From Brevundimonas bullata (GTDB lineage: Bacteria; Pseudomonadota; Alphaproteobacteria; Caulobacterales; Caulobacteraceae): a stretch of DNA of 64,000 nucleotides. Both the position numbers and the translations under genes were made by a program. A model generated the notes under the pieces. It did no database searches. It worked only from the letters and a program-made list of their open reading frames with translations, and was not told the DNA's origin. The stretch is from contig NZ_QLLC01000008.1 in the NCBI RefSeq assembly GCF_003350205.1, positions 1 through 64,000 of the forward strand, written 5' to 3'. Every line of letters starts with the position of its first letter. Position 1 is the first letter of the stretch. Positions 1 to 64,000 of the stretch are shown piece by piece.

Positions 1-38
1 CGTCCTCGTCGCTTCAATCCGCTTGTGGGTCAGGCACT

Positions 39-93
39 TTGTCCACACCACCTAGGCTTTTGCTCTCGAACACAAAAACCGACGTTGTCCACA
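39..93 (+). promoter_or_regulatory. Two DnaA-box-like 9-mers
   Basis: The 9-mer TTGTCCACA occurs twice in direct orientation, at 39-47 and 85-93. It differs at one position from the DnaA-box consensus TTATCCACA. No AT-rich unwinding region or further boxes are visible, so a replication origin is not supported. The sites could be regulatory for the small genes that follow, or chance. Confidence 0.25.
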
Positions 94-107
94 AGACCTA
101 ACATTTG

Positions 108-341
108 ATGGCGACGACAGCCGTCCGACGATGGCCCAATGCGCGCATGGAACCCTTGGGGGAAGCTGATCGCGCGATGGATGTGCTGTGGCGAGGCCTT
201 TACGGCCAGCCGCTGCCGATCCGCGGCGCGGCGGCTTTGGCCCTCAAGGTCATCATCACGAGTGAGAGGCACAGATGGACAGCCGAATCCGCCGCAGACG
301 CTCAGCCTGGACCCTCTCCCCCTTCGAGGGCCTGCTCCTGA
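108..341 (+). CDS. Possible hypothetical protein, 77 aa
   Basis: An ATG frame of 77 codons, which could also start at the TTG immediately before it (105). I do not recognise the product and see no signal peptide or membrane segment. The first half has GC-rich third positions like a real gene. The last 20 or so codons overlap the better-supported small gene at 275 in another frame and look non-coding. No good Shine-Dalgarno sequence is seen. It may be a shadow or a remnant, and the call is tentative. Confidence 0.22.
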   Translation: MATTAVRRWPNARMEPLGEADRAMDVLWRGLYGQPLPIRGAAALALKVIITSERHRWTAESAADAQPGPSPPSRACS

Positions 342-394
342 TCCTGGCCACCGCCTCGTTCGGCGGCGCCTGGCTGTCGGCGGTACTGATCTAG
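275..394 (+). CDS. Small single-pass membrane protein, 39 aa
   Basis: A 39-residue frame starting ATG after a GAGAGG ribosome-binding sequence. The N-terminus is strongly basic (RIRRRR at residues 4-9) and is followed by a hydrophobic segment of about 20 residues (roughly 19-39) that runs to the C-terminus. This pattern predicts a small inner-membrane protein with its N-terminus in the cytoplasm. Third codon positions are almost all G or C, as expected of a translated frame here. It converges on the deacetylase gene with a gap of 3 bases. Function is unknown. A tiny protein of similar type lies at 63468-63611. Confidence 0.5.
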   Translation: MDSRIRRRRSAWTLSPFEGLLLILATASFGGAWLSAVLI

Positions 395-397
395 CCG

Positions 398-1603
398 CTA
401 GCGCCCCGGACGCCGCGTCATGGCCGAGGCCGGGGCCAGTTGCAGACCGCGCGCCTCAAGCCCGGCCGTCCAGCGGGCGGCGGCTTCGACGGTGACGGGA
501 TAGGAGAAGCCGGTTCCCAGGGCGGCGCCGCGCATCTTGGCGGCGGCTTCCAGGGCGTTGAGCTGGCCCATGATGGCGGCGGGGCTCTGCTGTTCGTCGA
601 TGATGCGGTCGGCGCTGGCGCGGGCGAAGGCGCCCGGCTTCCTGCGCATGGAGCCGTCGTCGAGGAAGGCCACGCCGCGCTGGCGCAACACGGCCAACAT
701 GGCGCCCATGCCCTCGTCCGAGGTCGCGAAACGGTCGCCCAGATAGTTGGTCACGCCGAAATAGCCGGTCGCGCGGCCCAGCAGCCAGTCCAGCTTGGCT
801 TCCACGTCGTCGCCGCCGCCGCTGGACAGCAGGGTGTAGGGACCGGGATCGTTGTCGGGATAGCCGGTGGGCTCCATCGGCAGCTCGATCATCACCTCGT
901 GGCCCTGGGCGCGGGCCATGTCGATCCAGGCCTGAAGCCCCTCGGCGTAAGGCACGAAGCTGAGCGTCACCTCGGCGGGCAGGCGCTCGATGGCGGCGCG
1001 GGTGGTGACGGCGTTCAGGCCCAGGCCGCCGACGACCAGGGACACCATGGGCTTGCCGTTCGAGCGGAAGGGGCGGGCGTAGGCCTGGGCCGGGACGCGG
1101 CCGTCGGGCGCGATGCGCGGCAGGGGGCCGTTGGGGCCGGGCGAGAACAGGCCCGCGATCGGGGCCTTGGGCAGGGGGTTGGAGGGCGCGCGCACCGGCG
1201 CCGCGATGGCCGAACCGCCCGCCACGCTGGCGCCGTCCGGCAAGGTGATCAGGGCCTCGCCCCCGGCGGCGCCATTGGGGTCCAGCAGGGCCGGGTCGAC
1301 GCCGGCCATGTCCTGATAGAGATCCAGACCGCTCATGGCGAAGGCGTCGGCGCCGGTCGGGGCCGGATCGGCGGCCGCAGCCGGGCGTTGCAGCGCCACA
1401 CGGGCCGAGGGCGCGCCCGCGCGCGGATCGCCCAGGACGGCGACGAACAGAGCCCCGGCGGCCAGAACGAAGACGCCCGCAGCGGCCACGGCGACCGGCG
1501 GCTTCTTCAGGGCGACGACGACGGTGTCGAGGTTCAGACGCGAACGATCCTCCGGCGGCAGACCGGCGGCGGCGGCGAGGGCGGACTGGCGCTTGGCGAA
1601 CAT
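398..1603 (-). CDS. Divergent polysaccharide deacetylase (YibQ-like)
   Basis: About 401 residues from the ATG at 1603. An in-frame GTG at 1675 would add 24 residues. A short cytoplasmic N-terminus is followed by one membrane segment (about 35-57), a Pro/Ala-rich linker, and a C-terminal domain typical of the divergent polysaccharide deacetylase family (Polysacc_deac_2). Seen motifs are a VSLVVGGLGLN strand, an ELPMEP strand, a TNYLGDRF segment and a FLDDGS segment. The family is related to NodB-like carbohydrate esterases, but its substrate is poorly known. It lies last in a minus-strand run with ctpA and an EnvC-like factor, which suggests cell-wall work. It is probably anchored in the inner membrane with the domain in the periplasm. 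Confidence 0.8.
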   Translation of the reverse strand: MFAKRQSALAAAAGLPPEDRSRLNLDTVVVALKKPPVAVAAAGVFVLAAGALFVAVLGDPRAGAPSARVALQRPAAAADPAPTGADAFAMSGLDLYQDMAGVDPALLDPNGAAGGEALITLPDGASVAGGSAIAAPVRAPSNPLPKAPIAGLFSPGPNGPLPRIAPDGRVPAQAYARPFRSNGKPMVSLVVGGLGLNAVTTRAAIERLPAEVTLSFVPYAEGLQAWIDMARAQGHEVMIELPMEPTGYPDNDPGPYTLLSSGGGDDVEAKLDWLLGRATGYFGVTNYLGDRFATSDEGMGAMLAVLRQRGVAFLDDGSMRRKPGAFARASADRIIDEQQSPAAIMGQLNALEAAAKMRGAALGTGFSYPVTVEAAARWTAGLEARGLQLAPASAMTRRPGR

Positions 1604-1755
1604 GGACAGGGCGGCGCTCGAACGACAGGGGCGGGAACTGGAGAACCACACGACGCGGCGCTCCTCGATCCTCACTTATCCCCAGCGCCGGTTAAGAAAC
1701 CCTAACGCCCTATTCACCACGTTGACGTCCGCTCAGAAAATCGGGGCGACGCCGA

Positions 1756-3141
1756 TCAGTCCGGCGTCGCATCGTCCGGCTTGGGCTCATCCACCTCGGC
1801 CGTCTCGACCGGCTTGGAGCCCGGCGCAGTGACCACGACCGTGTCCGGCGCGGCGGCCAGCTTGGTCAGGTCGCCGCCCGCGCGCAGGACATCCAGCGCG
1901 CGTTGCAACTGATAGTCCTTGGTCTTGTCGAAGTCCTTGCCGGGCGCTTCTTGCGGGGTGTGGGCGCCCTTGCGCTCGGCGCCGATGGAGGCGTCCAGCG
2001 CCGTGGCGTAGGCGGCTTCCGAATAGATGAAGCTGGAGCGCGAGACGATGCGGGCCTCGGCCTCGGAACGCGCGACCTCCAGGTCCGGCTCGATGCCGAT
2101 CTTCTGGATCGAGCGGCCCGACGGGGTGAAATAGCGCGCCGTGGTGATCGACAGGGCGCCGTCGGCGCCGCCGCGCAGCGGGATGACGGTCTGCACCGAG
2201 CCCTTGCCGAAGCTGGTCAGGCCGACGACCGTCGCCCGCTCCTGATCCTTGAGGGCGCCCGCGACGATCTCGGACGCCGAAGCGGAACCATAGTTGATCA
2301 GGACCACGACCGGCAGGCCGCCGCTCAGGTCGCCCGGCTTGGCGGCGTAGCGTTCGATGTCGTCCGGCTTGCGCCCGCGCTGGCTGACGATCTCGCCGCG
2401 CTCCAGGAAGGCGTCGGAGACGTCGATGGCGGCGGTCAGCAGCCCGCCGCCGTTGTTGCGCAGGTCCAGGACATAGCCCTTGATGCCGGGCTTCTCGCGC
2501 TTGAGGCGCTCGATGGTCTCGGTCAGCTCACGGCCGGTGTTCTCATTGAAGGTTGAGATGCGCAGATAGCCGAAGTCGCCTTCCAGACGGCCCGTCACGG
2601 ATTCGACCTTGATGACCTCGCGGGTCAGGACCACCTCGCGGGGCTCCTCGCCGTCGCGCAGGAAGGTGACGGTGACGCTGGCGCCGATGGCGCCGCGCAG
2701 CTTCTCGGAGACCTCGGAGACCGTCAGGCCGGCGGCGTTCTGGCCGTCGATGGCGCTGATGACGTCGCCTGCCTGGACGCCGGCGCGGCCCGCCGGGCTG
2801 TCGTCCATCGGCGAGATGACCTTCACCAGACCGCCCTCGGAGGTGATGGTCAGGCCGACGCCGGAATACTCGCCCGTGGTCCGCTCGCGCAGGTCGCCAT
2901 AGGATTTCGGCGGCAGATAGTTGGAGTGGGGGTCCAGCGCCGTCATCATGCCCGACAGCGCCGCCTCGATCAGCTTCTTGTTGTCGACCGGCACCACATA
3001 GGCCTGCTCGACAATGCCCAGGACGTCGCCGAACATCTGCAGCATGCGGAAGGTCTCGTTGCGCGGGGTCTGGCTGGCGACAGCCGCCGCCGATCCGCCC
3101 AGGGCCAGGGCGGCGCAACCGATGAGAAGCAGTTTACGCAT
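1756..3141 (-). CDS. ctpA: Carboxyl-terminal processing protease CtpA (S41)
   Basis: A periplasmic serine protease of the S41 family, 461 residues. The start is the ATG at 3141, eight bases after GGAAAG; an ATG 15 bases upstream is less likely. Order: signal peptide (1-27), helical region containing LDPHSNYL (69-76), PDZ domain (about 95-165), then the protease core. The core carries GSASASE around residues 285-291 and the lysine of FGKGSVQT (Lys313), which form the Ser/Lys dyad. The acidic, proline-rich tail is not conserved in the family. CtpA enzymes trim C-termini of envelope proteins and wall hydrolases, which fits the neighbouring EnvC-like gene and deacetylase. Confidence 0.93.
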   Translation of the reverse strand: MRKLLLIGCAALALGGSAAAVASQTPRNETFRMLQMFGDVLGIVEQAYVVPVDNKKLIEAALSGMMTALDPHSNYLPPKSYGDLRERTTGEYSGVGLTITSEGGLVKVISPMDDSPAGRAGVQAGDVISAIDGQNAAGLTVSEVSEKLRGAIGASVTVTFLRDGEEPREVVLTREVIKVESVTGRLEGDFGYLRISTFNENTGRELTETIERLKREKPGIKGYVLDLRNNGGGLLTAAIDVSDAFLERGEIVSQRGRKPDDIERYAAKPGDLSGGLPVVVLINYGSASASEIVAGALKDQERATVVGLTSFGKGSVQTVIPLRGGADGALSITTARYFTPSGRSIQKIGIEPDLEVARSEAEARIVSRSSFIYSEAAYATALDASIGAERKGAHTPQEAPGKDFDKTKDYQLQRALDVLRAGGDLTKLAAAPDTVVVTAPGSKPVETAEVDEPKPDDATPD

Positions 3142-3286
3142 TCGGTGTCTTTCCATCGGACCCGCTCGGGCTCCGGTCGTCCAGGGAGGCGCGGGCGTTC
3201 ACACGCCGACGTCAGATGCGCCGATACAATCAGCGTCCGCGCGGATTTGAAAGGACTTTCGCGCGCGAACGGCCCCTATTGCCGCC

Positions 3287-4381
3287 CTATTGCAGCCAGG
3301 GCGCCGGGTCGATGGGCCGTTCGTCGCGGCGCAGTTCGAAATAGGCCTCGCCGTCCTCGCCGGTGCGACCCAGGGCCTGGCCGTCGGCGACGCGCTGGCC
3401 GGTGTCCACCGACAGTTGATCCAGCCCGGCCACGACCACGCGCCAGCCGGGGCCGAGGTCCAGAATGACCACCTCGCCCCATTCCTTCAGCGGGCCGGCG
3501 TAGGCGACACGGGCGGGGGCGGGGGCGGCGATGACCTCGTGGCTGGAACGCCAGCGCCAGCCGCTGGAGCCGCCGCCGAAGCGCTGCGACGGTGCGCCCT
3601 GCACCGGGGCGGTCAGGCGGCTGCGCCCGGCGGGCAGACGGGCGGCGGGGGCCTCGACGGCGGCCTCGGCGATGACCGGGGTCTGGCCGCCCAGTTCGCG
3701 GATGCGGGCCTCAAGGGCGCGGGTGGCGCGTTCGGCGCGGGCGGCCTCGGCGCGCAGGACGGCGCGCAGGGCGACCTTGCGCGCCGACAGGCTTTCGATC
3801 TCGGCGCGACGGTCGCCCTGCGCGCTCTCGACGGTGAACAGGCGCTCGCTGGACAGAGCGGCCAGGCGGCGGATGCGGATCACCTCGGCCTGACGCTCGA
3901 CCAGGGCCTTGGCGCGGCTTTGCAGCTCAGGCGTCATTGCGCGGATGAGGATGGAGGCGCGCACCGTGTCGACCGCCTGGTCCGCCGGGATCAGCAGGGG
4001 CGGCGGCGGCTTGCGGCTCATCATCTGCAAGGCTGACAGCAGACGCCCCTGCCCCGCCCGCTCGCGGGACAGGGAGGCGACCAGAGCGGCCTCGCGGTCG
4101 CCCAGTTCCTTCAGCCGGGCGCGCTGGGATTCCATCTGCACGTCATCCTGAGCCTCGGCCCGGCGCAGCTCGGCCAGTTGCCGGTCCAGATCGACGACCT
4201 CGTCCCCGGCGGCGGCGGCCTCGGCGCGCAGGCGCCGCGCGCGGGCGGTCTCGTCGCGGTACTCGGCCTGGAGCCGGGTCAGTTCAGGATTGGGCGCAGC
4301 CCCGCGCTGGCTCGACGCGGGCCCCGCCAGCATCAGCGCCAACCCCGACGACACAAGAAGAAGTCCCGCCCCCCGGCGCAT
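3287..4381 (-). CDS. EnvC-like murein hydrolase activator (LytM domain)
   Basis: 364 residues: signal peptide (1-25), a long charged coiled coil (about 30-235, broken by a Pro-rich piece near 125), and a C-terminal M23/LytM domain (about 255-364). The catalytic HxGxD motif of active M23 peptidases is absent; the segment reads GWRWRSSHEVIAA. The later YFELRR strand is kept. This is the pattern of EnvC-type regulators, which do not cut peptidoglycan themselves but activate amidases at division. Its ATG overlaps the rlmH stop codon by one base (TGATG), so the two are probably translationally coupled. It lies upstream of ctpA. Confidence 0.85.
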   Translation of the reverse strand: MRRGAGLLLVSSGLALMLAGPASSQRGAAPNPELTRLQAEYRDETARARRLRAEAAAAGDEVVDLDRQLAELRRAEAQDDVQMESQRARLKELGDREAALVASLSRERAGQGRLLSALQMMSRKPPPPLLIPADQAVDTVRASILIRAMTPELQSRAKALVERQAEVIRIRRLAALSSERLFTVESAQGDRRAEIESLSARKVALRAVLRAEAARAERATRALEARIRELGGQTPVIAEAAVEAPAARLPAGRSRLTAPVQGAPSQRFGGGSSGWRWRSSHEVIAAPAPARVAYAGPLKEWGEVVILDLGPGWRVVVAGLDQLSVDTGQRVADGQALGRTGEDGEAYFELRRDERPIDPAPWLQ

Positions 4382-4845
4382 CAGTCGCGGTGATAGGGCG
4401 AGCCGGACAGGATGGTCACGGCGCGATAAAGCTGTTCGGCCAGCATGGCGCGGGCCAGGGCGTGGGGCCAGGTCTGGGGCCCGAAGGCCAGGGTCGAACG
4501 GGCGGCGCGGCGCACGCTCTCGTCCAGACCGTCGGCCCCGCCGATGGCGAAGACCAGCCGCCGCTCGCCCTGATCGCGCAGGGCGGCGATGTGGTCAGCA
4601 AAGGCGCGGGACGAATAGGTCTTGCCGCGTTCATCGCAGGCGATCAGGTGCGAGCCCTCGGCGGCGGCCAGGATCAGCTCAGCCTCGGGGGCCTTGCCGG
4701 ACTTGCGGGGTTCGAGATCGAGAAGCTCCAGCGGACCGAGCCCCAGCGGACGGCCCGCAAGGGTCGCCCGCCGGGCATAGTCATCGGCCAGAGCGGCCTC
4801 GGGACCGCGGCCCGGCTTGCCGATGGCCGCGATCGCCAGCTTCAT
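4381..4845 (-). CDS. rlmH: 23S rRNA pseudouridine-1915 N3-methyltransferase
   Basis: 154 residues, the usual length of RlmH, a small SPOUT-class methyltransferase. It modifies pseudouridine 1915 in helix 69 of 23S rRNA on the assembled 70S ribosome, using S-adenosylmethionine. The family C-terminus is clear: FAIGGADGLDESV, then FGPQTWPHALARAM, ending LSGSPYHRD, which forms the trefoil knot and SAM site. It lies 20 bases downstream of rsfS and overlaps the next gene, in the common rsfS-rlmH order. Confidence 0.95.
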   Translation of the reverse strand: MKLAIAAIGKPGRGPEAALADDYARRATLAGRPLGLGPLELLDLEPRKSGKAPEAELILAAAEGSHLIACDERGKTYSSRAFADHIAALRDQGERRLVFAIGGADGLDESVRRAARSTLAFGPQTWPHALARAMLAEQLYRAVTILSGSPYHRD

Positions 4846-4865
4846 AGGGTTAGCCTATCCGTAGA

Positions 4866-5297
4866 TCAGGCGACGCCCGCGCCGCCGCGGTGGGCGCTGT
4901 CGATGGCCCAGATCTTCTCGATATTGTAGAAGGTGCGCACTTCGGGGCGGAACAGGTGGACGATGACGTCGCCCGCATCCAGCAGCACCCAGTCGCAGTG
5001 CGGCAGACCCTCGACCTTGACCTTGCCCAAGCCCATTTCCTTGAACAGGCGCAGCAGGTGGTCGGCCAGGGCGCCGACGTGGCGGTTGGACCGGCCGGAA
5101 GCCACGATCATGGCGTCGGACATCGGGCTTTTGCCGCGCAGGTCGATCAGGACCATGTCGAGGGCTTTATCGTCGTCCAGCTTGGCGATGATGGCGCGTT
5201 CCAGATCGGATTGGCCGACCGGAAGGGCCTGATCACCGCTACTGGGACCGCCTTCTGCCTGACCGTCGTCGGAATGGACGGAATCGATCGGGTCCAT
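4866..5297 (-). CDS. rsfS: Ribosomal silencing factor RsfS (Iojap)
   Basis: 143 residues. The RsfS/DUF143 domain spans about 30-135, with the family segments DMVLIDLRGKSPMSDAMIV and GLPHCDWVLLDAGDVIVHLF. RsfS binds L14 of the large subunit and blocks subunit joining when nutrients are short. The first 30 residues are acidic, Gly/Ser-rich and not conserved. A short non-conserved tail follows IEKIWA. It is placed between nadD and rlmH, as in many bacteria. Confidence 0.94.
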   Translation of the reverse strand: MDPIDSVHSDDGQAEGGPSSGDQALPVGQSDLERAIIAKLDDDKALDMVLIDLRGKSPMSDAMIVASGRSNRHVGALADHLLRLFKEMGLGKVKVEGLPHCDWVLLDAGDVIVHLFRPEVRTFYNIEKIWAIDSAHRGGAGVA

Positions 5298-5414
5298 TTC
5301 ATGGGCCGCGTTGGAAACGGCGGCGTTTTGCGCATCGTGCGCGGGCGAGGGGGTCAGCGGAGGGCTCCGGGGAGATTACTAAAGGCGGCAACCTAGCACA
5401 TCTCGCCGGAAAGG

Positions 5415-6089
5415 TCACCCACCGCCGGGACTCTGCGCCTCGCCCCGCCGGATCGCCGTCGAGGAGCGCGGATTCAGCGGCGCCGTCAGATAGGTCCAGG
5501 CCGGCGCCTGCAAGCTGGGCAGCAGCCCGGCCTGGGCCGCCGGAATGCGGAAACGGGCGAAGCGGGCGGCGGCGGGCGCGGTGCGGCTGTCCAGCTGGCT
5601 GCCCGGTCGCGCGACCACGGCGACGGGCATCAGCCGCATGATGTCGGTCCAGCCCCGCCAGCGATGGAAGCTGGCCAGATTGTCCGAGCCCATCAGCCAG
5701 ACGAACTTCACCCCCGGATAGCGGGCCGTCAGCACCCGCACCGTGTCGACGGTCCAGCGCGTGCCGACGCGGGTCTCGAAGTCCGAGACGATCATGGCGG
5801 GTCCGACCGTGGCCGCGGCGGCGCGGGCGGAGGCCATGCGCTCGGCCAGCGGCGCGGTCTCGTGACTGGATTTCAGCGGGTTCTGCGGCGAGACCAGCCA
5901 GACCACCCGATCCAGACCCAGACGCCGCATCGCCGTCTCGGCCACATGGGCGTGGCCGTCGTGGGCCGGATTGAAGGAGCCGCCGAACAGGCCGACCTTC
6001 ATGCCCGGATGCAGGTCCAGCCCGTCGCGCAGGGCGCCGGGTCGAGGGCCGAAGCCTTTCGGCGCGGGACCGGCGTGGAAGAAGGACAA
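5415..6089 (-). CDS. nadD: Nicotinate-nucleotide adenylyltransferase
   Basis: Transfers AMP from ATP to nicotinate mononucleotide in NAD synthesis. The nucleotidyltransferase motif GGSFNPAHDGH lies near residues 36-46, WLVSPQNPLK follows, and the C-terminal SSTAIR motif is present. The full frame starts at a TTG (6089) and gives 224 residues. The first ATG (6002) would give 195 and begin MKVGLFGG. I list the longer form because the residues just before the motif (HPGMKVG) look like coding sequence and are similar in relatives as I recall them; the start remains open. It heads the nadD-rsfS-rlmH group on the minus strand. Confidence 0.9.
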   Translation of the reverse strand: MSFFHAGPAPKGFGPRPGALRDGLDLHPGMKVGLFGGSFNPAHDGHAHVAETAMRRLGLDRVVWLVSPQNPLKSSHETAPLAERMASARAAAATVGPAMIVSDFETRVGTRWTVDTVRVLTARYPGVKFVWLMGSDNLASFHRWRGWTDIMRLMPVAVVARPGSQLDSRTAPAAARFARFRIPAAQAGLLPSLQAPAWTYLTAPLNPRSSTAIRRGEAQSPGGG

Positions 6090-6191
6090 GGGCGGCTCTT
6101 TGGCGGCGTCGATGAGAGGGCGGACTTATGCTCACCCGCGCCCTAACACGCGGCGACGCCCCTGTCTCGCTTCAGCAGACGGACGAAAGCC

Positions 6192-6809
6192 TTAGAACTC
6201 TTTCCAGCTGGAGCCGGGATCGCGTTCGCCCGGCTGGGCCAGCTGCTGGCCCCAGGTCACGACCATCAGGGCCTTGTGACTGCGGATCTTGTATTGGCCG
6301 ATCATGGGGGCGACAGCGCCGAGCGGCAGGCCGGTGCGGCCGTCGTAGAGGAAGCCGGAAAACTCGGCCACGCCCATGCGGTCGCGGTTGGAATAGATCG
6401 ACAGTTCGGGGATGGAGACGACGTTCAGCGTCTCGTTGATCGGCACCCGCATGTCGGGAATGCCGAAGACCCGGCGCATCTGCTCCAGCGACAGGGCGCC
6501 GGCGCGGACCTCGAAGATGGCGTCGGCGCTGTCGCGGTCGCGGCTGATGGCGTAGCCCGCGTCCGACAGGGCGGCGCGGATGGCGCTCAGCGCATAGCGG
6601 GCGTTCTCGGCCTGGAAATAGGTCTCGTCGATGAAGACCCGCGCGCCTTGCGGGATCGGCAGGGTCAGGCCCTCGACCGCGCGGTCGGCGGCGCGGTTGA
6701 CCAGCAGCATGTCGGTGGCCGTCCGCGCCGGATTGGTCTCGGTCACGGAGGCGCAACCGGCCAGGACGGCGGTCGCGGCCAGCAGGACGATCAGACGCGC
6801 CGTGGTCAA
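6192..6809 (-). CDS. Outer-membrane-type lipoprotein, unknown function
   Basis: 205 residues starting at a TTG (6809). The start is supported by GGAG nine bases upstream and by the lipoprotein signal it creates: a hydrophobic stretch ending LAGC, with the lipidated cysteine at residue 19. The mature part has no motif I can assign with certainty; it may belong to the DUF6655 group. The residue after the cysteine is Ala, so outer-membrane sorting is expected. It starts one base after the stop of the glyoxalase gene, so the two are probably co-translated. Confidence 0.7.
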   Translation of the reverse strand: MTTARLIVLLAATAVLAGCASVTETNPARTATDMLLVNRAADRAVEGLTLPIPQGARVFIDETYFQAENARYALSAIRAALSDAGYAISRDRDSADAIFEVRAGALSLEQMRRVFGIPDMRVPINETLNVVSIPELSIYSNRDRMGVAEFSGFLYDGRTGLPLGAVAPMIGQYKIRSHKALMVVTWGQQLAQPGERDPGSSWKEF

Positions 6810-6810
6810 G

Positions 6811-7251
6811 TCACCAGGCTCCGACGTTGGGCATGGAGGCCCAGGGCTCGGCCGGGGCCAGACGTTGGCCGCCTTGCAACAGCTCGATCGAGATGCCGTC
6901 GGGCGAGCGGACGAAGGCCATATGGCCGTCGCGCGGCGGACGATTGATCACGACCCCGCCGTCCATCAGACGCTGGCAGGCGGCGTAGATGTCCTCGACC
7001 TCGAAGGCCAGGTGGCCGAAGTTGCGGCCGCCCTGATAGTCCTCGGGGTCCCAGTTGAAGGTCAGCTCGACCTCGGGCGACTTCTCGGTCTCGGCGCGCG
7101 TCTGGTCCTGGGGGGCGGCCAGATAGATCAGGCTGAAGCGCCCGGCCTCGCTGTCCATCCGGCGCGTCTGCACCAGACCCAGCAGGTCGCGATAGAAGTG
7201 CAGCGACGCCTCCAGGTCCTTCACGCGGACCATGGTGTGCAGATAGCGCAT
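6811..7251 (-). CDS. gloA: Lactoylglutathione lyase / VOC family protein
   Basis: 146 residues with the two beta-alpha-beta repeats of the vicinal oxygen chelate fold. Candidate metal ligands are His5 (LHTMVRV), Glu62 (VELTFNW), His80 (FGHLAFEV) and Glu123 (IELLQ), matching glyoxalase I. Glyoxalase I converts the methylglyoxal-glutathione adduct to S-lactoylglutathione. The start lies 3 bases after the zf-CHCC stop. Length and motifs fit GloA well, although substrate specificity within the VOC family cannot be proved from sequence. Confidence 0.88.
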   Translation of the reverse strand: MRYLHTMVRVKDLEASLHFYRDLLGLVQTRRMDSEAGRFSLIYLAAPQDQTRAETEKSPEVELTFNWDPEDYQGGRNFGHLAFEVEDIYAACQRLMDGGVVINRPPRDGHMAFVRSPDGISIELLQGGQRLAPAEPWASMPNVGAW

Positions 7252-7254
7252 GGC

Positions 7255-7491
7255 TCAGTGGGCCTCGGGCGGGCGGGCCGCCGGGTCCAGGTACTCGCTC
7301 TCGGGGTGCGCATGGGCCGACAGGACGAAGCGGCGGTCGCAGTAGCCGCACTCGACGAAGTCGTCCTCCCCCATCTCCAGATAGACCAGGGGGTGGCCGA
7401 GGACGCCGCCGCCATCGCAGGCGACGCGCTTGGACGAGACCACGATCTCTTCGGGCGGGGGAATGACAGCGTCGGTATGGCGGGGAGGCAT
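7255..7491 (-). CDS. zf-CHCC domain protein (NDUFS6-like zinc finger)
   Basis: 78 residues. The zinc-finger pattern is the CHCC type: RVACDGGGVLGHPLVYLEMG followed by VECGYCDRRF. Candidate ligands are the Cys of VAC, the His of LGH and the two Cys of CGYC. The domain is shared with the mitochondrial complex I subunit NDUFS6, and the alphaproteobacterial proteins are presumed homologues; the function of free-standing bacterial copies is not settled. It lies just upstream of gloA. A 10-bp inverted repeat ends two bases before its ATG. Confidence 0.85.
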   Translation of the reverse strand: MPPRHTDAVIPPPEEIVVSSKRVACDGGGVLGHPLVYLEMGEDDFVECGYCDRRFVLSAHAHPESEYLDPAARPPEAH

Positions 7492-7493
7492 GG

Positions 7494-7543
7494 GGTCCGG
7501 TCCAGTCTGGAAAGGCTCGCGCCGTTCCTAGAAGGACCGGACC
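7494..7543. repeat. 10-bp inverted repeat before zf-CHCC gene
   Basis: A perfect inverted repeat GGTCCGGTCC (7494-7503) and GGACCGGACC (7534-7543) with a 30-base spacer. It fills the gap between the small membrane protein gene and the zf-CHCC start, ending two bases before that ATG. No T-run follows on the minus strand, so it is not a standard terminator. It could be an operator or an mRNA structure covering the start. Confidence 0.5.
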
Positions 7544-7549
7544 TTTAGG

Positions 7550-7855
7550 TCAAACCTCAGAGGCCTGAGTGGCGGCCGGGGGCTGGCGGCGGAACAGCCT
7601 GTCCAGCATGGCCTTGCGCTTCTTGAACAGGGTCAGGCCCAGGCAGCCGGCGCCGACCCACAGGCCGATCTCGCCGATCAGGGCGGCGACGGCGGCCAGC
7701 AGGGCCGCATAGGTCATGTCCAGATAGTCCAGCTTGCCCGCCAGCAGGGCCAGACCCATGCCGGTATAGCCGAGGGCGCAGACGCCCAGGGCGGCGAAGC
7801 CGATCAGGCGGGTCTTGGTCAGGGGTTTCTTCATCTGGACTGGCAGGGCGGTCAT
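7550..7855 (-). CDS. Small two-helix membrane protein
   Basis: 101 residues from the ATG at 7855, which has GGAGAG six bases upstream; the frame is open further but lacks an equally good start. Two hydrophobic segments (about 16-38 and 49-76) contain GEIGLWVGAGCLGL in the second helix and are followed by a basic tail (KKRKAMLDRLFRR). This resembles the short 'transporter suffix' family, but I hold that loosely. It probably sits in the inner membrane with both ends in the cytoplasm. Confidence 0.55.
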   Translation of the reverse strand: MTALPVQMKKPLTKTRLIGFAALGVCALGYTGMGLALLAGKLDYLDMTYAALLAAVAALIGEIGLWVGAGCLGLTLFKKRKAMLDRLFRRQPPAATQASEV

Positions 7856-8041
7856 GAGCGTCTCTCCATCAAGGAAGTCTGTCTTTATGACAAGGAAACT
7901 AGACATTCCGAAAACCGAGGTCAAGCATCATTTACACAAAGACATGAAGCCTTGTCTTCTCGTCGCACAACAGCGCCTTGGCGAACCGCCCTTCGCCCCC
8001 TACCTATGCCGCACACTTCCGCCGTCGAGTGAAACCCCCGC

Positions 8042-9016
8042 ATGACCGAGACCCCTGCCCTGCCCGTCAACGCCATCGAGGTGCGGGGCCTGAAGAAAAC
8101 CTATGCGGGCAACAAGAAGTCGCCGGCCAAGACCGCCCTGCGCGGCGTCGACCTGACGGTGCCGCGCGGCTCGATGTTCGGGCTTCTGGGGCCCAACGGC
8201 GCGGGCAAGTCGACCCTGATCAACATCATCGCCGGGGTGGTGAACAAGTCCGAGGGCAGCGTCCGCATCTGGGACCGCGACATCGACCATGAGGCCCGCG
8301 ACGCCCGCGCCGCTCTGGGCGTGGTCCCGCAGGAAATCGTCGCCGATGTCTTCTTCACCCCGCGCGAAGCGCTGGAGGTCCAGGCCGGCTTCTATGGCGT
8401 GCCCGCCAACGAGCGCCGCTCGGACGAGCTTCTGGCGGCGCTGGGCCTGTCGGACAAGGCCAACGCCTATGTCCGCGCCCTGTCCGGCGGCATGAAGCGC
8501 CGCCTGATGGTGGCCAAGGCCCTGGTGCACAATCCGCCCGTCCTGATCCTGGACGAGCCAACGGCGGGCGTGGACGTCGAACTGCGTCGACAGCTGTGGG
8601 AATACATCCGCAAGATCAACGAGGAAGGCGTCACCGTCATCCTGACCACCCACTACCTCGAAGAAGCCCAGGAGCTGTGCGACACCATCGCCATCATCAA
8701 CCGGGGTGAGGTCGTGGCCTGCGAGCCGACGCAGACCCTGCTTAAGCGACTGGACACCCGCAACGTGGTGGTGACGCCGGAGACGCCGCAAGCGGTCCCT
8801 CCGGCCCTGACCGGCTTCACCGTCGCGCCCCGCGCCAACGGCGCCTTCGTCGTCACCTATCGCACCGGCGAGTCCAGCGTCGAGCAGGTGCTGATGGCGG
8901 TTCGCGCCGCGGGCGTGAAGATCAAGGACATCGCCACCGAGGACCCGGACCTGGAAGACGTCTTCCTGGCCATGACCTACGGCGACGCTAGCCGCCCCAG
9001 CCCGACGCAGGACTGA
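8042..9016 (+). CDS. ABC-2 type transporter ATP-binding protein
   Basis: 324 residues. Walker A GPNGAGKST (50-58), Q-loop region VVPQEI, signature LSGGMKRR, Walker B LILDEPTAGVD and the switch histidine in TTHYLEEA are all present. The C-terminal 80 residues are a regulatory extension. The sequence resembles the YadG/drug-export subfamily, whose partners are YadH-type ABC-2 permeases. No permease is adjacent. A matching ABC-2 permease with no ATPase beside it lies at 55646-56470 in this window and is a possible partner. Confidence 0.9.
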   Translation: MTETPALPVNAIEVRGLKKTYAGNKKSPAKTALRGVDLTVPRGSMFGLLGPNGAGKSTLINIIAGVVNKSEGSVRIWDRDIDHEARDARAALGVVPQEIVADVFFTPREALEVQAGFYGVPANERRSDELLAALGLSDKANAYVRALSGGMKRRLMVAKALVHNPPVLILDEPTAGVDVELRRQLWEYIRKINEEGVTVILTTHYLEEAQELCDTIAIINRGEVVACEPTQTLLKRLDTRNVVVTPETPQAVPPALTGFTVAPRANGAFVVTYRTGESSVEQVLMAVRAAGVKIKDIATEDPDLEDVFLAMTYGDASRPSPTQD

Positions 9017-9022
9017 TAGTCA

Positions 9023-9137
9023 CGTCATCCCGGAAGCGGCGCAGCCGCTATCCGGGACCGCAAGAAGCGCTGCCATTTCCCAATGTCGATGTCTTGGGCG
9101 GTCCCGGCTCTCCGCTGTCGCTTCGGCCGGGATGACG
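9023..9137. repeat. Family A intergenic inverted repeat, copy 1
   Basis: A 115-bp element bounded by CGTCATCCCGG (9023-9033) and its complement CCGGGATGACG (9127-9137), with an inner pair built on TATCCGGGACCG and GGTCCCGG. Other copies are at 36591-36696 and 46466-46562; this one is inverted relative to them. It lies 6 bases after the ABC ATPase stop and before the convergent Tat-signal gene. Confidence 0.85.
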
Positions 9138-9150
9138 GATGGGGGAGGCC

Positions 9151-9558
9151 TCAGACCACCATCACCGTCCCGAGCAGCAGCTTGGCCCCGGCCTTGCCCA
9201 GCACCCGGTCCGTGGCCGCCTGCAAGGCCCGGCTCAGCCACTCTACGTCCGGCGGGGCGCCCGGCAGGATGCGTTCGCCGGCCAGCCGCACCACCTCGTT
9301 ATAGGCGGCGCTGAGGCGCGGCCGGGACTGGTCGGCGCGGGTGCGCAAGGCCTCGTCCGCCACGTCCACCCCGACCTCGACCGTCATCACGCCGCGTCGC
9401 CCGTCGCGACGCAGGATGGTGGCCGTGGCCGTGGGCAGGGGAATATAGGCGTTGGCGGGCGCGCCTCCGCCGCTGCTCTTGCCCGACGCCATCGCGGCCT
9501 CGGCGGCGGCGAGTGCGGAACCCAGGGCGGCGAGGCCGATCAGTGCGCGACGATCCAT
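9151..9558 (-). CDS. Exported protein, FliL-like C-terminus
   Basis: 135 residues. The N-terminus is MDRRALIGLAALGSALAAA, a twin-Arg-containing but short export signal ending near residue 24. The mature part has a beta-rich middle (ILRRDGRRGVMTVEVGVDV) and ends in a hydrophobic strand (AKLLLGTVMVV), a layout like the periplasmic part of FliL or other stomatin-like domains. No flagellar gene is near, so I do not name it. It is divergent from rppH. Function unknown. Confidence 0.6.
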   Translation of the reverse strand: MDRRALIGLAALGSALAAAEAAMASGKSSGGGAPANAYIPLPTATATILRRDGRRGVMTVEVGVDVADEALRTRADQSRPRLSAAYNEVVRLAGERILPGAPPDVEWLSRALQAATDRVLGKAGAKLLLGTVMVV

Positions 9559-9634
9559 GCCTCTGCCTATCCCCTGTCGGCTTAAGGCCTGGTTACGGCT
9601 GGCGGGGCGTCGCGCCGGGGCGTAATCGGGAGTG

Positions 9635-10117
9635 ATGAGCCAGACCGATCTTTCTGCCTATCGCCCCAATGTCGGGGTGGTGCTGTTCAACACCGCCGGG
9701 CAGGTCTGGCTGGGCCGCCGCGCCAGGACGCCCGAGCCATGGAACTGGCAGTTCCCGCAAGGCGGCGTCGATGAGGGCGAGGACCTGGAAGCCGCCGCCC
9801 TGCGCGAACTACAGGAAGAGACCGGCGTCCGCTCGGTCGAGCTGCTGGGCCGCACCGGCGGCTGGATCGTCTACGACTTCCCCGAGGGCATGGGCGGGCC
9901 CAAGGCGTGGAAGGGCTTCAAGGGCCAGAAGCAGGTCTGGTTCGCCTTCCGCTTCACCGGCGAGGACACAGAGTTCGATCTGGAAGCCCACGGCGAGCCG
10001 GAGTTCGACGCCTGGCGCTGGGGCGCGCTCGAGGAGGCCCCCGACCTGATCGTGCCCTTCAAGCGCGAGGTCTATCAGCAGGTGGTGGCGGCCTTCGAGG
10101 ACCTGCCGAAGAGCTGA
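9635..10117 (+). CDS. rppH: RNA pyrophosphohydrolase RppH
   Basis: 160 residues, Nudix family. The Nudix box runs GGVDEGEDLEAAALRELQEE and continues TGV, with the catalytic Glu cluster intact. NWQFPQGG precedes it, as in RppH, which removes pyrophosphate from the 5' end of mRNA and so starts RNase E-dependent decay. The family C-terminal FKREVYQQVV is present. ATG at 9635 is taken as start; a GTG lies directly before it. GGGAG is very close to the ATG, so the exact start is not certain. Confidence 0.92.
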   Translation: MSQTDLSAYRPNVGVVLFNTAGQVWLGRRARTPEPWNWQFPQGGVDEGEDLEAAALRELQEETGVRSVELLGRTGGWIVYDFPEGMGGPKAWKGFKGQKQVWFAFRFTGEDTEFDLEAHGEPEFDAWRWGALEEAPDLIVPFKREVYQQVVAAFEDLPKS

Positions 10118-10131
10118 GGCCCACTATTTCA

Positions 10132-10241
10132 GCCGTCATCCTCGGGCTTGACCCGAGGATCGAGCCAAGCGGCGCGCTCACCCTTGCCGAGGTCGTGCAG
10201 ACGGACGATCCGATCCTCGGGTCAAGCCCGAGGATGACGGC
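10132..10241. repeat. Family B intergenic inverted repeat, long copy
   Basis: Two 31-bp arms, 10132-10162 and 10211-10241, are perfect complements of each other. Each arm is itself nearly palindromic around CTCGGGCTTGACCCGAG. The 48-base centre looks unique. A single-arm copy is at 18187-18219. It lies between rppH and the ATP synthase terminator. Confidence 0.88.
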
Positions 10242-10287
10242 GAGTACGAGCGAACTCCAATGACGGCGGGGCGGCGTCCACGAAAAA

Positions 10288-10311
10288 GGCCCCCCGCCGA
10301 AGCGAGGGGCC
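10288..10311 (-). terminator. Terminator of the ATP synthase operon
   Basis: A 10-bp GC-rich stem (10288-10297 with 10302-10311, one G-U pair) closes a CGAA loop. Read on the minus strand it is followed by five T, 26 bases past the atpC stop. This is a textbook intrinsic terminator. Confidence 0.88.
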
Positions 10312-10337
10312 CTGATCTTGTCGGCATCGTCGAAGGC

Positions 10338-10607
10338 TTAGCCCTCGACGATCTCCGAGGCTTCTTCGGCCAGGATGCTCAGACCCTCGCCGTTGACGTC
10401 GGCGAAGCCGCCCTTGACGTCGAAGCGACGACGCTGGGCGCCGTCATAGACCGTCACCACGCCTTCGCGCAGGGTGGTCATGAAGGGGGCGTGGCCCGGC
10501 AGGACGCCGAAATCGCCCTCGACGCCCGGGGCGTCGACCTGATCGACCGAGCCCGCGAAGATTTCGCGTTCCGGGGCGACCAGGGAGAAGTTCAGCTTGC
10601 CGGCCAT
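10338..10607 (-). CDS. atpC: F1 ATP synthase epsilon subunit
   Basis: 89 residues. It contains only the N-terminal beta-sandwich of the epsilon subunit (LNFSLVAPEREIF, GDFGVLPGHAPFMTTL). The C-terminal two-helix inhibitory domain of the usual 130-140 residue protein is missing; short epsilon subunits of this kind are known in alphaproteobacteria. The subunit links gamma to the c-ring in the central stalk. The start lies 3 bases after the atpD stop. Last gene of the atp operon, followed by a terminator. Confidence 0.94.
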   Translation of the reverse strand: MAGKLNFSLVAPEREIFAGSVDQVDAPGVEGDFGVLPGHAPFMTTLREGVVTVYDGAQRRRFDVKGGFADVNGEGLSILAEEASEIVEG

Positions 10608-10610
10608 GGT

Positions 10611-13056
<2,446 letters not shown>

Positions 13057-13086
13057 CCGGCGCTACTCTCGCTCTCTGGTCAGTGC

Positions 13087-14685
<1,599 letters not shown>

Positions 14686-15240
14686 TTAGGCGCGCTTGAG
14701 CGCGAAGGTCATCTGGTCGAGCTTGGTCTTCAGCGAGGCGTCGAACAGTTTCGACCCCACCTTGACCTTCAGGCCGCCCAGGATCGACGGATCGACGCGG
14801 GCGGTCAGTTCGGGATCGCGGCCCAGCGCCGTGCGCAGGGCCGTTTGAATGCTCTTGGTCTGGGCCGCCGACAGCGGCAGGGCCGAAACCACTTCGGCGG
14901 CGACCACGCCGGCCTTCTTGGCGTAGCGCGCCTCGAAGCCGGTGATCACGCTCGGCAGGTCGCCGGCGCGGCCGTTCTGGGCCAGCAGGCCGAGGAACCG
15001 CTTGGTCGTCGCATGGAATTTCGCCTTGTCGGCGATCGCCGACAGGCCCTTGCCCTGGTCGTCGGCGGAAATCACCGGCGACTTTGCAAGTCGGCGCAGG
15101 TCCGCGCTCTCCAGCCAGGCGGCCTTCAGCGAGGCGAGATCGCCGCGCACGGCGTCCAGCGCCCCCGTCTCGTCAGCGAGGTCGAACAGCGCCTGTGCAT
15201 AGCGCCCACCGACTTCCGTCGTTCTGAAATCGTCCGCCAC
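14686..15240 (-). CDS. atpH: F1 ATP synthase delta subunit
   Basis: 184 residues from a GTG at 15240 (VADDFRTTEVGGRYAQALFD). The frame stays open 70 codons upstream, but the upstream part does not look like protein and the GTG start gives the family's usual length. Delta caps the alpha-beta hexamer and joins it to the b-stalk. C-terminal motif DPSILGGLKVKVGSKLFDASLKTKL is conserved. First gene of the operon; the F0 genes are not in this window. Confidence 0.94.
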   Translation of the reverse strand: MADDFRTTEVGGRYAQALFDLADETGALDAVRGDLASLKAAWLESADLRRLAKSPVISADDQGKGLSAIADKAKFHATTKRFLGLLAQNGRAGDLPSVITGFEARYAKKAGVVAAEVVSALPLSAAQTKSIQTALRTALGRDPELTARVDPSILGGLKVKVGSKLFDASLKTKLDQMTFALKRA

Positions 15241-15468
15241 GTAATTAAGGTCCGCGATTTGAAGCGTTTGGGTCGAGTCCGGCCGCGATGTCTCGCGCCA
15301 GCCAAGGGCTTGAAATGCCAGTAGAAAGCACGCTGGGGACACATCTTTCGATGCATCCTTCGCTAAAGCCGCGCGGCTGATAACACGCAAGCCCCCCCGT
15401 CGCAACCGACGGGGACGGAACGATAAGGTCGCACCCGCGCTCTTTTTCACGCGCTGCTAGGGGTTTCG
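15241..15468. promoter_or_regulatory. Divergent promoter region of atpH and CDF gene
   Basis: 228 bases between the divergent atpH and cation transporter starts, so it must carry both promoters. It is less GC-rich than its surroundings in places (ACGTAATTAAGG next to atpH). I could not assign -35/-10 boxes or a known operator. Confidence 0.4.
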
Positions 15469-16473
15469 ATGGCCGCCTCCTCTTCAAAGACTGTCATCTT
15501 CGCCGCCCTGGCGGGCAATACGGCCATCGCCGTCACCAAGTTCGCCGCCGCCCTGTTCACCGGCAGTTCGGCCATGATGAGCGAGGCGATCCATTCCACG
15601 GTCGACACCGGCAACCAGATCCTGCTGCTGATCGGGCTGAAGCGCGCCGCCCGCCCGGCCAGCGAGACCCACCCCTTCGGCCACGGGCTGCAGCTCTATT
15701 TTTACACCTTCGTCGTCGCCATCCTGATCTTCGGCCTGGGCGCCGTGATTTCGATCAGCCACGGCCTCGACCGCATCCGCGCGCCCGAGCCGATCGAGAA
15801 CCCCTGGGTCAACTATCTGGTGCTGGGCCTGGCCATCCTGTTCGAGGGCGGCTCCTGGTGGGTGGCGCTGAGGGCCTTCAACCGCGAGCGCGCGGGCCGC
15901 CCCCTGCTGCGCGCGGTGCAGGACAGCAAGGACCCCACCATCTTCACCGTCCTGTTCGAGGACACCGCCGCCCTGACCGGCCTGGTCATCGCCTTTATCG
16001 GGGTGGTCGCCAGCCAGGCCTTCGACCTGCCAGTTCTCGACGGCGTCGCCTCGGTGGCCATCGGCGGGGTCCTGGCCGTCACCGCCGCCTTCCTGGCCTT
16101 CGAAACCCAGAGCCTGCTGACCGGAGAAGCCGCCGACCCGGCCACGCGCCGGGGCATCGCCGCCCTGGCCGAGGCCGAGCCGGGCGTGATCGGATTGAAC
16201 GACCTGCGCACCATGCATTTTGGACCGGCGGAAATCCTGGTCGCCCTCAGCCTCGACTTTCAGGACGACCTGAGCGCCGCCGACGTCGAGAACACGGTGG
16301 CGCGGCTGGAGCACCGCATCCGCGTCGCCTACCCCCAGGCCGGCCGCATCTATATCGAGGCCCAGAGCCTGGCCGGTCATGCGGCCGCCCGCGAGGCCAT
16401 GGCCCGCGACGGCCCCGGCGCCCGGGTCTCCGGCGCGCTGGGTGCGACGACGTCGCCGCCGACGCCCGCTTGA
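15469..16473 (+). CDS. Cation diffusion facilitator family transporter
   Basis: 334 residues. Six membrane segments in the first two thirds and a C-terminal cytoplasmic domain (about 205-300). Family signs are [17 protein letters not shown] in the second helix, HPFGHG in the following loop, and [11 protein letters not shown] in the fifth helix, which place acidic and histidine metal ligands in the helices. CDF proteins exchange Zn, Fe, Co or Mn for protons, exporting the metal. Start ATG has AGGGG seven bases upstream. The metal cannot be told from sequence. Confidence 0.85.
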
Positions 16474-16528
16474 TGCAACCTCACGATCCCGTTACCGCTT
16501 TAGGCCTACATCACAATCTGGAACCCCG

Positions 16529-17356
16529 ATGCTTGAAAGCATAACCCCCCTGCTGAGCGACCCCGCCGCCTGGGCCGCCCTCGTGACCCTGGTGGTCATG
16601 GAGGTCGTTCTCGGCATCGACAACCTGATCTTCATCTCGATCCTGTCGAACAAGCTGCCGCCCGAGCATCGCCAGCGCACCCGCCGCATCGGCATCGGTC
16701 TGGCCCTGATCATGCGCCTGGGCCTGCTGGCCGCCATCGGCTGGATCGTCGGCCTGACGGCGCCGGTCTTCGACCTGGGCATCCACGGCGAGAGCTTCGA
16801 CACCGCCTTCAGCTGGCGCGACCTGATCCTGATCGCCGGCGGTCTGTTCCTGGTGTGGAAAGCCACCAAGGAAATCCACCACGCCGTCGACGTCACGCCG
16901 TCGAACGACATGCTGGAGAAGGACAAGAAGGACGTCGTCATCAACAACGTCGGTTCGGCCATCTTCCAGATCATCCTGCTGGACCTGGTCTTCTCGATCG
17001 ACTCCATCCTGACGGCGGTCGGCATGACCGATCACGTGCCGATCATGATGGTGGCCGTGGTCATCGCCGTCATCGTCATGCTGCTGGCTTCGGACCCCCT
17101 GGCTGACTTCATCGACAAGAACCCGACCATCGTCATGCTGGCCCTGGGCTTCCTGCTGATGATCGGCGCGGTGCTGATCGCCGACGGCTTCGGCGTCCAC
17201 GTGCCCAAGGGCTACATCTACGCCGCCATGGCCTTCTCGGCCCTGGTCGAGGTGCTGAACATGTGGTCGCGCAATGCGCAGATCAAAAAGAACCGCGCCG
17301 CAGAAGCCGCCCAGGCGGCCCTCAACAAGGCCGAAACCGCCGAGCCCGGCGTCTGA
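16529..17356 (+). CDS. TerC family integral membrane protein
   Basis: 275 residues with about seven membrane helices. The two TerC signatures are clear: [16 protein letters not shown] and [17 protein letters not shown], each with the intramembrane Asp thought to bind metal. The C-terminus is a charged cytoplasmic tail. TerC proteins are linked to tellurite resistance and, in several bacteria, to manganese export during protein secretion. An upstream extension of 50 codons in the same frame is Arg/Pro-rich and rejected. The next gene starts 2 bases after its stop. Confidence 0.9.
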
Positions 17357-17358
17357 TC

Positions 17359-18168
17359 GTGCGTTACTGGCCGGTCCTGGCGATGCTTCTGCTGGCGCTT
17401 CCCGCGTCCGTGGCGGCGCAGTCGTCGGGGCCGGCCGCCTCTTCTGCTTCCCCCGCGCCCGACACCCGACCGCCGGTCTATGGCTATGAGGTGGTGCGGA
17501 CCTTCCCCCACGACCCGACCGCCTTCACCCAAGGCCTGGTCATTCGTGACGGCGTGCTGCTGGAAAGCACGGGCCGCGCCCCGTCCAGCGTTCGCCGTGT
17601 GCGTCTGGAAGACGGCGTCGTGCTGCAAAAGCACGAACTCGCCCCCGAATATTTCGGCGAAGGCCTGACCGAGTTCGACGGCCGCCTCATCACCCTGACT
17701 TGGAACAACGGCGTCGGCTTCGTCTGGAACGGCGCCGATCTGAAGCCCATTGCCCGTTTCAGCTATGCCGGCGAAGGCTGGGGCCTGACCCACGACGGCG
17801 CCCGGCTGATCCTGTCGGACGGCTCAGCCGCCTTGCGCTTCCTCGACCCCGTGACCTTCGCCGAGACGGGCCGCGTCGCCGTCACCCTGAACGGCCGCCC
17901 GGTGCGCCAGCTGAACGAGCTGGAATGGATCGACGGAGAGGTCTGGGCCAATGTCTGGCAGACGAACTACATCCTCCGCATCGACCCGGCCTCGGGTCAT
18001 GTGGTGGGGATCATCGACCTCAGCGGCCTGTTGCCTGCGGGAACGATCAAGGACCCGAACGACGACGTCCTGAACGGCATCGCCTGGGACGCGGCGACCC
18101 GCCGCCTGTTCGTCACCGGCAAGAACTGGCCCAGCCTGTTCGAGATCAGGCTGACCGGGGCGCGCTGA
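17359..18168 (+). CDS. Glutaminyl-peptide cyclotransferase family, exported
   Basis: 269 residues from a GTG two bases after the TerC stop. This start gives a clean signal peptide (RYWPVLAMLLLALPASVAAQ). The mature domain is a five-bladed beta-propeller of the plant-type glutamine cyclotransferase family: HDPTAFTQGLVIRDGVLLES, EYFGEGLTEFDGRLITLTW, NELEWIDGEVWANVWQ and DVLNGIAWDAATRRLFVTGK are all typical. It would form N-terminal pyroglutamate on exported peptides. Co-transcription with TerC is likely. Confidence 0.88.
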   Translation: MRYWPVLAMLLLALPASVAAQSSGPAASSASPAPDTRPPVYGYEVVRTFPHDPTAFTQGLVIRDGVLLESTGRAPSSVRRVRLEDGVVLQKHELAPEYFGEGLTEFDGRLITLTWNNGVGFVWNGADLKPIARFSYAGEGWGLTHDGARLILSDGSAALRFLDPVTFAETGRVAVTLNGRPVRQLNELEWIDGEVWANVWQTNYILRIDPASGHVVGIIDLSGLLPAGTIKDPNDDVLNGIAWDAATRRLFVTGKNWPSLFEIRLTGAR

Positions 18169-18186
18169 CCGCCCCCCCTTGCCTCT

Positions 18187-18219
18187 CCGTCATCCTCGGG
18201 CTTGACCCGAGGATGACGG
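18187..18219. repeat. Family B repeat, single-arm hairpin copy
   Basis: A perfect 14-bp hairpin (18187-18200 with 18206-18219, loop CTTGA) that matches one arm of the long element at 10132-10241. It lies 18 bases after the cyclotransferase stop. There is no T-run on either side. Confidence 0.85.
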
Positions 18220-18239
18220 CGGCTATGGAGCGGTTCTGC

Positions 18240-18276
18240 GCTCAAGCAGCGAGCCGCCGCGCGGCGAGCGGTAGCG
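18240..18276 (+). repeat. Family C 37-bp repeat, copy 1
   Basis: A 37-bp unit starting GCTCAAGCAGCGAGCC and ending GAGCGGTAGCG. It differs by one base from 29461-29497 and 57248-57284. It sits between the cyclotransferase gene and the end of priA, nine bases from the priA stop. Confidence 0.88.
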
Positions 18277-18285
18277 CCCCTTCGC

Positions 18286-20448
18286 TCAAAGAAAACTATA
18301 CGGATCCACATCCACCGTCAGCCGCACCGAGGCTGGCACCTTCACCCGCGCCAGCCAGGCGCGCAGGAAGGCTTGCAGGTTCACGTCGCGGTCGGCCCGG
18401 ACCAGCAGTCGCTTGCGCCGCCGCCCGCGCACCAGGGCCAGGGGCGCGTCGGCGGGGCCATAGACCTCCAGCCGCTCGGCGTTGGGGATGGCCTCGGCCA
18501 GATCGCGGGCGACCTTCTCGACCGCCATGGCGTTTTCGCTGGACAGGATGATCGCCGCCAGACGGCCATGCGGCGGCAGGGACGCCGCCTCGCGCTCGCC
18601 CATCTCAGCCTCGACGAAGGCGTCGCGGTCGCCCGCCGCCAGGGCCATCAGCACCGGGTGCTCCGGCGTCCAGGTCTGCAACAGGGCGCGGCCCGGCTTG
18701 TCCGCCCGCCCCGCCCGGCCCGTCGCCTGGGCCAGCAACTGATAGGTCCGCTCCGCCGCGCGCAGGTCGCCGCCGCGCAGGCCCAGGTCCGCGTCCACCA
18801 CCCCCACCAGCGTCAGACGCGGAAAGTTGTGGCCCTTGGCGGCGGCCTGGGTGGCCACCAGAATGTCGATCTCGCCCTCGGCCATCGACTGGATCAGGGC
18901 GCGGGCCGAGGCGCCGTCGGGCACGGTGTCGGAGCTGAAGATGGCGGTGCGCGCCTCGGGGAAGAGGCGGCGCACCTCCTCCTCGACCCGTTCGACGCCC
19001 GGCCCCACCGGGACCAGGGAGTCCTCGGCGCCGCACGAGGGACAAAGCTTGGGCTTCATCATCGAGAAGCCGGTCAGGTGACAGACCAGCCGCCCGGTGT
19101 AGCGATGCTCGACCAGCCAGCTGTCGGTGTCGGGCGCCGTCAGTCGGTGGCTGCAGGCCCGGCACAGGACGACGGGCGCATAGCCGCGCCGGTTCAGGAA
19201 CAGCAGGCTCTGCTCCCCCTTGGCGAAGGTCTCGCCGATGGCTTCGCGCAAGGGCGCCGACAGCCAGGTCTGCGGGTCGGGCGGACAGGTGCGCAGGTCG
19301 ATCAGGTCGATGTCGGGCAGGACCGCGGCCCCGTGCCGCGCCGCCAGTTTCAGCCAGCCATAGCGACCCTGACGGGCGTTCCACAGGGTCTCCAGCGACG
19401 GGGTGGCCGAGGCCAGGACCACGGTCGCCTCCTCGATCCGCCCGCGCGCCACGGCCAGATCGCGGCCGTGATAGACCAGACCCTCTTCCTGTTTGAACGA
19501 GCCGTCGTGCTCCTCGTCCACCACCAGCAGGCGCAGGTTGGCGTAGGGCAGGAACAGAGCCGAGCGCGCCCCGACCACGATGTTGCAGCGCCCAGCGACC
19601 ACCGCTTCCCACACCTGACGGCGCTTGGGCGGGGTCACGCCGGAATGCCATTCCGCCGGGGCGGCGCCGAAGCGGGCGGTGATCCGCTCGATCAGGGCCT
19701 GGGTCAGGGCGATTTCGGGCAGCAGGATCAACACCTGCGCGGTGGGATCATGCCGCAGCGCCCGCGCCGCCGCCTCCAGATAGGCCTCGGTCTTGCCCGA
19801 CCCTGTGACCCCGTCGAGCAGGAACGGGGCGAAGCCGCCCGCAGACACTGCGTCGGCGATGACCGTGGCCGAGGCCGCCTGATCCGGGTTCAGGGTCGCG
19901 GGGGCATGGTCGGGATCGGGAGCGTCGAAGGCGGCGACGGCCTCGATCTCGATGACCGTCAGCACCCCCTCGTCGACCAGGCCCTTGACCACGCCGGTCG
20001 AGACCCCCGCCGCGCGGGCCAGATCGGGGCTGGTCATCGACCGATGGCCCAGAGCCTCCAGCACCGCCGTCCGCGTCGCCGTGGGGCGGGCGGGATGGCG
20101 CCCTTCGACCCGTTTGACCCGCCGCTCGGGCCGGGGCCGGGGCGCGCGCAAGCCCTTCAAGGCCGTCGCCGCCATCTCGCCCGGCGGGCTGAGCGTCCAG
20201 CGCGCCGCCCATTCGACGAAGGTCAGCGTCCGTTCCGGCAGGCGATGCTCGCTCAGCACCTGATCAATGGCCTTCAGCCGCCGGTTCGAGCCCGTGGTCT
20301 CGAACACCTCGGCGACCACGCCCCGGATCAGACGCGGCCCCAGAGGCACAGTCACCTGATCGCCGCGCACAGCCGTCAGCCCCTCCGGGACCTCGTAATC
20401 GAAGGCCTCGGGCACCGGCAGTGGAATGAGGACGGAGGCGACTTTCAC
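18286..20448 (-). CDS. priA: Primosomal protein N' (PriA helicase)
   Basis: 720 residues from a GTG at 20448. It restarts stalled replication forks by 3'-to-5' helicase action and loading of the replisome. N-terminal 3'-DNA-binding domain ([21 protein letters not shown]), Walker [16 protein letters not shown] box, and helicase motifs [11 protein letters not shown] and QATGRAGR are present. The zinc region is eroded: CRAC and CPSC remain, but the middle pairs read APDT and CHLT. The start is chosen because AGGAG lies seven bases before the GTG and the N-terminus then matches the family; that AGGAG is the end of a family D repeat. An ATG inside the repeat (20466) is the alternative. Confidence 0.93.
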
Positions 20449-20456
20449 CGCGTTTC

Positions 20457-20582
20457 TCCTCCCCATTCCATGGGGAGGTGGCGCGGCGCCTCGCGCCGTG
20501 ACGGAGGGGGCGTCTCGACATTCAACGGCTGCGCCGCCCCCTCCACCCCTTCGGGGTCCCCCTCCCCATGGAATGGGGAGGA
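20457..20582. repeat. Family D intergenic inverted repeat, copy 1
   Basis: 126 bp ending in perfect 22-bp inverted arms (20457-20478 and 20561-20582) built on CTCCCCATTCCATGGGGAG. Inside lie GGAGGGGGCG and its complement. Copy 2 (59208-59335) is inverted relative to it. The element fills the priA-transaldolase gap and supplies the purine-rich run upstream of priA. Confidence 0.88.
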
Positions 20583-20628
20583 AAAGGAGGCTCGCCCTTC
20601 GCGTTTGTCAGGGTTAGAACTCTGTCCC

Positions 20629-21282
20629 ATGAAACTCTTTCTCGACACCGCCGACGTCGCCGTCATCAAGGACATGCTGCCCACCGGGATGGTGGACGGC
20701 GTCACCACCAATCCGTCGCTGATCGCCAAGTCGGGTCGGAACATCGCCGAGGTCATCGCTGAGATTTGCGCCCTCGTCGAGGGGCCGATTTCCGCCGAGG
20801 CCGTCGCGACCGACTTCGAAACCATGGTGAAGGAGGGCGACAAGCTGGCCGCCATCGCCCCGAACGTGGTCGTCAAGTTGCCCCTGACCTGGGACGGGCT
20901 GCGCGCCACGCGGGCCTTCGCCGACAAGGGGATCAAGACCAACGTCACCCTCTGCTTCTCCGCCGCCCAGGCCATGCTGGCCGCCAAGGCGGGCGCCACC
21001 TTCATCTCGCCCTTCGTCGGTCGTCTGGAAGACGTCGGCGCCGACGGCGTGGGCCTGCTGGAGGAAATCCGCGCCCTCTACGACATCCATGATTTCGACA
21101 CCGAGATCCTAGCCGCCAGCTTGCGCAACCCTGACCACGTCACCGCCGCCGCCATCGCCGGCGCCGACGCCGCCACCCTGCCTGCGGACACTTTCAAGGC
21201 CTTGGTAAAGCACCCGTTAACCGACAAGGGGCTTGATGCCTTCCTGGCGGACTGGGGCAAGACCGGTCAGTCGATTCTGTAA
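20629..21282 (+). CDS. tal: Transaldolase, short (subfamily 3B)
   Basis: 217 residues, a compact TIM barrel like the fructose-6-phosphate aldolase/transaldolase group. [10 protein letters not shown] and [14 protein letters not shown] open the protein. The Schiff-base lysine is Lys83 (NVVVKLPLT), and [11 protein letters not shown] is present. It moves dihydroxyacetone units between sugar phosphates in the pentose phosphate pathway. The ATG at 20629 gives the standard N-terminus; no strong ribosome-binding sequence precedes it. Divergent from priA across the repeat. Confidence 0.93.
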
Positions 21283-21306
21283 CCCCGACCCGCAAAAGAG
21301 GTCCGC

Positions 21307-22008
21307 TTGAGCACTTCCCTGGACCTCTCTCCTGACGCCGCCGAGGGCCTTCACTGGCCCGAGGTGCGGGCCTGGCTGAACGCCCACCCGGATCGTCTGC
21401 TGGACGACCGCACCCTGCTGGAAGAATTGGGCCTGCGCGCCACAGGCCGCAACGTGGTCGATTTCGGCCGCGCGGCCCTGACCCGGCTCGAAGCCGTGGT
21501 CCAGCGCGAGGCCGGCGCCCGGAAACAGATCGAAGAGATCGCCCGCGCCAACTTCGCCGCCCAGACCCAGACCCATGTCTCGGCCCTGGACCTGATGGAG
21601 GCGACCAGCCACGCCGAGCTGTCGCGTCAGCTGGACGCCACGTCCCAGGCCCGCTTCGGCCTGGCGGGCGGCGCCATCGCCATCGAAAAGCCCGGCCTCG
21701 TGCCCTTCGGCTGGAAACCGCTGGAGCCGGGCCGCGTCGATGCGCTTCTGGGAGACGACGGTCTGGAATGGCTCGGCCCCAACTTCACCGGCCTGGACCT
21801 GTTCGGCCCCGCCGAGGGCGAGGTGAAGTCGGTGGCCCTGGTGCGGATGAGCCTGCATCTGCCGGGTTCGGACGGCGCCCGCCCGGCCCTGTGCGCCTTC
21901 GGCTCGCACGAGGACGACGGCTTCACCCCGGCCATGGGCTGCGAACTGGTGGCCTTCATCACCCGCGTGGTGGAACGCATGGCCGAGCGATGGCCGACGC
22001 AGGGCTGA
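21307..22008 (+). CDS. DUF484 family protein
   Basis: 233 residues starting at a TTG with AGAGG five bases upstream. DUF484 proteins have a short helical N-terminus (VRAWLNAHPDRLLDDRTLLEELGL), a coiled piece, and a GAF-like C-terminal domain. Their role is unknown, but the gene is very commonly next to xerC, as here, where the two overlap by 19 bases. That coupling suggests a link to recombination or chromosome dimer handling. Confidence 0.88.
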   Translation: MSTSLDLSPDAAEGLHWPEVRAWLNAHPDRLLDDRTLLEELGLRATGRNVVDFGRAALTRLEAVVQREAGARKQIEEIARANFAAQTQTHVSALDLMEATSHAELSRQLDATSQARFGLAGGAIAIEKPGLVPFGWKPLEPGRVDALLGDDGLEWLGPNFTGLDLFGPAEGEVKSVALVRMSLHLPGSDGARPALCAFGSHEDDGFTPAMGCELVAFITRVVERMAERWPTQG

Positions 22009-22919
22009 CGGCTGATCAGGCGCTCCTCGCCTGGCTCGAACATCTGGCGCACGAGCGTCGCCTGTCGCCGCGCACGCTCGAGGCCTATGGCCACATAGGC
22101 CGTCACTACGTGGCCTTTCTGGAGCGCCATCGCGGCGGGCCACAGACCCTGGCCGATCTCGGCGCCGTCACCGCCGCCGAGGTACGCGCCCATCTGGCCG
22201 AGCGCCGCAGCGGCGACCGCCCGCTGAACGCCCGCTCGCTCAGCCAGACGCTCGCCGCCATTCGCGGCTTTCACGTCTTCCTCGACCGGCGCTGCGGCAC
22301 GCCCGCGCCGCAGCTGGCCCTGGTGCGCGGCCCGCGCGTCAAGCCGTCCCTGCCCCGCCCGGTCACGGAGGATCAGGCGCGCGGCCTGCTGCACGAACCC
22401 GAGGCCGATCCCGACGCCGAACCGTGGGAGGCCGCGCGCGACCGCGCCGTCCTGACCCTGCTCTACGGCTGCGGGCTCCGCATCTCCGAGGCCCTTTCGC
22501 TGAAGCGGTCGGACGCCCCCCTGCCCGACGCCCTGCGCATCACCGGCAAGGGCGACAAGATGCGGATCGCCCCGGTCCTGCCCCAGGTGCGCGAGGCGGT
22601 GGACGCCTATCTGGCGCTGCAACCCTTCGTCCTCGAGGCGGATCAGCCCCTGTTCCGCGCCAAACGCGGCGGCCCTTTAAGCCCGCGTCACGTCCAGGCC
22701 ACGGTCCAGCGGCTGCGCGGGCGTCTGGGAATGCCCGCCTCGGCCACGCCCCACGCCCTACGCCACAGCTTCGCCACCCACCTGCTGGGGGCCGGCGCCG
22801 ACCTGCGTTCGATCCAGGAACTGCTGGGCCACGCCAGTCTCTCGACCACCCAGAAATACACCCAGGTCGACGCCGCCCGCCTGCTGGCCGCCTATGCGGA
22901 CGCGCACCCGCGCGGCTAG
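21990..22919 (+). CDS. xerC: Tyrosine recombinase XerC
   Basis: 309 residues. SAM-like DNA-binding domain (about 10-105) and catalytic domain (120-305). Catalytic residues are complete: Arg164 (GLRISEAL), Lys187 (TGKGDK), His255 and Arg258 (HALRHSF), His281 (LGHASLST) and Tyr290 (QKYTQVD). With XerD it resolves chromosome dimers at dif. It starts inside the DUF484 gene, so translation is probably coupled. This is the housekeeping enzyme and not a phage integrase: no attachment sites or mobile genes are near. Confidence 0.95.
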   Translation: MADAGLTADQALLAWLEHLAHERRLSPRTLEAYGHIGRHYVAFLERHRGGPQTLADLGAVTAAEVRAHLAERRSGDRPLNARSLSQTLAAIRGFHVFLDRRCGTPAPQLALVRGPRVKPSLPRPVTEDQARGLLHEPEADPDAEPWEAARDRAVLTLLYGCGLRISEALSLKRSDAPLPDALRITGKGDKMRIAPVLPQVREAVDAYLALQPFVLEADQPLFRAKRGGPLSPRHVQATVQRLRGRLGMPASATPHALRHSFATHLLGAGADLRSIQELLGHASLSTTQKYTQVDAARLLAAYADAHPRG

Positions 22920-23707
22920 ATGGCCTTGACCGCCCCGCCGTCCACACGGATCAGCGAGCCGGTGACATAACCCGCCAGCGGACTGGCCAGGAAGGCGGCG
23001 ACGGCGCCGAACTCCTCGGTCGTGCCGATGCGGCCCGCGGGGATGGACTTTACCGATTCCGCGCGCGCCTCGGCCGGTTCGACGCCCGTGGCGGCGGCGC
23101 GAGCGGCGTCCAGACGCTCGATGCGCGGGGTGTCGATGCGCCCCGGCAACAGGGTGTTGACCGTCACCCCATTTGCCGCGACCTCGCCCGCCAGGGTCTT
23201 GGCCCAGGCCGCCACCGAGGCGCGCAAGGTGTTGGACACGCCCAGCGTCCCGACCGGCTCGATCACGGTGATGGAGGCGACGTTCAGGATACGCCCCCAG
23301 CCCATGGCCCGCATCCCCGGCAGCACCCGGTCCGTCAGGCGAAACACCGACAGCACCATGGACTCGAAATGATCGCGCCAGACCGAGGGCTCCAGTCCGT
23401 TCACCCCCGACGGCGGCGGCCCGCCGGTGTTGTTCAGCAGGATCTGGATCGGCCCGCCCAAGGCCGCCTCGGCCACGTCCACCGCCTTCAGCAGCCCCTC
23501 ATGATCGGCCAGATCGGCGGGGGCGATGACCGCCTTGCCAGGCCCCATAGCGTTCAGCTCATCGGCCACGGCCTGAAGCTTGACCGCGTCGCGCGACAGC
23601 AGGGCCACATGCGCCCCCTCGGCCACCAGAGCCCTCGCCACAGCCTGTCCCAGGCCGCTGGAGCCGCCGCAGATCAGGGCGCGCTTGCCGGTGAGTTGAA
23701 GGTCCAT
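22916..23707 (-). CDS. SDR-fold protein lacking the YxxxK motif
   Basis: 263 residues. It has a glycine-rich nucleotide motif (GGSSGLGQAVA), NNTGGPPP in place of NNAG, VASITVIEP with the Ser, and NTLLPGRIDTPR. Where the catalytic YxxxK should stand the sequence reads SNTLR, so both Tyr and Lys are missing. This matches the 'BKR-like' SDR subgroup, in which the tetrad is imperfect. Enzyme activity is therefore doubtful; it may bind nucleotide only. The stop overlaps the xerC stop, so the two genes converge. ATG at 23707 gives a normal SDR N-terminus. Confidence 0.85.
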   Translation of the reverse strand: MDLQLTGKRALICGGSSGLGQAVARALVAEGAHVALLSRDAVKLQAVADELNAMGPGKAVIAPADLADHEGLLKAVDVAEAALGGPIQILLNNTGGPPPSGVNGLEPSVWRDHFESMVLSVFRLTDRVLPGMRAMGWGRILNVASITVIEPVGTLGVSNTLRASVAAWAKTLAGEVAANGVTVNTLLPGRIDTPRIERLDAARAAATGVEPAEARAESVKSIPAGRIGTTEEFGAVAAFLASPLAGYVTGSLIRVDGGAVKAI

Positions 23708-23807
23708 GTCGGTATCCCCTGCCTCAGGAAGCTTACGCCGCTGACATGGGCGCAGGCGCGGCCGATTGCGAGGCCCGTCGACCAAAGTCGCGGGCAAGAA
23801 ACGCCAA

Positions 23808-24890
23808 CTAGCGCAGAACCTCGTCCGAGCTAACCAGCCGCACGTCGTGCATCTGGTTCAGATAGGCCTCATAGTAGCCCTTGTGCGAGGCGCCGACGAT
23901 GGTCAGCATCCGCGTGCCCGGATAGCGGCCCAGCACATCGCGCATATTGGCGACCATCCGCAGGTTGCGCGTCTCCCAATAGCCGAGGTAGCGCCGCCCG
24001 AACGCCTCGGGCGAAGGCTCGACATGGGTCGCCCCAAAGTCCGACCGATAGGCCAGCATCTGGTTCTCTGACGTGTTGTAGGCGCGGTAGACGTTCAGCA
24101 GGCCGTCGGCCTGGGCCAGGTTCTCGAACAGGGGCTGATCCAAGTCCTTGCGGGCCTGGACATGGGGATTGTCCCAGGCCGCCATGATCGCCTTGGCCTG
24201 CGCCGCCTCTTCTTCGGGACGGGTCGCGAAATCCGCCGTGTGGTCGTCCACCGCCCACAGACGCTCATGCCCCAGCCGCGCCGCCAGGACGGCCGCCAGA
24301 AGACTCGACTCGTTCTTGCGCGTCATGCGCTGGTTCAGCTTGGCCGCCATGTCCGCCGTCAGGCCGTCTTGGGCCTGGCGCTCGTCCTCGGGTAGGCGCA
24401 GCCACTGGACCAGGGCCGAGGACGGCTCGCCCGCCGCGAGGAAGAGGGCCGCCAGTCGTCGCCGCTGGGTCGCCGACGGGGCGGCGGGCCAGTCCGCCAG
24501 CAAGCGCTCGGCCTCGGCGTTGGCCGCAGGAACGTCGATGCCCAGGGCCTGCCCCTCGGCGCTCGGATCATAGCAGAAGGTTTCGACCGACTCGGCGTAG
24601 CGCGAGGGATAGCGCCGCATGGCGTCGCATTGCAGGCCGGACAGGTTTTCAATGGCGACCGCCGTCGGACGCCAAGCTTCCAGCCGCGCCAGCAAGGGCT
24701 CCAGCTGCTCGGGACGGAAGCTGTCGGGCAGGCCGGACAAATGAGGCGAGCCCAGCACCAGAACCTCATTGAGAGCGCCCGCCGGCGGTCCCTTCAGTTG
24801 GTCCGGCTGAAACGAGGGACGATACTCCTGCGCCGAAGCGGCCGAACCGATCGCCACCCACGCCGCCGCCAGCCAGACTCCCACACGCAT
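23808..24890 (-). CDS. Exported DUF5694-like protein
   Basis: 360 residues from the ATG at 24890. Signal peptide ends near residue 20 (AIGSAASAQE). LNEVLVLGSPHLSG and AWRPTAVAIENLSGLQCD open the mature domain, and RMLTIVGASHKGYYEAYL closes it. This layout fits DUF5694, a family distantly like TraB/GumN with paired GxxH motifs (GSPH, GASH). Candidate active residues are those His and the Glu of AIEN. Function unknown; probably periplasmic. It is a single gene between the SDR and lpdA. Confidence 0.72.
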   Translation of the reverse strand: MRVGVWLAAAWVAIGSAASAQEYRPSFQPDQLKGPPAGALNEVLVLGSPHLSGLPDSFRPEQLEPLLARLEAWRPTAVAIENLSGLQCDAMRRYPSRYAESVETFCYDPSAEGQALGIDVPAANAEAERLLADWPAAPSATQRRRLAALFLAAGEPSSALVQWLRLPEDERQAQDGLTADMAAKLNQRMTRKNESSLLAAVLAARLGHERLWAVDDHTADFATRPEEEAAQAKAIMAAWDNPHVQARKDLDQPLFENLAQADGLLNVYRAYNTSENQMLAYRSDFGATHVEPSPEAFGRRYLGYWETRNLRMVANMRDVLGRYPGTRMLTIVGASHKGYYEAYLNQMHDVRLVSSDEVLR

Positions 24891-24981
24891 CGCCTCACCC
24901 TCGCTCTTGCGAAACCGGGGCGAAGCTGAGGGCGGGGCGGCAACCGGGCAAGTTAAGATTCGGCAATACGCAGCAAACGAA

Positions 24982-25011
24982 AACGGCGCGCCCTGTGCGG
25001 AGCGCGCCGTT
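24982..25011 (-). terminator. Terminator of lpdA
   Basis: Stem AACGGCGCGC (24982-24991) with GCGCGCCGTT (25002-25011), 10 bp, loop of 10. On the minus strand it ends in a run of four T and lies 28 bases past the lpdA stop. Confidence 0.8.
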
Positions 25012-25039
25012 CTGGCGTCCAGCGAGAAGCTGAAAAGCC

Positions 25040-26452
25040 TTAGGCCTGCATGGCCCAACCTTCGACGGCCATGGCCGCCTGGCGGACGGCTTCCGAGCGG
25101 GTCGGGTGGGAGTGGCAGGTGCGGGCGATGTCTTCCGACGAGCCGCCGAAGGCCATGGCGATGCAGGCCTCGCCGATCAGTTCGCCGGCTGCGGGTCCAT
25201 AGATGTGGACGCCCAGGATCTTGTCGGTCACAGCGTCGGCCAGGACCTTCACGAAGCCCTCCGTCTCGTGGTTGATCTTGGCGCGGCTGTTGGCAGCGAA
25301 GGGGAACTTGCCCTTCTTGAAGGCGACGCCCGCGGCCTTCAGCTGCTCTTCGTTCTTGCCGACCCAGGCCACTTCCGGGCCGGTGTAGATGACGCTGGGG
25401 ACCAGGTCGTAATCGACGTGACCGGCCTTGCCCGCGATCAGCTCGATGACGGCCACGCCGTCTTCCTCGGCCTTGTGCGCCAGCATCGGGCCATAGGTGA
25501 CGTCGCCGATGACCCAGACGCCCGGCGCCGTGGTCTTGAAGTGGTCGTTGGGGATGACGCCGCGCTTGTCGGTCTCGATGCCGACCGTCTCCAGGCCCAG
25601 ACCGGCGGTGTAGGGACGACGGCCGATGGCCACCAGAACCACGTCGCCCTTGAGGGTTTCAGCCGCGCCGCCGGCCGAAGGCTCCAGCGTCAGCTCGACG
25701 CCGTCCTTGACCGAGGTCGCGCCCGTGACCTTCGTGCCCATGCGGAAGGTCATGCCCTGCTTGGTCAGGCCGCGCTGGAAGGCGGTGGCGACCTCGGCGT
25801 CCATGCCGGCGCCGACCTTGTCGAGGAACTCGACCACGGTCACTTGCGCGCCCAGACGGCGCCAGACCGAGCCCAGCTCCAGGCCGATGACGCCCGCGCC
25901 GATGACGATCAGGTGCTTGGGCACCTTGGGCAAGAAGAGGGCGCCGGTCGAGTCGATGACCTTGCCGTCCTCGAAAGCGACGCCCGGCAGCGGGGTCGGC
26001 TCGGAGCCGGTGGCGATGACGATGTTCCTGGTTTCATAGGTCGTCTTGACGCCGTCGACGGCCTCGACCTCGACCTTGTTCGGCCCGGCGATACGGCCGC
26101 GGCCCTTCAGCCAGACGACCTTGTTCTTCTTCATCAAGAACTCGATGCCCTTGGTCAGGGCTTCGACGCTGTCGTCCTTGGCCTTGTGCATCTGGCCCAG
26201 GTTCAGCTTGGGCTTCACCTCGATGCCGATGCCGGCGAATTCGGTATTGGCGGCCTCATACAGCTCCGAGGCGTGCAGCAGGGCCTTGGACGGCATGCAG
26301 CCGACGTTCAGGCAGGTGCCGCCGAGCGTGGCGCGCATTTCGATGATGGCGACCTTCAGGCCCAGCTGACCGGCGCGAATGGCGGCGTTGTAGCCGCCCG
26401 GCCCGCCGCCGATGATCACTACGTCGTAGGTCTGGGGAGCGGCGTCGGCCAT
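25040..26452 (-). CDS. lpdA: Dihydrolipoyl dehydrogenase
   Basis: 470 residues from the ATG at 26452, with AGAGGA five bases upstream. FAD motif VVIIGGGPGGYNAA, redox-active disulfide GGTCLNVGCMPSK, NAD motif VIGAGVIGLELGSVW, FAD contact VWVIGDVTYGPMLAHKA, and the catalytic His-Glu near the C-terminus (HSHPTRSEAV). It re-oxidises dihydrolipoamide in the pyruvate, 2-oxoglutarate and related complexes, reducing NAD. No E1/E2 genes are next to it, so it is a stand-alone copy here. Confidence 0.95.
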   Translation of the reverse strand: MADAAPQTYDVVIIGGGPGGYNAAIRAGQLGLKVAIIEMRATLGGTCLNVGCMPSKALLHASELYEAANTEFAGIGIEVKPKLNLGQMHKAKDDSVEALTKGIEFLMKKNKVVWLKGRGRIAGPNKVEVEAVDGVKTTYETRNIVIATGSEPTPLPGVAFEDGKVIDSTGALFLPKVPKHLIVIGAGVIGLELGSVWRRLGAQVTVVEFLDKVGAGMDAEVATAFQRGLTKQGMTFRMGTKVTGATSVKDGVELTLEPSAGGAAETLKGDVVLVAIGRRPYTAGLGLETVGIETDKRGVIPNDHFKTTAPGVWVIGDVTYGPMLAHKAEEDGVAVIELIAGKAGHVDYDLVPSVIYTGPEVAWVGKNEEQLKAAGVAFKKGKFPFAANSRAKINHETEGFVKVLADAVTDKILGVHIYGPAAGELIGEACIAMAFGGSSEDIARTCHSHPTRSEAVRQAAMAVEGWAMQA

Positions 26453-26607
26453 GGATATCCTCTGATCGGTCTGGCGCTGGGAAGGAGCGGCGCGGACACT
26501 AGCGCCGACCCCGGCGGGGTCAACCGCCAAGCCTCCATATAGGCCGTGATCTCAACCAGGGCCATGCCGACGAAAGCCAAAGACGCCCCATAGGCTGAAA
26601 CGCCAAA

Positions 26608-26631
26608 GGGCCGGGCGTCGCCGCCCGGCCC
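26608..26631 (-). terminator. Terminator of the TonB receptor gene
   Basis: A perfect 10-bp stem GGGCCGGGCG (26608-26617) and CGCCCGGCCC (26622-26631) with a 4-base loop, 22 bases past the receptor stop, followed on the minus strand by TTTGGCGTTT. Confidence 0.82.
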
Positions 26632-26653
26632 TCCATCGCAGATTTCAGAAGCC

Positions 26654-28939
26654 TCAGAAGGCCATGCGGGCGACCAGCTGATAGACGGGACCGCCCTTTT
26701 CGGTCTCCAGCTCGTACTCGTCGTACTTGCGATCAATCTGATCCTCGACGTTGCCGAACTTGTCGAAGACCTCGTCCTTGGAGGCGTCCAGCAGGTTGGA
26801 GCCGGTCAGGCGCACCACGATATTGCTGGCGACGCGCTTCTCGAGGAAAACCTCCAGGTCGGCGCCGTAGGAGGTGCGGACCTCTTCGGCCAGGACGCGG
26901 GCGGCGGCCTCGCCCTGCTTGCGATAGGTGGCGCCGAAGGCTGCGCCCCAGGTCGGGATGTCGTGGGTGAAGCCGAAGTTCAGCACATAGTCCGACTGGC
27001 TGTTGAACCGGCGGGTCCCCATGAAGTCCTCGACCTCGCTGTCCAGCCACGAGTAGTTGAGGAAGACGCCGGTCGTCTCCATGCCGATGAAGTCCAGCGG
27101 CGTCGACAGGTCGAACTCGACACCCCAGACCTGACCGTCGCCGACGTTGTCGACGGTGTAGATGAAGGTTCCTTCGCCCGCGCTGCCTTCGTCGCCGGTG
27201 TTGACCTCTTCCACCAGATCCGAGATCGAGCGGTAGAAGGCGTTGACCCCCACCACGCCGCGACGGCCGAGCTGGCGCTCAAAGCCGACGTCCACGCCCC
27301 AGGCCGATTCCGGCTTCAGGTTCGGATTGCCGATGAAGTCGCTGTCGCCGAACTCTTCTTCCAGGGCGGCAGGCGACAGGCGGTCGAAGCTGGGACGACG
27401 CACCGTGCGCGCCGCCGAGAAGGTCAGGCGGTCCGTGTCGTTCAGGCGATAGCGCACGCTGGCCGAGGGCAGCAGGAAGCCATAGTCGGTCTCGGTCACG
27501 CGGTCGGCGGCCTCGGCCGTCTCGTCGGTGATGGTGATGTCCGTGGTCTCATAGCGCAGGCCCGCTTCCCATTTCAGCGCGCCGCGATCGCCCGACAGCA
27601 TGACATAGGGGTCAATGCGGTTCTCCTCGATCAGGCTGTCGCCGCCGGGGACGGCTTCAAAGGCGCCGAAGGGGGGAACGACCGGCCGCACGCCCGGCGC
27701 GTTCGGCACGTTGAAGCGGATGCGCGGGGCCTCGGTGATCAGGCTGTCGCGCTCCTTCATGGCCCACTGGACGCCGAACTCCAGCGTCGCGCCGGACAGG
27801 TCGCGCTTGTGCTCGACGGCGCCTGACCATTCTTCGTCCTTGATCCGGGTGTCGGTGGCGTCGGCGGTGAAGCGGTCCTCGTCCGGATAGGGCGTGCCGT
27901 CGCGCAGGTATTCCGACTCGTTCTCGAACTCGTACTGATCGTCGTCGATCATGGCGTAGCCGAGCTTGAAGCGCGTCTTGCCCCCGAACATGTCGCGGCT
28001 GTAGCGGGCGTCCAGCGACAGATTGTCGGTCAGGATGTCGAGGTCGTTGTCGTTGACCACCGCCAGGTTGGCCTCGGTCTGGACGCCGCCTTCGTATTCC
28101 AGCGAATCCTCGTCCTGGAAGCGGTCGGTGCGGACAAAAAGACCCGAGAGGGCCAGTTCGCCGCCGGCCACATCGACCTGGTAGGCGGCGTTGAACGAAT
28201 AGTCGGTGCCGTCGCGGACATCGGTCTGGGCCTCGACGTTCTGCAGTTCGCCGTTCGGCTCGTCATAGCGCTCGCTGAACTTGAACTTGGGGTTGCGGCG
28301 GTCCTGCATATTGGCGCCGACCAGCAGACGGCCCGGCCCGACCTGGCCGCCCCAGACGGCGCCGAAGGTCTGACCCCACTGGCCGTACTCGCTGTCGTCG
28401 AACATCAAGGCGCCGGCGCGGACATAGCCGCCGTCCAGCGACAGGGCGTCGCGCAGCACGATGTTGATGGCCCCGGCCACCGCGTCGCCCGAACGATTGG
28501 CCGAGCTTGAGCGCACCACCTCGACCCGCTCGATCAACTCGGCGGGGATGCGGTCGACGAAGAAGGAGCGATCGACGCCGGCGCCGGGCACGCGATCGCC
28601 GTTGATCAGGATCTGGGTGTAGCCCGAGTCCAGGCCCCGAAGGCGCACGCCGTCATATTCCAGCACGTCAGACAGGAAGGCGACCGAGGGCACGCGCTTC
28701 AGAGCGTCGCCGGCGGTCAGCGGCTCGAACCGCTGGAAATACTCCAGGTCGTAGGACAGGGTCGGCACGACGTCGTCGGCGCGGTTGCGCAGGACAGGCC
28801 GCCCTGTGACGATCACCTCCGACAAGGCCGTGACCGGGCCGTCGTTATAGTCCGGCGCCCGGACGACTTCTTCGGCGCTGACGGCGCCGGCGATGGCGAG
28901 AGGGGCGACGGCGGCGCCCAGCAGAAGACCCAGCTTCAT
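26654..28939 (-). CDS. TonB-dependent outer-membrane receptor
   Basis: 761 residues. Signal peptide (1-22), a short stretch with a TonB-box-like segment (ALSEVIVTG, 38-46), plug domain (about 55-170, VRLRGLDSGYTQILINGDRV, GDAVAGAINIVLRDAL), then a 22-strand beta-barrel ending in Phe (VARMAF). The VNTGD and DKFGN segments fall in the late barrel. The ligand is not evident; siderophore, vitamin B12 or sugar are all possible. No inner-membrane transporter or Fur-like site is seen next to it. Confidence 0.93.
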   Translation of the reverse strand: MKLGLLLGAAVAPLAIAGAVSAEEVVRAPDYNDGPVTALSEVIVTGRPVLRNRADDVVPTLSYDLEYFQRFEPLTAGDALKRVPSVAFLSDVLEYDGVRLRGLDSGYTQILINGDRVPGAGVDRSFFVDRIPAELIERVEVVRSSSANRSGDAVAGAINIVLRDALSLDGGYVRAGALMFDDSEYGQWGQTFGAVWGGQVGPGRLLVGANMQDRRNPKFKFSERYDEPNGELQNVEAQTDVRDGTDYSFNAAYQVDVAGGELALSGLFVRTDRFQDEDSLEYEGGVQTEANLAVVNDNDLDILTDNLSLDARYSRDMFGGKTRFKLGYAMIDDDQYEFENESEYLRDGTPYPDEDRFTADATDTRIKDEEWSGAVEHKRDLSGATLEFGVQWAMKERDSLITEAPRIRFNVPNAPGVRPVVPPFGAFEAVPGGDSLIEENRIDPYVMLSGDRGALKWEAGLRYETTDITITDETAEAADRVTETDYGFLLPSASVRYRLNDTDRLTFSAARTVRRPSFDRLSPAALEEEFGDSDFIGNPNLKPESAWGVDVGFERQLGRRGVVGVNAFYRSISDLVEEVNTGDEGSAGEGTFIYTVDNVGDGQVWGVEFDLSTPLDFIGMETTGVFLNYSWLDSEVEDFMGTRRFNSQSDYVLNFGFTHDIPTWGAAFGATYRKQGEAAARVLAEEVRTSYGADLEVFLEKRVASNIVVRLTGSNLLDASKDEVFDKFGNVEDQIDRKYDEYELETEKGGPVYQLVARMAF

Positions 28940-29121
28940 TTATCTTGTTCCCCGACGACACCGGCCTGCGATCAGGCTCTGGTTGTCTTGGGCGCTCGCT
29001 AGCGGGGTGCGGCGACGCGACCGCGACGTTTTCGCGAAGAGGATTCGCCGGTTCGCTGACCGTCCGACGACAGATCGTCCCGATGCTGAGGATTATTCGC
29101 GAGGGGGTCTGTAATGCGAAA

Positions 29122-29149
29122 CGGGGCCCGATCTTGCGATCGGACCCCG
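29122..29149 (-). terminator. Terminator of tRNA-Gly
   Basis: A 12-bp stem (29122-29133 with 29138-29149, one mismatch) and TTGC loop, 16 bases past the tRNA 3' end. On the minus strand it is followed by TTTCGCATT. Confidence 0.8.
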
Positions 29150-29165
29150 TGTTCCCAGTCTCGAC

Positions 29166-29240
29166 TGGAGCGGGCGAAGAGATTCGAACTCTCGACCCCA
29201 ACCTTGGCAAGGTTGTGCTCTACCACTGAGCTACGCCCGC
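29166..29240 (-). tRNA. tRNA-Gly (anticodon GCC)
   Basis: 75 bases with an encoded CCA. Acceptor GCGGGCG pairs with CGCCCGC, the D arm reads GTAGCTCAGTGG, the anticodon loop is TTGCCAA between CAACC and GGTTG, and the T arm contains GTTCGAATC. It decodes GGC and GGU. Confidence 0.96.
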
Positions 29241-29378
29241 ATTCCCGTGGGAGCGATGTGCTGCTCCCCGTCGAGGAGGGGCTTTTAGCCGACCCTTCTC
29301 AGACCGCGCAACCCCCTTTTTGGATTTTCCGGCAATCCGCTGCTTTTTTTCGAATAGTTCTGGAATTTCAAACGAAAA

Positions 29379-29419
29379 CGGCCCCCGCAACACCCCCGAA
29401 GGAAGCGCCGCGAGGGCCG
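29379..29419 (-). terminator. Probable terminator of the SDR gene at 29517
   Basis: Stem CGGCCCCCGC (29379-29388) with GCGAGGGCCG (29410-29419), 10 bp including one G-U pair, with a 21-base loop. On the minus strand TTTTCGTTTG follows. It lies about 100 bases past the SDR stop, with a family C repeat between. Confidence 0.68.
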
Positions 29420-29460
29420 CTGGATAGCAGCCGCTACGTTTCAATCACGCGCGCCAACCC

Positions 29461-29497
29461 GCTCAAGCAGCGAGCCGCCGCGCGGCGAGCGATAGCG
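29461..29497 (+). repeat. Family C 37-bp repeat, copy 2
   Basis: A 37-bp unit identical, in opposite orientation, to 57248-57284, and one base different from 18240-18276. It lies 20 bases after the SDR stop. Confidence 0.9.
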
Positions 29498-29516
29498 GCC
29501 TCAGCCGCGCTGAGGA

Positions 29517-30299
29517 TCAGCGCGGCGCCAGCCTGATGGCCCCGTCCAGACGGATGCATTCGCCGTTGATGTAGACGTTCTCGGCCAGATGCAGGGCCAG
29601 GGACGCATAGTCGGCCGGGGTGCCAAGGCGGCTGGGGAAGGGAATGGCGGCGGCCAGGCTGTCCTGAACCTTCTGGTCCATGCCGGCCATCATCGGGGTC
29701 CACATGATGCCGGGCAGGATGGTGTTCACCCGCACCCCGTCCTGGGCCAGATCGCGCGCGACCGGCAGGGTCATGGCGTAGACGCCGCCCTTGGACGCCG
29801 AATAGGCCGCCTGGCCAATCTGGCCGTCCTGGGCCGCGACGCTGGCGGTGTTGATGATCAGGCCACGCTCGCCGTCAGCCATCGGCTCGGTCTGGACCAT
29901 GCCGAGCGCCGACTGCGACAGGACGCGGAAGGTGCCGAACAGGTTAATCGTGACGGTGCGCTCGAAGGAGGCCATGTCGTGGGCGCGGACCTCGCCGGTG
30001 TCGCGCTTGCGGCTGACGGTCTTCTGGCCCGTGGCGATGCCGGCGCAGTTGACGGTCAGGCGCTCCTGGCCGTGGGCGGCGCGGGCCTTGACGAAGCCGG
30101 CGGCGACGCTCTCGTCCGAGGTCACGTCCACCTTGCAGAAGACGCCGCCGATCTCCTTGGCGATCTCCTCGCCGCGCTCTTCGTTCAGGTCGAACAGGGC
30201 GACCTTGACGCCCTTGGCCGCCAGCGCCCGCGCCGTGCCCTCGCCCAGGCCCGAAGCCCCGCCCGTCACCACCGCCGCAATCGAACCGTCGAGTTTCAT
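29517..30299 (-). CDS. SDR oxidoreductase (3-hydroxyacyl-CoA dehydrogenase-like)
   Basis: 260 residues. Classical short-chain dehydrogenase with TGGASGLGEGTA cofactor motif, FDLNEE (acidic, so NAD preferred), NCAGIA, INTASVAAQDG and the active-site YSASKGG. The insert AHDMASFERTVTINLFGTF and the C-terminal NGECIRLDGAIRL resemble the human type-10 HSD / 3-hydroxyacyl-CoA dehydrogenase group, which suggests a role in short-chain acyl-CoA oxidation. Substrate is inferred only. Single gene with its own terminator. Confidence 0.86.
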   Translation of the reverse strand: MKLDGSIAAVVTGGASGLGEGTARALAAKGVKVALFDLNEERGEEIAKEIGGVFCKVDVTSDESVAAGFVKARAAHGQERLTVNCAGIATGQKTVSRKRDTGEVRAHDMASFERTVTINLFGTFRVLSQSALGMVQTEPMADGERGLIINTASVAAQDGQIGQAAYSASKGGVYAMTLPVARDLAQDGVRVNTILPGIMWTPMMAGMDQKVQDSLAAAIPFPSRLGTPADYASLALHLAENVYINGECIRLDGAIRLAPR

Positions 30300-30353
30300 G
30301 AAGATCGTCCCTATATTCTTTGAACCGAGTGTCTGCGCGAGGATTTAGCGGCC

Positions 30354-30767
30354 ATGACCGCCAAAGCCAAACCAGCGTCCGCCGAATCCATGGCCGACGC
30401 CATCGATCCTGAAAAGGCCCTGATCCCAACCGTGCAAAGGGTCAATGAAATGCGCGTGAAAAAAGGCTTCTGGCCCAAACTGCGCAGCACCGCCTCGCGC
30501 ATTCCCTTTGCAGGGCAGGCCCTGGCCGCCTGGTACGCCACCCAGGACCCCAAGACGCCCCTCGCCGCCAAGGGGGTCATGCTGGGGGCGCTGGCCTACT
30601 TCGTCATGCCCATCGACGCCATTCCCGATATCTTCGCCGGCATCGGCTTCACCGACGACGCGGCGGTGATCGCCGCCGTCCTGGCCACCCTGGGGGCCCA
30701 TGTGAAGCGCAAGCACCACGAACAGGCCGAGGCGGCGCTGAAGCGGGTCCGCGACGCCGCTGACTAG
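30354..30767 (+). CDS. YkvA family (DUF1232) membrane protein
   Basis: 137 residues. The DUF1232 core is plain: PKTPLAAKGVMLGALAYFVM followed by PIDAIPDIFAGIGFTDDAAVI, with the family's P-x-D-x-x-P-D pattern and two hydrophobic helices. The first 65 residues are charged. Function unknown. Its stop overlaps the stop of the convergent oxygenase gene by three bases. Confidence 0.85.
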   Translation: MTAKAKPASAESMADAIDPEKALIPTVQRVNEMRVKKGFWPKLRSTASRIPFAGQALAAWYATQDPKTPLAAKGVMLGALAYFVMPIDAIPDIFAGIGFTDDAAVIAAVLATLGAHVKRKHHEQAEAALKRVRDAAD

Positions 30768-31489
30768 ACCGGCGCCTGCGAACGCCACCAGCCGGTGATC
30801 GAATAGCGCGGCGCCCCCGCAAAGGGCGCCACCACCGACACCGCGTGCGACTGCGGCACCCTAAAGACGTTCAGGGCGTCGAAGACCGGGATCAGGCTTT
30901 CCGTCACCTCGCCGTCCGCGTCGAGGAACTGCAGCTGGCCGCCCCACTCCGCCCGCCAGCGCGGCGTCAGGTTCAGCACATAGGCGTAAAGCCGGCCCGA
31001 GGCCTCATTGGCGTCGGTATGCCGGTTCAGGAAATGCCCCGGCAGATAGCGGGTCGCCTGTCCGTCGGCGAAGACGATGCGGTCGTCGCCCGTCAGCCGC
31101 CGCGCAAACGCTAGAAAAGCCGCGCTGTTGAACAGATCGGCGGCGGCCTTCAGCAGGGCCGGCGTCTGCTCGGCTCCGACGCCCGAACGACGGATCAGCA
31201 GCCGGTCGTAGATGAAATGAAAGCCCTCGCGGGCCTCGGCGTAGATCTGGTCCAGCGCCGCCTGACGGTCGGCGTCCGACTGGGCGTCGAAGGCGGCGGC
31301 GGGCACGTCGATGTCGAACGGATTGCGGATCGCCCGCGACCAGTCGTGCGCGGGATCGGCCAGCAGGGCGTGCAGACGTTCCGACCCCTCGCCCAGCAGC
31401 CCCGGCACGCGGGTGCGGCCCGTGGCCGCCAGACGCCGGGCGGCGGTGTCGATGTCGGTCTCGGACGCCGCCAGGGACAGCAAGGTCAT
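30764..31489 (-). CDS. 2OG-Fe(II) oxygenase family protein
   Basis: 241 residues from the ATG at 31489, which overlaps the quinone oxidoreductase stop (ATGA). The C-terminal double-stranded beta-helix has the iron ligands: HTD in NRHTDANEA and the distal His in VPQSHAVSVV; the Arg of PRYSITGWW is the likely 2-oxoglutarate contact. YLPGHFLNRHTD and WGGQLQFLD resemble the proline-4-hydroxylase-like group acting on proteins. Substrate unknown. It is probably co-expressed with the upstream oxidoreductase. Confidence 0.83.
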   Translation of the reverse strand: MTLLSLAASETDIDTAARRLAATGRTRVPGLLGEGSERLHALLADPAHDWSRAIRNPFDIDVPAAAFDAQSDADRQAALDQIYAEAREGFHFIYDRLLIRRSGVGAEQTPALLKAAADLFNSAAFLAFARRLTGDDRIVFADGQATRYLPGHFLNRHTDANEASGRLYAYVLNLTPRWRAEWGGQLQFLDADGEVTESLIPVFDALNVFRVPQSHAVSVVAPFAGAPRYSITGWWRSQAPV

Positions 31490-32487
31490 CCCTCGGTCAC
31501 GACCACGATCTTGCCCATGGCCTGACGGTCGCCCAGGGCCTTGATGGCCTCGTGCGCCGCCTCCAGCGGATAGGTGCGGCTGACGCGCGGCTTGATCTTG
31601 CCGTCCGTCCACAGCTGCATCAGCTCGGCCATGTTGGCGGCGTGGGCCTTGGGATCGCGCGCCACCGCCGCGCCCCAGAAGACCCCGATCACCGAGACCG
31701 ACTTCAGCAGGGTCAGGTTCAGCGGCAGGGAGGGAATCCCCGCCGGGAAGCCGACCACCAGATAGCGGCCATTCCAGTCCATGGCCCGCAGCGCCGGCTC
31801 GGCGTAGTCGCCGCCGACCGCGTCATAGACCACGTCGGCGCCGTCGCGGCCCGTGGCCAGCTTCAGCTCGCCCGACAGCGACTTCTGCGCCGCCTTGTCC
31901 ATCGGCCCGGACGGATAGATCAGGCCGTTGTCGGCCCCCAGCTCCAGCGCGAACTCGACCTTGTCGTTGGTCGAGGCCGCGGCGACGACGCGCGCCCCCA
32001 TGGCCTTGCCCAATTCGACCGCAGCCGCGCCCACGCCGCCTGCCGCGCCGAGCACCAGCAGGGTCTCGCCCGGCTGTAGTTTCGCCCGGTCCTTCAGGGC
32101 GTAATAGCTGGTGCCGTAGGTCATGGTCAGGGCGGCGGCTTCCTCGAAGCTCATGCCCTCTGGCATGGGGATCAGGCTGGAGGCCGGGACCGCCAGACGC
32201 TCGACCAGGCCGCCCCAGCCGGGCACGGCGATGACGCGGTCGCCCTTGAACACGCCCTTGACGCCCTCGCCCACCGCATCGACCACGCCCGCCACCTCGG
32301 CGCCCGGCGAAAAGGGGCGTTCCGGCTTGAACTGGTATCTGTCCTCAATGATCAGGGTGTCGGGATAGTTGATCCCGATGGCCTTGACCTCGATCACCAC
32401 CTCGCCCGCCTTGGGCGTGGGGTCCATGACCTCTTCGACGACCAAGCTGTCGGGGCCGCCGGCGGCCTTGGACAATACTGCGCGCAT
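31486..32487 (-). CDS. NADPH:quinone oxidoreductase family (MDR)
   Basis: 333 residues from the ATG at 32487, eight bases after GGAAG; two ATGs further up are less likely. Zinc-free medium-chain reductase: GroES-like N-terminus (AIGINYPDTLIIEDRYQ, PGAEVAGVVDAVGEGV), nucleotide motif LGAAGGVGAAAVELGKA and YDAVGG. The catalytic-zinc cysteines of alcohol dehydrogenases are absent. It would use NADPH to reduce quinones or enones. It is coupled to the oxygenase gene. Confidence 0.88.
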   Translation of the reverse strand: MRAVLSKAAGGPDSLVVEEVMDPTPKAGEVVIEVKAIGINYPDTLIIEDRYQFKPERPFSPGAEVAGVVDAVGEGVKGVFKGDRVIAVPGWGGLVERLAVPASSLIPMPEGMSFEEAAALTMTYGTSYYALKDRAKLQPGETLLVLGAAGGVGAAAVELGKAMGARVVAAASTNDKVEFALELGADNGLIYPSGPMDKAAQKSLSGELKLATGRDGADVVYDAVGGDYAEPALRAMDWNGRYLVVGFPAGIPSLPLNLTLLKSVSVIGVFWGAAVARDPKAHAANMAELMQLWTDGKIKPRVSRTYPLEAAHEAIKALGDRQAMGKIVVVTEG

Positions 32488-32596
32488 ACTGGTTTCTTCC
32501 GTCATCCCCCGTCGGGCCATGGCGCCGACACGATTGCGACGCTAATCAGCGCGCGGCCCGATGCAAAGAGGCCGAACAGACTTTCAGGAGACGACC

Positions 32597-33472
32597 ATGG
32601 CGCGAACCGCCCTCATCCTCCACGGCGGCGCCGGCGCCCGACGCGAGCGCAACTACGACGCCGAGGTGGTTCACATGCGCGAAGTGGTCGAGGCGATGAA
32701 GGCGCGGCTGGACGCGGGCGCCTCCGCCGTGGACGTGGCGGTCGAGGCCGTGGTCATGCTGGAAGACTCCGGTCTCTATGTCGCCGGTCGCGGCGCCTCG
32801 CCCAACCTGGCCGGGGCCTATGAGCTGGACGCCAGCCTGATGGACGGCGCGTCGGGCAAGGCCGGGGCCGTGGCCGCCCTGCAAGGCTTCCGCAACCCGG
32901 TCGTCGCCGCCCGCGCCGTCATGGACCGCACCCCCCACGTCATGCTGGCCGGCGACGGCGCCGCCCTGTTCGCCCATGATCAGGGGCTGGAGCCCATCGG
33001 CGACGAAGCCGCCTGGTTCACCCAGGCCGGCCAGGGCGAGGACAACCACCCGCCTGGCGTGCTCAGCCACGGCACCGTCGGCTGCTGCGTGCTGGACCGG
33101 GAGGGCCGTCTGGCCGCCGCCACCTCGACGGCGGGCGTCTTCGGCAAGATGCCCGGCCGCGTCGGCGACACCCCCATCCCCGCCGCCGGCACCTGGGCCG
33201 ACGAACACGCCGCCGTCTCCTGCACCGGCCAGGGCGAGTATTTCATCCGCGTCGCCGCCGCCGCCCGCACCGCCTTCGGCGTGGCCGCCGGTCAGACCCT
33301 GGCTCAGTCTTCGCAAGCCGTCATCGACCGCATCGGCGGCCTGGGCGGCGACGGCGGCCTGATCGCCCTGGACCGCCAAGGCAACATCGCCGCCCCCTAC
33401 AACAGCCAGGGCATGAAGCGGGCCTGGCTGACCACCGACGGCGAGGTCGGGGTTCAGGTCTTCGACCAGTAA
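32597..33472 (+). CDS. Isoaspartyl peptidase / type III asparaginase
   Basis: 291 residues; start supported by AGGAG six bases before the ATG. Ntn-hydrolase: the precursor cuts itself before Thr160 (HGTVGCCVLD), which becomes the nucleophile. ILHGGAG near the N-terminus, ATSTAGVFGKMPGRVGD (substrate Arg), and CTGQGEYFIR are family hallmarks. It releases isoaspartate from damaged peptides or hydrolyses asparagine. No signal peptide, so cytoplasmic. Stands alone. Confidence 0.92.
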   Translation: MARTALILHGGAGARRERNYDAEVVHMREVVEAMKARLDAGASAVDVAVEAVVMLEDSGLYVAGRGASPNLAGAYELDASLMDGASGKAGAVAALQGFRNPVVAARAVMDRTPHVMLAGDGAALFAHDQGLEPIGDEAAWFTQAGQGEDNHPPGVLSHGTVGCCVLDREGRLAAATSTAGVFGKMPGRVGDTPIPAAGTWADEHAAVSCTGQGEYFIRVAAAARTAFGVAAGQTLAQSSQAVIDRIGGLGGDGGLIALDRQGNIAAPYNSQGMKRAWLTTDGEVGVQVFDQ

Positions 33473-33480
33473 TTCTTCTC

Positions 33481-33607
33481 CGCTCATCCCCGCGGAGGCG
33501 GGGACCCAGTGCTTTGGGATCACATGCTGCGGCCTAATTGATCGCAACTTCACCCACGCTCGGCGTGTGAGGTTCTTACTGGGTCCCCGCCTCCGCGGGG
33601 ATGAGCG
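33481..33607. repeat. Family E intergenic inverted repeat
   Basis: 127 bp whose ends are perfect 30-bp inverted arms (33481-33510 and 33578-33607), each containing CCCCGCGGAGGCGGGG. The centre holds a smaller imperfect repeat. It lies 8 bases after the asparaginase stop. No second copy in the window. Confidence 0.85.
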
Positions 33608-33727
33608 GGAATGCGGGCCCGCTCACTTCATTACAGCACCGTAAGGTGCGCGGCGGGTTTCAGCACTGATAGGGTCCGGTCAACCTGCCCCCGGCGCAGC
33701 TTGCGGGGCGACCGGAACCTGACGCCC

Positions 33728-36583
33728 ATGAAGACCCGCCTGATCCTGACCGCCTGCGCCTCGGCCCTTCTGCTGGGCCTGCCCGCCGCCGCCTTCGCCG
33801 AAAGCGCTGCGCTCGCCGTCGCGACCGCCGCGCAAGGCGGGGTCGCCGTGCCGCCGCTGGGCTTCGCCAAGCGGACCCTGGCCAACGGCATGGAGGTCTA
33901 TACCGCCCGCGACGCCTCGACCTCGAACGTCACGGTCCAGGTCTGGTATCGCGTCGGCTCCAAGGACGACCCGGCGGGCCGTTCGGGCTTCGCTCACCTG
34001 TTTGAACACCTGCTGTTCAAGGCCACCAAGAACATGCCGTCCGAGACCTTCGACCGTCTGACCGAGGACGTCGGCGGCATGAACAACGCCTTCACCGCCG
34101 ACGACGTCACCGCCTATTACGAGGTGGTCCCCGCCAACCACCTGCAGCGCATCCTCTTCGCCGAGGCCGACCGCATGGGCTCGCTGGTGGTCGACGAGGC
34201 GACCTTCGCCTCCGAGCGCGACGTGGTGAAGGAGGAATACCGCCAGCGCATTCTGGCCAGCCCCTATGGCCGTCTGTTCGGCCTGTTCACGCCCGAGACC
34301 ATCTATCAGGACCACCCCTATCGCCGCCCCGGCATCGGCTCGATCGAGGAACTGAACGCCTCGACCCTGGACGACGTGCTGCGCTTCCACGCCACCTATT
34401 ACCGCCCCGACAACGCCATGCTGATCGTGGCGGGCAACTTCGATCAGGCCCAGCTGGACGCCTGGGTGGACGAGTATTTCGCCCCGCTGAAGCGCCCGGC
34501 GACGCCCATGCCGGTCAATGACGTCAAGGAGCCCGAGCCGACCGGCCCGCGCACCGCCACCTATTATGCGCCGAACGTGCCCCTGCCCGCCGTGGTTCTG
34601 GCCTGGAACACCGTGGCCTATCGTGACGCCGACCGCGCCGCCCTGACCGTGCTGGACGGGGTGCTGTCCACCGGCGAATCGAGCCGCCTCTATCGCTCGC
34701 TGGTCTATGATCAGCAGATCGCCGCCCAGATCGGCTCCAACCCCGACTTCGCCCAGCAGGCCGGCAACCTGACCGCCTACGCCATCATGGCTGACGGCCA
34801 GTCGCCCGAAGCCGGCAAGGCCGCGCTGGAGGCCGAAATCGCCCGCCTGCGCGACGCCCCCGTCACCGCCGCCGAACTGAGCGAGGCCAAGAACGAGCTG
34901 GTCGCCAACGCCCTGCGCGGCCGCGAGAGCATCGACGACCGCGCCACGACCCTGGGCATGGCCCTGATCATGACCGGCGACGCGACCGCCGCCGACCGCG
35001 AGATCGCCGAGATCCAGGCCGTCACCGCCGCCGACGTGCAGCGCGTGGCCCGCCGCTATCTGACCCCGCAGCGCCAGATCACCATCAACTACCTGCCCGC
35101 CGACGACGAACACCCGGCCAGCGTGCAGAAGATGAACGTGGACGCCCCCGTCACCGTGGCCGAACTGGCCCCCGCCGGTCCGGTCGCCGTCCTGCTGCCC
35201 GAAGCCGAGCGCGCCCGCCTGCCCCAGCCCGGCGCCGAAGTCGCCCCGGCCACCCCTGCCGTGGCCGACTTCCGCCTGGCCAACGGGATGCGGGTCCTGG
35301 TCGCCCCCACCGAGGGCCTGCCCCTGGTCTCGGCGCGTCTGAACTTCCACGCCGGTTCGGCCAACGACCCGGCGGGCAAGCCGGGCGTCGCCGCCCTGAC
35401 CGCCGGCCTGCTGACCCAGGGCACGACGTCCAAGTCGGCGCCCGAGATCGCCACCGCCATCGAGCAGCTGGGCGCCAATATCGGCGCGGGCTCGGGCGCG
35501 GACTTCACCAACATCTACGCCAATGCGCCCAAGGACGTGTTCGGTCGCTCGCTGAGCCTGATGGCCGATCTGGTGCGCAACCCGGCCTTCGCCGCCGAAG
35601 AACTGGAGCGCCAGCAGTCGCAGACCCTGGACGGTCTGCGCGTGGCCCTCAGCCAGCCCGGCTCCATCGCCGCCCAGTCGGTCGGCCGCGTCATCTACGG
35701 CGACGCCCCTTACGGCGCGCCCGGCGGCGGCACCCTGACCAGCGTGCCGGCCATCACCCGCGACGACGTGGCCGCCTTCCACGCCGCCCGCTATCGCCCG
35801 TCCCAGGCCACCATCGTCTTCTCGGGCGCGGTCACTCCCGCCGAGGCCCGCGACCTGGCGCAACAGGCCTTCGGCGACTGGCGCGACCCGTCGGCCGCCG
35901 CGCCCGCTCCGGTCGCTAAGGCCGGTCCGACCCTGCCGCCGCGCATCGTCGTCATCGACCAGCCGGGCGCGGGTCAGGCCGCCGTCACCGCCGCCATTCG
36001 CGGCGTCAAGCGCACCGACGCCGACTACTTCCCGCTGACGCTCGGCAACACCCTGCTGGGCGGCGGCTTCTCGTCGCGCCTGAACCAGGAAATCCGCATC
36101 AAGCGCGGCCTCAGCTACGGCGCCCGCTCCTCGGTCGGCGCCCAGCAGGACGTCGGCGTCTTCACCGCCTCGACCCAGACCAAGAACGAGACGGCGACCG
36201 AGGTGGCCGACCTGATCCTGGCCGAGATCGGCAAGCTGGGGACCAGTCCCGCGACCGAGGCCGAACTGGCCCCGCGCCGCGCCGCGCTGATCGGCGGTTT
36301 CGGCCGCTCGCTGGAGACGGTGGACGGTCTGGGCGGCCTGGTGGCCAACCTGGCCCTCTATGACCTGCCGATGAGCGATCTGGCCGACTACGCCGGACGC
36401 GTGCGTTCCATCACGCCGCAACAGGTCGAGACGGCCTTCGCCGAGCACCTGTCGACCGACCGCGCCAGCCTGGTCATCGTCGGCGACGCGTCCAAGTTCA
36501 TCGACGCCCTGCGGGCCAAATACCCGAACGTCGAGGTCATCCCCCTGACCGACCTGAACCTGAACAGCGCGACGCTGAAGTAG
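33728..36583 (+). CDS. Double-domain M16 metallopeptidase, exported
   Basis: 951 residues from the ATG at 33728. Signal peptide (1-24). The first M16 half carries the inverted zinc motif HLFEH (90-94) and the downstream Glu of KEEYRQR. The second half (from about residue 515) keeps the fold (FRLANGMRVLVAPTEGLPLV) but lacks HxxEH, reading ALTAGLLTQ, so it is the inactive partner domain. The RGLSYGARS segment near the C-terminus contacts substrate in this family. It likely degrades peptides in the periplasm. Confidence 0.93.
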   Translation: MKTRLILTACASALLLGLPAAAFAESAALAVATAAQGGVAVPPLGFAKRTLANGMEVYTARDASTSNVTVQVWYRVGSKDDPAGRSGFAHLFEHLLFKATKNMPSETFDRLTEDVGGMNNAFTADDVTAYYEVVPANHLQRILFAEADRMGSLVVDEATFASERDVVKEEYRQRILASPYGRLFGLFTPETIYQDHPYRRPGIGSIEELNASTLDDVLRFHATYYRPDNAMLIVAGNFDQAQLDAWVDEYFAPLKRPATPMPVNDVKEPEPTGPRTATYYAPNVPLPAVVLAWNTVAYRDADRAALTVLDGVLSTGESSRLYRSLVYDQQIAAQIGSNPDFAQQAGNLTAYAIMADGQSPEAGKAALEAEIARLRDAPVTAAELSEAKNELVANALRGRESIDDRATTLGMALIMTGDATAADREIAEIQAVTAADVQRVARRYLTPQRQITINYLPADDEHPASVQKMNVDAPVTVAELAPAGPVAVLLPEAERARLPQPGAEVAPATPAVADFRLANGMRVLVAPTEGLPLVSARLNFHAGSANDPAGKPGVAALTAGLLTQGTTSKSAPEIATAIEQLGANIGAGSGADFTNIYANAPKDVFGRSLSLMADLVRNPAFAAEELERQQSQTLDGLRVALSQPGSIAAQSVGRVIYGDAPYGAPGGGTLTSVPAITRDDVAAFHAARYRPSQATIVFSGAVTPAEARDLAQQAFGDWRDPSAAAPAPVAKAGPTLPPRIVVIDQPGAGQAAVTAAIRGVKRTDADYFPLTLGNTLLGGGFSSRLNQEIRIKRGLSYGARSSVGAQQDVGVFTASTQTKNETATEVADLILAEIGKLGTSPATEAELAPRRAALIGGFGRSLETVDGLGGLVANLALYDLPMSDLADYAGRVRSITPQQVETAFAEHLSTDRASLVIVGDASKFIDALRAKYPNVEVIPLTDLNLNSATLK

Positions 36584-36590
36584 AAGCAGG

Positions 36591-36696
36591 CGTCATCCCG
36601 GCCAAGCCTCGCGCAAGCGGGGCGCCGAGCCGGGACCGCCCAGGACTCCGCGCTTCTTGTGGTCCCGGATAGCGGCTCCGCTGCTTCCGGGATGAC
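36591..36696. repeat. Family A intergenic inverted repeat, copy 2
   Basis: 106 bp bounded by GTCATCCCGG and CCGGGATGAC, with an inner CGGGACCGCCCA segment and GTGGTCCCGGATAGCGG. It lies between the M16 stop and the convergent protease stop. Confidence 0.86.
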
Positions 36697-36703
36697 ACGT
36701 AGA

Positions 36704-37531
36704 TCAGGCCGTCAGGCAGACCACCTGGGCCACGCGCAGGTCGCGCCGAAGCCGGTCGGCGACCTGGCCGTAGTTGGCGGTGTTGACCGCCTCGCCCAGA
36801 GCTTTTTCGTCGGCCCGCTGCTCGCCGCGGATGGCGGGAACAAAGGTGTCGGGCGCCGTGGTGTAGATCAGCCCCCGGCGCGGCGCCTCGGCGATGGTGA
36901 CGCCCAGCACCCGGCCCCGCCCGTCCAGCACAGGCGCCCCCGACAGGCCTGAAAGCGTGCCCTTCAGCCCCTTGGTGCGGCCGGATTCGGCCCAGGCCAG
37001 GACCGGCTCGTCGCGCTCGCCGCGCCCCCGGACCTTCAGCGTCTCGCGGCCCAGAAGACGCGAGGCGACCTCGCCGGGATGGCCCTGGGGGAAGCCCGGA
37101 TGGAAGGCGCGCTGGCCCTTGTGCAGCGGCGCCTGGGCGGCGAGCGGCAGGGCGGGCGGGCCGCCCTCGGTCAGCAGCAGGGCCACGTCGGCGCGTTCGG
37201 CCAGCCGGACATCGGCGGCCAGGGCGCGTCCGCCGCCGATCACCAGGGCCGGACGGCGGCAGCCCTCGACCACGTGCCGGGCCGTGACCCAACGGCCGTC
37301 GCCGGCGATGGAGAAGGCCGTCCCAGACGACGGCTGGAACGGATCGTCGGGAGCGATGACGGTGACGGAAGGGTCGAACGGCGTGATCGGCCCCAGCAGG
37401 GCGCCGTGGGCTTCGTCGTCCTCGGGCGCGTGGGGCGCGTCGGCCTTTTCTCGACGGCCCAGCGACACGATCAACAGGGCGCCGATCACCGCCGCATAGA
37501 TGGTCCAGTCGGGAAGATGGGGAAAGCGCAT
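36704..37531 (-). CDS. Membrane-tethered trypsin-like serine protease
   Basis: 275 residues. One membrane helix (about 10-25) is followed by a charged linker and a trypsin-fold domain (about 55-250). The triad is His86 (TARHVVEG), Asp115 (ADVALLL) and Ser197 (GLSGAPVLD). There is no PDZ domain, so it is not a DegP-type protease. The domain is probably periplasmic, although flanking charges do not settle topology. It follows a DUF350 gene by 10 bases; the two should form an operon. Target unknown. Confidence 0.82.
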   Translation of the reverse strand: MRFPHLPDWTIYAAVIGALLIVSLGRREKADAPHAPEDDEAHGALLGPITPFDPSVTVIAPDDPFQPSSGTAFSIAGDGRWVTARHVVEGCRRPALVIGGGRALAADVRLAERADVALLLTEGGPPALPLAAQAPLHKGQRAFHPGFPQGHPGEVASRLLGRETLKVRGRGERDEPVLAWAESGRTKGLKGTLSGLSGAPVLDGRGRVLGVTIAEAPRRGLIYTTAPDTFVPAIRGEQRADEKALGEAVNTANYGQVADRLRRDLRVAQVVCLTA

Positions 37532-37541
37532 CAGGGCGCCG

Positions 37542-37985
37542 TCAGCCCGTCAGGGCGGCGGCGAGGATCAGGGCCGTGGCCAGCTTGGCGCCCGCCAGCA
37601 CCACGGCGGCGGCGACCTCGCCCTTTTCGATGCGCTGCGGCAGGCCGGTCAGCAACAGGTCGACGACGCGGAAGGCCAGCAGTTGCAGCACCACCGTCGC
37701 CACGCCCCAGATGGCGATGTCCCGGATCGAGGTCGAGATCGACAGCGACACGGCCAGCGGAATGGCCAGCCCGACCAGCACCCCCGAAAAAGCCACGGCG
37801 GCGGCGGGATTGCCCTGACGGATCAGCGCCACCTCGCGCCACGGCGTCAGCAGGGCATAGACGGTCGCCCCGATGGCCAACAGACCAAAGGTCACGACCA
37901 GATGCAGGACCAGGATCGGAAAGCCGGTGGCGAAGGCCTGAACCTCGGGACTCGACAGGACGCTGGGCAGAGACGACGAGTCCAT
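37542..37985 (-). CDS. DUF350 family membrane protein
   Basis: 147 residues from the ATG at 37985, with four hydrophobic helices. DUF350 proteins are built of a two-helix repeat, seen here as TFGLLAIGATVYALLTPW and VVLAGAKLATALILAAALTG with the polar segments between. Function unknown; some copies sit beside proteases or phage-shock-type genes. The ribosome-binding site is weak. The pairing with the serine protease is the main clue to its job. Confidence 0.8.
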   Translation of the reverse strand: MDSSSLPSVLSSPEVQAFATGFPILVLHLVVTFGLLAIGATVYALLTPWREVALIRQGNPAAAVAFSGVLVGLAIPLAVSLSISTSIRDIAIWGVATVVLQLLAFRVVDLLLTGLPQRIEKGEVAAAVVLAGAKLATALILAAALTG

Positions 37986-38116
37986 GGTGTGCGAGCCCGC
38001 AGCCTCCAGCTGAAAACGGAACGAAAGCAAAACAGCCTTGCCCGATCATGACCCGCTTCCGCAAGGGCGCCCGGGCCACACCCGATCAGGAAAACAAGGT
38101 TCTCCGCGCGACCCGA

Positions 38117-39295
38117 TCAAGCCGCCGCGCTATCGTCCACATCGCGCTCGGCCCGTTCGGCCTTGATCCGCGCGCTCGCCCTCTGCTTCTCGCTCTCGGA
38201 CTTCAGCTGGCCGCAGGCGGCCAGGATGTCGCGGCCGCGCGGGGTGCGGATCGGCGAGGCGTAGCCGGCCTTGTTCAGGATGGCGGCGAAGCGTTCGATG
38301 GTCTTCCAGTCCGAGCACTCGTAGTCCGTGCCGGGCCAGGGATTGAACGGGATCAGATTGACCTTGGACGGGATGCCTTCGATCAGCTTGACCAAGGCGC
38401 GGGCCTCGTCGGGGCTGTCGTTGACGCCCTTCAGCATGACGTATTCGAACGTCACCCGGCGGGTGTTGGCCAGACCCGGATAGGCGCGGATGCCGGCCAT
38501 CAGTTGGTCCAGCGGGTATTTCTTGTTCAGCGGCACCAGGACGTCGCGCAGGGCGTCGTTGGTGGCGTGCAGGCTGATCGCCAGCATGGCGGCGGTGCGC
38601 TCGCCCAGGGCGTGCAGTTGCGGCACGACGCCCGAGGTCGAGACGGTGATGCGGCGCCGCGACAGGGCGATGCCCTCGTTGTCCGAGATGATGTCGATGG
38701 CGTCGGCGACATGGTCCAGATTGTAGAGCGGCTCGCCCATGCCCATGAAGACGATGTTGGACAGGCGGCGGTCTTCCTTGGGCGATGGCCATTCGTCCAG
38801 ATCGTCGCGCGCCACCTGAACCTGGGCCACGATCTCGGCCGTGGTCAGGTTGCGAACCAGCTTCTGCGTGCCCGTATGACAGAAGGTGCAGTTCAGGGTG
38901 CAGCCGACCTGGGACGAGACGCACAGGGCGCCAGCGCGGCCGACGTCAGGGATATAGACGGCCTCGACCTCGATGCCCGGCGCGGTGCGGATCAGATATT
39001 TGCGCGTGCCGTCCTTGGACACCTGACGCTCGACGATCTCGGGGCGAGCCAGGGTGAAGGCCTCGGCCAGGGCCGCGCGGGTTTCCTTGCCGATGTCGCT
39101 CATCAGGGCGAAGTCGGTGACGCCGTAGTGGTGGATCCAGCGCCAGACCTGGCTCGCGCGCATCTTGGCCTTTTCGGGCGGACAGATGTTCGCCTCGACC
39201 AGGGCGTTGCGCAGGCCCTCGCGCGTCAGACCGCTGAGGTTGACGGGGGCTTTAACCGGGGCGGAAGCACGCGAAAGGTCGAGCGTGATGCTCAA
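38117..39295 (-). CDS. rlmN: 23S rRNA (adenine-2503-C2)-methyltransferase RlmN
   Basis: 392 residues. Radical-SAM enzyme with iron-sulfur cysteines Cys132, Cys136 and Cys139 ([11 protein letters not shown]), the GMGEPLYN segment and the second methyl-carrying Cys near ACGQLKS at the C-terminal end. It methylates A2503 of 23S rRNA and A37 of some tRNAs. The N-terminal HhH-like domain ([15 protein letters not shown]) is present. Its promoter must lie between its start and the mntP leader. Confidence 0.96.
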
Positions 39296-39469
39296 GGCTG
39301 GATATCCTGCGGGAAAGGGAGGAGCGAGCCTCTAGCACAGATGCGGGGACTTGTCGCCTTCAGCCCGTTTGGGGGCTGGCCGTGAAACGCTCGGGCGGAT
39401 TGGCGCCCCCTCGGAAATAGTCTGTCCCGGCCCTGCGCGGTTGATCCTGACGGCCCTGACCGCTAAAGC

Positions 39470-39624
39470 CCGCCGCGTTGGGGAGTAGCTTCCGGCGTCT
39501 GTCAGCCGGGATCGCGTCAACATACTTGCCTCCGCCGGGGGCATGGCGCGATCAGCGGATACCCGTCCGCCTAGCGAGACCAGCACGATCCGGGGGCCGA
39601 GCCGGCCTGCGCCCGGACGTGCTG
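39470..39624 (+). promoter_or_regulatory. yybP-ykoY (Mn2+) riboswitch leader of mntP
   Basis: The conserved yybP-ykoY elements appear in order: GGGGAGTAGC (39480-39489), CGTCAACATACT (39514-39525), GCATGGCGC (39541-39549) and TAGCGAGACC (39572-39581). A perfect 7-bp helix joins GATCGCG (39510-39516) to CGCGATC (39547-39553), and GCGGA (39556-39560) pairs with TCCGC (39566-39570). A further hairpin (39581-39594 with 39612-39624) 28 bases before the mntP ATG is a likely expression platform. Family members bind Mn2+ and turn on Mn export; the gene downstream is mntP, which fits. Confidence 0.9.
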
Positions 39625-39651
39625 TCACGCGCCCGGCTGAGATCAGTTTCC

Positions 39652-40236
39652 ATGACCCCCATCGCCATCGCCATCCTGTCGCTCAGCATGTCCGCCGACG
39701 CCTTCGCCGCCGCGATTGGTCGGGGGGCCCAGCACCGCCCCACCCTGCCGCAGGCCCTGCGCTCGGGCCTGGTGTTCGGCGTCATCGAAGCCATCACCCC
39801 GCTGATCGGCTTCGCCCTGGGCGTCGCCGCCGCCAGCTTCGTCGCCGCCATCGACCACTGGATCGCCTTCGGCCTGCTCGGCGCGGTCGGCGGCAAGATG
39901 ATCTGGGAGGCGCTGAAGCCCGAGGACGAGGCGGAAGAAGAAGCCGAAGCGAAGAAGGCCGTGTCGCGCGGCCTGGTCGCCCTGGTCGCCACCGCCGTCG
40001 GCACCTCGATCGACGCAGGAGCGGTCGGCGTAGGCCTGGCCCTGCTGGGCGAGAACATCTGGCTGATCGCGGCCTGCATCGGCTTAACCACCTTCGCCCT
40101 GGCCACGCTCGGCCTGCTGATCGGCAAGGCGGCGGGCACGCGGCTGGGCAAGATCGTCGAACTGGTCGGCGGCGTCGCCCTGATCGCTCTGGGCCTCAAG
40201 ATCCTGCTGGAGCATCTCGGCCTGCTGGCCTTCTGA
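39652..40236 (+). CDS. mntP: Manganese efflux pump MntP
   Basis: 194 residues with six membrane helices in two similar halves. Each half bears a conserved acidic residue: SMSADAFAAAIGRG in the first and GTSIDAGAVGVGL in the second. An acidic loop (KPEDEAEEEAEAKK) lies in the middle. It exports Mn2+ across the inner membrane. The upstream Mn riboswitch gives direct regulatory support. No strong Shine-Dalgarno sequence is free in the leader, which fits translational control. Confidence 0.94.
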   Translation: MTPIAIAILSLSMSADAFAAAIGRGAQHRPTLPQALRSGLVFGVIEAITPLIGFALGVAAASFVAAIDHWIAFGLLGAVGGKMIWEALKPEDEAEEEAEAKKAVSRGLVALVATAVGTSIDAGAVGVGLALLGENIWLIAACIGLTTFALATLGLLIGKAAGTRLGKIVELVGGVALIALGLKILLEHLGLLAF

Positions 40237-40319
40237 AACCGGCCTTGCATCCAGGGGGCGGCCAGAGGAACGTCCGCCCTCGGCTAACCGTTAAACCGCC
40301 AGTTGCAAGGAGCCCCGTC

Positions 40320-40538
40320 ATGCGCGCCGCCGTCATTCTCGCCGCCCTCGCCGCCCCTCTAGCCCTCGGCGCCTGCGCCACCGGCCGGACCGTGCCGACC
40401 TATCAACAGGACCTCGACAAGCTGGAGAGCGAATGCACGGCGCGCGGCGGCATCCTGACGCCCAGCGGCGCCACGACCGGGCGCGCGCAGACGGACTATC
40501 TGTGCAAGATCACCGGCGGCGCTACGCGCATTCCGTAA
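40320..40538 (+). CDS. Small lipoprotein, 72 aa
   Basis: 72 residues, ATG seven bases after AAGGAG. The lipobox LGAC puts the lipidated Cys at residue 19. The mature part holds two more Cys (CTARGG, YLCKI) that could form a disulfide. It follows mntP by 83 bases in the same direction and may be co-transcribed. I do not recognise the family. Confidence 0.75.
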   Translation: MRAAVILAALAAPLALGACATGRTVPTYQQDLDKLESECTARGGILTPSGATTGRAQTDYLCKITGGATRIP

Positions 40539-40567
40539 GGCGAAATCGGATTTGACGAGAAAATCCG

Positions 40568-40644
40568 TGGTGGTTGGAGGCGGGATCGAACCGCCGACCT
40601 GTGGGTTATGAATCCACCGCTCTAACCATCTGAGCTACCCAACC
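40568..40644 (-). tRNA. tRNA-Met (anticodon CAT)
   Basis: 77 bases with encoded CCA. Acceptor GGTTGGG pairs with TCCAACC, D arm TAGCTCAGATGGTTAGAGC, anticodon loop TTCATAA, T arm GGTTCGATCCC. G1-C72 pairing excludes the initiator type. A CAT anticodon could also be the lysidine-modified Ile tRNA; the T-arm and variable loop look like elongator Met. A weak 7-bp hairpin lies just downstream. Confidence 0.9.
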
Positions 40645-40839
40645 CCTTACGGGACCTCGCGCAAGGCCGTGACCGACCGGGAGGCGCGAGAGGCGTGCGT
40701 ATATCGCCGCCTTCCCTCGGGTTCAAGCCGCTTCGACAGCTAAATCGCGCAGGATGATCGGTCGCGGGCGGTTTCGGCTCGCGCGGGGAACGGCGAGGCT
40801 TCATTCTGGATGGCGACATCTGTTGTTCAGGAGAGCCCC

Positions 40840-42066
40840 ATGCGTCTGATCGCCCTCGCCGCTTCCGCCTCGCTCCTCGTCCTTGCCGCCGCCTGCGGGG
40901 CCAACGGCCAGGACGCGCCCGTCGCCCCCGGCGCACCCGTAGAGACCCGCCCCGCCAACAACCCCGATCAGAAGCCGGCCTTCGAGGGCCAGACCCGCGC
41001 GCCCGGCGTCCAGACCGCCGTGTCGATGGCCCATGCCGTCATGACTTCGGGTCTGGTCCATCCCTGGGGCCTGGCCCTGCTGCCGGACGGCCAGTGGCTG
41101 GTGACGGAGAAGCCTGGCCGGATGCGGGTCATCTCCGCTCAAGGCCAGATCGGCGCCCCGATCACGGGCCTGCCCGCCGTCGACGCGCGCGGCCAGGGCG
41201 GTCTGCTGGACGTCATCGTCGGGCCGAGCTTCGGTCAGGACCGCATGATCTACTGGAGCTACGCCGAGCCTCGGGAGGGCGGCAACGCCACCTCGGTCGC
41301 GCGCGGCCGCCTGTCCGACGACCTGACCAGGGTCGACAACGTCCAGGTCATTTTCCGCGCCCTGCCCGTCTATGACGGCGACAAGCATTTCGGCTCCTCG
41401 CTGGCCTTCACGCCGGACGGCAAGCTGTTCATCACGCTCGGCGAGCGCTCGGACAAGCCGATGCGGCCCCAGGCCCAGGACCTAGCTTCGCACATGGGCA
41501 AGACCATCCGCATCAACGCCGACGGCAGCGTCCCCGCCGACAACCCCTTCGTCGGCCAGGCGGGCGCGAAACCCGAGATCTGGTCCCTGGGCCACCGCAA
41601 TATGCAGGGGATCGCGGTTCAGCCCAGCACGGGCGCCGTCTGGACCGTGGAGCACGGCACGCGCGGCGGCGACGAGATCAACCTGGATCAGGCCGGCAAG
41701 AACTACGGCTGGCCGGGCGTCGCCTACGGCATCGAATACAACGGCCAGCCCATCCCCGCCGTGACGGCCAGGGAGGGCACGGAACAGCCGGTCTATTACT
41801 GGGACCCCGTCATCGCGCCGGGCGGCATGACCTTCTACAGCGGCGCCATGTTCCCGGGCTGGAACGGCAACCTGCTGGTCACGGGGCTGGGCGGCAAGCA
41901 CCTGGCCCGACTGGTGCTGGAGAACAACCGCGTCGTCGGCGAAGAGCGGCTGCTGACCGGACTGAACGAACGCATCCGCGACGTGGCGGTCGCCGCCGAC
42001 GGCGCCGTCTGGGTCATCACCGACGAAGAAGACGGCAAGCTGATCAGGCTTGCCGTCTCTCAGTAG
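40840..42066 (+). CDS. PQQ-dependent aldose sugar dehydrogenase, lipoprotein
   Basis: 408 residues; ATG six bases after AGGAG. Lipobox ending at Cys19 (LVLAAAC). The mature protein is a six-bladed propeller of the soluble glucose/aldose dehydrogenase family (YliI-like): LVHPWGLALLPDGQWLVTEK, GGLLDVIVGPSFGQDRMIYW, WSLGHRNMQGIAVQPSTG and WTVEHGTRGGDEIN. The catalytic His and the PQQ-binding Arg lie in those segments. It would oxidise sugars in the periplasm. Whether the host makes PQQ cannot be seen here. Confidence 0.92.
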   Translation: MRLIALAASASLLVLAAACGANGQDAPVAPGAPVETRPANNPDQKPAFEGQTRAPGVQTAVSMAHAVMTSGLVHPWGLALLPDGQWLVTEKPGRMRVISAQGQIGAPITGLPAVDARGQGGLLDVIVGPSFGQDRMIYWSYAEPREGGNATSVARGRLSDDLTRVDNVQVIFRALPVYDGDKHFGSSLAFTPDGKLFITLGERSDKPMRPQAQDLASHMGKTIRINADGSVPADNPFVGQAGAKPEIWSLGHRNMQGIAVQPSTGAVWTVEHGTRGGDEINLDQAGKNYGWPGVAYGIEYNGQPIPAVTAREGTEQPVYYWDPVIAPGGMTFYSGAMFPGWNGNLLVTGLGGKHLARLVLENNRVVGEERLLTGLNERIRDVAVAADGAVWVITDEEDGKLIRLAVSQ

Positions 42067-42085
42067 GCTTTAGGTATGCGGGAGG

Positions 42086-42688
42086 TCAGCGCGCCTCCCG
42101 CATCTCCACCGCCGCCGCCGCCGCCGCTGGCTCATCGCCGTCGCGCGTCATCGGTTCGTCAGCCATGGCGAAGGCGTTGTCCTCGCCGTGGAAGACATGG
42201 GTTTCGGCCAGGATTTCCGGGTGCCCCTTCAACTGGGCCATGGCGCTCGTCTTGCGCGCCCGCATCCGGTCGGCCAGGGCGTCCATGTCCAGGCCCGCCG
42301 CGCGCGCCTGGCTGAACATGCCCTCGGAACGCATCTCCTCTTCCTTGACGTGGTGCTCGATCATCTCGGACAGCACCTTGACCTTGGCGTCGTAGAAGGC
42401 CTCGTCGGGGCCGCCCGCCTCGATGTCGTTGATCAGCACCTTGGCCGCGTCATGCTCGACATAGGCCTCGTTCAGCAGGTCCTCCTCGATCTGGCCGCGA
42501 CAGGCCGGATAGAAGACTTCTTCCTCAAGAATGGTGTGAACCTTCAGCTCCAGGCAGGCCTGCTCGGCCAGAGCCTTCTTGCGGTCCTTGCCCCGCGCCT
42601 TCTCGAAACTGGCGAAGATCTCCTCCACCTTGCGGTGGTCGGCCTTCAGCATGGCGACGGCGTCCATCTCTTCATAGGTCTGAGTCAC
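42086..42688 (-). CDS. Hemerythrin HHE domain protein
   Basis: 200 residues from a GTG at 42688, chosen because GGGAG lies six bases upstream. HHE cation-binding domain (about 10-135): His in KADHRKVEEI, His and Glu in HTILEEEVFYP, His in YVEHDAAK and the His pair in MIEHHVKEEE. These coordinate a di-iron site that can sense or bind oxygen or NO. The C-terminus is Ala/Glu-rich. Converges with the sugar dehydrogenase gene. Confidence 0.88.
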   Translation of the reverse strand: MTQTYEEMDAVAMLKADHRKVEEIFASFEKARGKDRKKALAEQACLELKVHTILEEEVFYPACRGQIEEDLLNEAYVEHDAAKVLINDIEAGGPDEAFYDAKVKVLSEMIEHHVKEEEMRSEGMFSQARAAGLDMDALADRMRARKTSAMAQLKGHPEILAETHVFHGEDNAFAMADEPMTRDGDEPAAAAAAVEMREAR

Positions 42689-42852
42689 GCGATTCTCCCG
42701 GATGATTGTTCCCCTAGGAAGACGGGCCGCGCGCGGGCGTTCCGAAGGCCAAGCTAGGTGAGAGACGTTCGCGACAAGCTCACGCGCGTTGTTACTTGAC
42801 GTTGACGTAAACGTAGGGTTTCTACGCATCGAGTTTCAATTCCAGACCCGTC

Positions 42853-42943
42853 CCTCAAGCCGCGAGGCGCCGAGAGACAGAGACCCTAGAAGTTCGATCT
42901 GTCCCTCCAGCAGCGAGGCGCCGCGCGCCGAGCGGTAGGGACT
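42853..42943. repeat. Degenerate family C repeats before fadA
   Basis: Two diverged copies in tandem: one begins CCCTCAAGCCGCGAGGCGCC near 42853, the other CCCTCCAGCAGCGAGGCGCC near 42902. They share the CTCAAGCAGCGAG core of family C but lost parts of the unit. The fadA Shine-Dalgarno follows directly. The rest of the 273-base gap (42689-42961) includes an AT-richer stretch near 42790-42825 that may hold promoters for both flanking genes; I see no clear boxes. Confidence 0.6.
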
Positions 42944-42961
42944 CAACAAAGAGAGACATTC

Positions 42962-44167
42962 ATGGCCGACGCCTACATCTACGACGCCGTGCGCACGCCG
43001 CGCGGCAAGGGCAAGAAGGACGGGTCCCTGCACGAGATCACGGCCCTGTCGCTGGCCAGCCAGGTGCTGCAGGCCCTGCGTGATCGCAACGATCTGGACA
43101 CCTCGAAGGTCGACGACGTCATCCTCGGCTGTGTCTCGCCGGTAGGCGAACAGGGCGCCGACATCGCCCGCACCGCCGTGCTGAACGCCGGCTGGGCCCA
43201 GACCACGGCGGGCGTTCAGGTCAACCGCTTCTGCGCCTCGGGCCTGGAAGCCGTGAACATGGCCGCTGCGAAAGTGAAGTCCGGCGAGGCCGACTTCGCC
43301 GTCGGCGGCGGCGTGGAGGCCATGAGCCGCGTGCCGATGGGCTCGGACGGCGGCGCCTGGCCGGTCGATCCCTCCAGCGCCTTCCCCACCTATTTCGTGC
43401 CCCAGGGCGTCTCGGCCGACATGATCGCCACCAAGTGGGGCTTCAGCCGCGCCGACGTGGACGCCTATTCGGTCGAGAGCCACAAACGTTCGGCTCAGTC
43501 CTGGGCCGAGGGCCGCTTCAGCAAGTCGGTCATCCCGGTGCTGGACCAGCTGGGTCTGGTCCGCCTGGACCGCGACGAGACCATTCGTCCGACCACGGAC
43601 ATGCAGACGCTCGGCGCCCTGAACCCCTCCTTCGCCATGATGGGCGAGATGGCCTTCGACAGCGTCATCAACCAGCGCTACCCCGAGGTCGAGCGCGTCA
43701 ACCACGTCCACACGCCCGGCAACTCGTCCGGCATCGTCGACGGTTCGGCGGGCGTCCTGATCGGTTCGCTGGAAGCCGGCAAGGCCCTGGGCCTGAAGCC
43801 CCGCGCCAAGATCCGCGGCGCCGCCTCGATCGGCTCGGAGCCGTCGATCATGCTGACCGGCCCGGAGTTCGTGACCAACAAGCTGCTGGGTCGTCTGGGC
43901 ATGACGTCTGCCGACATCGACCTCTATGAGCTGAACGAAGCCTTCGCCGCCGTCGTCCTGCGCTTCATGCAGGCGCTCGACATCCCGCACGACAAGATCA
44001 ACGTCTGCGGCGGCGCCATCGCCATGGGCCACCCCCTGGGCGCCACCGGGGCCATGATCACCGGCGTGGTGCTGGACGAGCTGGAACGCTCGGACAAGGA
44101 AACCGCCCTCATCACCCTGTGCATCGGCGGCGGCATGGGCACCGCCACCGTCATCGAACGCGTCTGA
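42962..44167 (+). CDS. fadA: Acetyl-CoA acyltransferase (thiolase)
   Basis: 401 residues. Thiolase with active-site Cys in [12 protein letters not shown], the histidine in [15 protein letters not shown] and the second Cys in [12 protein letters not shown]. Cleaves 3-ketoacyl-CoA to acetyl-CoA and a shortened acyl-CoA. It forms an operon with the multifunctional enzyme gene 16 bases downstream, as in the FadAB/FadIJ trifunctional complex. The AGAGAGAC before the ATG serves as ribosome-binding site. Confidence 0.93.
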
Positions 44168-44183
44168 TCGGGAGCGACTGACC

Positions 44184-46358
44184 ATGGAAAACTTCAAGAT
44201 CGACGTCGATGCCGACGGCATCGCCCTGATCACCTTCGACGTCCCCGGACGCTCGATGAACACTCTGACCTCGTCCGTCATGGCCGAGATTCCGCAGCTG
44301 GTGGAACGCATCAAGACCGATGACGCCGTCAAGGGCGCGGTCCTGACCTCGGGCAAGGCGTCGGGCTTCTGCGCCGGCGCCGACCTCGGCGACATCGCCG
44401 GCGGCATGATCGGCGGCGCCAGCCTGCAAGACGCCTATGACGCCGGCTGGAAGATGAACGGCGCCCTGCGCGCGCTGGAAACCTGCGGCAAGCCGGTGGC
44501 GGCGGCCATCAACGGCCTGGCGCTGGGCGGCGGCCTCGAACTCACCCTCGCCTGCCACTATCGCGTGGTCGAGAACGACAACAAGATCCAGCTGGGCCTG
44601 CCCGAGATCAAGGTCGGCCTCTTCCCCGGCGGCGGCGGCACCCAGCGCCTGACGCGCCTGATCGGCGTGCAGCCCGCCATGATGGCCATGACCGAGGGCA
44701 AGTCCTTCCGTCCGAACGACGCCAAGGGCGCAGGCATCGTCCACGAGGTGGTCGAAAAGGGTCAGTCGGTCGAGGCCGCCAAGACCTGGATCAAGAACGG
44801 CGGCAAGGCCGTGCAGCCGTGGGACGACAAGGGCTTCAAACTGCCCGGCGGCGGCCCCTACCACCCGGCGGGCATTCAGAACTTCCTGGTCGGCAACGCC
44901 ATGATCCGTAAGCAGACCTACGGCAACTATCCCGCCGCCACCAACCTGATGAAGGCCGTCTATGAGGGCGTTCAGGTGCCGATGGACGCCGCCCTGCGCA
45001 TCGAGACCCGCTACTTCATCAAGACCCTGATGACGCCGCAGGCCCAGGGCATGATCCGCAGCCTCTTCCTGTCCAAGCAGGACCTGGACAAGGGCGCCGT
45101 GCGCCCGGCGGGCGTGCCCAAGTCGGACGCCAAGAAGGTCACGGTCCTGGGCGCCGGCATGATGGGCGCGGGCGTGGCCTATGTGCAGGTCATGGCCGGC
45201 ATCGAGACCGTCCTGATCGACCAGACTCAGGAAGCCGCCGACAAGGGCAAGGCCCACGTCGAGGAACTGCTGAAGAAGCGCCTGTCGCGCGGCCAGATGA
45301 CCCAGGAGAAGTTCGACGCCACCCTGGCTCTCGTCACCGCCACCACCGACTATGATCACATCAAGGGCTCGGACCTGGTCATCGAGGCCGTGTTCGAAAA
45401 CCGCGAGATCAAGGCCGACGTGACCAAGCGCGCCGAGGCCCAACTGGCTGAAGGCGCCGTCTTCGGCTCCAACACCTCGACCCTGCCGATCACCGGCCTG
45501 GCCGAGGCCTCGGGCCGTCCTGAGGACTTCATCGGCATCCACTTCTTCTCGCCGGTCGACAAGATGATGCTGGTCGAGATCATCATGGGCGAGAAGACCG
45601 GCCAGACGGCGCTCGCCAAGGCGCTCGACTATGTGCTGAAGATCAAGAAGACCCCGATCGTCGTCAACGACAGCCGCGGTTTCTACACCTCGCGCTGCTT
45701 CGCCACCTATGTGGCCGAAGGCCTGGCCATGCTCGAAGAGGGCTATGCGCCGGCCCTGATCGACAACATCGGCCGCATGACCGGCATGCCGCGCGGCCCG
45801 CTGGAAATGCACGACGACGTGGCGCTGGACCTGTCGGTCAAGGTCGCCAAGCAGACCCAGGCCGACCTGGGCGACGCCTATGTGCCGCTGCCCGGCGCCC
45901 ATATCGTGCAGAAGATGGTCGAGGACCTGGGCCGCTACGGCCGCAAGAACGGCAAGGGCTTCTACGACTACGATACCAAGCCCAAGACCCTGTGGGCGGG
46001 CCTGTCCGATTTGGCCCCGGTCACGATCAACGACTCGACGCCCGAACTGGTCGAGGATCAAAAGAACCGCCTGCTGTATCGTCAGGCCATCGAGGTCGCC
46101 CGCTGCTGGGAAGAGGGCGTCATCGACGACCCGCGCGAGGCCGACGTCGGCGCCATCCTGGCCTGGGGCTTCGCGCCCTGGACCGGCGGCCCGATCACCT
46201 TCATCGACCAGACCGGCCTCAAGGCCTTCGTGGCCAAGGCCGACGACTACGCCGCCCGCTACGGCGACCGCTTCCAGGTCCCGCAACTGCTGCGCGACAT
46301 GGCCGCCAAGAACGAGACGTTCTACGGCCGCTTCGCCCCGGAGAAGAAGGCGGCCTGA
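44184..46358 (+). CDS. fadJ: Multifunctional fatty-acid oxidation enzyme (ECH/HAD)
   Basis: 724 residues. N-terminal enoyl-CoA hydratase domain (about 1-190) with oxyanion hole [10 protein letters not shown] and the two Glu in [11 protein letters not shown] and [21 protein letters not shown]-binding 3-hydroxyacyl-CoA dehydrogenase domain from about residue 315 ([14 protein letters not shown]) with catalytic His in [12 protein letters not shown], and two C-terminal dimerisation domains ([23 protein letters not shown]). Together with FadA it does the last three beta-oxidation steps. Terminator follows. Confidence 0.95.
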
Positions 46359-46381
46359 TATCCACGACAGGCTGAAAACGG

Positions 46382-46409
46382 AAAGGGCGGCTCCTCGGAG
46401 CCGCCCTTT
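46382..46409 (+). terminator. Terminator of the fadA-fadJ operon
   Basis: A 12-bp stem AAAGGGCGGCTC (46382-46393) and GAGCCGCCCTTT (46398-46409) with CTCG loop, followed by TTCTTTGGG; 24 bases past the fadJ stop. Confidence 0.9.
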
Positions 46410-46415
46410 TCTTTG

Positions 46416-46452
46416 GGCTATCGCTCGAGACGCGGTCGCTCGCTGCTTGAGC
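46416..46452 (-). repeat. Family C repeat, diverged copy
   Basis: CTATCGCTCGAGACGCGGTC then GCTCGCTGCTTGAGC: both ends of the family C unit are kept, the middle has changed. It is minus-oriented and sits between the fadJ terminator and a family A copy. Confidence 0.7.
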
Positions 46453-46465
46453 GCGCGCCCCTCAC

Positions 46466-46562
46466 CGTCATCCCGGCCGCAGCGAAGCGGAGAGCCGGGA
46501 CCGCCCAATACGCCGCGCTTCCTGCGGTCCCGGATAAGCGCTGCGCGCTTTCCGGGATGACG
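46466..46562. repeat. Family A intergenic inverted repeat, copy 3
   Basis: 97 bp bounded by CGTCATCCCGG and CCGGGATGACG. Inner segments GGGACCGCCCAATACG and GCGGTCCCGGATAAGCGC match copies 1 and 2. It lies between the convergent fadJ and TIGR02186 genes, right after a family C copy. Confidence 0.88.
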
Positions 46563-46572
46563 AATGTGGGGA

Positions 46573-47385
46573 TTACCTGCTCCTGAACACCCGCGACGCC
46601 GCATAGCCCGTCAGCGCCGCCAGCAACACGCACAGCACGCCGTAGGACCAGGGCCGCCGGTGGGCGAACTCATAGATGTCGCGCTCCAGCCCGACCTTCT
46701 CGACCGTCAGGGTCAGGTTGGACACCGACACCGGCGCCCCCTCCTGGAACAGCCAGACCTCGGCGTAGTATTTGCCGGTCGGGGCCACGGTCGGCAGCTC
46801 GACCTCGGCCCGGAACAGGCCCTTGTCGACAAACTGCACCCCGTCAGGATCGGTGTTGTAGAGGGCCGCCGCCTCCTTCAGCCGGATCACGGCGCGGCGC
46901 CAGTCGAGGTAGTTCTCGCCCAGACGGCTGACCACCACATCGCGCACGCCATAGCGGGTGACGGTGCGGCTTTCTTCGGGGGCGTCGATGCGCAGGTGAT
47001 CGACGCCGACCCCGAGCCGCCTAAGCTGGCCGAAGTCGGCCACGTCCGACAAAGGCCGGGTCGAGGCCGTCATGTAGAAGCCGGGCGCGCCCTCGAACAG
47101 GACCGGGCGGCTGTTCAGCCAGACGCCCATGTTGCGGGTCTTCTTGACCAGACGCACCGGGGCGTCGGGACCGCGCACGACCACCACCACGTCAGCCGGG
47201 ACGTCGGTCGGATTGAACACCGCGCCGTACAGGACGATGGAGGCGCCGCGGAAGCTGGAGTCGACCTCAACCTGGGCGTCGGTCAGGGCGGCGGCGACGC
47301 GCACCTCGCCTTCGGTCGCGACCGAGCGTTCGATGGTTCCCGGCGCGACCATGGGCGCGGGTTCGGGCGGCAGGGCCTGGAACAT
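46573..47385 (-). CDS. TIGR02186 family membrane protein
   Basis: 270 residues. A beta-rich domain (SSFRGASIVLYGAVFNPTD, VVVVVRGPDAPVRLVKKTRN, MGVWLN) and one C-terminal helix (about 246-264) match TIGR02186, a family almost always beside a TauE-type permease, as here. Unusually no signal peptide is seen: the N-terminus is Pro/Ala-rich and polar. The ATG overlaps the permease stop (TGATG), which argues that the start is right. Function unknown, presumably an accessory of the permease. Confidence 0.83.
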   Translation of the reverse strand: MFQALPPEPAPMVAPGTIERSVATEGEVRVAAALTDAQVEVDSSFRGASIVLYGAVFNPTDVPADVVVVVRGPDAPVRLVKKTRNMGVWLNSRPVLFEGAPGFYMTASTRPLSDVADFGQLRRLGVGVDHLRIDAPEESRTVTRYGVRDVVVSRLGENYLDWRRAVIRLKEAAALYNTDPDGVQFVDKGLFRAEVELPTVAPTGKYYAEVWLFQEGAPVSVSNLTLTVEKVGLERDIYEFAHRRPWSYGVLCVLLAALTGYAASRVFRSR

Positions 47386-48308
47386 CAGTCTCCCACCCCC
47401 GGCGCCAGCAGGAACAGATCACTGGGCCGCACGAACAGCTCCAGCCCCATCTGGATGCCGACCAGAAGCACGATCAGGCCGAGCGCCGCGCGCATCTCCT
47501 CCGCCCGGAACCGACCCGATAGCTTGGCGCCGAACTGGGCCCCGACGACCCCGCCCAGGAGCAGGATGGTCGACAGGACGATGTCCACCGTCTGATTGCG
47601 CCCGGCTTGCAGGATGGTGGTGACGGCCGTGGTGATGATGATCTGGAACAGGCTGGTGCCCACCACGACGCTGGCCCGCATGCGCAGCACATAGAGCATG
47701 GCCGGCACCAAGATGAAGCCGCCGCCCACCCCCATGATGGCCGAGAGGATGCCCGCGAAGACGCCCAGGCCGAAGGGCGGAATGGCGCTGATATAGAGAC
47801 CCGAGCGGGGAAAGCGCATGCGGAACGGCAGGCCATACAGCCACATGGGGCGACGGCGTTCCTTGCGCGGCGGGGTCTCGCCCCGCACCCGGTGCAGGAT
47901 CTGCGTCAGGCTTTCGTACAGCATCATGCTGCCGATCAGGCCCAGGAAGACCAGATAGGAGACGGCCACCACCAGATCGGCCTGACCCAGCAGCCGCAGA
48001 TAGCGGAACATCTCGACGCCCGCGAGCGCGCCCAGCGCCCCGCCCACGGCCATGATGCCGCCGATGCGGTAGTCGACCGCCTTCATGCCCGAATAGCGGA
48101 TCACGCCCGAGGTCGAGGAGGCTACGACGTGGCTGGCCTGGCTGGCGACGGCCACGGTCGGGGGAATGCCCATGAAGACGAGGACGGGCGCCATCAGGAA
48201 GCCGCCGCCGATGCCGAACAGGCCCGAGACAAAGCCGACCAGCGCGCCCAGCAGAACCAGGAACGGCCAGTTCACCGAAACCTCGGCGATCGGCAGGTAA
48301 ATATCCAC
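47385..48308 (-). CDS. TSUP family transporter (TauE/SafE)
   Basis: 307 residues, about eight helices. Family glycine motifs are LVGFVSGLFGIGGGFLMAPVL and, in the second half, FAGILSAIMGVGGGFILVPAM. A charged loop (RVRGETPPRKERRR) splits the halves. TSUP proteins move sulfite, sulfoacetate or other organic anions. The partner gene downstream is translationally coupled. Substrate is unknown. Confidence 0.9.
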   Translation of the reverse strand: MDIYLPIAEVSVNWPFLVLLGALVGFVSGLFGIGGGFLMAPVLVFMGIPPTVAVASQASHVVASSTSGVIRYSGMKAVDYRIGGIMAVGGALGALAGVEMFRYLRLLGQADLVVAVSYLVFLGLIGSMMLYESLTQILHRVRGETPPRKERRRPMWLYGLPFRMRFPRSGLYISAIPPFGLGVFAGILSAIMGVGGGFILVPAMLYVLRMRASVVVGTSLFQIIITTAVTTILQAGRNQTVDIVLSTILLLGGVVGAQFGAKLSGRFRAEEMRAALGLIVLLVGIQMGLELFVRPSDLFLLAPGVGD

Positions 48309-48425
48309 GGCACGCGCCTTCGGCTGGAAGGGAACGCAGAACTGCGCCGGAAAGGCGACTAGACTTCTGGTCTTAGCGAGGGCTGCGGCGAACCGCCACC
48401 CCCGCCGCCGTTTCGACGCGTTTCG

Positions 48426-51248
48426 TTACGCGACCGGCTCGACCGTGAAGGCGTCAGCGGCTTCGCGCGCCACGCGGCGCGTCTCGGCCGAGGTGACGGG
48501 CGTCAGCCGCTGCACCGCCGCCAACGCCTGCTGGTCGCCGCGCCGAGCCGCGATCATGTACCATTTGAAGGCTTCGGTCGCGTTGGCGGCCACGCCCTCG
48601 TCGCCCCTCTCGTAAAGGTAGGCCACGTTGTACTGACTATCAACGCGGCCCGCTGTGGCCGCCTTGGTGAGCCAGGTCAGAGCTTCTCGCCGATTACGCG
48701 CCCCGCCTTCGCCTTCATAAAGCTGCATGGCGTAGTTGTGCATGGCGCGCGCATCGCCGCCTTCCGCCGCGCGCCTCATCCAGGTGCGCGCCTCGACCGG
48801 GTCGGGCGTCAGACCGGCGCCCCCCTCCTGATAGAGGGCGGCCAGACGCATCTGCGCCGGGCCGTAGCCCAGGTTGGCCGCACGCTTCAGCGGCTCCAGT
48901 CCGCTGTCGTCGCCGCTGTCGATCAGTTGCACCGCGCGCGTGAACAGAGCCGCGCCCTCGGTCGCCGCCACCTCGGGCGACGGCACGGCCTCGGTCGGGG
49001 CAGCGCTCAGCGCCACGGCGGCGATCGGCGCCGGGTCGGCATCGGTCTTCGCCGCAACGCCCGTCAGGCTCGCCATGTCCGGCAGGACCAGGCCCGACCC
49101 CTCGGCCAGTTGCAACGACGCATAACCGCCGCCCATGACCAGAGCCGCGACCGCCGAGGCGCCCAGGGCCTTGCGCATGGTCGAGCCTTCGCGCGACGCC
49201 TGCTTGTCCAGACGTTCCTGCAGCTTGGACTTGCCGCCGCGCTTCAGACCAAAGCCCTTGCGCGGGGCTTCTTCGGTGCTGGATATGGCGGCCCGCGCCG
49301 CCTCCAGGGTGTCACGGGTCGTGGCCCGCCCGGCGGCGGCGCCGGCCTTGAGCGCGTCGGGGTCGATAAAGTCGATCTCGGCCGAGAAGCCGTCGTCGCC
49401 CTCTGCGTCGCCCGGCCCGTCCACCAGCGGCGGCAGGCCTCCCACGGCGTCCAGCATCGCGTCGTCGACCAGGACGTCGCGCACATCGGCGCCGCCGAAG
49501 CCGTCGGCGACAAAATCGCTCCCGGCGAATGCCGGTTCGTCGGTCTCGTCCAGCGGATCGGTCGCAACGGCGCCGAACCGGGCGCGCTCGGGGCTTGAAC
49601 CGAACAGGGCTTTCGGCGCCGCCTCGGCCTCGTCGGCGAAGGCGTTCAGTTCGGCGTCCAGCGGATCGGCAAAGACCGGCTCGGGATCGCGCACGGTCGG
49701 CGCCGGGAAGGGCGCGGCGTCCAGCACGCCGCCCATCGCATCTTCGGACCAGATATCGTCAGCGAAGGCGGCGGCGCGCCAGTCCCCGCTGGGGCTCTCG
49801 GCCGGGCTCCACGGCGTGGGCTCGGGGCTTTCCAGCGGGGTTTCGCGGCGCACGGCGCGCGCCCCACGCTGCTCGATGCTTTCGCGAGCCTCGGCCAGCA
49901 GGCGCGCGGTGCGCTCCTCGCTCTGACGCATCCGCTCGCCCAGTTCGCCCGAGGCGCGGTCGTAGCGTTGCTCGATCTTGTCGGTGTTCTCGGCCAGGCG
50001 GCGGCTGATGTCGTCCAGGGCCTGGGCCGAGCGACGTTCCGACTGGGCGATGCGCTCGGACAGACGATCCGAGATGCGGGTGATCTCGCCGCCCAGCCGC
50101 TCCAGCGCCAGGGCGTGCTGATCGTCGGAACGGGTGAGGCGCTGTTCCACGGCCTGGGCGTGACGCTGCATCTCGCGATCCAGCTTCTCGTTCAGCGCCT
50201 GCCCGAGAGCTTCCACGTTCGCCGCCGCGCCGCCGGCCTCAACCTTTTCGACGCGGGCGTTCAGGTTCTGGGCGATGCGCAGGACCTCGCGGCCCATGGC
50301 CTCGACAGCGTCGGCCGAGCGCTGCTCGGCGGCGCGGGTCTGATCGCCGACGGCGGCCAGGGCGCGCTCTATGCGATCGACGCGGCTTTCGGTCTCGGCC
50401 ACGTCAAGGCGACGCATCATCTCCACGCGGCTGCCCTCGACCTGGCGGGTCAGGGTCTCGGCCAGCTTCTCGAAGCGGGCGGCCTCGCGGGGTTCGATCC
50501 GGCTCTCGGCGTCGCGCAGGCGCAGGTCCAGGGCGGCGAAAGAACGCTCCAGCCCCTTCAAGGCCTCGGAGGTGCGCTCCTGCGCCTCGTCCAGACGCGC
50601 GCCGACCTCGACCAGCAGGTCCGTGCCGGGGCCCGGCCCTGCCGCCTGTTCGACCGCTTCGATGCGCTGGCGCAGGGCCTCGGCGCCCGCACGCTGGCGC
50701 TCGTCCAGATCATAGAGGCGGCTGGAGACCGCGTTCAGGGCCGTCTCGACCCGACCCAGGCCTTCTGCGGCCCGAGGCCCGGCGTCCAGTTCGAAACGGC
50801 GCAGGCGCTTGTGGCCCTCGCGCAGTTCTTCGGCGATGTCCTCGATACGGCGGGCCTGGGCGGCGCCGGCCTTGTCCTGACCGTCCAGGCGATGCACCAG
50901 ACCGGCCACGGCCTGGTCGATGCCCTGGATGGCAATGGTCGAGCGGCGCTCGGCGGCTTCCAGCCGACCGGCGATGACTTCGATGGAGGCGTCGACGCGG
51001 ACCGCGCCTTCCGCGTCCGAACCATAGAGGTCGTCCAGACGACGCGAGCGGCTGCGGCGGTCATAGGGGTCGGGAATGGGCGTGCGGCGCGGCAGGGGCG
51101 TGACGCCCTCATCCTCGTCCGGCTCGTCCATGATCATGGAATTCAGCCACTCGCCCAGCGTCATGCCTGACCGGCGCGCAAGGTCCTTGGCGATCTCGCG
51201 AGCCTTGGGGTCGATCCCCTTCACGCTCCACGGCGCTGCTGCGCTCAC
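48426..51248 (-). CDS. podJ: PodJ-like polar localisation factor
   Basis: 940 residues from a GTG seven bases after GGAGG. The N-terminus (PWSVKGIDPKAREIAKDLAR, then SGMTLGEWLN) is very like PodJ of Caulobacter. Then a long coiled coil (about 85-480), an acidic Pro/Ala/Asp-rich region (about 490-660), one membrane helix (about 696-715) and a periplasmic part with Sel1-type repeats (about 775-905). PodJ places pili, holdfast and division-polarity proteins at the new pole. A C-terminal peptidoglycan-binding domain, reported for PodJ of Caulobacter, is not seen; the protein ends 35 residues after the repeats. Confidence 0.82.
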   Translation of the reverse strand: MSAAAPWSVKGIDPKAREIAKDLARRSGMTLGEWLNSMIMDEPDEDEGVTPLPRRTPIPDPYDRRSRSRRLDDLYGSDAEGAVRVDASIEVIAGRLEAAERRSTIAIQGIDQAVAGLVHRLDGQDKAGAAQARRIEDIAEELREGHKRLRRFELDAGPRAAEGLGRVETALNAVSSRLYDLDERQRAGAEALRQRIEAVEQAAGPGPGTDLLVEVGARLDEAQERTSEALKGLERSFAALDLRLRDAESRIEPREAARFEKLAETLTRQVEGSRVEMMRRLDVAETESRVDRIERALAAVGDQTRAAEQRSADAVEAMGREVLRIAQNLNARVEKVEAGGAAANVEALGQALNEKLDREMQRHAQAVEQRLTRSDDQHALALERLGGEITRISDRLSERIAQSERRSAQALDDISRRLAENTDKIEQRYDRASGELGERMRQSEERTARLLAEARESIEQRGARAVRRETPLESPEPTPWSPAESPSGDWRAAAFADDIWSEDAMGGVLDAAPFPAPTVRDPEPVFADPLDAELNAFADEAEAAPKALFGSSPERARFGAVATDPLDETDEPAFAGSDFVADGFGGADVRDVLVDDAMLDAVGGLPPLVDGPGDAEGDDGFSAEIDFIDPDALKAGAAAGRATTRDTLEAARAAISSTEEAPRKGFGLKRGGKSKLQERLDKQASREGSTMRKALGASAVAALVMGGGYASLQLAEGSGLVLPDMASLTGVAAKTDADPAPIAAVALSAAPTEAVPSPEVAATEGAALFTRAVQLIDSGDDSGLEPLKRAANLGYGPAQMRLAALYQEGGAGLTPDPVEARTWMRRAAEGGDARAMHNYAMQLYEGEGGARNRREALTWLTKAATAGRVDSQYNVAYLYERGDEGVAANATEAFKWYMIAARRGDQQALAAVQRLTPVTSAETRRVAREAADAFTVEPVA

Positions 51249-51249
51249 T

Positions 51250-51412
51250 GATTCGCCTCCCGACCCATAGGGTGACGCTACCGCTCCACATCAAGCGTGT
51301 AAACGTATCGTTAACCGCAACATCTGGCGCCTGAGCGAACGAATCACCCTGTGACGCTTAGACGCGATTCCGTGCTTTTCGCGCCGTCATGGTTAACGCC
51401 GCGTTTAGATTC
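51250..51412 (-). promoter_or_regulatory. podJ promoter region with GANTC and CtrA-like sites
   Basis: Four GANTC sites (51250-51254, 51341-51345, 51366-51370, 51408-51412) lie within 163 bases. TTAACCAT, the CtrA half-site, is present on the minus strand at 51389-51396, and TTAACC on the plus strand at 51311-51316. In Caulobacter podJ is under cell-cycle control by DnaA, GcrA and CtrA, which fits. The sites are seen; binding is inferred. Confidence 0.6.
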
Positions 51413-51470
51413 ATCTTCTGGCGGTTTTCCGCCTTGCGAAGCGGCGCCTTAAGCGCCACCTGCCTCCGCC

Positions 51471-51677
51471 ATGAGCCCCTCGCTGACCCTGATCCTGCTG
51501 GCCGTCTCGACCGCCGTCGCCGTCTTTTCCGGCTGGCGCGGGGCCCGTCCGCCGGACCTGTCGATGGGGCCGCGCATGATGCCATGGCGGTTCATCATGC
51601 TGGTCGCGGGGGCGTTGACCTTCCTGCTGCTGATCCATCTGGCTTCGGTGCTGGGCGGCCGCACCTTCCCCGTCTGA
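51471..51677 (+). CDS. Small two-helix membrane protein, 68 aa
   Basis: 68 residues. Two hydrophobic helices (about 4-20 and 41-62) around a polar loop with GWRGARPPDLSMGPRMMPWR. The Shine-Dalgarno sequence is poor. It is 60 bases upstream of the pyridoxamine-oxidase-like gene in the same direction and divergent from podJ. I recall similar proteins only as hypothetical ones in Caulobacterales. Function unknown. Confidence 0.7.
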   Translation: MSPSLTLILLAVSTAVAVFSGWRGARPPDLSMGPRMMPWRFIMLVAGALTFLLLIHLASVLGGRTFPV

Positions 51678-51736
51678 CGGAACGGGACGGCCCTCCGACG
51701 GTTCTTCTGCCTCACGCAAGAGCAAGGAGACGCCGG

Positions 51737-52240
51737 ATGAGCCATGATCTGACCCCCGCAGAGGCCGAAGCCGAATTCTGGAAAAGCCTGAAGCACAGCA
51801 ACACCGGCATGCTGGGCCTGGACCGGCCCGGCTACCACAGCCAGCCGATGACCGCCTTCCGCGAGGAAGAGACCGGGACGATCTGGTTCTTCACCCGCAA
51901 GGACACCGACCTGGCGCGCGATGTCGCGACCTCGGGCCAGTCCGCCATGTTCAGCTATGGCTCCAAGGACCAGAAGGTCTGGGCCTGCGTCCACGGCGAA
52001 CTCTCGGTGCATGGCCAGGACCGGGCGATCATCGACCGTCACTGGAACCCGGTGCTCGCCGCCTGGTATCCGGGCGGCAAGGACGATCCCAACCTGACCC
52101 TGCTGCGCTTCGACGCCGACGACGGCCGGGTCTGGGTCAGCGACGGCGGCCTGTTCAAGTTCGCCTATGAGATCGCCAAGGCCAATGCGACCAAGACCCT
52201 GCCCGACGCCGGCGGCGTGGCCGACGTCAATCTGCAGTAG
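51737..52240 (+). CDS. Pyridoxamine 5'-phosphate oxidase family protein
   Basis: 167 residues; ATG seven bases after AAGGAG. FMN-binding split barrel of the 'general stress protein 26' type: HSQPMTAFREEETGTIWFFT, FSYGSKDQKVWACVHGEL and VLAAWYPGGKDDPNLTLL are typical. True PNPOx catalytic residues are not evident, so it is probably a flavin- or heme-binding stress protein. Confidence 0.86.
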   Translation: MSHDLTPAEAEAEFWKSLKHSNTGMLGLDRPGYHSQPMTAFREEETGTIWFFTRKDTDLARDVATSGQSAMFSYGSKDQKVWACVHGELSVHGQDRAIIDRHWNPVLAAWYPGGKDDPNLTLLRFDADDGRVWVSDGGLFKFAYEIAKANATKTLPDAGGVADVNLQ

Positions 52241-52264
52241 GCGAAACCTGACATCCGCTTGGCC

Positions 52265-52303
52265 CTCAAGCAGCCTCGCCCCGCGGGCGAGGCGTTAGGG
52301 CTC
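52265..52303 (+). repeat. Family C-like diverged repeat
   Basis: GCCCTCAAGCAGCCTCGCCC and GGCGAGGCGTTAGGGC pair as an imperfect palindrome and recall the CTCAAGCAGCG start of family C. It lies between two convergent genes. Confidence 0.5.
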
Positions 52304-52317
52304 TTTCGCAGGCACTT

Positions 52318-53235
52318 TCAGTCGCCTGCGAAACACCAGGCTAGAACCGCCTTCTGGGCGTGAATGCGGTTCTCGGCCTCGTCCCAGATCAGGGATTGGG
52401 GGCCGTCGATGACGGCGTCCGTCACCTCTTCGCCCCGGTGCGCCGGCAGGCAGTGCAGGAAGACGGCGTCGGCGTTGGCCAGCTCCATCAGGGCCTCATC
52501 GACCTGATAGGGCTCAAACGCCGCCAGGCGGGCCTCGTAGTCCTGATCGCCCATCGACACCCAGGTGTCGGTCACGACCACGTCGGCGCCGACCACAGCC
52601 TCACGCGGGTCGCTGGTCAGGTGAACGTGAGCCCCGCCCTTTTCCAGGTCGCGCAGGTCGGGGTGGTATTCCGCCGGACAGGCCACGTTCAGGCGGAAGC
52701 CGAACTTGGCCGCCGCGTGCATGAAGCTGTGGCAGACATTGTTGCCGTCCCCGACCCAGGCGATGGTCTTGCCTTCGATCGGGCCCAGATGCTCCTCGAT
52801 CGTCAGCAGGTCGGCCAGGATCTGGCACGGGTGGCTGCGGTCGGTCAGGCCGTTGACCACCGGCACGGTCGAGACGCGGGCGAAGCGTTCGACGTCCTCA
52901 TGATTGTTGGCGCGGATCATCACGGCATCGACCATGCGCGACAGGACCTTGGCCGTATCCTCGACCGGCTCGCCCCGCCCCAGCTGCATGTCGGCGGCGG
53001 TGGCGATGATGGCCGAACCGCCCAGCTGGCGGATGGCGGCGTCGAAGCTGAAACGGGTGCGCGTCGAGTTCTTCTCGAAGATCATGGCCAGGACGCGGTC
53101 CTTGCCCGGCGCGTCAGCGTCGGGACGCCCCTTGGGCCAGCCCTTGCGCGCCTGCTTGCGGGCGTGGGCGTCGTCCAGGATGGCGCGCAGGTCGCCCGCG
53201 TCGAGCCGATGAATATCGAGGAAGTGACGGACCAT
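52318..53235 (-). CDS. argF: Ornithine carbamoyltransferase
   Basis: 305 residues. Carbamoyl-phosphate motif STRTR (57-61), HPCQ in [14 protein letters not shown], ornithine-binding DTWVSMGDQ and the catalytic [11 protein letters not shown]. Forms citrulline in arginine synthesis. It is downstream of argD on the same strand, 158 bases away across a family D repeat; they may share a transcript. Confidence 0.96.
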
Positions 53236-53242
53236 GACAGAG

Positions 53243-53387
53243 CCTCTCCCACCCCGCTCCGGGGAGGGTGGTCCCGCAGGAACCGGGTGGGGACGGCCTT
53301 GCGGAAACCTGGAAATGAAGGGACAGCGCCCCCACCCGACCTCACCTCCGATGGAGGCTCGGCCCCCTCCCCATGAAGGGGAGGGAA
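53243..53387. repeat. Family D repeat, copy 3, between argD and argF
   Basis: 145 bp with ends related to family D: CTCCCACCCCGCTCCGGGGA at the left and CCCTCCCCATGAAGGGGAGG at the right, and CCCCACCCGACCTCACCTCC inside. The arms are less perfect than in copies 1 and 2. If argD and argF are one transcript, the element is transcribed. Confidence 0.7.
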
Positions 53388-53393
53388 AAGCAC

Positions 53394-54584
53394 TTAGGCC
53401 GCCAGCTTCGTCCGAGCGAACTCGCAGGCCGTTTCGAACTTCTCGACGGCCTCGCGGGCCTCTTCGAGGGTGATGTTCAGCGGCGGCAGGATGCGGACCA
53501 GGTTGTCGCCGCCGCCGGCGACCAGCAGCTTGGCCTCGTCGCGGGCCCAGCCCATGAAGTCGCGGTTGTTGGGGACCAGCTTGACCCCCACCAGCAGCCC
53601 CTTGCCGCGCACCTCGACGATCACGTCGGGGAAGCGCTCGGCCAGGCCGTGCAGCTGCTGCTTCAGATAGCCGGCGATCTCGTTGACGTTGGCCAGGATG
53701 GCGTCCGACGAGACCTCGGCGAAGGCGGCCTGACCGACGGCCATGGCCAGGGGGTTGCCGCCAAAGGTCGAGCCGTGGGCGCCGACCGTCATGCCCTTGG
53801 CCGCTTCAGCCGTCGACAGGCAGGCGCCGATGGGGAAGCCGCCGCCGAGGGCCTTGGCGATGGCCATGATGTCCGGCGCCATGCCGGCCCATTCGTGAGC
53901 CCACAGCTTGCCGGTTCGGCCCATGCCGCACTGAACTTCGTCGAAGATGATCAGGACGCCGTGCGCGTCGCACAGCTCGCGCAGGCCGCGCAGGCACTGT
54001 TCCGGCATGGCGCGGCAGCCGCCCTCGCCCTGCACCGGCTCGACGATGATGGCGGCGGTGGTCGGGTTGGCGATGGCGGCCTTGATGGCGTCGTGGTCGC
54101 CCCACTTCAGCTGATGGAAGCCTTCCATCTTGGGCCCGAAGCCCTCGGTGTAGCTGGGGTTGGCGGCGGCGTTGATGGCGCCATAGGTGCGACCGTGGAA
54201 CGAGCCGTCGAAGCCGTAGATGTCGATGCGTTCCGGCTGGCCGTTGGCCGAGTGGAACTTGCGCGCCGTCTTCAGCGCGCACTCGACGGCTTCCGTGCCC
54301 GAGTTGGTGAAGAAGACCACGTCGGCGAACGACTTTTCGCACAGGGCGTCGGCCAGGGCGTCCTGGCCCGGAATCTTGAAGATGTTGGAGACGTGCCACA
54401 GCTTCTCGGCCTGATCCTTGACCGCCTGCACCAGCTTGGGGTGGGCGTGGCCGAGGGCGTTTGTCGAGATGCCCGAGACGCAGTCCAGATACTCGGTCCC
54501 GTCGGTGGACCACAGGCGGACGCCCTGGCCGCGCTCCACTTCCAGCGGCGCGCGATTGTAGACACCCATCAGATGACCGGACAC
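53394..54584 (-). CDS. argD: Acetylornithine / succinyldiaminopimelate aminotransferase
   Basis: 396 residues from a GTG seven bases after GGAG. Class III PLP-dependent transaminase: [49 protein letters not shown], and the Schiff-base Lys in [13 protein letters not shown]. It makes N-acetylornithine and usually also serves lysine synthesis. The start gives [19 protein letters not shown], the family N-terminus. A hairpin lies 23 bases upstream. Confidence 0.94.
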
Positions 54585-54606
54585 TGGCAGACTCCATAAA
54601 GAGCGA

Positions 54607-54634
54607 CGGTCCCGCAACCTTGGCTGCGGGACCG
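54607..54634 (-). other. Hairpin in the argD leader
   Basis: A perfect 10-bp stem CGGTCCCGCA (54607-54616) with TGCGGGACCG (54625-54634), loop of 8. It is 66 bases past the M28 peptidase stop and 23 bases before the argD GTG. The following minus-strand bases are TCGCTCTTTATGG, with only a weak T-run, so it may end the peptidase transcript or regulate argD. Confidence 0.6.
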
Positions 54635-54699
54635 CTTTGAAAAAGGCGACGAACTTGTCGGGCGCTATTTGCGCTTAGTCAACACCGCGCCGACCACTG

Positions 54700-55596
54700 T
54701 CAGCGCAGTTGCGCGTCCAGTTTCTGGATCAGGGCCGCATAGGTGGCGCCGGCGGTGGCGATGGTCGCGCCTTCGACAGCCTCGATGGCGTCGTCCTTGG
54801 AGTGGATGACGCGGAAGACCTGGGGCACGAAGCCCTCGGCCAGACCGTTTTCCTTGCCGCCGTTGAAGGCCAGCCACATCTGGTGGGCGCCGACCTGATC
54901 CTGGAAGCCCAGCGACACCACGGGCACGCCCGCCGCCGAGAAGGCGCGGTCGTCCGAGGGCGGATACTCGGGGAAGCCCACGCACTGCATCGCCCGCTCG
55001 GCGCACAGTTCCTGGGTCGCACGCGTGACGAAGGCCGACTGCGGCCCGTTGTTCTGGCCGTACATCAGGGTGTCGCCATAGGCGGCGACGTCCGAATTCA
55101 CCACGGCGGCGACATTGGCGACGCCGTGCGCCTCGATCCACTTCCTGGCGCCGATCAGGCCCAGCTCTTCCTGATCGAAGAAGATGACGCGGACCCGGTG
55201 GGTCAGCGGCTTGTCTCGCAGGATCTTGGCCGCCTCGATCAGGGCCACGACCGAGCCGGCGTTGTCGACCACGCCTTGCGACATTGTCCCGTCGCGCAGC
55301 TTCACCGCGTCATAGTGGGCGGTCAGCAGGATTTCTTTCGGGCCGTCGCCGATGGTGACGACCACGTTCGAACCCTGCATCGGCCCGGCGCGACCGCCGC
55401 CCTCAAAGGTCTCGACGGTCGGGTTGAAACCGGCGGCGCGCAGCTGGGCCACCAGAACATTCATCCGCTCGGCGTTGGACGGCTGAACATAGGCGCCGAC
55501 CTGGGCCTTCAGGGCTTCCGCATCCTGCGCCAAAGCCGGCGTGGACAGAAGCGCAGCGGCGGCGACGGCCGACGCCAGAACGGATCGAAACAGCAT
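54700..55596 (-). CDS. M28 family zinc aminopeptidase, exported
   Basis: 298 residues; ATG five bases after GGAGG. Signal peptide ends at ALAQD (23). Two-zinc ligands: His in LLTAHYDAVK, bridging Asp in GVVDNAGS, Glu pair in FFDQEELGLIG, Asp in VVNSDVAA and His in FRVIHSKDD. The family removes N-terminal residues from peptides. Two Cys (LCAERAMQCVG) could form a disulfide in the periplasm. Located upstream of argD on the same strand. Confidence 0.92.
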   Translation of the reverse strand: MLFRSVLASAVAAAALLSTPALAQDAEALKAQVGAYVQPSNAERMNVLVAQLRAAGFNPTVETFEGGGRAGPMQGSNVVVTIGDGPKEILLTAHYDAVKLRDGTMSQGVVDNAGSVVALIEAAKILRDKPLTHRVRVIFFDQEELGLIGARKWIEAHGVANVAAVVNSDVAAYGDTLMYGQNNGPQSAFVTRATQELCAERAMQCVGFPEYPPSDDRAFSAAGVPVVSLGFQDQVGAHQMWLAFNGGKENGLAEGFVPQVFRVIHSKDDAIEAVEGATIATAGATYAALIQKLDAQLR

Positions 55597-55645
55597 AGGA
55601 ACCTCCCAAGCCCCTCCCCTGGGGCGTTCGGTCCTGCCTAATGGT

Positions 55646-56470
55646 TCAGCTCTTCAGACGCCAGCCCGAGCGGAACACCAGCCAGCAGGCCGCGCCCATC
55701 AGCACCGTCAGCACGCCGCTCATGATCACGCCGACCCACAGGTTGCCCTCGGCGTGGCCGATGAAGCCCGCCCGGAAGCCGTCGATCAGGTAGAAGAAGG
55801 GGTTGAAGCGGCTGATGCTGGCGAACGGCTCCGGCAGGCTGTCGATCAGGTAGAAGGTGCCCGACAGGAAGGTCATCGGCATGACGACAAAGTTCTGCAC
55901 CGCCGAAAGATGGTCGAACTTCTCGGACCACAGACCCGCCAGCACGCCCATCATCCCCATCAGCAGGGAAGCGATCAGGCCGAACCAGACGATCAGGGCG
56001 ACGTTGGCCAGACCCAGCTTCGCAAACGGCAGGACGCACAGGGCCGTCACCAGACCGACCGCCACGCCGCGCGTCGCCGCGCCCAGGGTGAAGCCGACGG
56101 TCAGTTCCAGCGGGCTGAGCGGCGGGGTCAGGAAGTCGGTGGCCGTGCCCATGATCTTGGCCTGGATCAGGCTGGACGAGGCGTTGGCGAAGGCGTTCTG
56201 AAGAATGGCCATCATGATCAGGCCGGGCGCCACGAACTCGGCGAAAGGCGTGCCGTGCAGTGGCGGCCGTGCGCCCTTCAGCGCCACCACGAAGACCAGC
56301 ATGTAGAGCAGGGTCGTCACCACCGGCGCCGCCACCGTCTGGGCGCCCACCTTCCAGAAACGGCGCACTTCGCGCAGGTAAAGGGTGCGCAAGCCCACCC
56401 AGTTGATGCCGTCGTATCGACGCGGCTGGGGCAGGCCGGAGGGGCGAGTAGAGGCGAGATCGGTCTTCAT
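55646..56470 (-). CDS. ABC-2 type transporter permease
   Basis: 274 residues from the ATG at 56470; an in-frame TTG 36 bases upstream is less likely. Six helices, with GLRTLYLREVRRFWKVG at the cytoplasmic N-terminus and FLSGTFYLIDSLPEPFASIS near the C-terminal helices, as in YadH-type drug/polysaccharide exporters. No ATPase is adjacent. The unpaired ABC-2 ATPase at 8042-9016 is a candidate partner. Confidence 0.88.
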   Translation of the reverse strand: MKTDLASTRPSGLPQPRRYDGINWVGLRTLYLREVRRFWKVGAQTVAAPVVTTLLYMLVFVVALKGARPPLHGTPFAEFVAPGLIMMAILQNAFANASSSLIQAKIMGTATDFLTPPLSPLELTVGFTLGAATRGVAVGLVTALCVLPFAKLGLANVALIVWFGLIASLLMGMMGVLAGLWSEKFDHLSAVQNFVVMPMTFLSGTFYLIDSLPEPFASISRFNPFFYLIDGFRAGFIGHAEGNLWVGVIMSGVLTVLMGAACWLVFRSGWRLKS

Positions 56471-56539
56471 GGAGGCCCAGATGCGCCCGCTAAGCTGGTT
56501 TCGCAAGGCGCCCGACGTTCGATGAAGGGGCGCAAAACT

Positions 56540-56681
56540 GATTCAAAACGGGACGTTAACCACACTACATCTGGTTTCTGTGGACAGCTGAATTGCCACA
56601 TCTTGCGTGTTTTAAGTGCTGCTTTACGATTAGTAGCAGGTCGAGGCGGGGAAATTCGTCGGCGACCCAAGATATTGAATC
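56540..56681 (+). promoter_or_regulatory. gcrA promoter region with GANTC and CtrA-like site
   Basis: GATTC at 56540-56544, GAATC at 56677-56681 and TTAACCA (seven of eight bases of the CtrA half-site) at 56556-56562. The region is more AT-rich than its surroundings. In Caulobacter gcrA is repressed by CtrA, activated by DnaA and affected by CcrM methylation, in line with these sites. Confidence 0.55.
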
Positions 56682-56701
56682 CGATCCCCGGGAGGGTGGC
56701 C

Positions 56702-57244
56702 ATGACCACAGCTAGCTGGACTGAAGACCGCGTCGGCGCGCTGAAGAAGCTCTGGCTGGAAGGCCAGTCGGCAAGCCAGATCGCCAAGACCCTCGGCGGC
56801 GGCGTGACCCGCAACGCCGTGATCGGCAAGGTGCACCGCCTGGGCCTGTCGGGCCGCGCCGCGCCGTCGCAACCGGCACGCACCACCTTCCGCGCCGCCG
56901 CCCGTCCGCGCCCCGCCGCACCGGCGGCTCCGGTTCAGGCCCCCTCGGCTCCGCGCCGTATCGAGGCCGCCGCCCCGCGTCCGGTCATGGCCGTTCAGCC
57001 CTCGGCCCCCGCACCCATGCCGGAACTGCCCGGCACGGCCACGGTGATGACCCTGGGCGCCCACATGTGCAAATGGCCGATCGGCGACCCCTCGTCGCGC
57101 GAGTTCAGCTTCTGCGGCCGCCGCGCCACGGAAAACGTCTATTGCGGCGAACACGCCCGCGTCGCCTACCAACCGCAAGTCCGCCGCGGCGCGTCCAAGG
57201 ACGGCGCCACCGAACTGGCGCGTTCGCTTCGCCGTTATATCTAA
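56702..57244 (+). CDS. gcrA: GcrA cell-cycle regulator
   Basis: 180 residues. N-terminal helix-turn-helix WTEDRVGALKKLWLEGQSAS followed by QIAKTLGG and RNAVIGKVHRLGLSGR is the GcrA signature. A Pro/Ala linker (about 55-115) leads to the C-terminal sigma-70-binding region with CKWPIGDP, FCGRR and YCGEHARVAY. GcrA binds sigma-70 RNA polymerase and stimulates promoters carrying GANTC methylation. Its presence marks the host as an alphaproteobacterium with the CcrM circuit. ATG follows GGGAGGG. Confidence 0.96.
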   Translation: MTTASWTEDRVGALKKLWLEGQSASQIAKTLGGGVTRNAVIGKVHRLGLSGRAAPSQPARTTFRAAARPRPAAPAAPVQAPSAPRRIEAAAPRPVMAVQPSAPAPMPELPGTATVMTLGAHMCKWPIGDPSSREFSFCGRRATENVYCGEHARVAYQPQVRRGASKDGATELARSLRRYI

Positions 57245-57247
57245 GAG

Positions 57248-57333
57248 CGCTATCGCTCGCCGCGCGGCGGCTCGCTGCTTGAGCGGCATTTTTGAGCGCT
57301 ATTGCTCGCCGCGCGGCGGCTCGCTGCTTGAGC
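57248..57333 (-). repeat. Family C repeats, tandem pair
   Basis: Two 37-bp units in the same minus orientation: 57248-57284, identical to 29461-29497, and 57297-57333, with one change (TATTG for TATCG). The 12-base spacer is GGCATTTTTGAG. They begin 4 bases after the gcrA stop codon. Confidence 0.9.
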
Positions 57334-57422
57334 GCGTCGCGTGACCGACCTTCTCCCGTCCAGTTCGCTGGACGGGAACAAGGCTGGGGCTGCGGTTCAT
57401 CCGGGTTGACGCAGCCCTATCG

Positions 57423-57442
57423 CCCTCGCCGCACGGCGGGGG
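57423..57442 (+). terminator. Probable terminator of gcrA
   Basis: Stem CCCTCGCC (57423-57430) with GGCGGGGG (57435-57442), loop GCAC, followed by TTTTTCTTTGG. It lies about 180 bases after the gcrA stop, past the tandem repeats. Confidence 0.78.
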
Positions 57443-57466
57443 TTTTTCTTTGGGCCCAGGTTGCCT

Positions 57467-57650
57467 CCTCTCCTCCCCCGTTCACGGGGGAGGGGGACCG
57501 CGCAGCGTTGGAGGGGGCGGATGCATCCGCCACCCTCAGTCCTGAACACCCCGCGCCCCACCGTTCAACGAAGACGCTCGAACTCGCCCCCTCCACCATG
57601 CTGCGCATGGTCCCCCTCCCCCGCTTCGCAGGGGAGGATCAGCGGAAGCC
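57467..57650. repeat. Family D repeat, longer diverged copy
   Basis: 184 bp with CTCCTCCCCCGTTCACGGGG at the left and CCCCTCCCCCGCTTCGCAGG at the right, and GGAGGGGGCG / CGCCCCCTCCAC inside. It is organised like copies 1 to 3 but with a longer centre. It fills the gap to the apaG stop. Confidence 0.7.
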
Positions 57651-57651
57651 T

Positions 57652-58059
57652 TTAGTTCAGCGTCCGCCGCGTGTCCGGCACGTCCAGAGAAAACGCCGGG
57701 ATGGCGGCCTCGAACATCCGCCCGTCCACGTCGGTCATGTAGTAGGCCCCAACCATAGAGCCCGAGGGCGCGCCCAGCGGGCAGCCCGAGGCGTAGGAAT
57801 AGCTGTCGCCGGCCTCGATCACCGGCTGCTCGCCGACCACGCCCTGACCGCGCACCTCTTCGACATGGCCGTAGGCGTCGGTGATGGTCCAGCGGCGCGC
57901 CACCAGCTGCACCGGCGATCCGGTCAGATTGACGATCTCGATCTGATAGGCCCAGACCCAGCGCCCCGCCGCCGGGTCCGACTGGGCCGCCAGATAGGAG
58001 GGGCGGACGCGAACGACGACGCCTTCGGTTTCGGCGGTATAGGCAGGAGGGGCGTGCAT
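57652..58059 (-). CDS. apaG: ApaG domain protein
   Basis: 135 residues, all one ApaG domain (fibronectin-III-like fold). Typical: WVWAYQIEIVNLTGSPVQL, LVARRWTITDAYGHVEEVRG and GVVGEQPVIEAGDSYSYASG. Linked in enterobacteria to Co2+/Mg2+ tolerance; the molecular role is unclear. It is divergent from dcd across 104 bases. Confidence 0.93.
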   Translation of the reverse strand: MHAPPAYTAETEGVVVRVRPSYLAAQSDPAAGRWVWAYQIEIVNLTGSPVQLVARRWTITDAYGHVEEVRGQGVVGEQPVIEAGDSYSYASGCPLGAPSGSMVGAYYMTDVDGRMFEAAIPAFSLDVPDTRRTLN

Positions 58060-58163
58060 GCGCTATATGCAGCCCGCCGACCTCGGGGTTCAACCCGTCT
58101 GGCGCATCGGATGTCGCATTCCGAAGCGAGACAGGCGGAAAAATCCGTGTGAGACAGGACGGC

Positions 58164-59198
58164 ATGAGCATCTTCGAGATTCCCGCCCAGCCCGGCATTC
58201 TGCCCTATCAGAGCATCGAGACCCTGATCGCCACAGGCGCGATCCGGTCCGACACCCCCTTCGATCATGATCAGGTGCAGCCGGCCAGCCTGGACCTGCG
58301 TCTGTCGAACCAGGCCTGGCGCGTGCGCGCCTCCTTCCTGCCCGGTCAGCGCAAGGTCGAGGACCGGATCAAGGACGTGGCCATGCACACGGTCGACCTG
58401 TCGGGCGGCGTGGTGCTGGAAAAGGGCTGCGTCTATATCGCCCGCCTGCAGGAGCGCCTGACCCTGCCGCGCGGCCTGAACGCCCGCGCCAACCCCAAGA
58501 GCTCGACCGGCCGCGTGGACGTCTTCGTCCGCCTGCTGACTGATCAGGGCGGCAGCTTCGACGACGTGGACGAGGGCTATGACGGCCCCCTCTATCTCGA
58601 GATCGCGCCCCAGACCTTCTCCATCCTGGTCCAGCCCGGCACCCGCCTGAACCAGCTGCGCCTCAAGGCCGGCGATCCGCCCAAGCTGGAGACCCGCAGC
58701 GTCGGCGTCGATCTGGAAGCGGGCGAGCACGGCATCGTCGGCTTCCGCGGCCGTCGCCACGCCGGCGTCGTCAACATGGACCACATCGACGGCCACGACC
58801 CGCGCGACTTCTGGGAGCCGCTGACGCTCCGCCGCAACGAACTGCTGCTGGACCCCGGCGAGTTCTACATCCTGGCCTCGCGCGAAGCGGTCGAGATCCC
58901 GGTGGATCAGGCCGCCGAGATGACCCCCATCGACCCCTCGGTCGGCGAGTTCCGCGTCCACTACGCCGGCTTCTTCGACCCCGGCTTCGGCACGGACGAG
59001 GCCCATGGCGCCGGATCGAAAGGCGTGTTGGAGGTTCGCACCCACGACACCCCCTTCCTGCTGGAACACGGCCAGATCGTCGCCCGACTGGTCTATGAGC
59101 CCCTGACGGAACGCCCGTCGCGCCTCTATGGCGAAGGCGGCAGCCACTACCAGAGCCAGGGCCTGAAGCTGTCGAAACACTTCCGCCCCTGGGGCTAG
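58164..59198 (+). CDS. dcd: dCTP deaminase, long double-domain form
   Basis: 344 residues from the ATG at 58164 (AGGA upstream). It makes dUTP from dCTP. The frame holds two related dUTPase-like halves (about 1-180 and 185-344), twice the length of E. coli Dcd. SLDLRLSNQ, NPKSSTGRVDVFVRLLTDQG and, in the second half, EIPVDQAAEMTPIDP are typical of the alphaproteobacterial long type. Ends just before a family D repeat. Confidence 0.92.
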   Translation: MSIFEIPAQPGILPYQSIETLIATGAIRSDTPFDHDQVQPASLDLRLSNQAWRVRASFLPGQRKVEDRIKDVAMHTVDLSGGVVLEKGCVYIARLQERLTLPRGLNARANPKSSTGRVDVFVRLLTDQGGSFDDVDEGYDGPLYLEIAPQTFSILVQPGTRLNQLRLKAGDPPKLETRSVGVDLEAGEHGIVGFRGRRHAGVVNMDHIDGHDPRDFWEPLTLRRNELLLDPGEFYILASREAVEIPVDQAAEMTPIDPSVGEFRVHYAGFFDPGFGTDEAHGAGSKGVLEVRTHDTPFLLEHGQIVARLVYEPLTERPSRLYGEGGSHYQSQGLKLSKHFRPWG

Positions 59199-59207
59199 GT
59201 TCGACTT

Positions 59208-59335
59208 TCCTCCCCATTCCATGGGGAGGGGGACCACGAAGTGGTGGAGGGGGCGGCACAACGATCAGCCGTCGAGACGCCCCCTCCGTCACGTCGCCTT
59301 CGGCGCCGCGCCACCTCCCCATGGAATGGGGAGGA
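59208..59335. repeat. Family D intergenic inverted repeat, copy 2
   Basis: 128 bp with perfect 22-bp inverted arms (59208-59229 and 59314-59335) equal to those at 20457-20582. The whole element is inverted relative to that copy: the CACGTCGCCTTCGGCGCCGC section here matches the complement of its left half. Lies between convergent dcd and MFS genes. Confidence 0.9.
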
Positions 59336-59346
59336 AAAAGCCATCC

Positions 59347-60651
59347 TCAGGTCAGCCGGTTCGCCTTCCTCAGGCTGGGGAAGACCTTGGCCCATATCCC
59401 CGTCGCGGCCAGGGCCCCGACCCCGCCGAACACCGCCGCCCCGATGGGCCCGAGCAGGCGCACCATGACCCCCGAATAGGCCTCGCCCAGTTCATTGGAG
59501 GCGCCGATGAACAGCATGGAGACTGAGGACACCCGGCCGCGCATGTGATCGGGCGTGGCCAGCTGGATCAGGGTCTGGCGGATGTTGACGCTGATCATGT
59601 CCGCCCCGCCGCCGATGAAGAGGGCCAGGGCGCTGAGCCAGACCCAGTGCGACAGGCCGAACGTCAGCGTCGACAGGCCGAACACCGCCACGGCCGCGAA
59701 CATCCAGCGCCCGCCGTGCTTCACGATGGGGAAGCGGCTCAGATACAGCGCCACCAGCAGCGCCCCGACCCCGAACGAGGCCCGCAGCAGGCCGAAGCCC
59801 TGCGGCCCCACGTGCAGGATGTCGCGCGCGAAGATCGGCGTCAGCAGGGCCACGCCCGCCAGCAGCACCACCACCAGATCCAGCGAGATGGCGCCCAGAA
59901 CAATCTTGGTCTTCCAGACATAGGACAGACCCTCCTTGACCAGTTCCAGCGGCCCCACGCCCGTCTCGACGAACTGCGGCTTGCCCTTGGTGCGGATCAG
60001 CAGGAAGCAGCCGATGGCCACGAAGAACAGGGCCATGGCCGAAGCGTAGGCCCAGGGCACGGCGAAGCCGACAATGACGCCGCCGAGCGCCGGCCCGGCG
60101 ATGGCTCCAGTCTGGAAGGCGATGGACTGGGCCGCGATGGCCGGCGGCAGGGCCTTGCGCCCCACCACCATGGGCAGGAAGGCCTGACTGGCCGGGGCCA
60201 GGAAGGCGCGCGCCGCGCCGAACACGGCGGCCACGGTCAGCAGCCCCCACAGGGGCGGCGACCCGTGCAGGGCCATGGCGAGAAAGGCCAGGGCGCACAG
60301 GCTCTCGACCACGATGGACAGGGTCACGGTGTGCTTGCGGTCGCGCCGGTCCGCCATGGCCCCGGCGGGCAAGGTGAAGGCCAGCAGCGGCAGGAACTGG
60401 CACAGGCCCACCAGGCCCAGATAGAGGCTGGCCTCGGCGATCGGATGGTCCCGGCGGGCGATCTCATAGACCTGCCACAACAGGGCCGAGGACTGGATCT
60501 GGATGCCCAGAACCGCCGCCACCCGCCCGACCCACAGCAGGCGGAAATCACGAATGGCCCAGGGACTGGACGGCCCTCCATCGTGCGACGAAGGCGGCAA
60601 GGGCGGCTGGGGCGGGACGGTCGGGGCGGTGTCGATACTGTCTGTGGTCAC
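59347..60651 (-). CDS. MFS transporter (EntS-like)
   Basis: 434 residues, 12 helices. The N-terminus has a Pro-rich cytoplasmic tail of about 30 residues, then FRLLWVGRVAAVLGIQIQ; the loop-2 motif reads GAMADRRDRKHTV. Overall pattern fits the MFS_3 / enterobactin exporter group. It starts at a GTG that overlaps the cupin stop (GTGA), so the pair is coupled. Substrate unknown; a role in drug or siderophore export is inferred only. Confidence 0.87.
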   Translation of the reverse strand: MTTDSIDTAPTVPPQPPLPPSSHDGGPSSPWAIRDFRLLWVGRVAAVLGIQIQSSALLWQVYEIARRDHPIAEASLYLGLVGLCQFLPLLAFTLPAGAMADRRDRKHTVTLSIVVESLCALAFLAMALHGSPPLWGLLTVAAVFGAARAFLAPASQAFLPMVVGRKALPPAIAAQSIAFQTGAIAGPALGGVIVGFAVPWAYASAMALFFVAIGCFLLIRTKGKPQFVETGVGPLELVKEGLSYVWKTKIVLGAISLDLVVVLLAGVALLTPIFARDILHVGPQGFGLLRASFGVGALLVALYLSRFPIVKHGGRWMFAAVAVFGLSTLTFGLSHWVWLSALALFIGGGADMISVNIRQTLIQLATPDHMRGRVSSVSMLFIGASNELGEAYSGVMVRLLGPIGAAVFGGVGALAATGIWAKVFPSLRKANRLT

Positions 60652-61124
60652 GTTCTTCGAGGCGTCTTCGGATAAGGGGTTCCGTCGCGATGGAAGTAGC
60701 GGTCGGCGCCCTTTGGCAGGATCATGTCGATGTCGGGATAGTCGCAGGCGTCTTCCGTCGGGCGGCGCGACCCGACCTCCAGCAGCACCGCCTCACGGTC
60801 GCTGCGGTTTTCTATTCTGTGGCCGTGGGGGACGCCCGCCTTGAAGCCGGCGCAGTCGCCGGCGACCAGAACCGTCTCGCCGTCTTCCTCGACCAGCACC
60901 ACCTCGCCCTCGACCACCCAGACGAACTCGTCCTCGGCTGTGTGCCAGTGGCGCTGACTGGACCAGGCCCCGGCGGGCAGGCGCAACAGGTTGACCCCGA
61001 ACTGGTCCAGACCGACCGCGTCGCCCAGCCGCCAGCGCCGCCGCGACTTGCAGGGGGCGGCGAATTCTTCCGGGTAGCCCGTCCCATGTCCGGTGGGCGC
61101 ATTGTCGATGTCGATTTTCGGCAC
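60648..61124 (-). CDS. Cupin domain protein
   Basis: 158 residues, one cupin barrel (about 40-125). Metal ligands: His59 and His61 (RHWHTAEDE), Glu65 and a later His (VPHGHRIENRS). It could be a sugar-epimerase-like or dioxygenase-like cupin; nothing indicates the substrate. Coupled to the MFS gene downstream and divergent from dapE. Confidence 0.82.
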   Translation of the reverse strand: MPKIDIDNAPTGHGTGYPEEFAAPCKSRRRWRLGDAVGLDQFGVNLLRLPAGAWSSQRHWHTAEDEFVWVVEGEVVLVEEDGETVLVAGDCAGFKAGVPHGHRIENRSDREAVLLEVGSRRPTEDACDYPDIDMILPKGADRYFHRDGTPYPKTPRRT

Positions 61125-61173
61125 GGTTTCGGGCCTTCTCGCGGATGCGGGATATGCCTAAAGCATAGAGCCC

Positions 61174-62361
61174 ATGAGCGCCGCATCACATTCCGTCATC
61201 GATCCTGTCGAACTGACCCGCGACCTGATCCGCATTCCCTCTGTCACCCCCGCCGACGAAGGGGCGATGGACGTGCTGGAACGCACCCTGACCGGGCTGG
61301 GCTTCACCTGCCGCCGCATGGTGTTCGAGGGGCCGACCGGCGTGGGTCATGACGCCCGCATCGAGAACCTCTACGCCCGACGCGGCACGGCCTCGCCCAA
61401 CCTCTGCTTTGCCGGCCACACCGACGTGGTGCCGACCGGCGACGTCGCCGCCTGGACCGCCGCCCCGTTCGAGGGCGAGACCCGCGACGGCATCCTCTAT
61501 GGACGCGGCGCCGTGGACATGAAGGGCGGCATCGCCGCCTGGGTCGCCGCCGTCTCGCGCATCCTTTCCGAAGGTGATGTCCCCGGCTCCCTGTCCTTCC
61601 TGATCACCGGCGATGAGGAAGGCCCGGCCCTGCACGGCACCAAGCGCGTGGTCGAGGCCCTGATGGCCGAGGGCGAGGTCATCGACGCCTGCGTGGTCGG
61701 CGAACCGTCCTCGGCCCACCATCTGGGCGACATGATCAAGGTCGGACGGCGCGGCTCGCTCAACACCTGGATCACCGTCCACGGCAAGCAGGGCCACGTC
61801 GCCTATCCCGACCGCGCCGCCAACCCGGCCCCGGTCGTGGCCAAGCTGCTGGCCCGCCTGGACACCCACGTTCTCGACGACGGCTATCCTGAATTTCCGC
61901 CGTCCAACCTCGAGATCACCACCATCGACGTGGGCAATCCGGCCACCAACATCATCCCGGCGGAGGCGAAGGCGCGGCTCAACATCCGCTTCAACCCGAC
62001 CCACACCGGCGACGGCCTGATCGACTGGCTGAACCGTGAGGCGGGCCTCGTCCAGGCCGAGACCGGCCTGCGCATCGAGCTGACCCACATGTGCTCGGGC
62101 GAAGCCTTCCTGACTGAGCCGGGCGTCTTCGTCACGGCGGTGCAGGACGCGGTGGAGGCGAGCCTGGGCCGCCGCCCCGAGGCCTCGACCACGGGCGGCA
62201 CCTCGGACGCCCGTTTCATCCGCGCCCTGTGCCCAGTGCTGGAGTTGGGCCTGGTCGGCCAGACCATGCACCAGGTGGACGAGCGCGTGCCGGAGGCCGA
62301 GCTGCGCGCCCTGACCGACGCCTATCAGGCGGTCATCGGCACGGTGTTCGAACGCCTCTGA
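61174..62361 (+). CDS. dapE: Succinyl-diaminopimelate desuccinylase
   Basis: 395 residues. M20 metallopeptidase fold: zinc ligands in FAGHTDVVPTGD, GRGAVDMKGG (bridging Asp), GDEEGPALHGTKR (Glu pair) and a His in NQVGTTMHQ-like LVGQTMHQVDE. GKQGHVAYPDRAANP is the dimer-domain loop. It makes LL-diaminopimelate for lysine and peptidoglycan. DapC function may come from argD in this window. Confidence 0.93.
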   Translation: MSAASHSVIDPVELTRDLIRIPSVTPADEGAMDVLERTLTGLGFTCRRMVFEGPTGVGHDARIENLYARRGTASPNLCFAGHTDVVPTGDVAAWTAAPFEGETRDGILYGRGAVDMKGGIAAWVAAVSRILSEGDVPGSLSFLITGDEEGPALHGTKRVVEALMAEGEVIDACVVGEPSSAHHLGDMIKVGRRGSLNTWITVHGKQGHVAYPDRAANPAPVVAKLLARLDTHVLDDGYPEFPPSNLEITTIDVGNPATNIIPAEAKARLNIRFNPTHTGDGLIDWLNREAGLVQAETGLRIELTHMCSGEAFLTEPGVFVTAVQDAVEASLGRRPEASTTGGTSDARFIRALCPVLELGLVGQTMHQVDERVPEAELRALTDAYQAVIGTVFERL

Positions 62362-62388
62362 TTAGGGCGTCCGAACACCGCCGAGGCC

Positions 62389-62790
62389 TTAATTGCCGCG
62401 ATAGGTGCTGTAGCCGTAGGGGCTGACCACCACCGGCACGTGATAGTGGACGCTGGGATCGACCACCTGGAAGACCACATCGATCTCCGGGAAGAAGGGC
62501 GGCGTCGTCGGCTCGCCGTAACGCGACATGTCGAACACCAGGCGATAGGTCGCCGCCTCGGTCTTGATCGCGTCGCCGAACGAGCGAACGCGACCGTTCT
62601 CGTCGGTGCGGCTGGTCGCCAGATCGCGCCAGCCGCCCTCGGCCGACTTGATCTGCAGCGTGACCGGGACGTCCCGACCGCCGACGCCGCGCGCCAGGTC
62701 CAGCACGTGGGTCGAGATCGTCTCGGCCGCGGCGGGGAAGGCGAAGGCGGACAGGGCGGCCGCCGCGACGGCGAGGGTGCGAAGGTTCAT
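62389..62790 (-). CDS. Exported hydroxyisourate hydrolase-like protein
   Basis: 133 residues from the ATG at 62790 (AGGAG four bases upstream). Signal peptide to about AAAETI (24). Transthyretin/HIUase fold with THVLDLARG, RTDENGRV and YHVPVVVSPYGYSTYRGN. His28 and His117 correspond to the HIUase active site. The family C-terminal YRGS reads YRGN. An export signal places it in the periplasm, unlike most uricase-pathway enzymes; no urate genes are near, so the substrate may differ. Confidence 0.83.
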   Translation of the reverse strand: MNLRTLAVAAAALSAFAFPAAAETISTHVLDLARGVGGRDVPVTLQIKSAEGGWRDLATSRTDENGRVRSFGDAIKTEAATYRLVFDMSRYGEPTTPPFFPEIDVVFQVVDPSVHYHVPVVVSPYGYSTYRGN

Positions 62791-62889
62791 CGAACGAACT
62801 CCTGAAAGTGAAATGCAGTAGCGCGGCCTTATTCGCGCGAAAAACGGCGACGGATGGGTCGCGCCCCACATTTCGTCAGTCTGCGAAGA

Positions 62890-63093
62890 TCAGGCCTCGC
62901 CCGCCGCCTCCAGCCGCGCGATGCGGCGATCCATGTCGGCGACCTGGTCCTTCAGCCGCTGGGCCTCTGACGCCATGTCGACCGGCGTGCCGTCCTCATA
63001 GGTCAGCTGCGCGCCCTTCTCGATCAGGTCGAGACGGTAGAGGGCGGTGACGCGGGTCGCCTTGAACCGCTCCAGTTCGCTTTCCTTCGACAC
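62890..63093 (-). CDS. Small coiled-coil protein, 67 aa
   Basis: 67 residues from a GTG 2 bases after the ridA stop. Charged and helical throughout: SELERFKATRVTALYRLDLI at the start and a heptad-like tail LKDQVADMDRRIARLEAA. No cysteine or membrane segment. It is probably translated with ridA. Function unknown. Confidence 0.6.
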   Translation of the reverse strand: MSKESELERFKATRVTALYRLDLIEKGAQLTYEDGTPVDMASEAQRLKDQVADMDRRIARLEAAGEA

Positions 63094-63095
63094 GA

Positions 63096-63437
63096 TCAGA
63101 TCGCCGCCACGACGATGATTTCGACCAGGTAGTCGGGCGTAGCCAGTTTGGCTTCGCTGGTGGCGCGCGCGGGCGGGTTGGCCTTGTCGACCCAGGCGTC
63201 CCAGACCGCGTTCATGGCCTCGAAGTCGGCGATGTCGGCCAGCCAGATGGTGGCCATCAGGATCTTGGACTTGTCGGTGCCCGCCGCAGCCAGAAGGGCG
63301 TCGATCTCGGCCAGGGTCGTCTTGGTCTGGGCCGTGACGTCGTCGCCCGGCTCCCCGACCTGACCGGCCAGATAGACGGTGTTTCCGTGGATGACGGCCT
63401 CGCTCATGCGGGCGCCGGGCTGGATGCGGGTGATCAT
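63096..63437 (-). CDS. RidA / YjgF family protein
   Basis: 113 residues, one RidA domain. Active-site Arg lies in PPARATSEAKLA; AVIHGNTVYLAGQVG opens the fold. RidA homologues deaminate reactive enamine/imine intermediates from amino-acid metabolism. The sequence is of the shorter RidA-like group, so the exact substrate is open. Ends 2 bases before the small coiled-coil gene. Confidence 0.88.
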   Translation of the reverse strand: MITRIQPGARMSEAVIHGNTVYLAGQVGEPGDDVTAQTKTTLAEIDALLAAAGTDKSKILMATIWLADIADFEAMNAVWDAWVDKANPPARATSEAKLATPDYLVEIIVVAAI

Positions 63438-63467
63438 GGGGAGGCCTCCTGAAATCAGACCCCCGGC

Positions 63468-63611
63468 TTAACCCAGCATCATCTCCATCGCCAGCAGGGC
63501 CGCGCCGAAGACCGCCGCGAAAGCGATGCAGAAGAAGAGCGCGTCGCGCAGACGACCACGCGCGGGACGCAGGGGCGCAGCAGGCGGCAGGTTGATCGGC
63601 AGGCGCGACAT
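63468..63611 (-). CDS. Small single-pass membrane protein, 47 aa
   Basis: 47 residues. A basic N-terminal half (PLRPARGRLRD) and one hydrophobic helix (about 24-44, FFCIAFAAVFGAALLAM) to the end. GAGGG upstream of the ATG acts as ribosome-binding site. Third positions are GC-rich. It precedes ridA by 30 bases on the same strand. Function unknown. Confidence 0.6.
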   Translation of the reverse strand: MSRLPINLPPAAPLRPARGRLRDALFFCIAFAAVFGAALLAMEMMLG

Positions 63612-63764
63612 CGGCGGACCCTCGTCAGGAACCGCGAGGATGCGCCCTCATGCTTACCCCTTGATAAACAGAAACAATCAGTTTTCCGGCCTCCTTTGTG
63701 AACTTCCTGTGGCGCAGCGTCGGAGGCCTTGCACGCCCCGCCGCGAACAGCGATCTTCGGTTTC

Positions 63765-64000
63765 ATGAGCAAGACGCCCAAACCCTTCAAGGTGTCGAAG
63801 ACCCGCTGGAACGAGGTCGTTCTGGTGTGCCGCAAATGCTCGAAGAAGCTGGACGGCGGCTTTGGTCCTGACGGCGACAAGACCCTGAAAAAGGCGCTGC
63901 GTCGCTATCTCCACGCCGGCAAGGGGCGCAAGGCGGACCTGGCCGTCGTCGGCGCCGACTGTTTCGACGTCTGCCCCAAAAATGCGGTGGTGGCCGTCAA
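63765..64000 (+). CDS. [2Fe-2S] ferredoxin-like protein (partial)
   Basis: The frame starts ATG at 63765 and runs off the window after 78 codons. Four Cys in the pattern Cys22, Cys25 (VCRKC) and Cys66, Cys70 (CFDVCPKNA) match the thioredoxin-like [2Fe-2S] ferredoxins that often act in small redox proteins. The C-terminus is not seen. The upstream stretch 63612-63764 is more AT-rich around 63660-63680 and may hold its promoter. Confidence 0.7.
   Translation, partial: MSKTPKPFKVSKTRWNEVVLVCRKCSKKLDGGFGPDGDKTLKKALRRYLHAGKGRKADLAVVGADCFDVCPKNAVVAV

Follow-up and report, generated by a model that had tools for sequence, protein, structure and literature searches.

The question raised by this locus, in Brevundimonas bullata, is how an RNA element of the yybP-ykoY class, placed in front of an Mn2+ exporter gene, could act on the expression of that gene. 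The window denotes here the whole stretch of DNA that was analysed, 64,000 nucleotides of contig NZ_QLLC01000008.1 (assembly GCF_003350205.1). In our reading, the element is probably an Mn2+ riboswitch that turns on the translation of mntP, by an exchange between the basal helix of the aptamer, P1, and a downstream hairpin, H, combined with a pseudoknot between the loop of H and the ribosome-binding site (RBS) region.

As for the genes, mntP (39652–40236, + strand) encodes a 194 aa protein of the Mn2+ efflux pump family, and the MntP gene named in a first-pass annotation of this DNA is confirmed by PF02659, with an E value of 1.4e-45 and 155.2 bits against a cut-off of 24.4. The score with the NCBIfam MntP equivalog, NF008546, was 158.6 bits, under the cut-off of 214; hence, membership of the MntP family rests on PF02659, and NCBIfam does not certify the protein as equivalent to its reference group. 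The closest named relatives are Brevundimonas, the best being B. bullata with 95% identity in MntP; among the Brevundimonas records stands L140, titled Bordetella sp., with an MntP 85% identical to that of the window and a title that may be wrong. The divergent neighbour, rlmN (38117–39295, − strand; TIGR00048, 379.2 bits against a cut-off of 290), is outside the switch. The aptamer is located directly upstream of mntP, between the rlmN start at 39295 and the mntP ATG at 39652; the gap described earlier is there, with 356 bases in place of 355. Finally, a search for GDT1 in the genome of the window gave no match, and a consensus scan of 39250–39700 found no sigma-70 promoter for mntP.

Regarding the aptamer, three matches passed the gathering score when the whole window was run through cmscan: two were tRNAs, and the third was RF00080 (Manganese, the Mn2+ riboswitch yybP-ykoY) at 39473–39572 on the + strand, with 54.6 bits against a gathering threshold of 45 and an E value of 1.1e-11; the alignment spans model positions 1–177, complete and not cut off, and it is the single match in the genome at E 0.001. 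This is the outcome of the Rfam covariance search that had been named as a check, and it bears out the assignment to the class: the blocks GGGGAGUAGC, CGUCAACAUACUU, CAUGG and UAGCGAGACC are all found, in the order claimed for them. We take the conserved core blocks to belong to loops L1 and L3. Pairing is perfect in P2 (39492–39509, 5 bp), P3 (39510–39553, 7 bp) and P4 (39555–39570, 5 bp), where two perfect helices had been noted earlier. P1, its 3' strand included, was added by hand, the Rfam match ending at 39572, where UAGCGAGACC (39572–39581, + strand) starts; the final CC of this 3' block opens P1, whose 5' strand, GCGUUGG (39475–39481, +), pairs with CCAGCAC (39580–39586, +). In this respect, the element and its MntP gene are the ordinary aptamer-plus-exporter arrangement of a known class.

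The comparison with relatives relied on four groups of leaders, from which near-duplicates of at least 85% identity had been merged: group A, mntP leaders that by their titles are mostly from Alphaproteobacteria and that include the leader of the window (80 reduced to 39); group B, 24 mntP leaders of other classes, among them E. coli, Methylobacillus and Litchfieldella (from 30); and, from the family of the window, group C with 35 GDT1 leaders (from 72) and group D with nine Na/Ca-exchanger leaders (from 12). Group A was brought from 39 to 34 by removing L187, L192, L197 and L206, whose aptamer matches looked chance-like by eye, and L242, an alphaproteobacterial mntP leader in which the aptamer is present, followed, by reading, by a different downstream hairpin with the usual loop pairing absent. 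Thirty-five leaders without a recognised core were removed, five of them GDT1 leaders, and a few loci were given their start codons by hand, with relatives as the guide. In L188, from a metagenome-derived genome, the codon aligned with the MntP start is ACG, and the true start may be elsewhere. The structure-blind alignment of group A, made with MAFFT, is referred to as A1, and that of group B as A2.

On the 34 mntP leaders of group A, the aptamer helices P1–P4 had 93.3% of the cells paired, with changes on both sides in 18 of 29 pairs; P1 taken singly had 85.8% of the cells paired, its outermost pair being broken in 27 of the 34, and AGACC was invariant in A1. Beyond the aptamer, the expression-platform hairpin H occupies 39581–39624 (+ strand), with a 5' arm at 39581–39594, a 3' arm at 39612–39624, 13 pairs and one bulged A; in A1, 85.9% of its cells were paired, and both-side changes occurred in 10 of the 13 pairs. 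H and the pseudoknot described below, taken together, had 87.5% of the cells paired, a value that fell to 34–48% when the partner was slid by one to three columns.

The P1 3' strand, 39580–39586, is common to P1 and to the 5' arm of H, and it is in this sense a switching strand: in the window, the formation of H costs six of the eight in-register P1 pairs. The suggestion in the first-pass annotation that a hairpin including the bases after TAGCGAGACC could act as the switch is supported by this overlap and by the covariation of H among the 34 relatives. At least three P1 pairs are lost to H in 28 of 34 leaders of group A, 14 of 24 of group B, 24 of 35 of group C and five of nine of group D, and in 30 of the 39 further leaders introduced below. 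Against the proposed exchange, P1 is compatible with the pseudoknot and with the upper six pairs of H. According to nearest-neighbour energies, the fold with the full H is 18–20 kcal/mol better than the P1 fold when no ligand is considered, so that the decision between P1 and H probably falls during transcription.

H has a second feature that concerns the RBS region. The segment AGCCGG in its apical loop (39600–39605, + strand) is complementary to CCGGCU (39633–39638, +), which directly precedes a weak Shine-Dalgarno-like GAG (39639–39641, +), 10 nt before the ATG. By complementarity, the two segments would form an H-type pseudoknot, a pairing absent from the first-pass annotation. The proposed unit reaches about 39641, past the downstream end of the element earlier placed at 39470–39624, whose strong hairpin at 39581–39624 is real.

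In group A, the swap test, an alignment-free comparison of the pairing between the loop segment and its own pre-start segment with the pairing to the segments of other leaders, was not significant (1401 of 10,000 permutations were as good), because the CCGG core is invariant in these leaders. A single pseudoknot pair varies; among the 34 leaders it is A-U in 12, another 11 have G-C, and the remaining 11 break it. Its covariation score was reached by one of 500 shuffles, and the association of A/G with U/C at this pair had a Fisher p of 0.0006 on 30 of the 34 rows, uncorrected for relatedness. Versions with the pseudoknot slid had covariation of 0.100–0.104 against 0.094 for the real register, with far fewer cells paired. 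As for the window alone, comparison with shuffles of its own tail gave p 0.249, and its H loop can close on itself (GGCCG/CGGCC), as it does in the minimum-energy fold; for the species of the window, the pseudoknot is a prediction made mainly by homology.

In more distant relatives, covariation of the pseudoknot is observed directly. In group B, the homologous helix has 10 pairs, eight of them with both-side changes in A2; on this structure-blind alignment of 24 mntP leaders, 84.3% of its cells were paired, against 31.8–55.5% for the slid versions. None of 500 shuffles reached its covariation score, and 23 of 500 reached its number of pair types. Shuffling the tail of each leader separately (214 leaders parsed, with H in the minimum-energy fold of 164) had limited power where leaders are rich in GC, and for this reason the swap test was used instead: permutations as good as the cognate pairing numbered 0 of 10,000 in group B, 0 of 10,000 in group C and 46 of 10,000 in group D. 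The loop-to-RBS pairing recurs upstream of mntP, GDT1 and Na/Ca-exchanger genes. The alignments of H itself fitted less well outside group A, with 45.8% of the cells paired in group B and 72.3% in group C; for the pseudoknot in the group C alignment, 48.5% were paired, and the count of pairs changed on both sides was not above that of shuffles (246 of 500). We think that this weak fit in groups B and C arose because hairpins of varying length were misaligned.

A further set was assembled from 40 RF00080 sites in other genomes of the phylum, hand-picked among the higher-scoring ones; it leaves out the family of the window, MntP-adjacent sites and several sites of genera already represented, and two genomes contribute two sites each. 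One leader, L283, was dropped for want of a recognised core, leaving 39. This set was not used to form the idea, but its sequences had been seen before the test windows were set. After excision of H's best uninterrupted helix, the cognate pairing averaged −20.7 kcal/mol against −13.8 for permuted partners (z −11.9; 0 of 10,000), and the z was identical with fixed windows. In 35 of the 39 leaders the pairing helix was at least as stable as −14 kcal/mol, a threshold close to the permuted mean, with up to 14 perfect pairs in L273; the four that do not reach it are L276, L282, L288 and L296, and in L288 and L296 the chosen hairpin looks wrong. An SD-like trinucleotide occurred within the 10 nt that end the pseudoknot strand in 28 of the 39 leaders, against 11.4 expected, the expectation being derived from 11-nt windows. 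As for the controls, windows in coding sequence 200 and 300 nt downstream gave z values of −0.2 and −0.4, and 29 aptamer-free MntP leaders gave −0.4.

Two more leaders deserve mention, L166 and L170, in which no aptamer is recognised, and yet the last 75 bases before mntP contain the stretch CCGGCCGGGC and the pre-start segment CCGGCGAG; possibly, they are platforms that have lost their aptamer.

Taken together, the proposed mechanism would proceed as follows. When Mn2+ is scarce, the P1 3' strand would pair downstream as the base of H, and the loop of H would pair with the stretch before the Shine-Dalgarno motif, giving an H-type pseudoknot that would block ribosome loading; we infer that this is the OFF state. 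When Mn2+ is bound by the aptamer, as its class predicts, P1 would be held, the base of H could not form, the pseudoknot would presumably loosen, and mntP would be translated. The direction of switching would agree, by analogy, with that of E. coli mntP, whose RBS is reported to be inaccessible without Mn2+ and freed with it (PMC11647493). Another pairing can be drawn in the H-type fold, in which the freed GGGG of the aptamer (39475–39486) meets a CCCC at the beginning of the mntP coding sequence (39655–39665, ATGACCCCC); this GGGG/CCCC pairing with ATGACCCCC could add to the masking of the mntP start.

The main competing explanation is that control is transcriptional, with H or the untranslated leader leading to premature termination, most likely by Rho, unless Mn2+ binds. 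This has precedents in the class: Rho-dependent regulation is reported for E. coli mntP alongside the translational riboswitch (PMC11647493), and a review has the same switch inducing both elongation and translation (PMC7838592); early termination without Mn is proposed for the RF00080 leader of BP3410 in Bordetella pertussis (PMC8546581), and the member of Lactococcus lactis works through a terminator (PMC11087558). H is also GC-rich. However, the consensus scan of 39250–39700 returned no terminator-like site, and H is followed by GUCACGCG, with no U run; an intrinsic terminator platform in the window was rejected on this ground. Moreover, the conserved loop-to-SD pairing that ends in an SD-like motif would have no role under transcriptional control, and the mneA and terC riboswitches of Vibrio parahaemolyticus gave no drop in read coverage (PMC13274385). 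Rho could still act on an mntP mRNA that is not translated, and we consider transcriptional control as the principal mechanism unlikely.

A different way to mask the RBS region would be through the 3' strand of P2, by pairing CAGCCGGG with CCCGGCUG, in which case the aptamer would have to fold for the site to be unmasked. This pairing is that of the unconstrained minimum-energy fold, it has 97.1% of its cells paired, and in group A the pre-SD segment has its better partner in the aptamer for 20 of the 34 leaders and in the loop for 10, with four ties. Nevertheless, since the aptamer itself dictates P2, this complementarity comes free; no cell had a change on both sides among the 34 leaders, against 11 for the pseudoknot, and 22 of the 24 leaders of group B pair better with the loop of H. 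The P2-to-RBS pairing was rejected as a general mechanism for these last two reasons, and for the window it seems a still less probable explanation than termination. The least credible of the three, with hardly any weight in our view, is that the conserved aptamer has no working switch here, or that it is a variant sensing another metal; it has been suggested that some variants of the class differ in specificity (PMC7266159), but the core blocks are intact, H covaries and the next gene belongs to an Mn2+ exporter family. The riboswitch acting on translation through H and its loop is the most probable reading.

Among known systems, the closest is the RF00080 leader of E. coli mntP, which shares the aptamer core, the exporter family and the translational ON logic (PMC11647493). 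By reading, it also has the same layout of H and pseudoknot, with GCUGGGG/CCCCGGU followed by AGGA; the window differs in the CCGG core of its pseudoknot and in a shorter H. In L. lactis too, the 3' segment of P1.1 enters a downstream hairpin without ligand (PMC11087558); that hairpin acts as an intrinsic terminator, whereas in the window the loop of the hairpin would reach the RBS. E. coli alx, an Mn2+/pH riboswitch with the same aptamer class, was considered as a further case of the pseudoknot and rejected, since by reading a terminator-like hairpin with a U run follows its aptamer. The preQ1 riboswitches are similar in that a pseudoknot masks the ribosome-binding site (PMC9495176 and PMC7838592), but with them the pseudoknot is the aptamer itself when it has bound its ligand, and translation is off, while the pseudoknot proposed for the window belongs to the expression platform and would correspond to the state without ligand. 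Compared with Rfam, the complete match to the 177 positions of RF00080 ends before both H and the pseudoknot.

Riboswitches of the yybP-ykoY class rank among the most widespread, and the structure of their aptamer has been solved (PMC6754395). In the literature searched, no description of a pseudoknot in the expression platform of this class was found; the founding papers of 2015 (PMC4376352 and PMC4703321) were outside the coverage, and the novelty of a pseudoknot platform is for this reason provisional. The word "pseudoknot" is absent from the main text of the E. coli mntP papers PMC9603457 and PMC11647493; in the passages covered of PMC9495176, PMC7266159, PMC11087558, PMC7838592, PMC5955585, PMC2659441, PMC9495366 and PMC10201423 the mentions concern other RNAs or methods, and the yybP and manganese passages of PMC11077080 describe none for this platform. 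As for translational control by the class, the portions of the literature searched state only that the RBS is masked, without a structure.

A survey whose filters lose weak matches detected RF00080 in 155 of the 199 genomes covered from the family of the window; for the genus, the count was 117 of 131. The regulated genes at 111 family loci, identified by tblastn with the Pfam names taken from one protein each, were MntP in 21, GDT1 in 77 and the Na/Ca-exchanger family in 12, with one locus, L030, giving no match; at 105 of them, the recognised aptamer core is at most 260 nt from the start of the regulated gene. Within the genus, the element stands ahead of either MntP or GDT1, depending on the species. 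One genome, G151, has two MntP genes, each with its own RF00080 site (L048 and L064); the MntP match at L048 comes in two pieces, and this copy may be frameshifted. In the phylum sample, the top score, 112 bits, is shared by two sites of a single genome that lie some 20 kb from each other, G308:C2:152205-152377 and 172457-172629, and that look like a duplicated stretch.

In conclusion, it seems somewhat more plausible than otherwise that in much of Pseudomonadota Mn2+ riboswitches share one platform, made of a hairpin that exchanges with P1 and a loop pseudoknot of about 5–14 bp with the RBS region, and that this aptamer-plus-pseudoknot unit is a portable cassette placed before unrelated exporters, namely MntP, GDT1 and Na/Ca exchangers, the exporter differing between species of one genus. 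A covarying pseudoknot is a specific fold that can be tested with compensatory mutants, both in E. coli mntP and in the leader of the window. If this picture is true, the Rfam match would lack the translational half of the unit.
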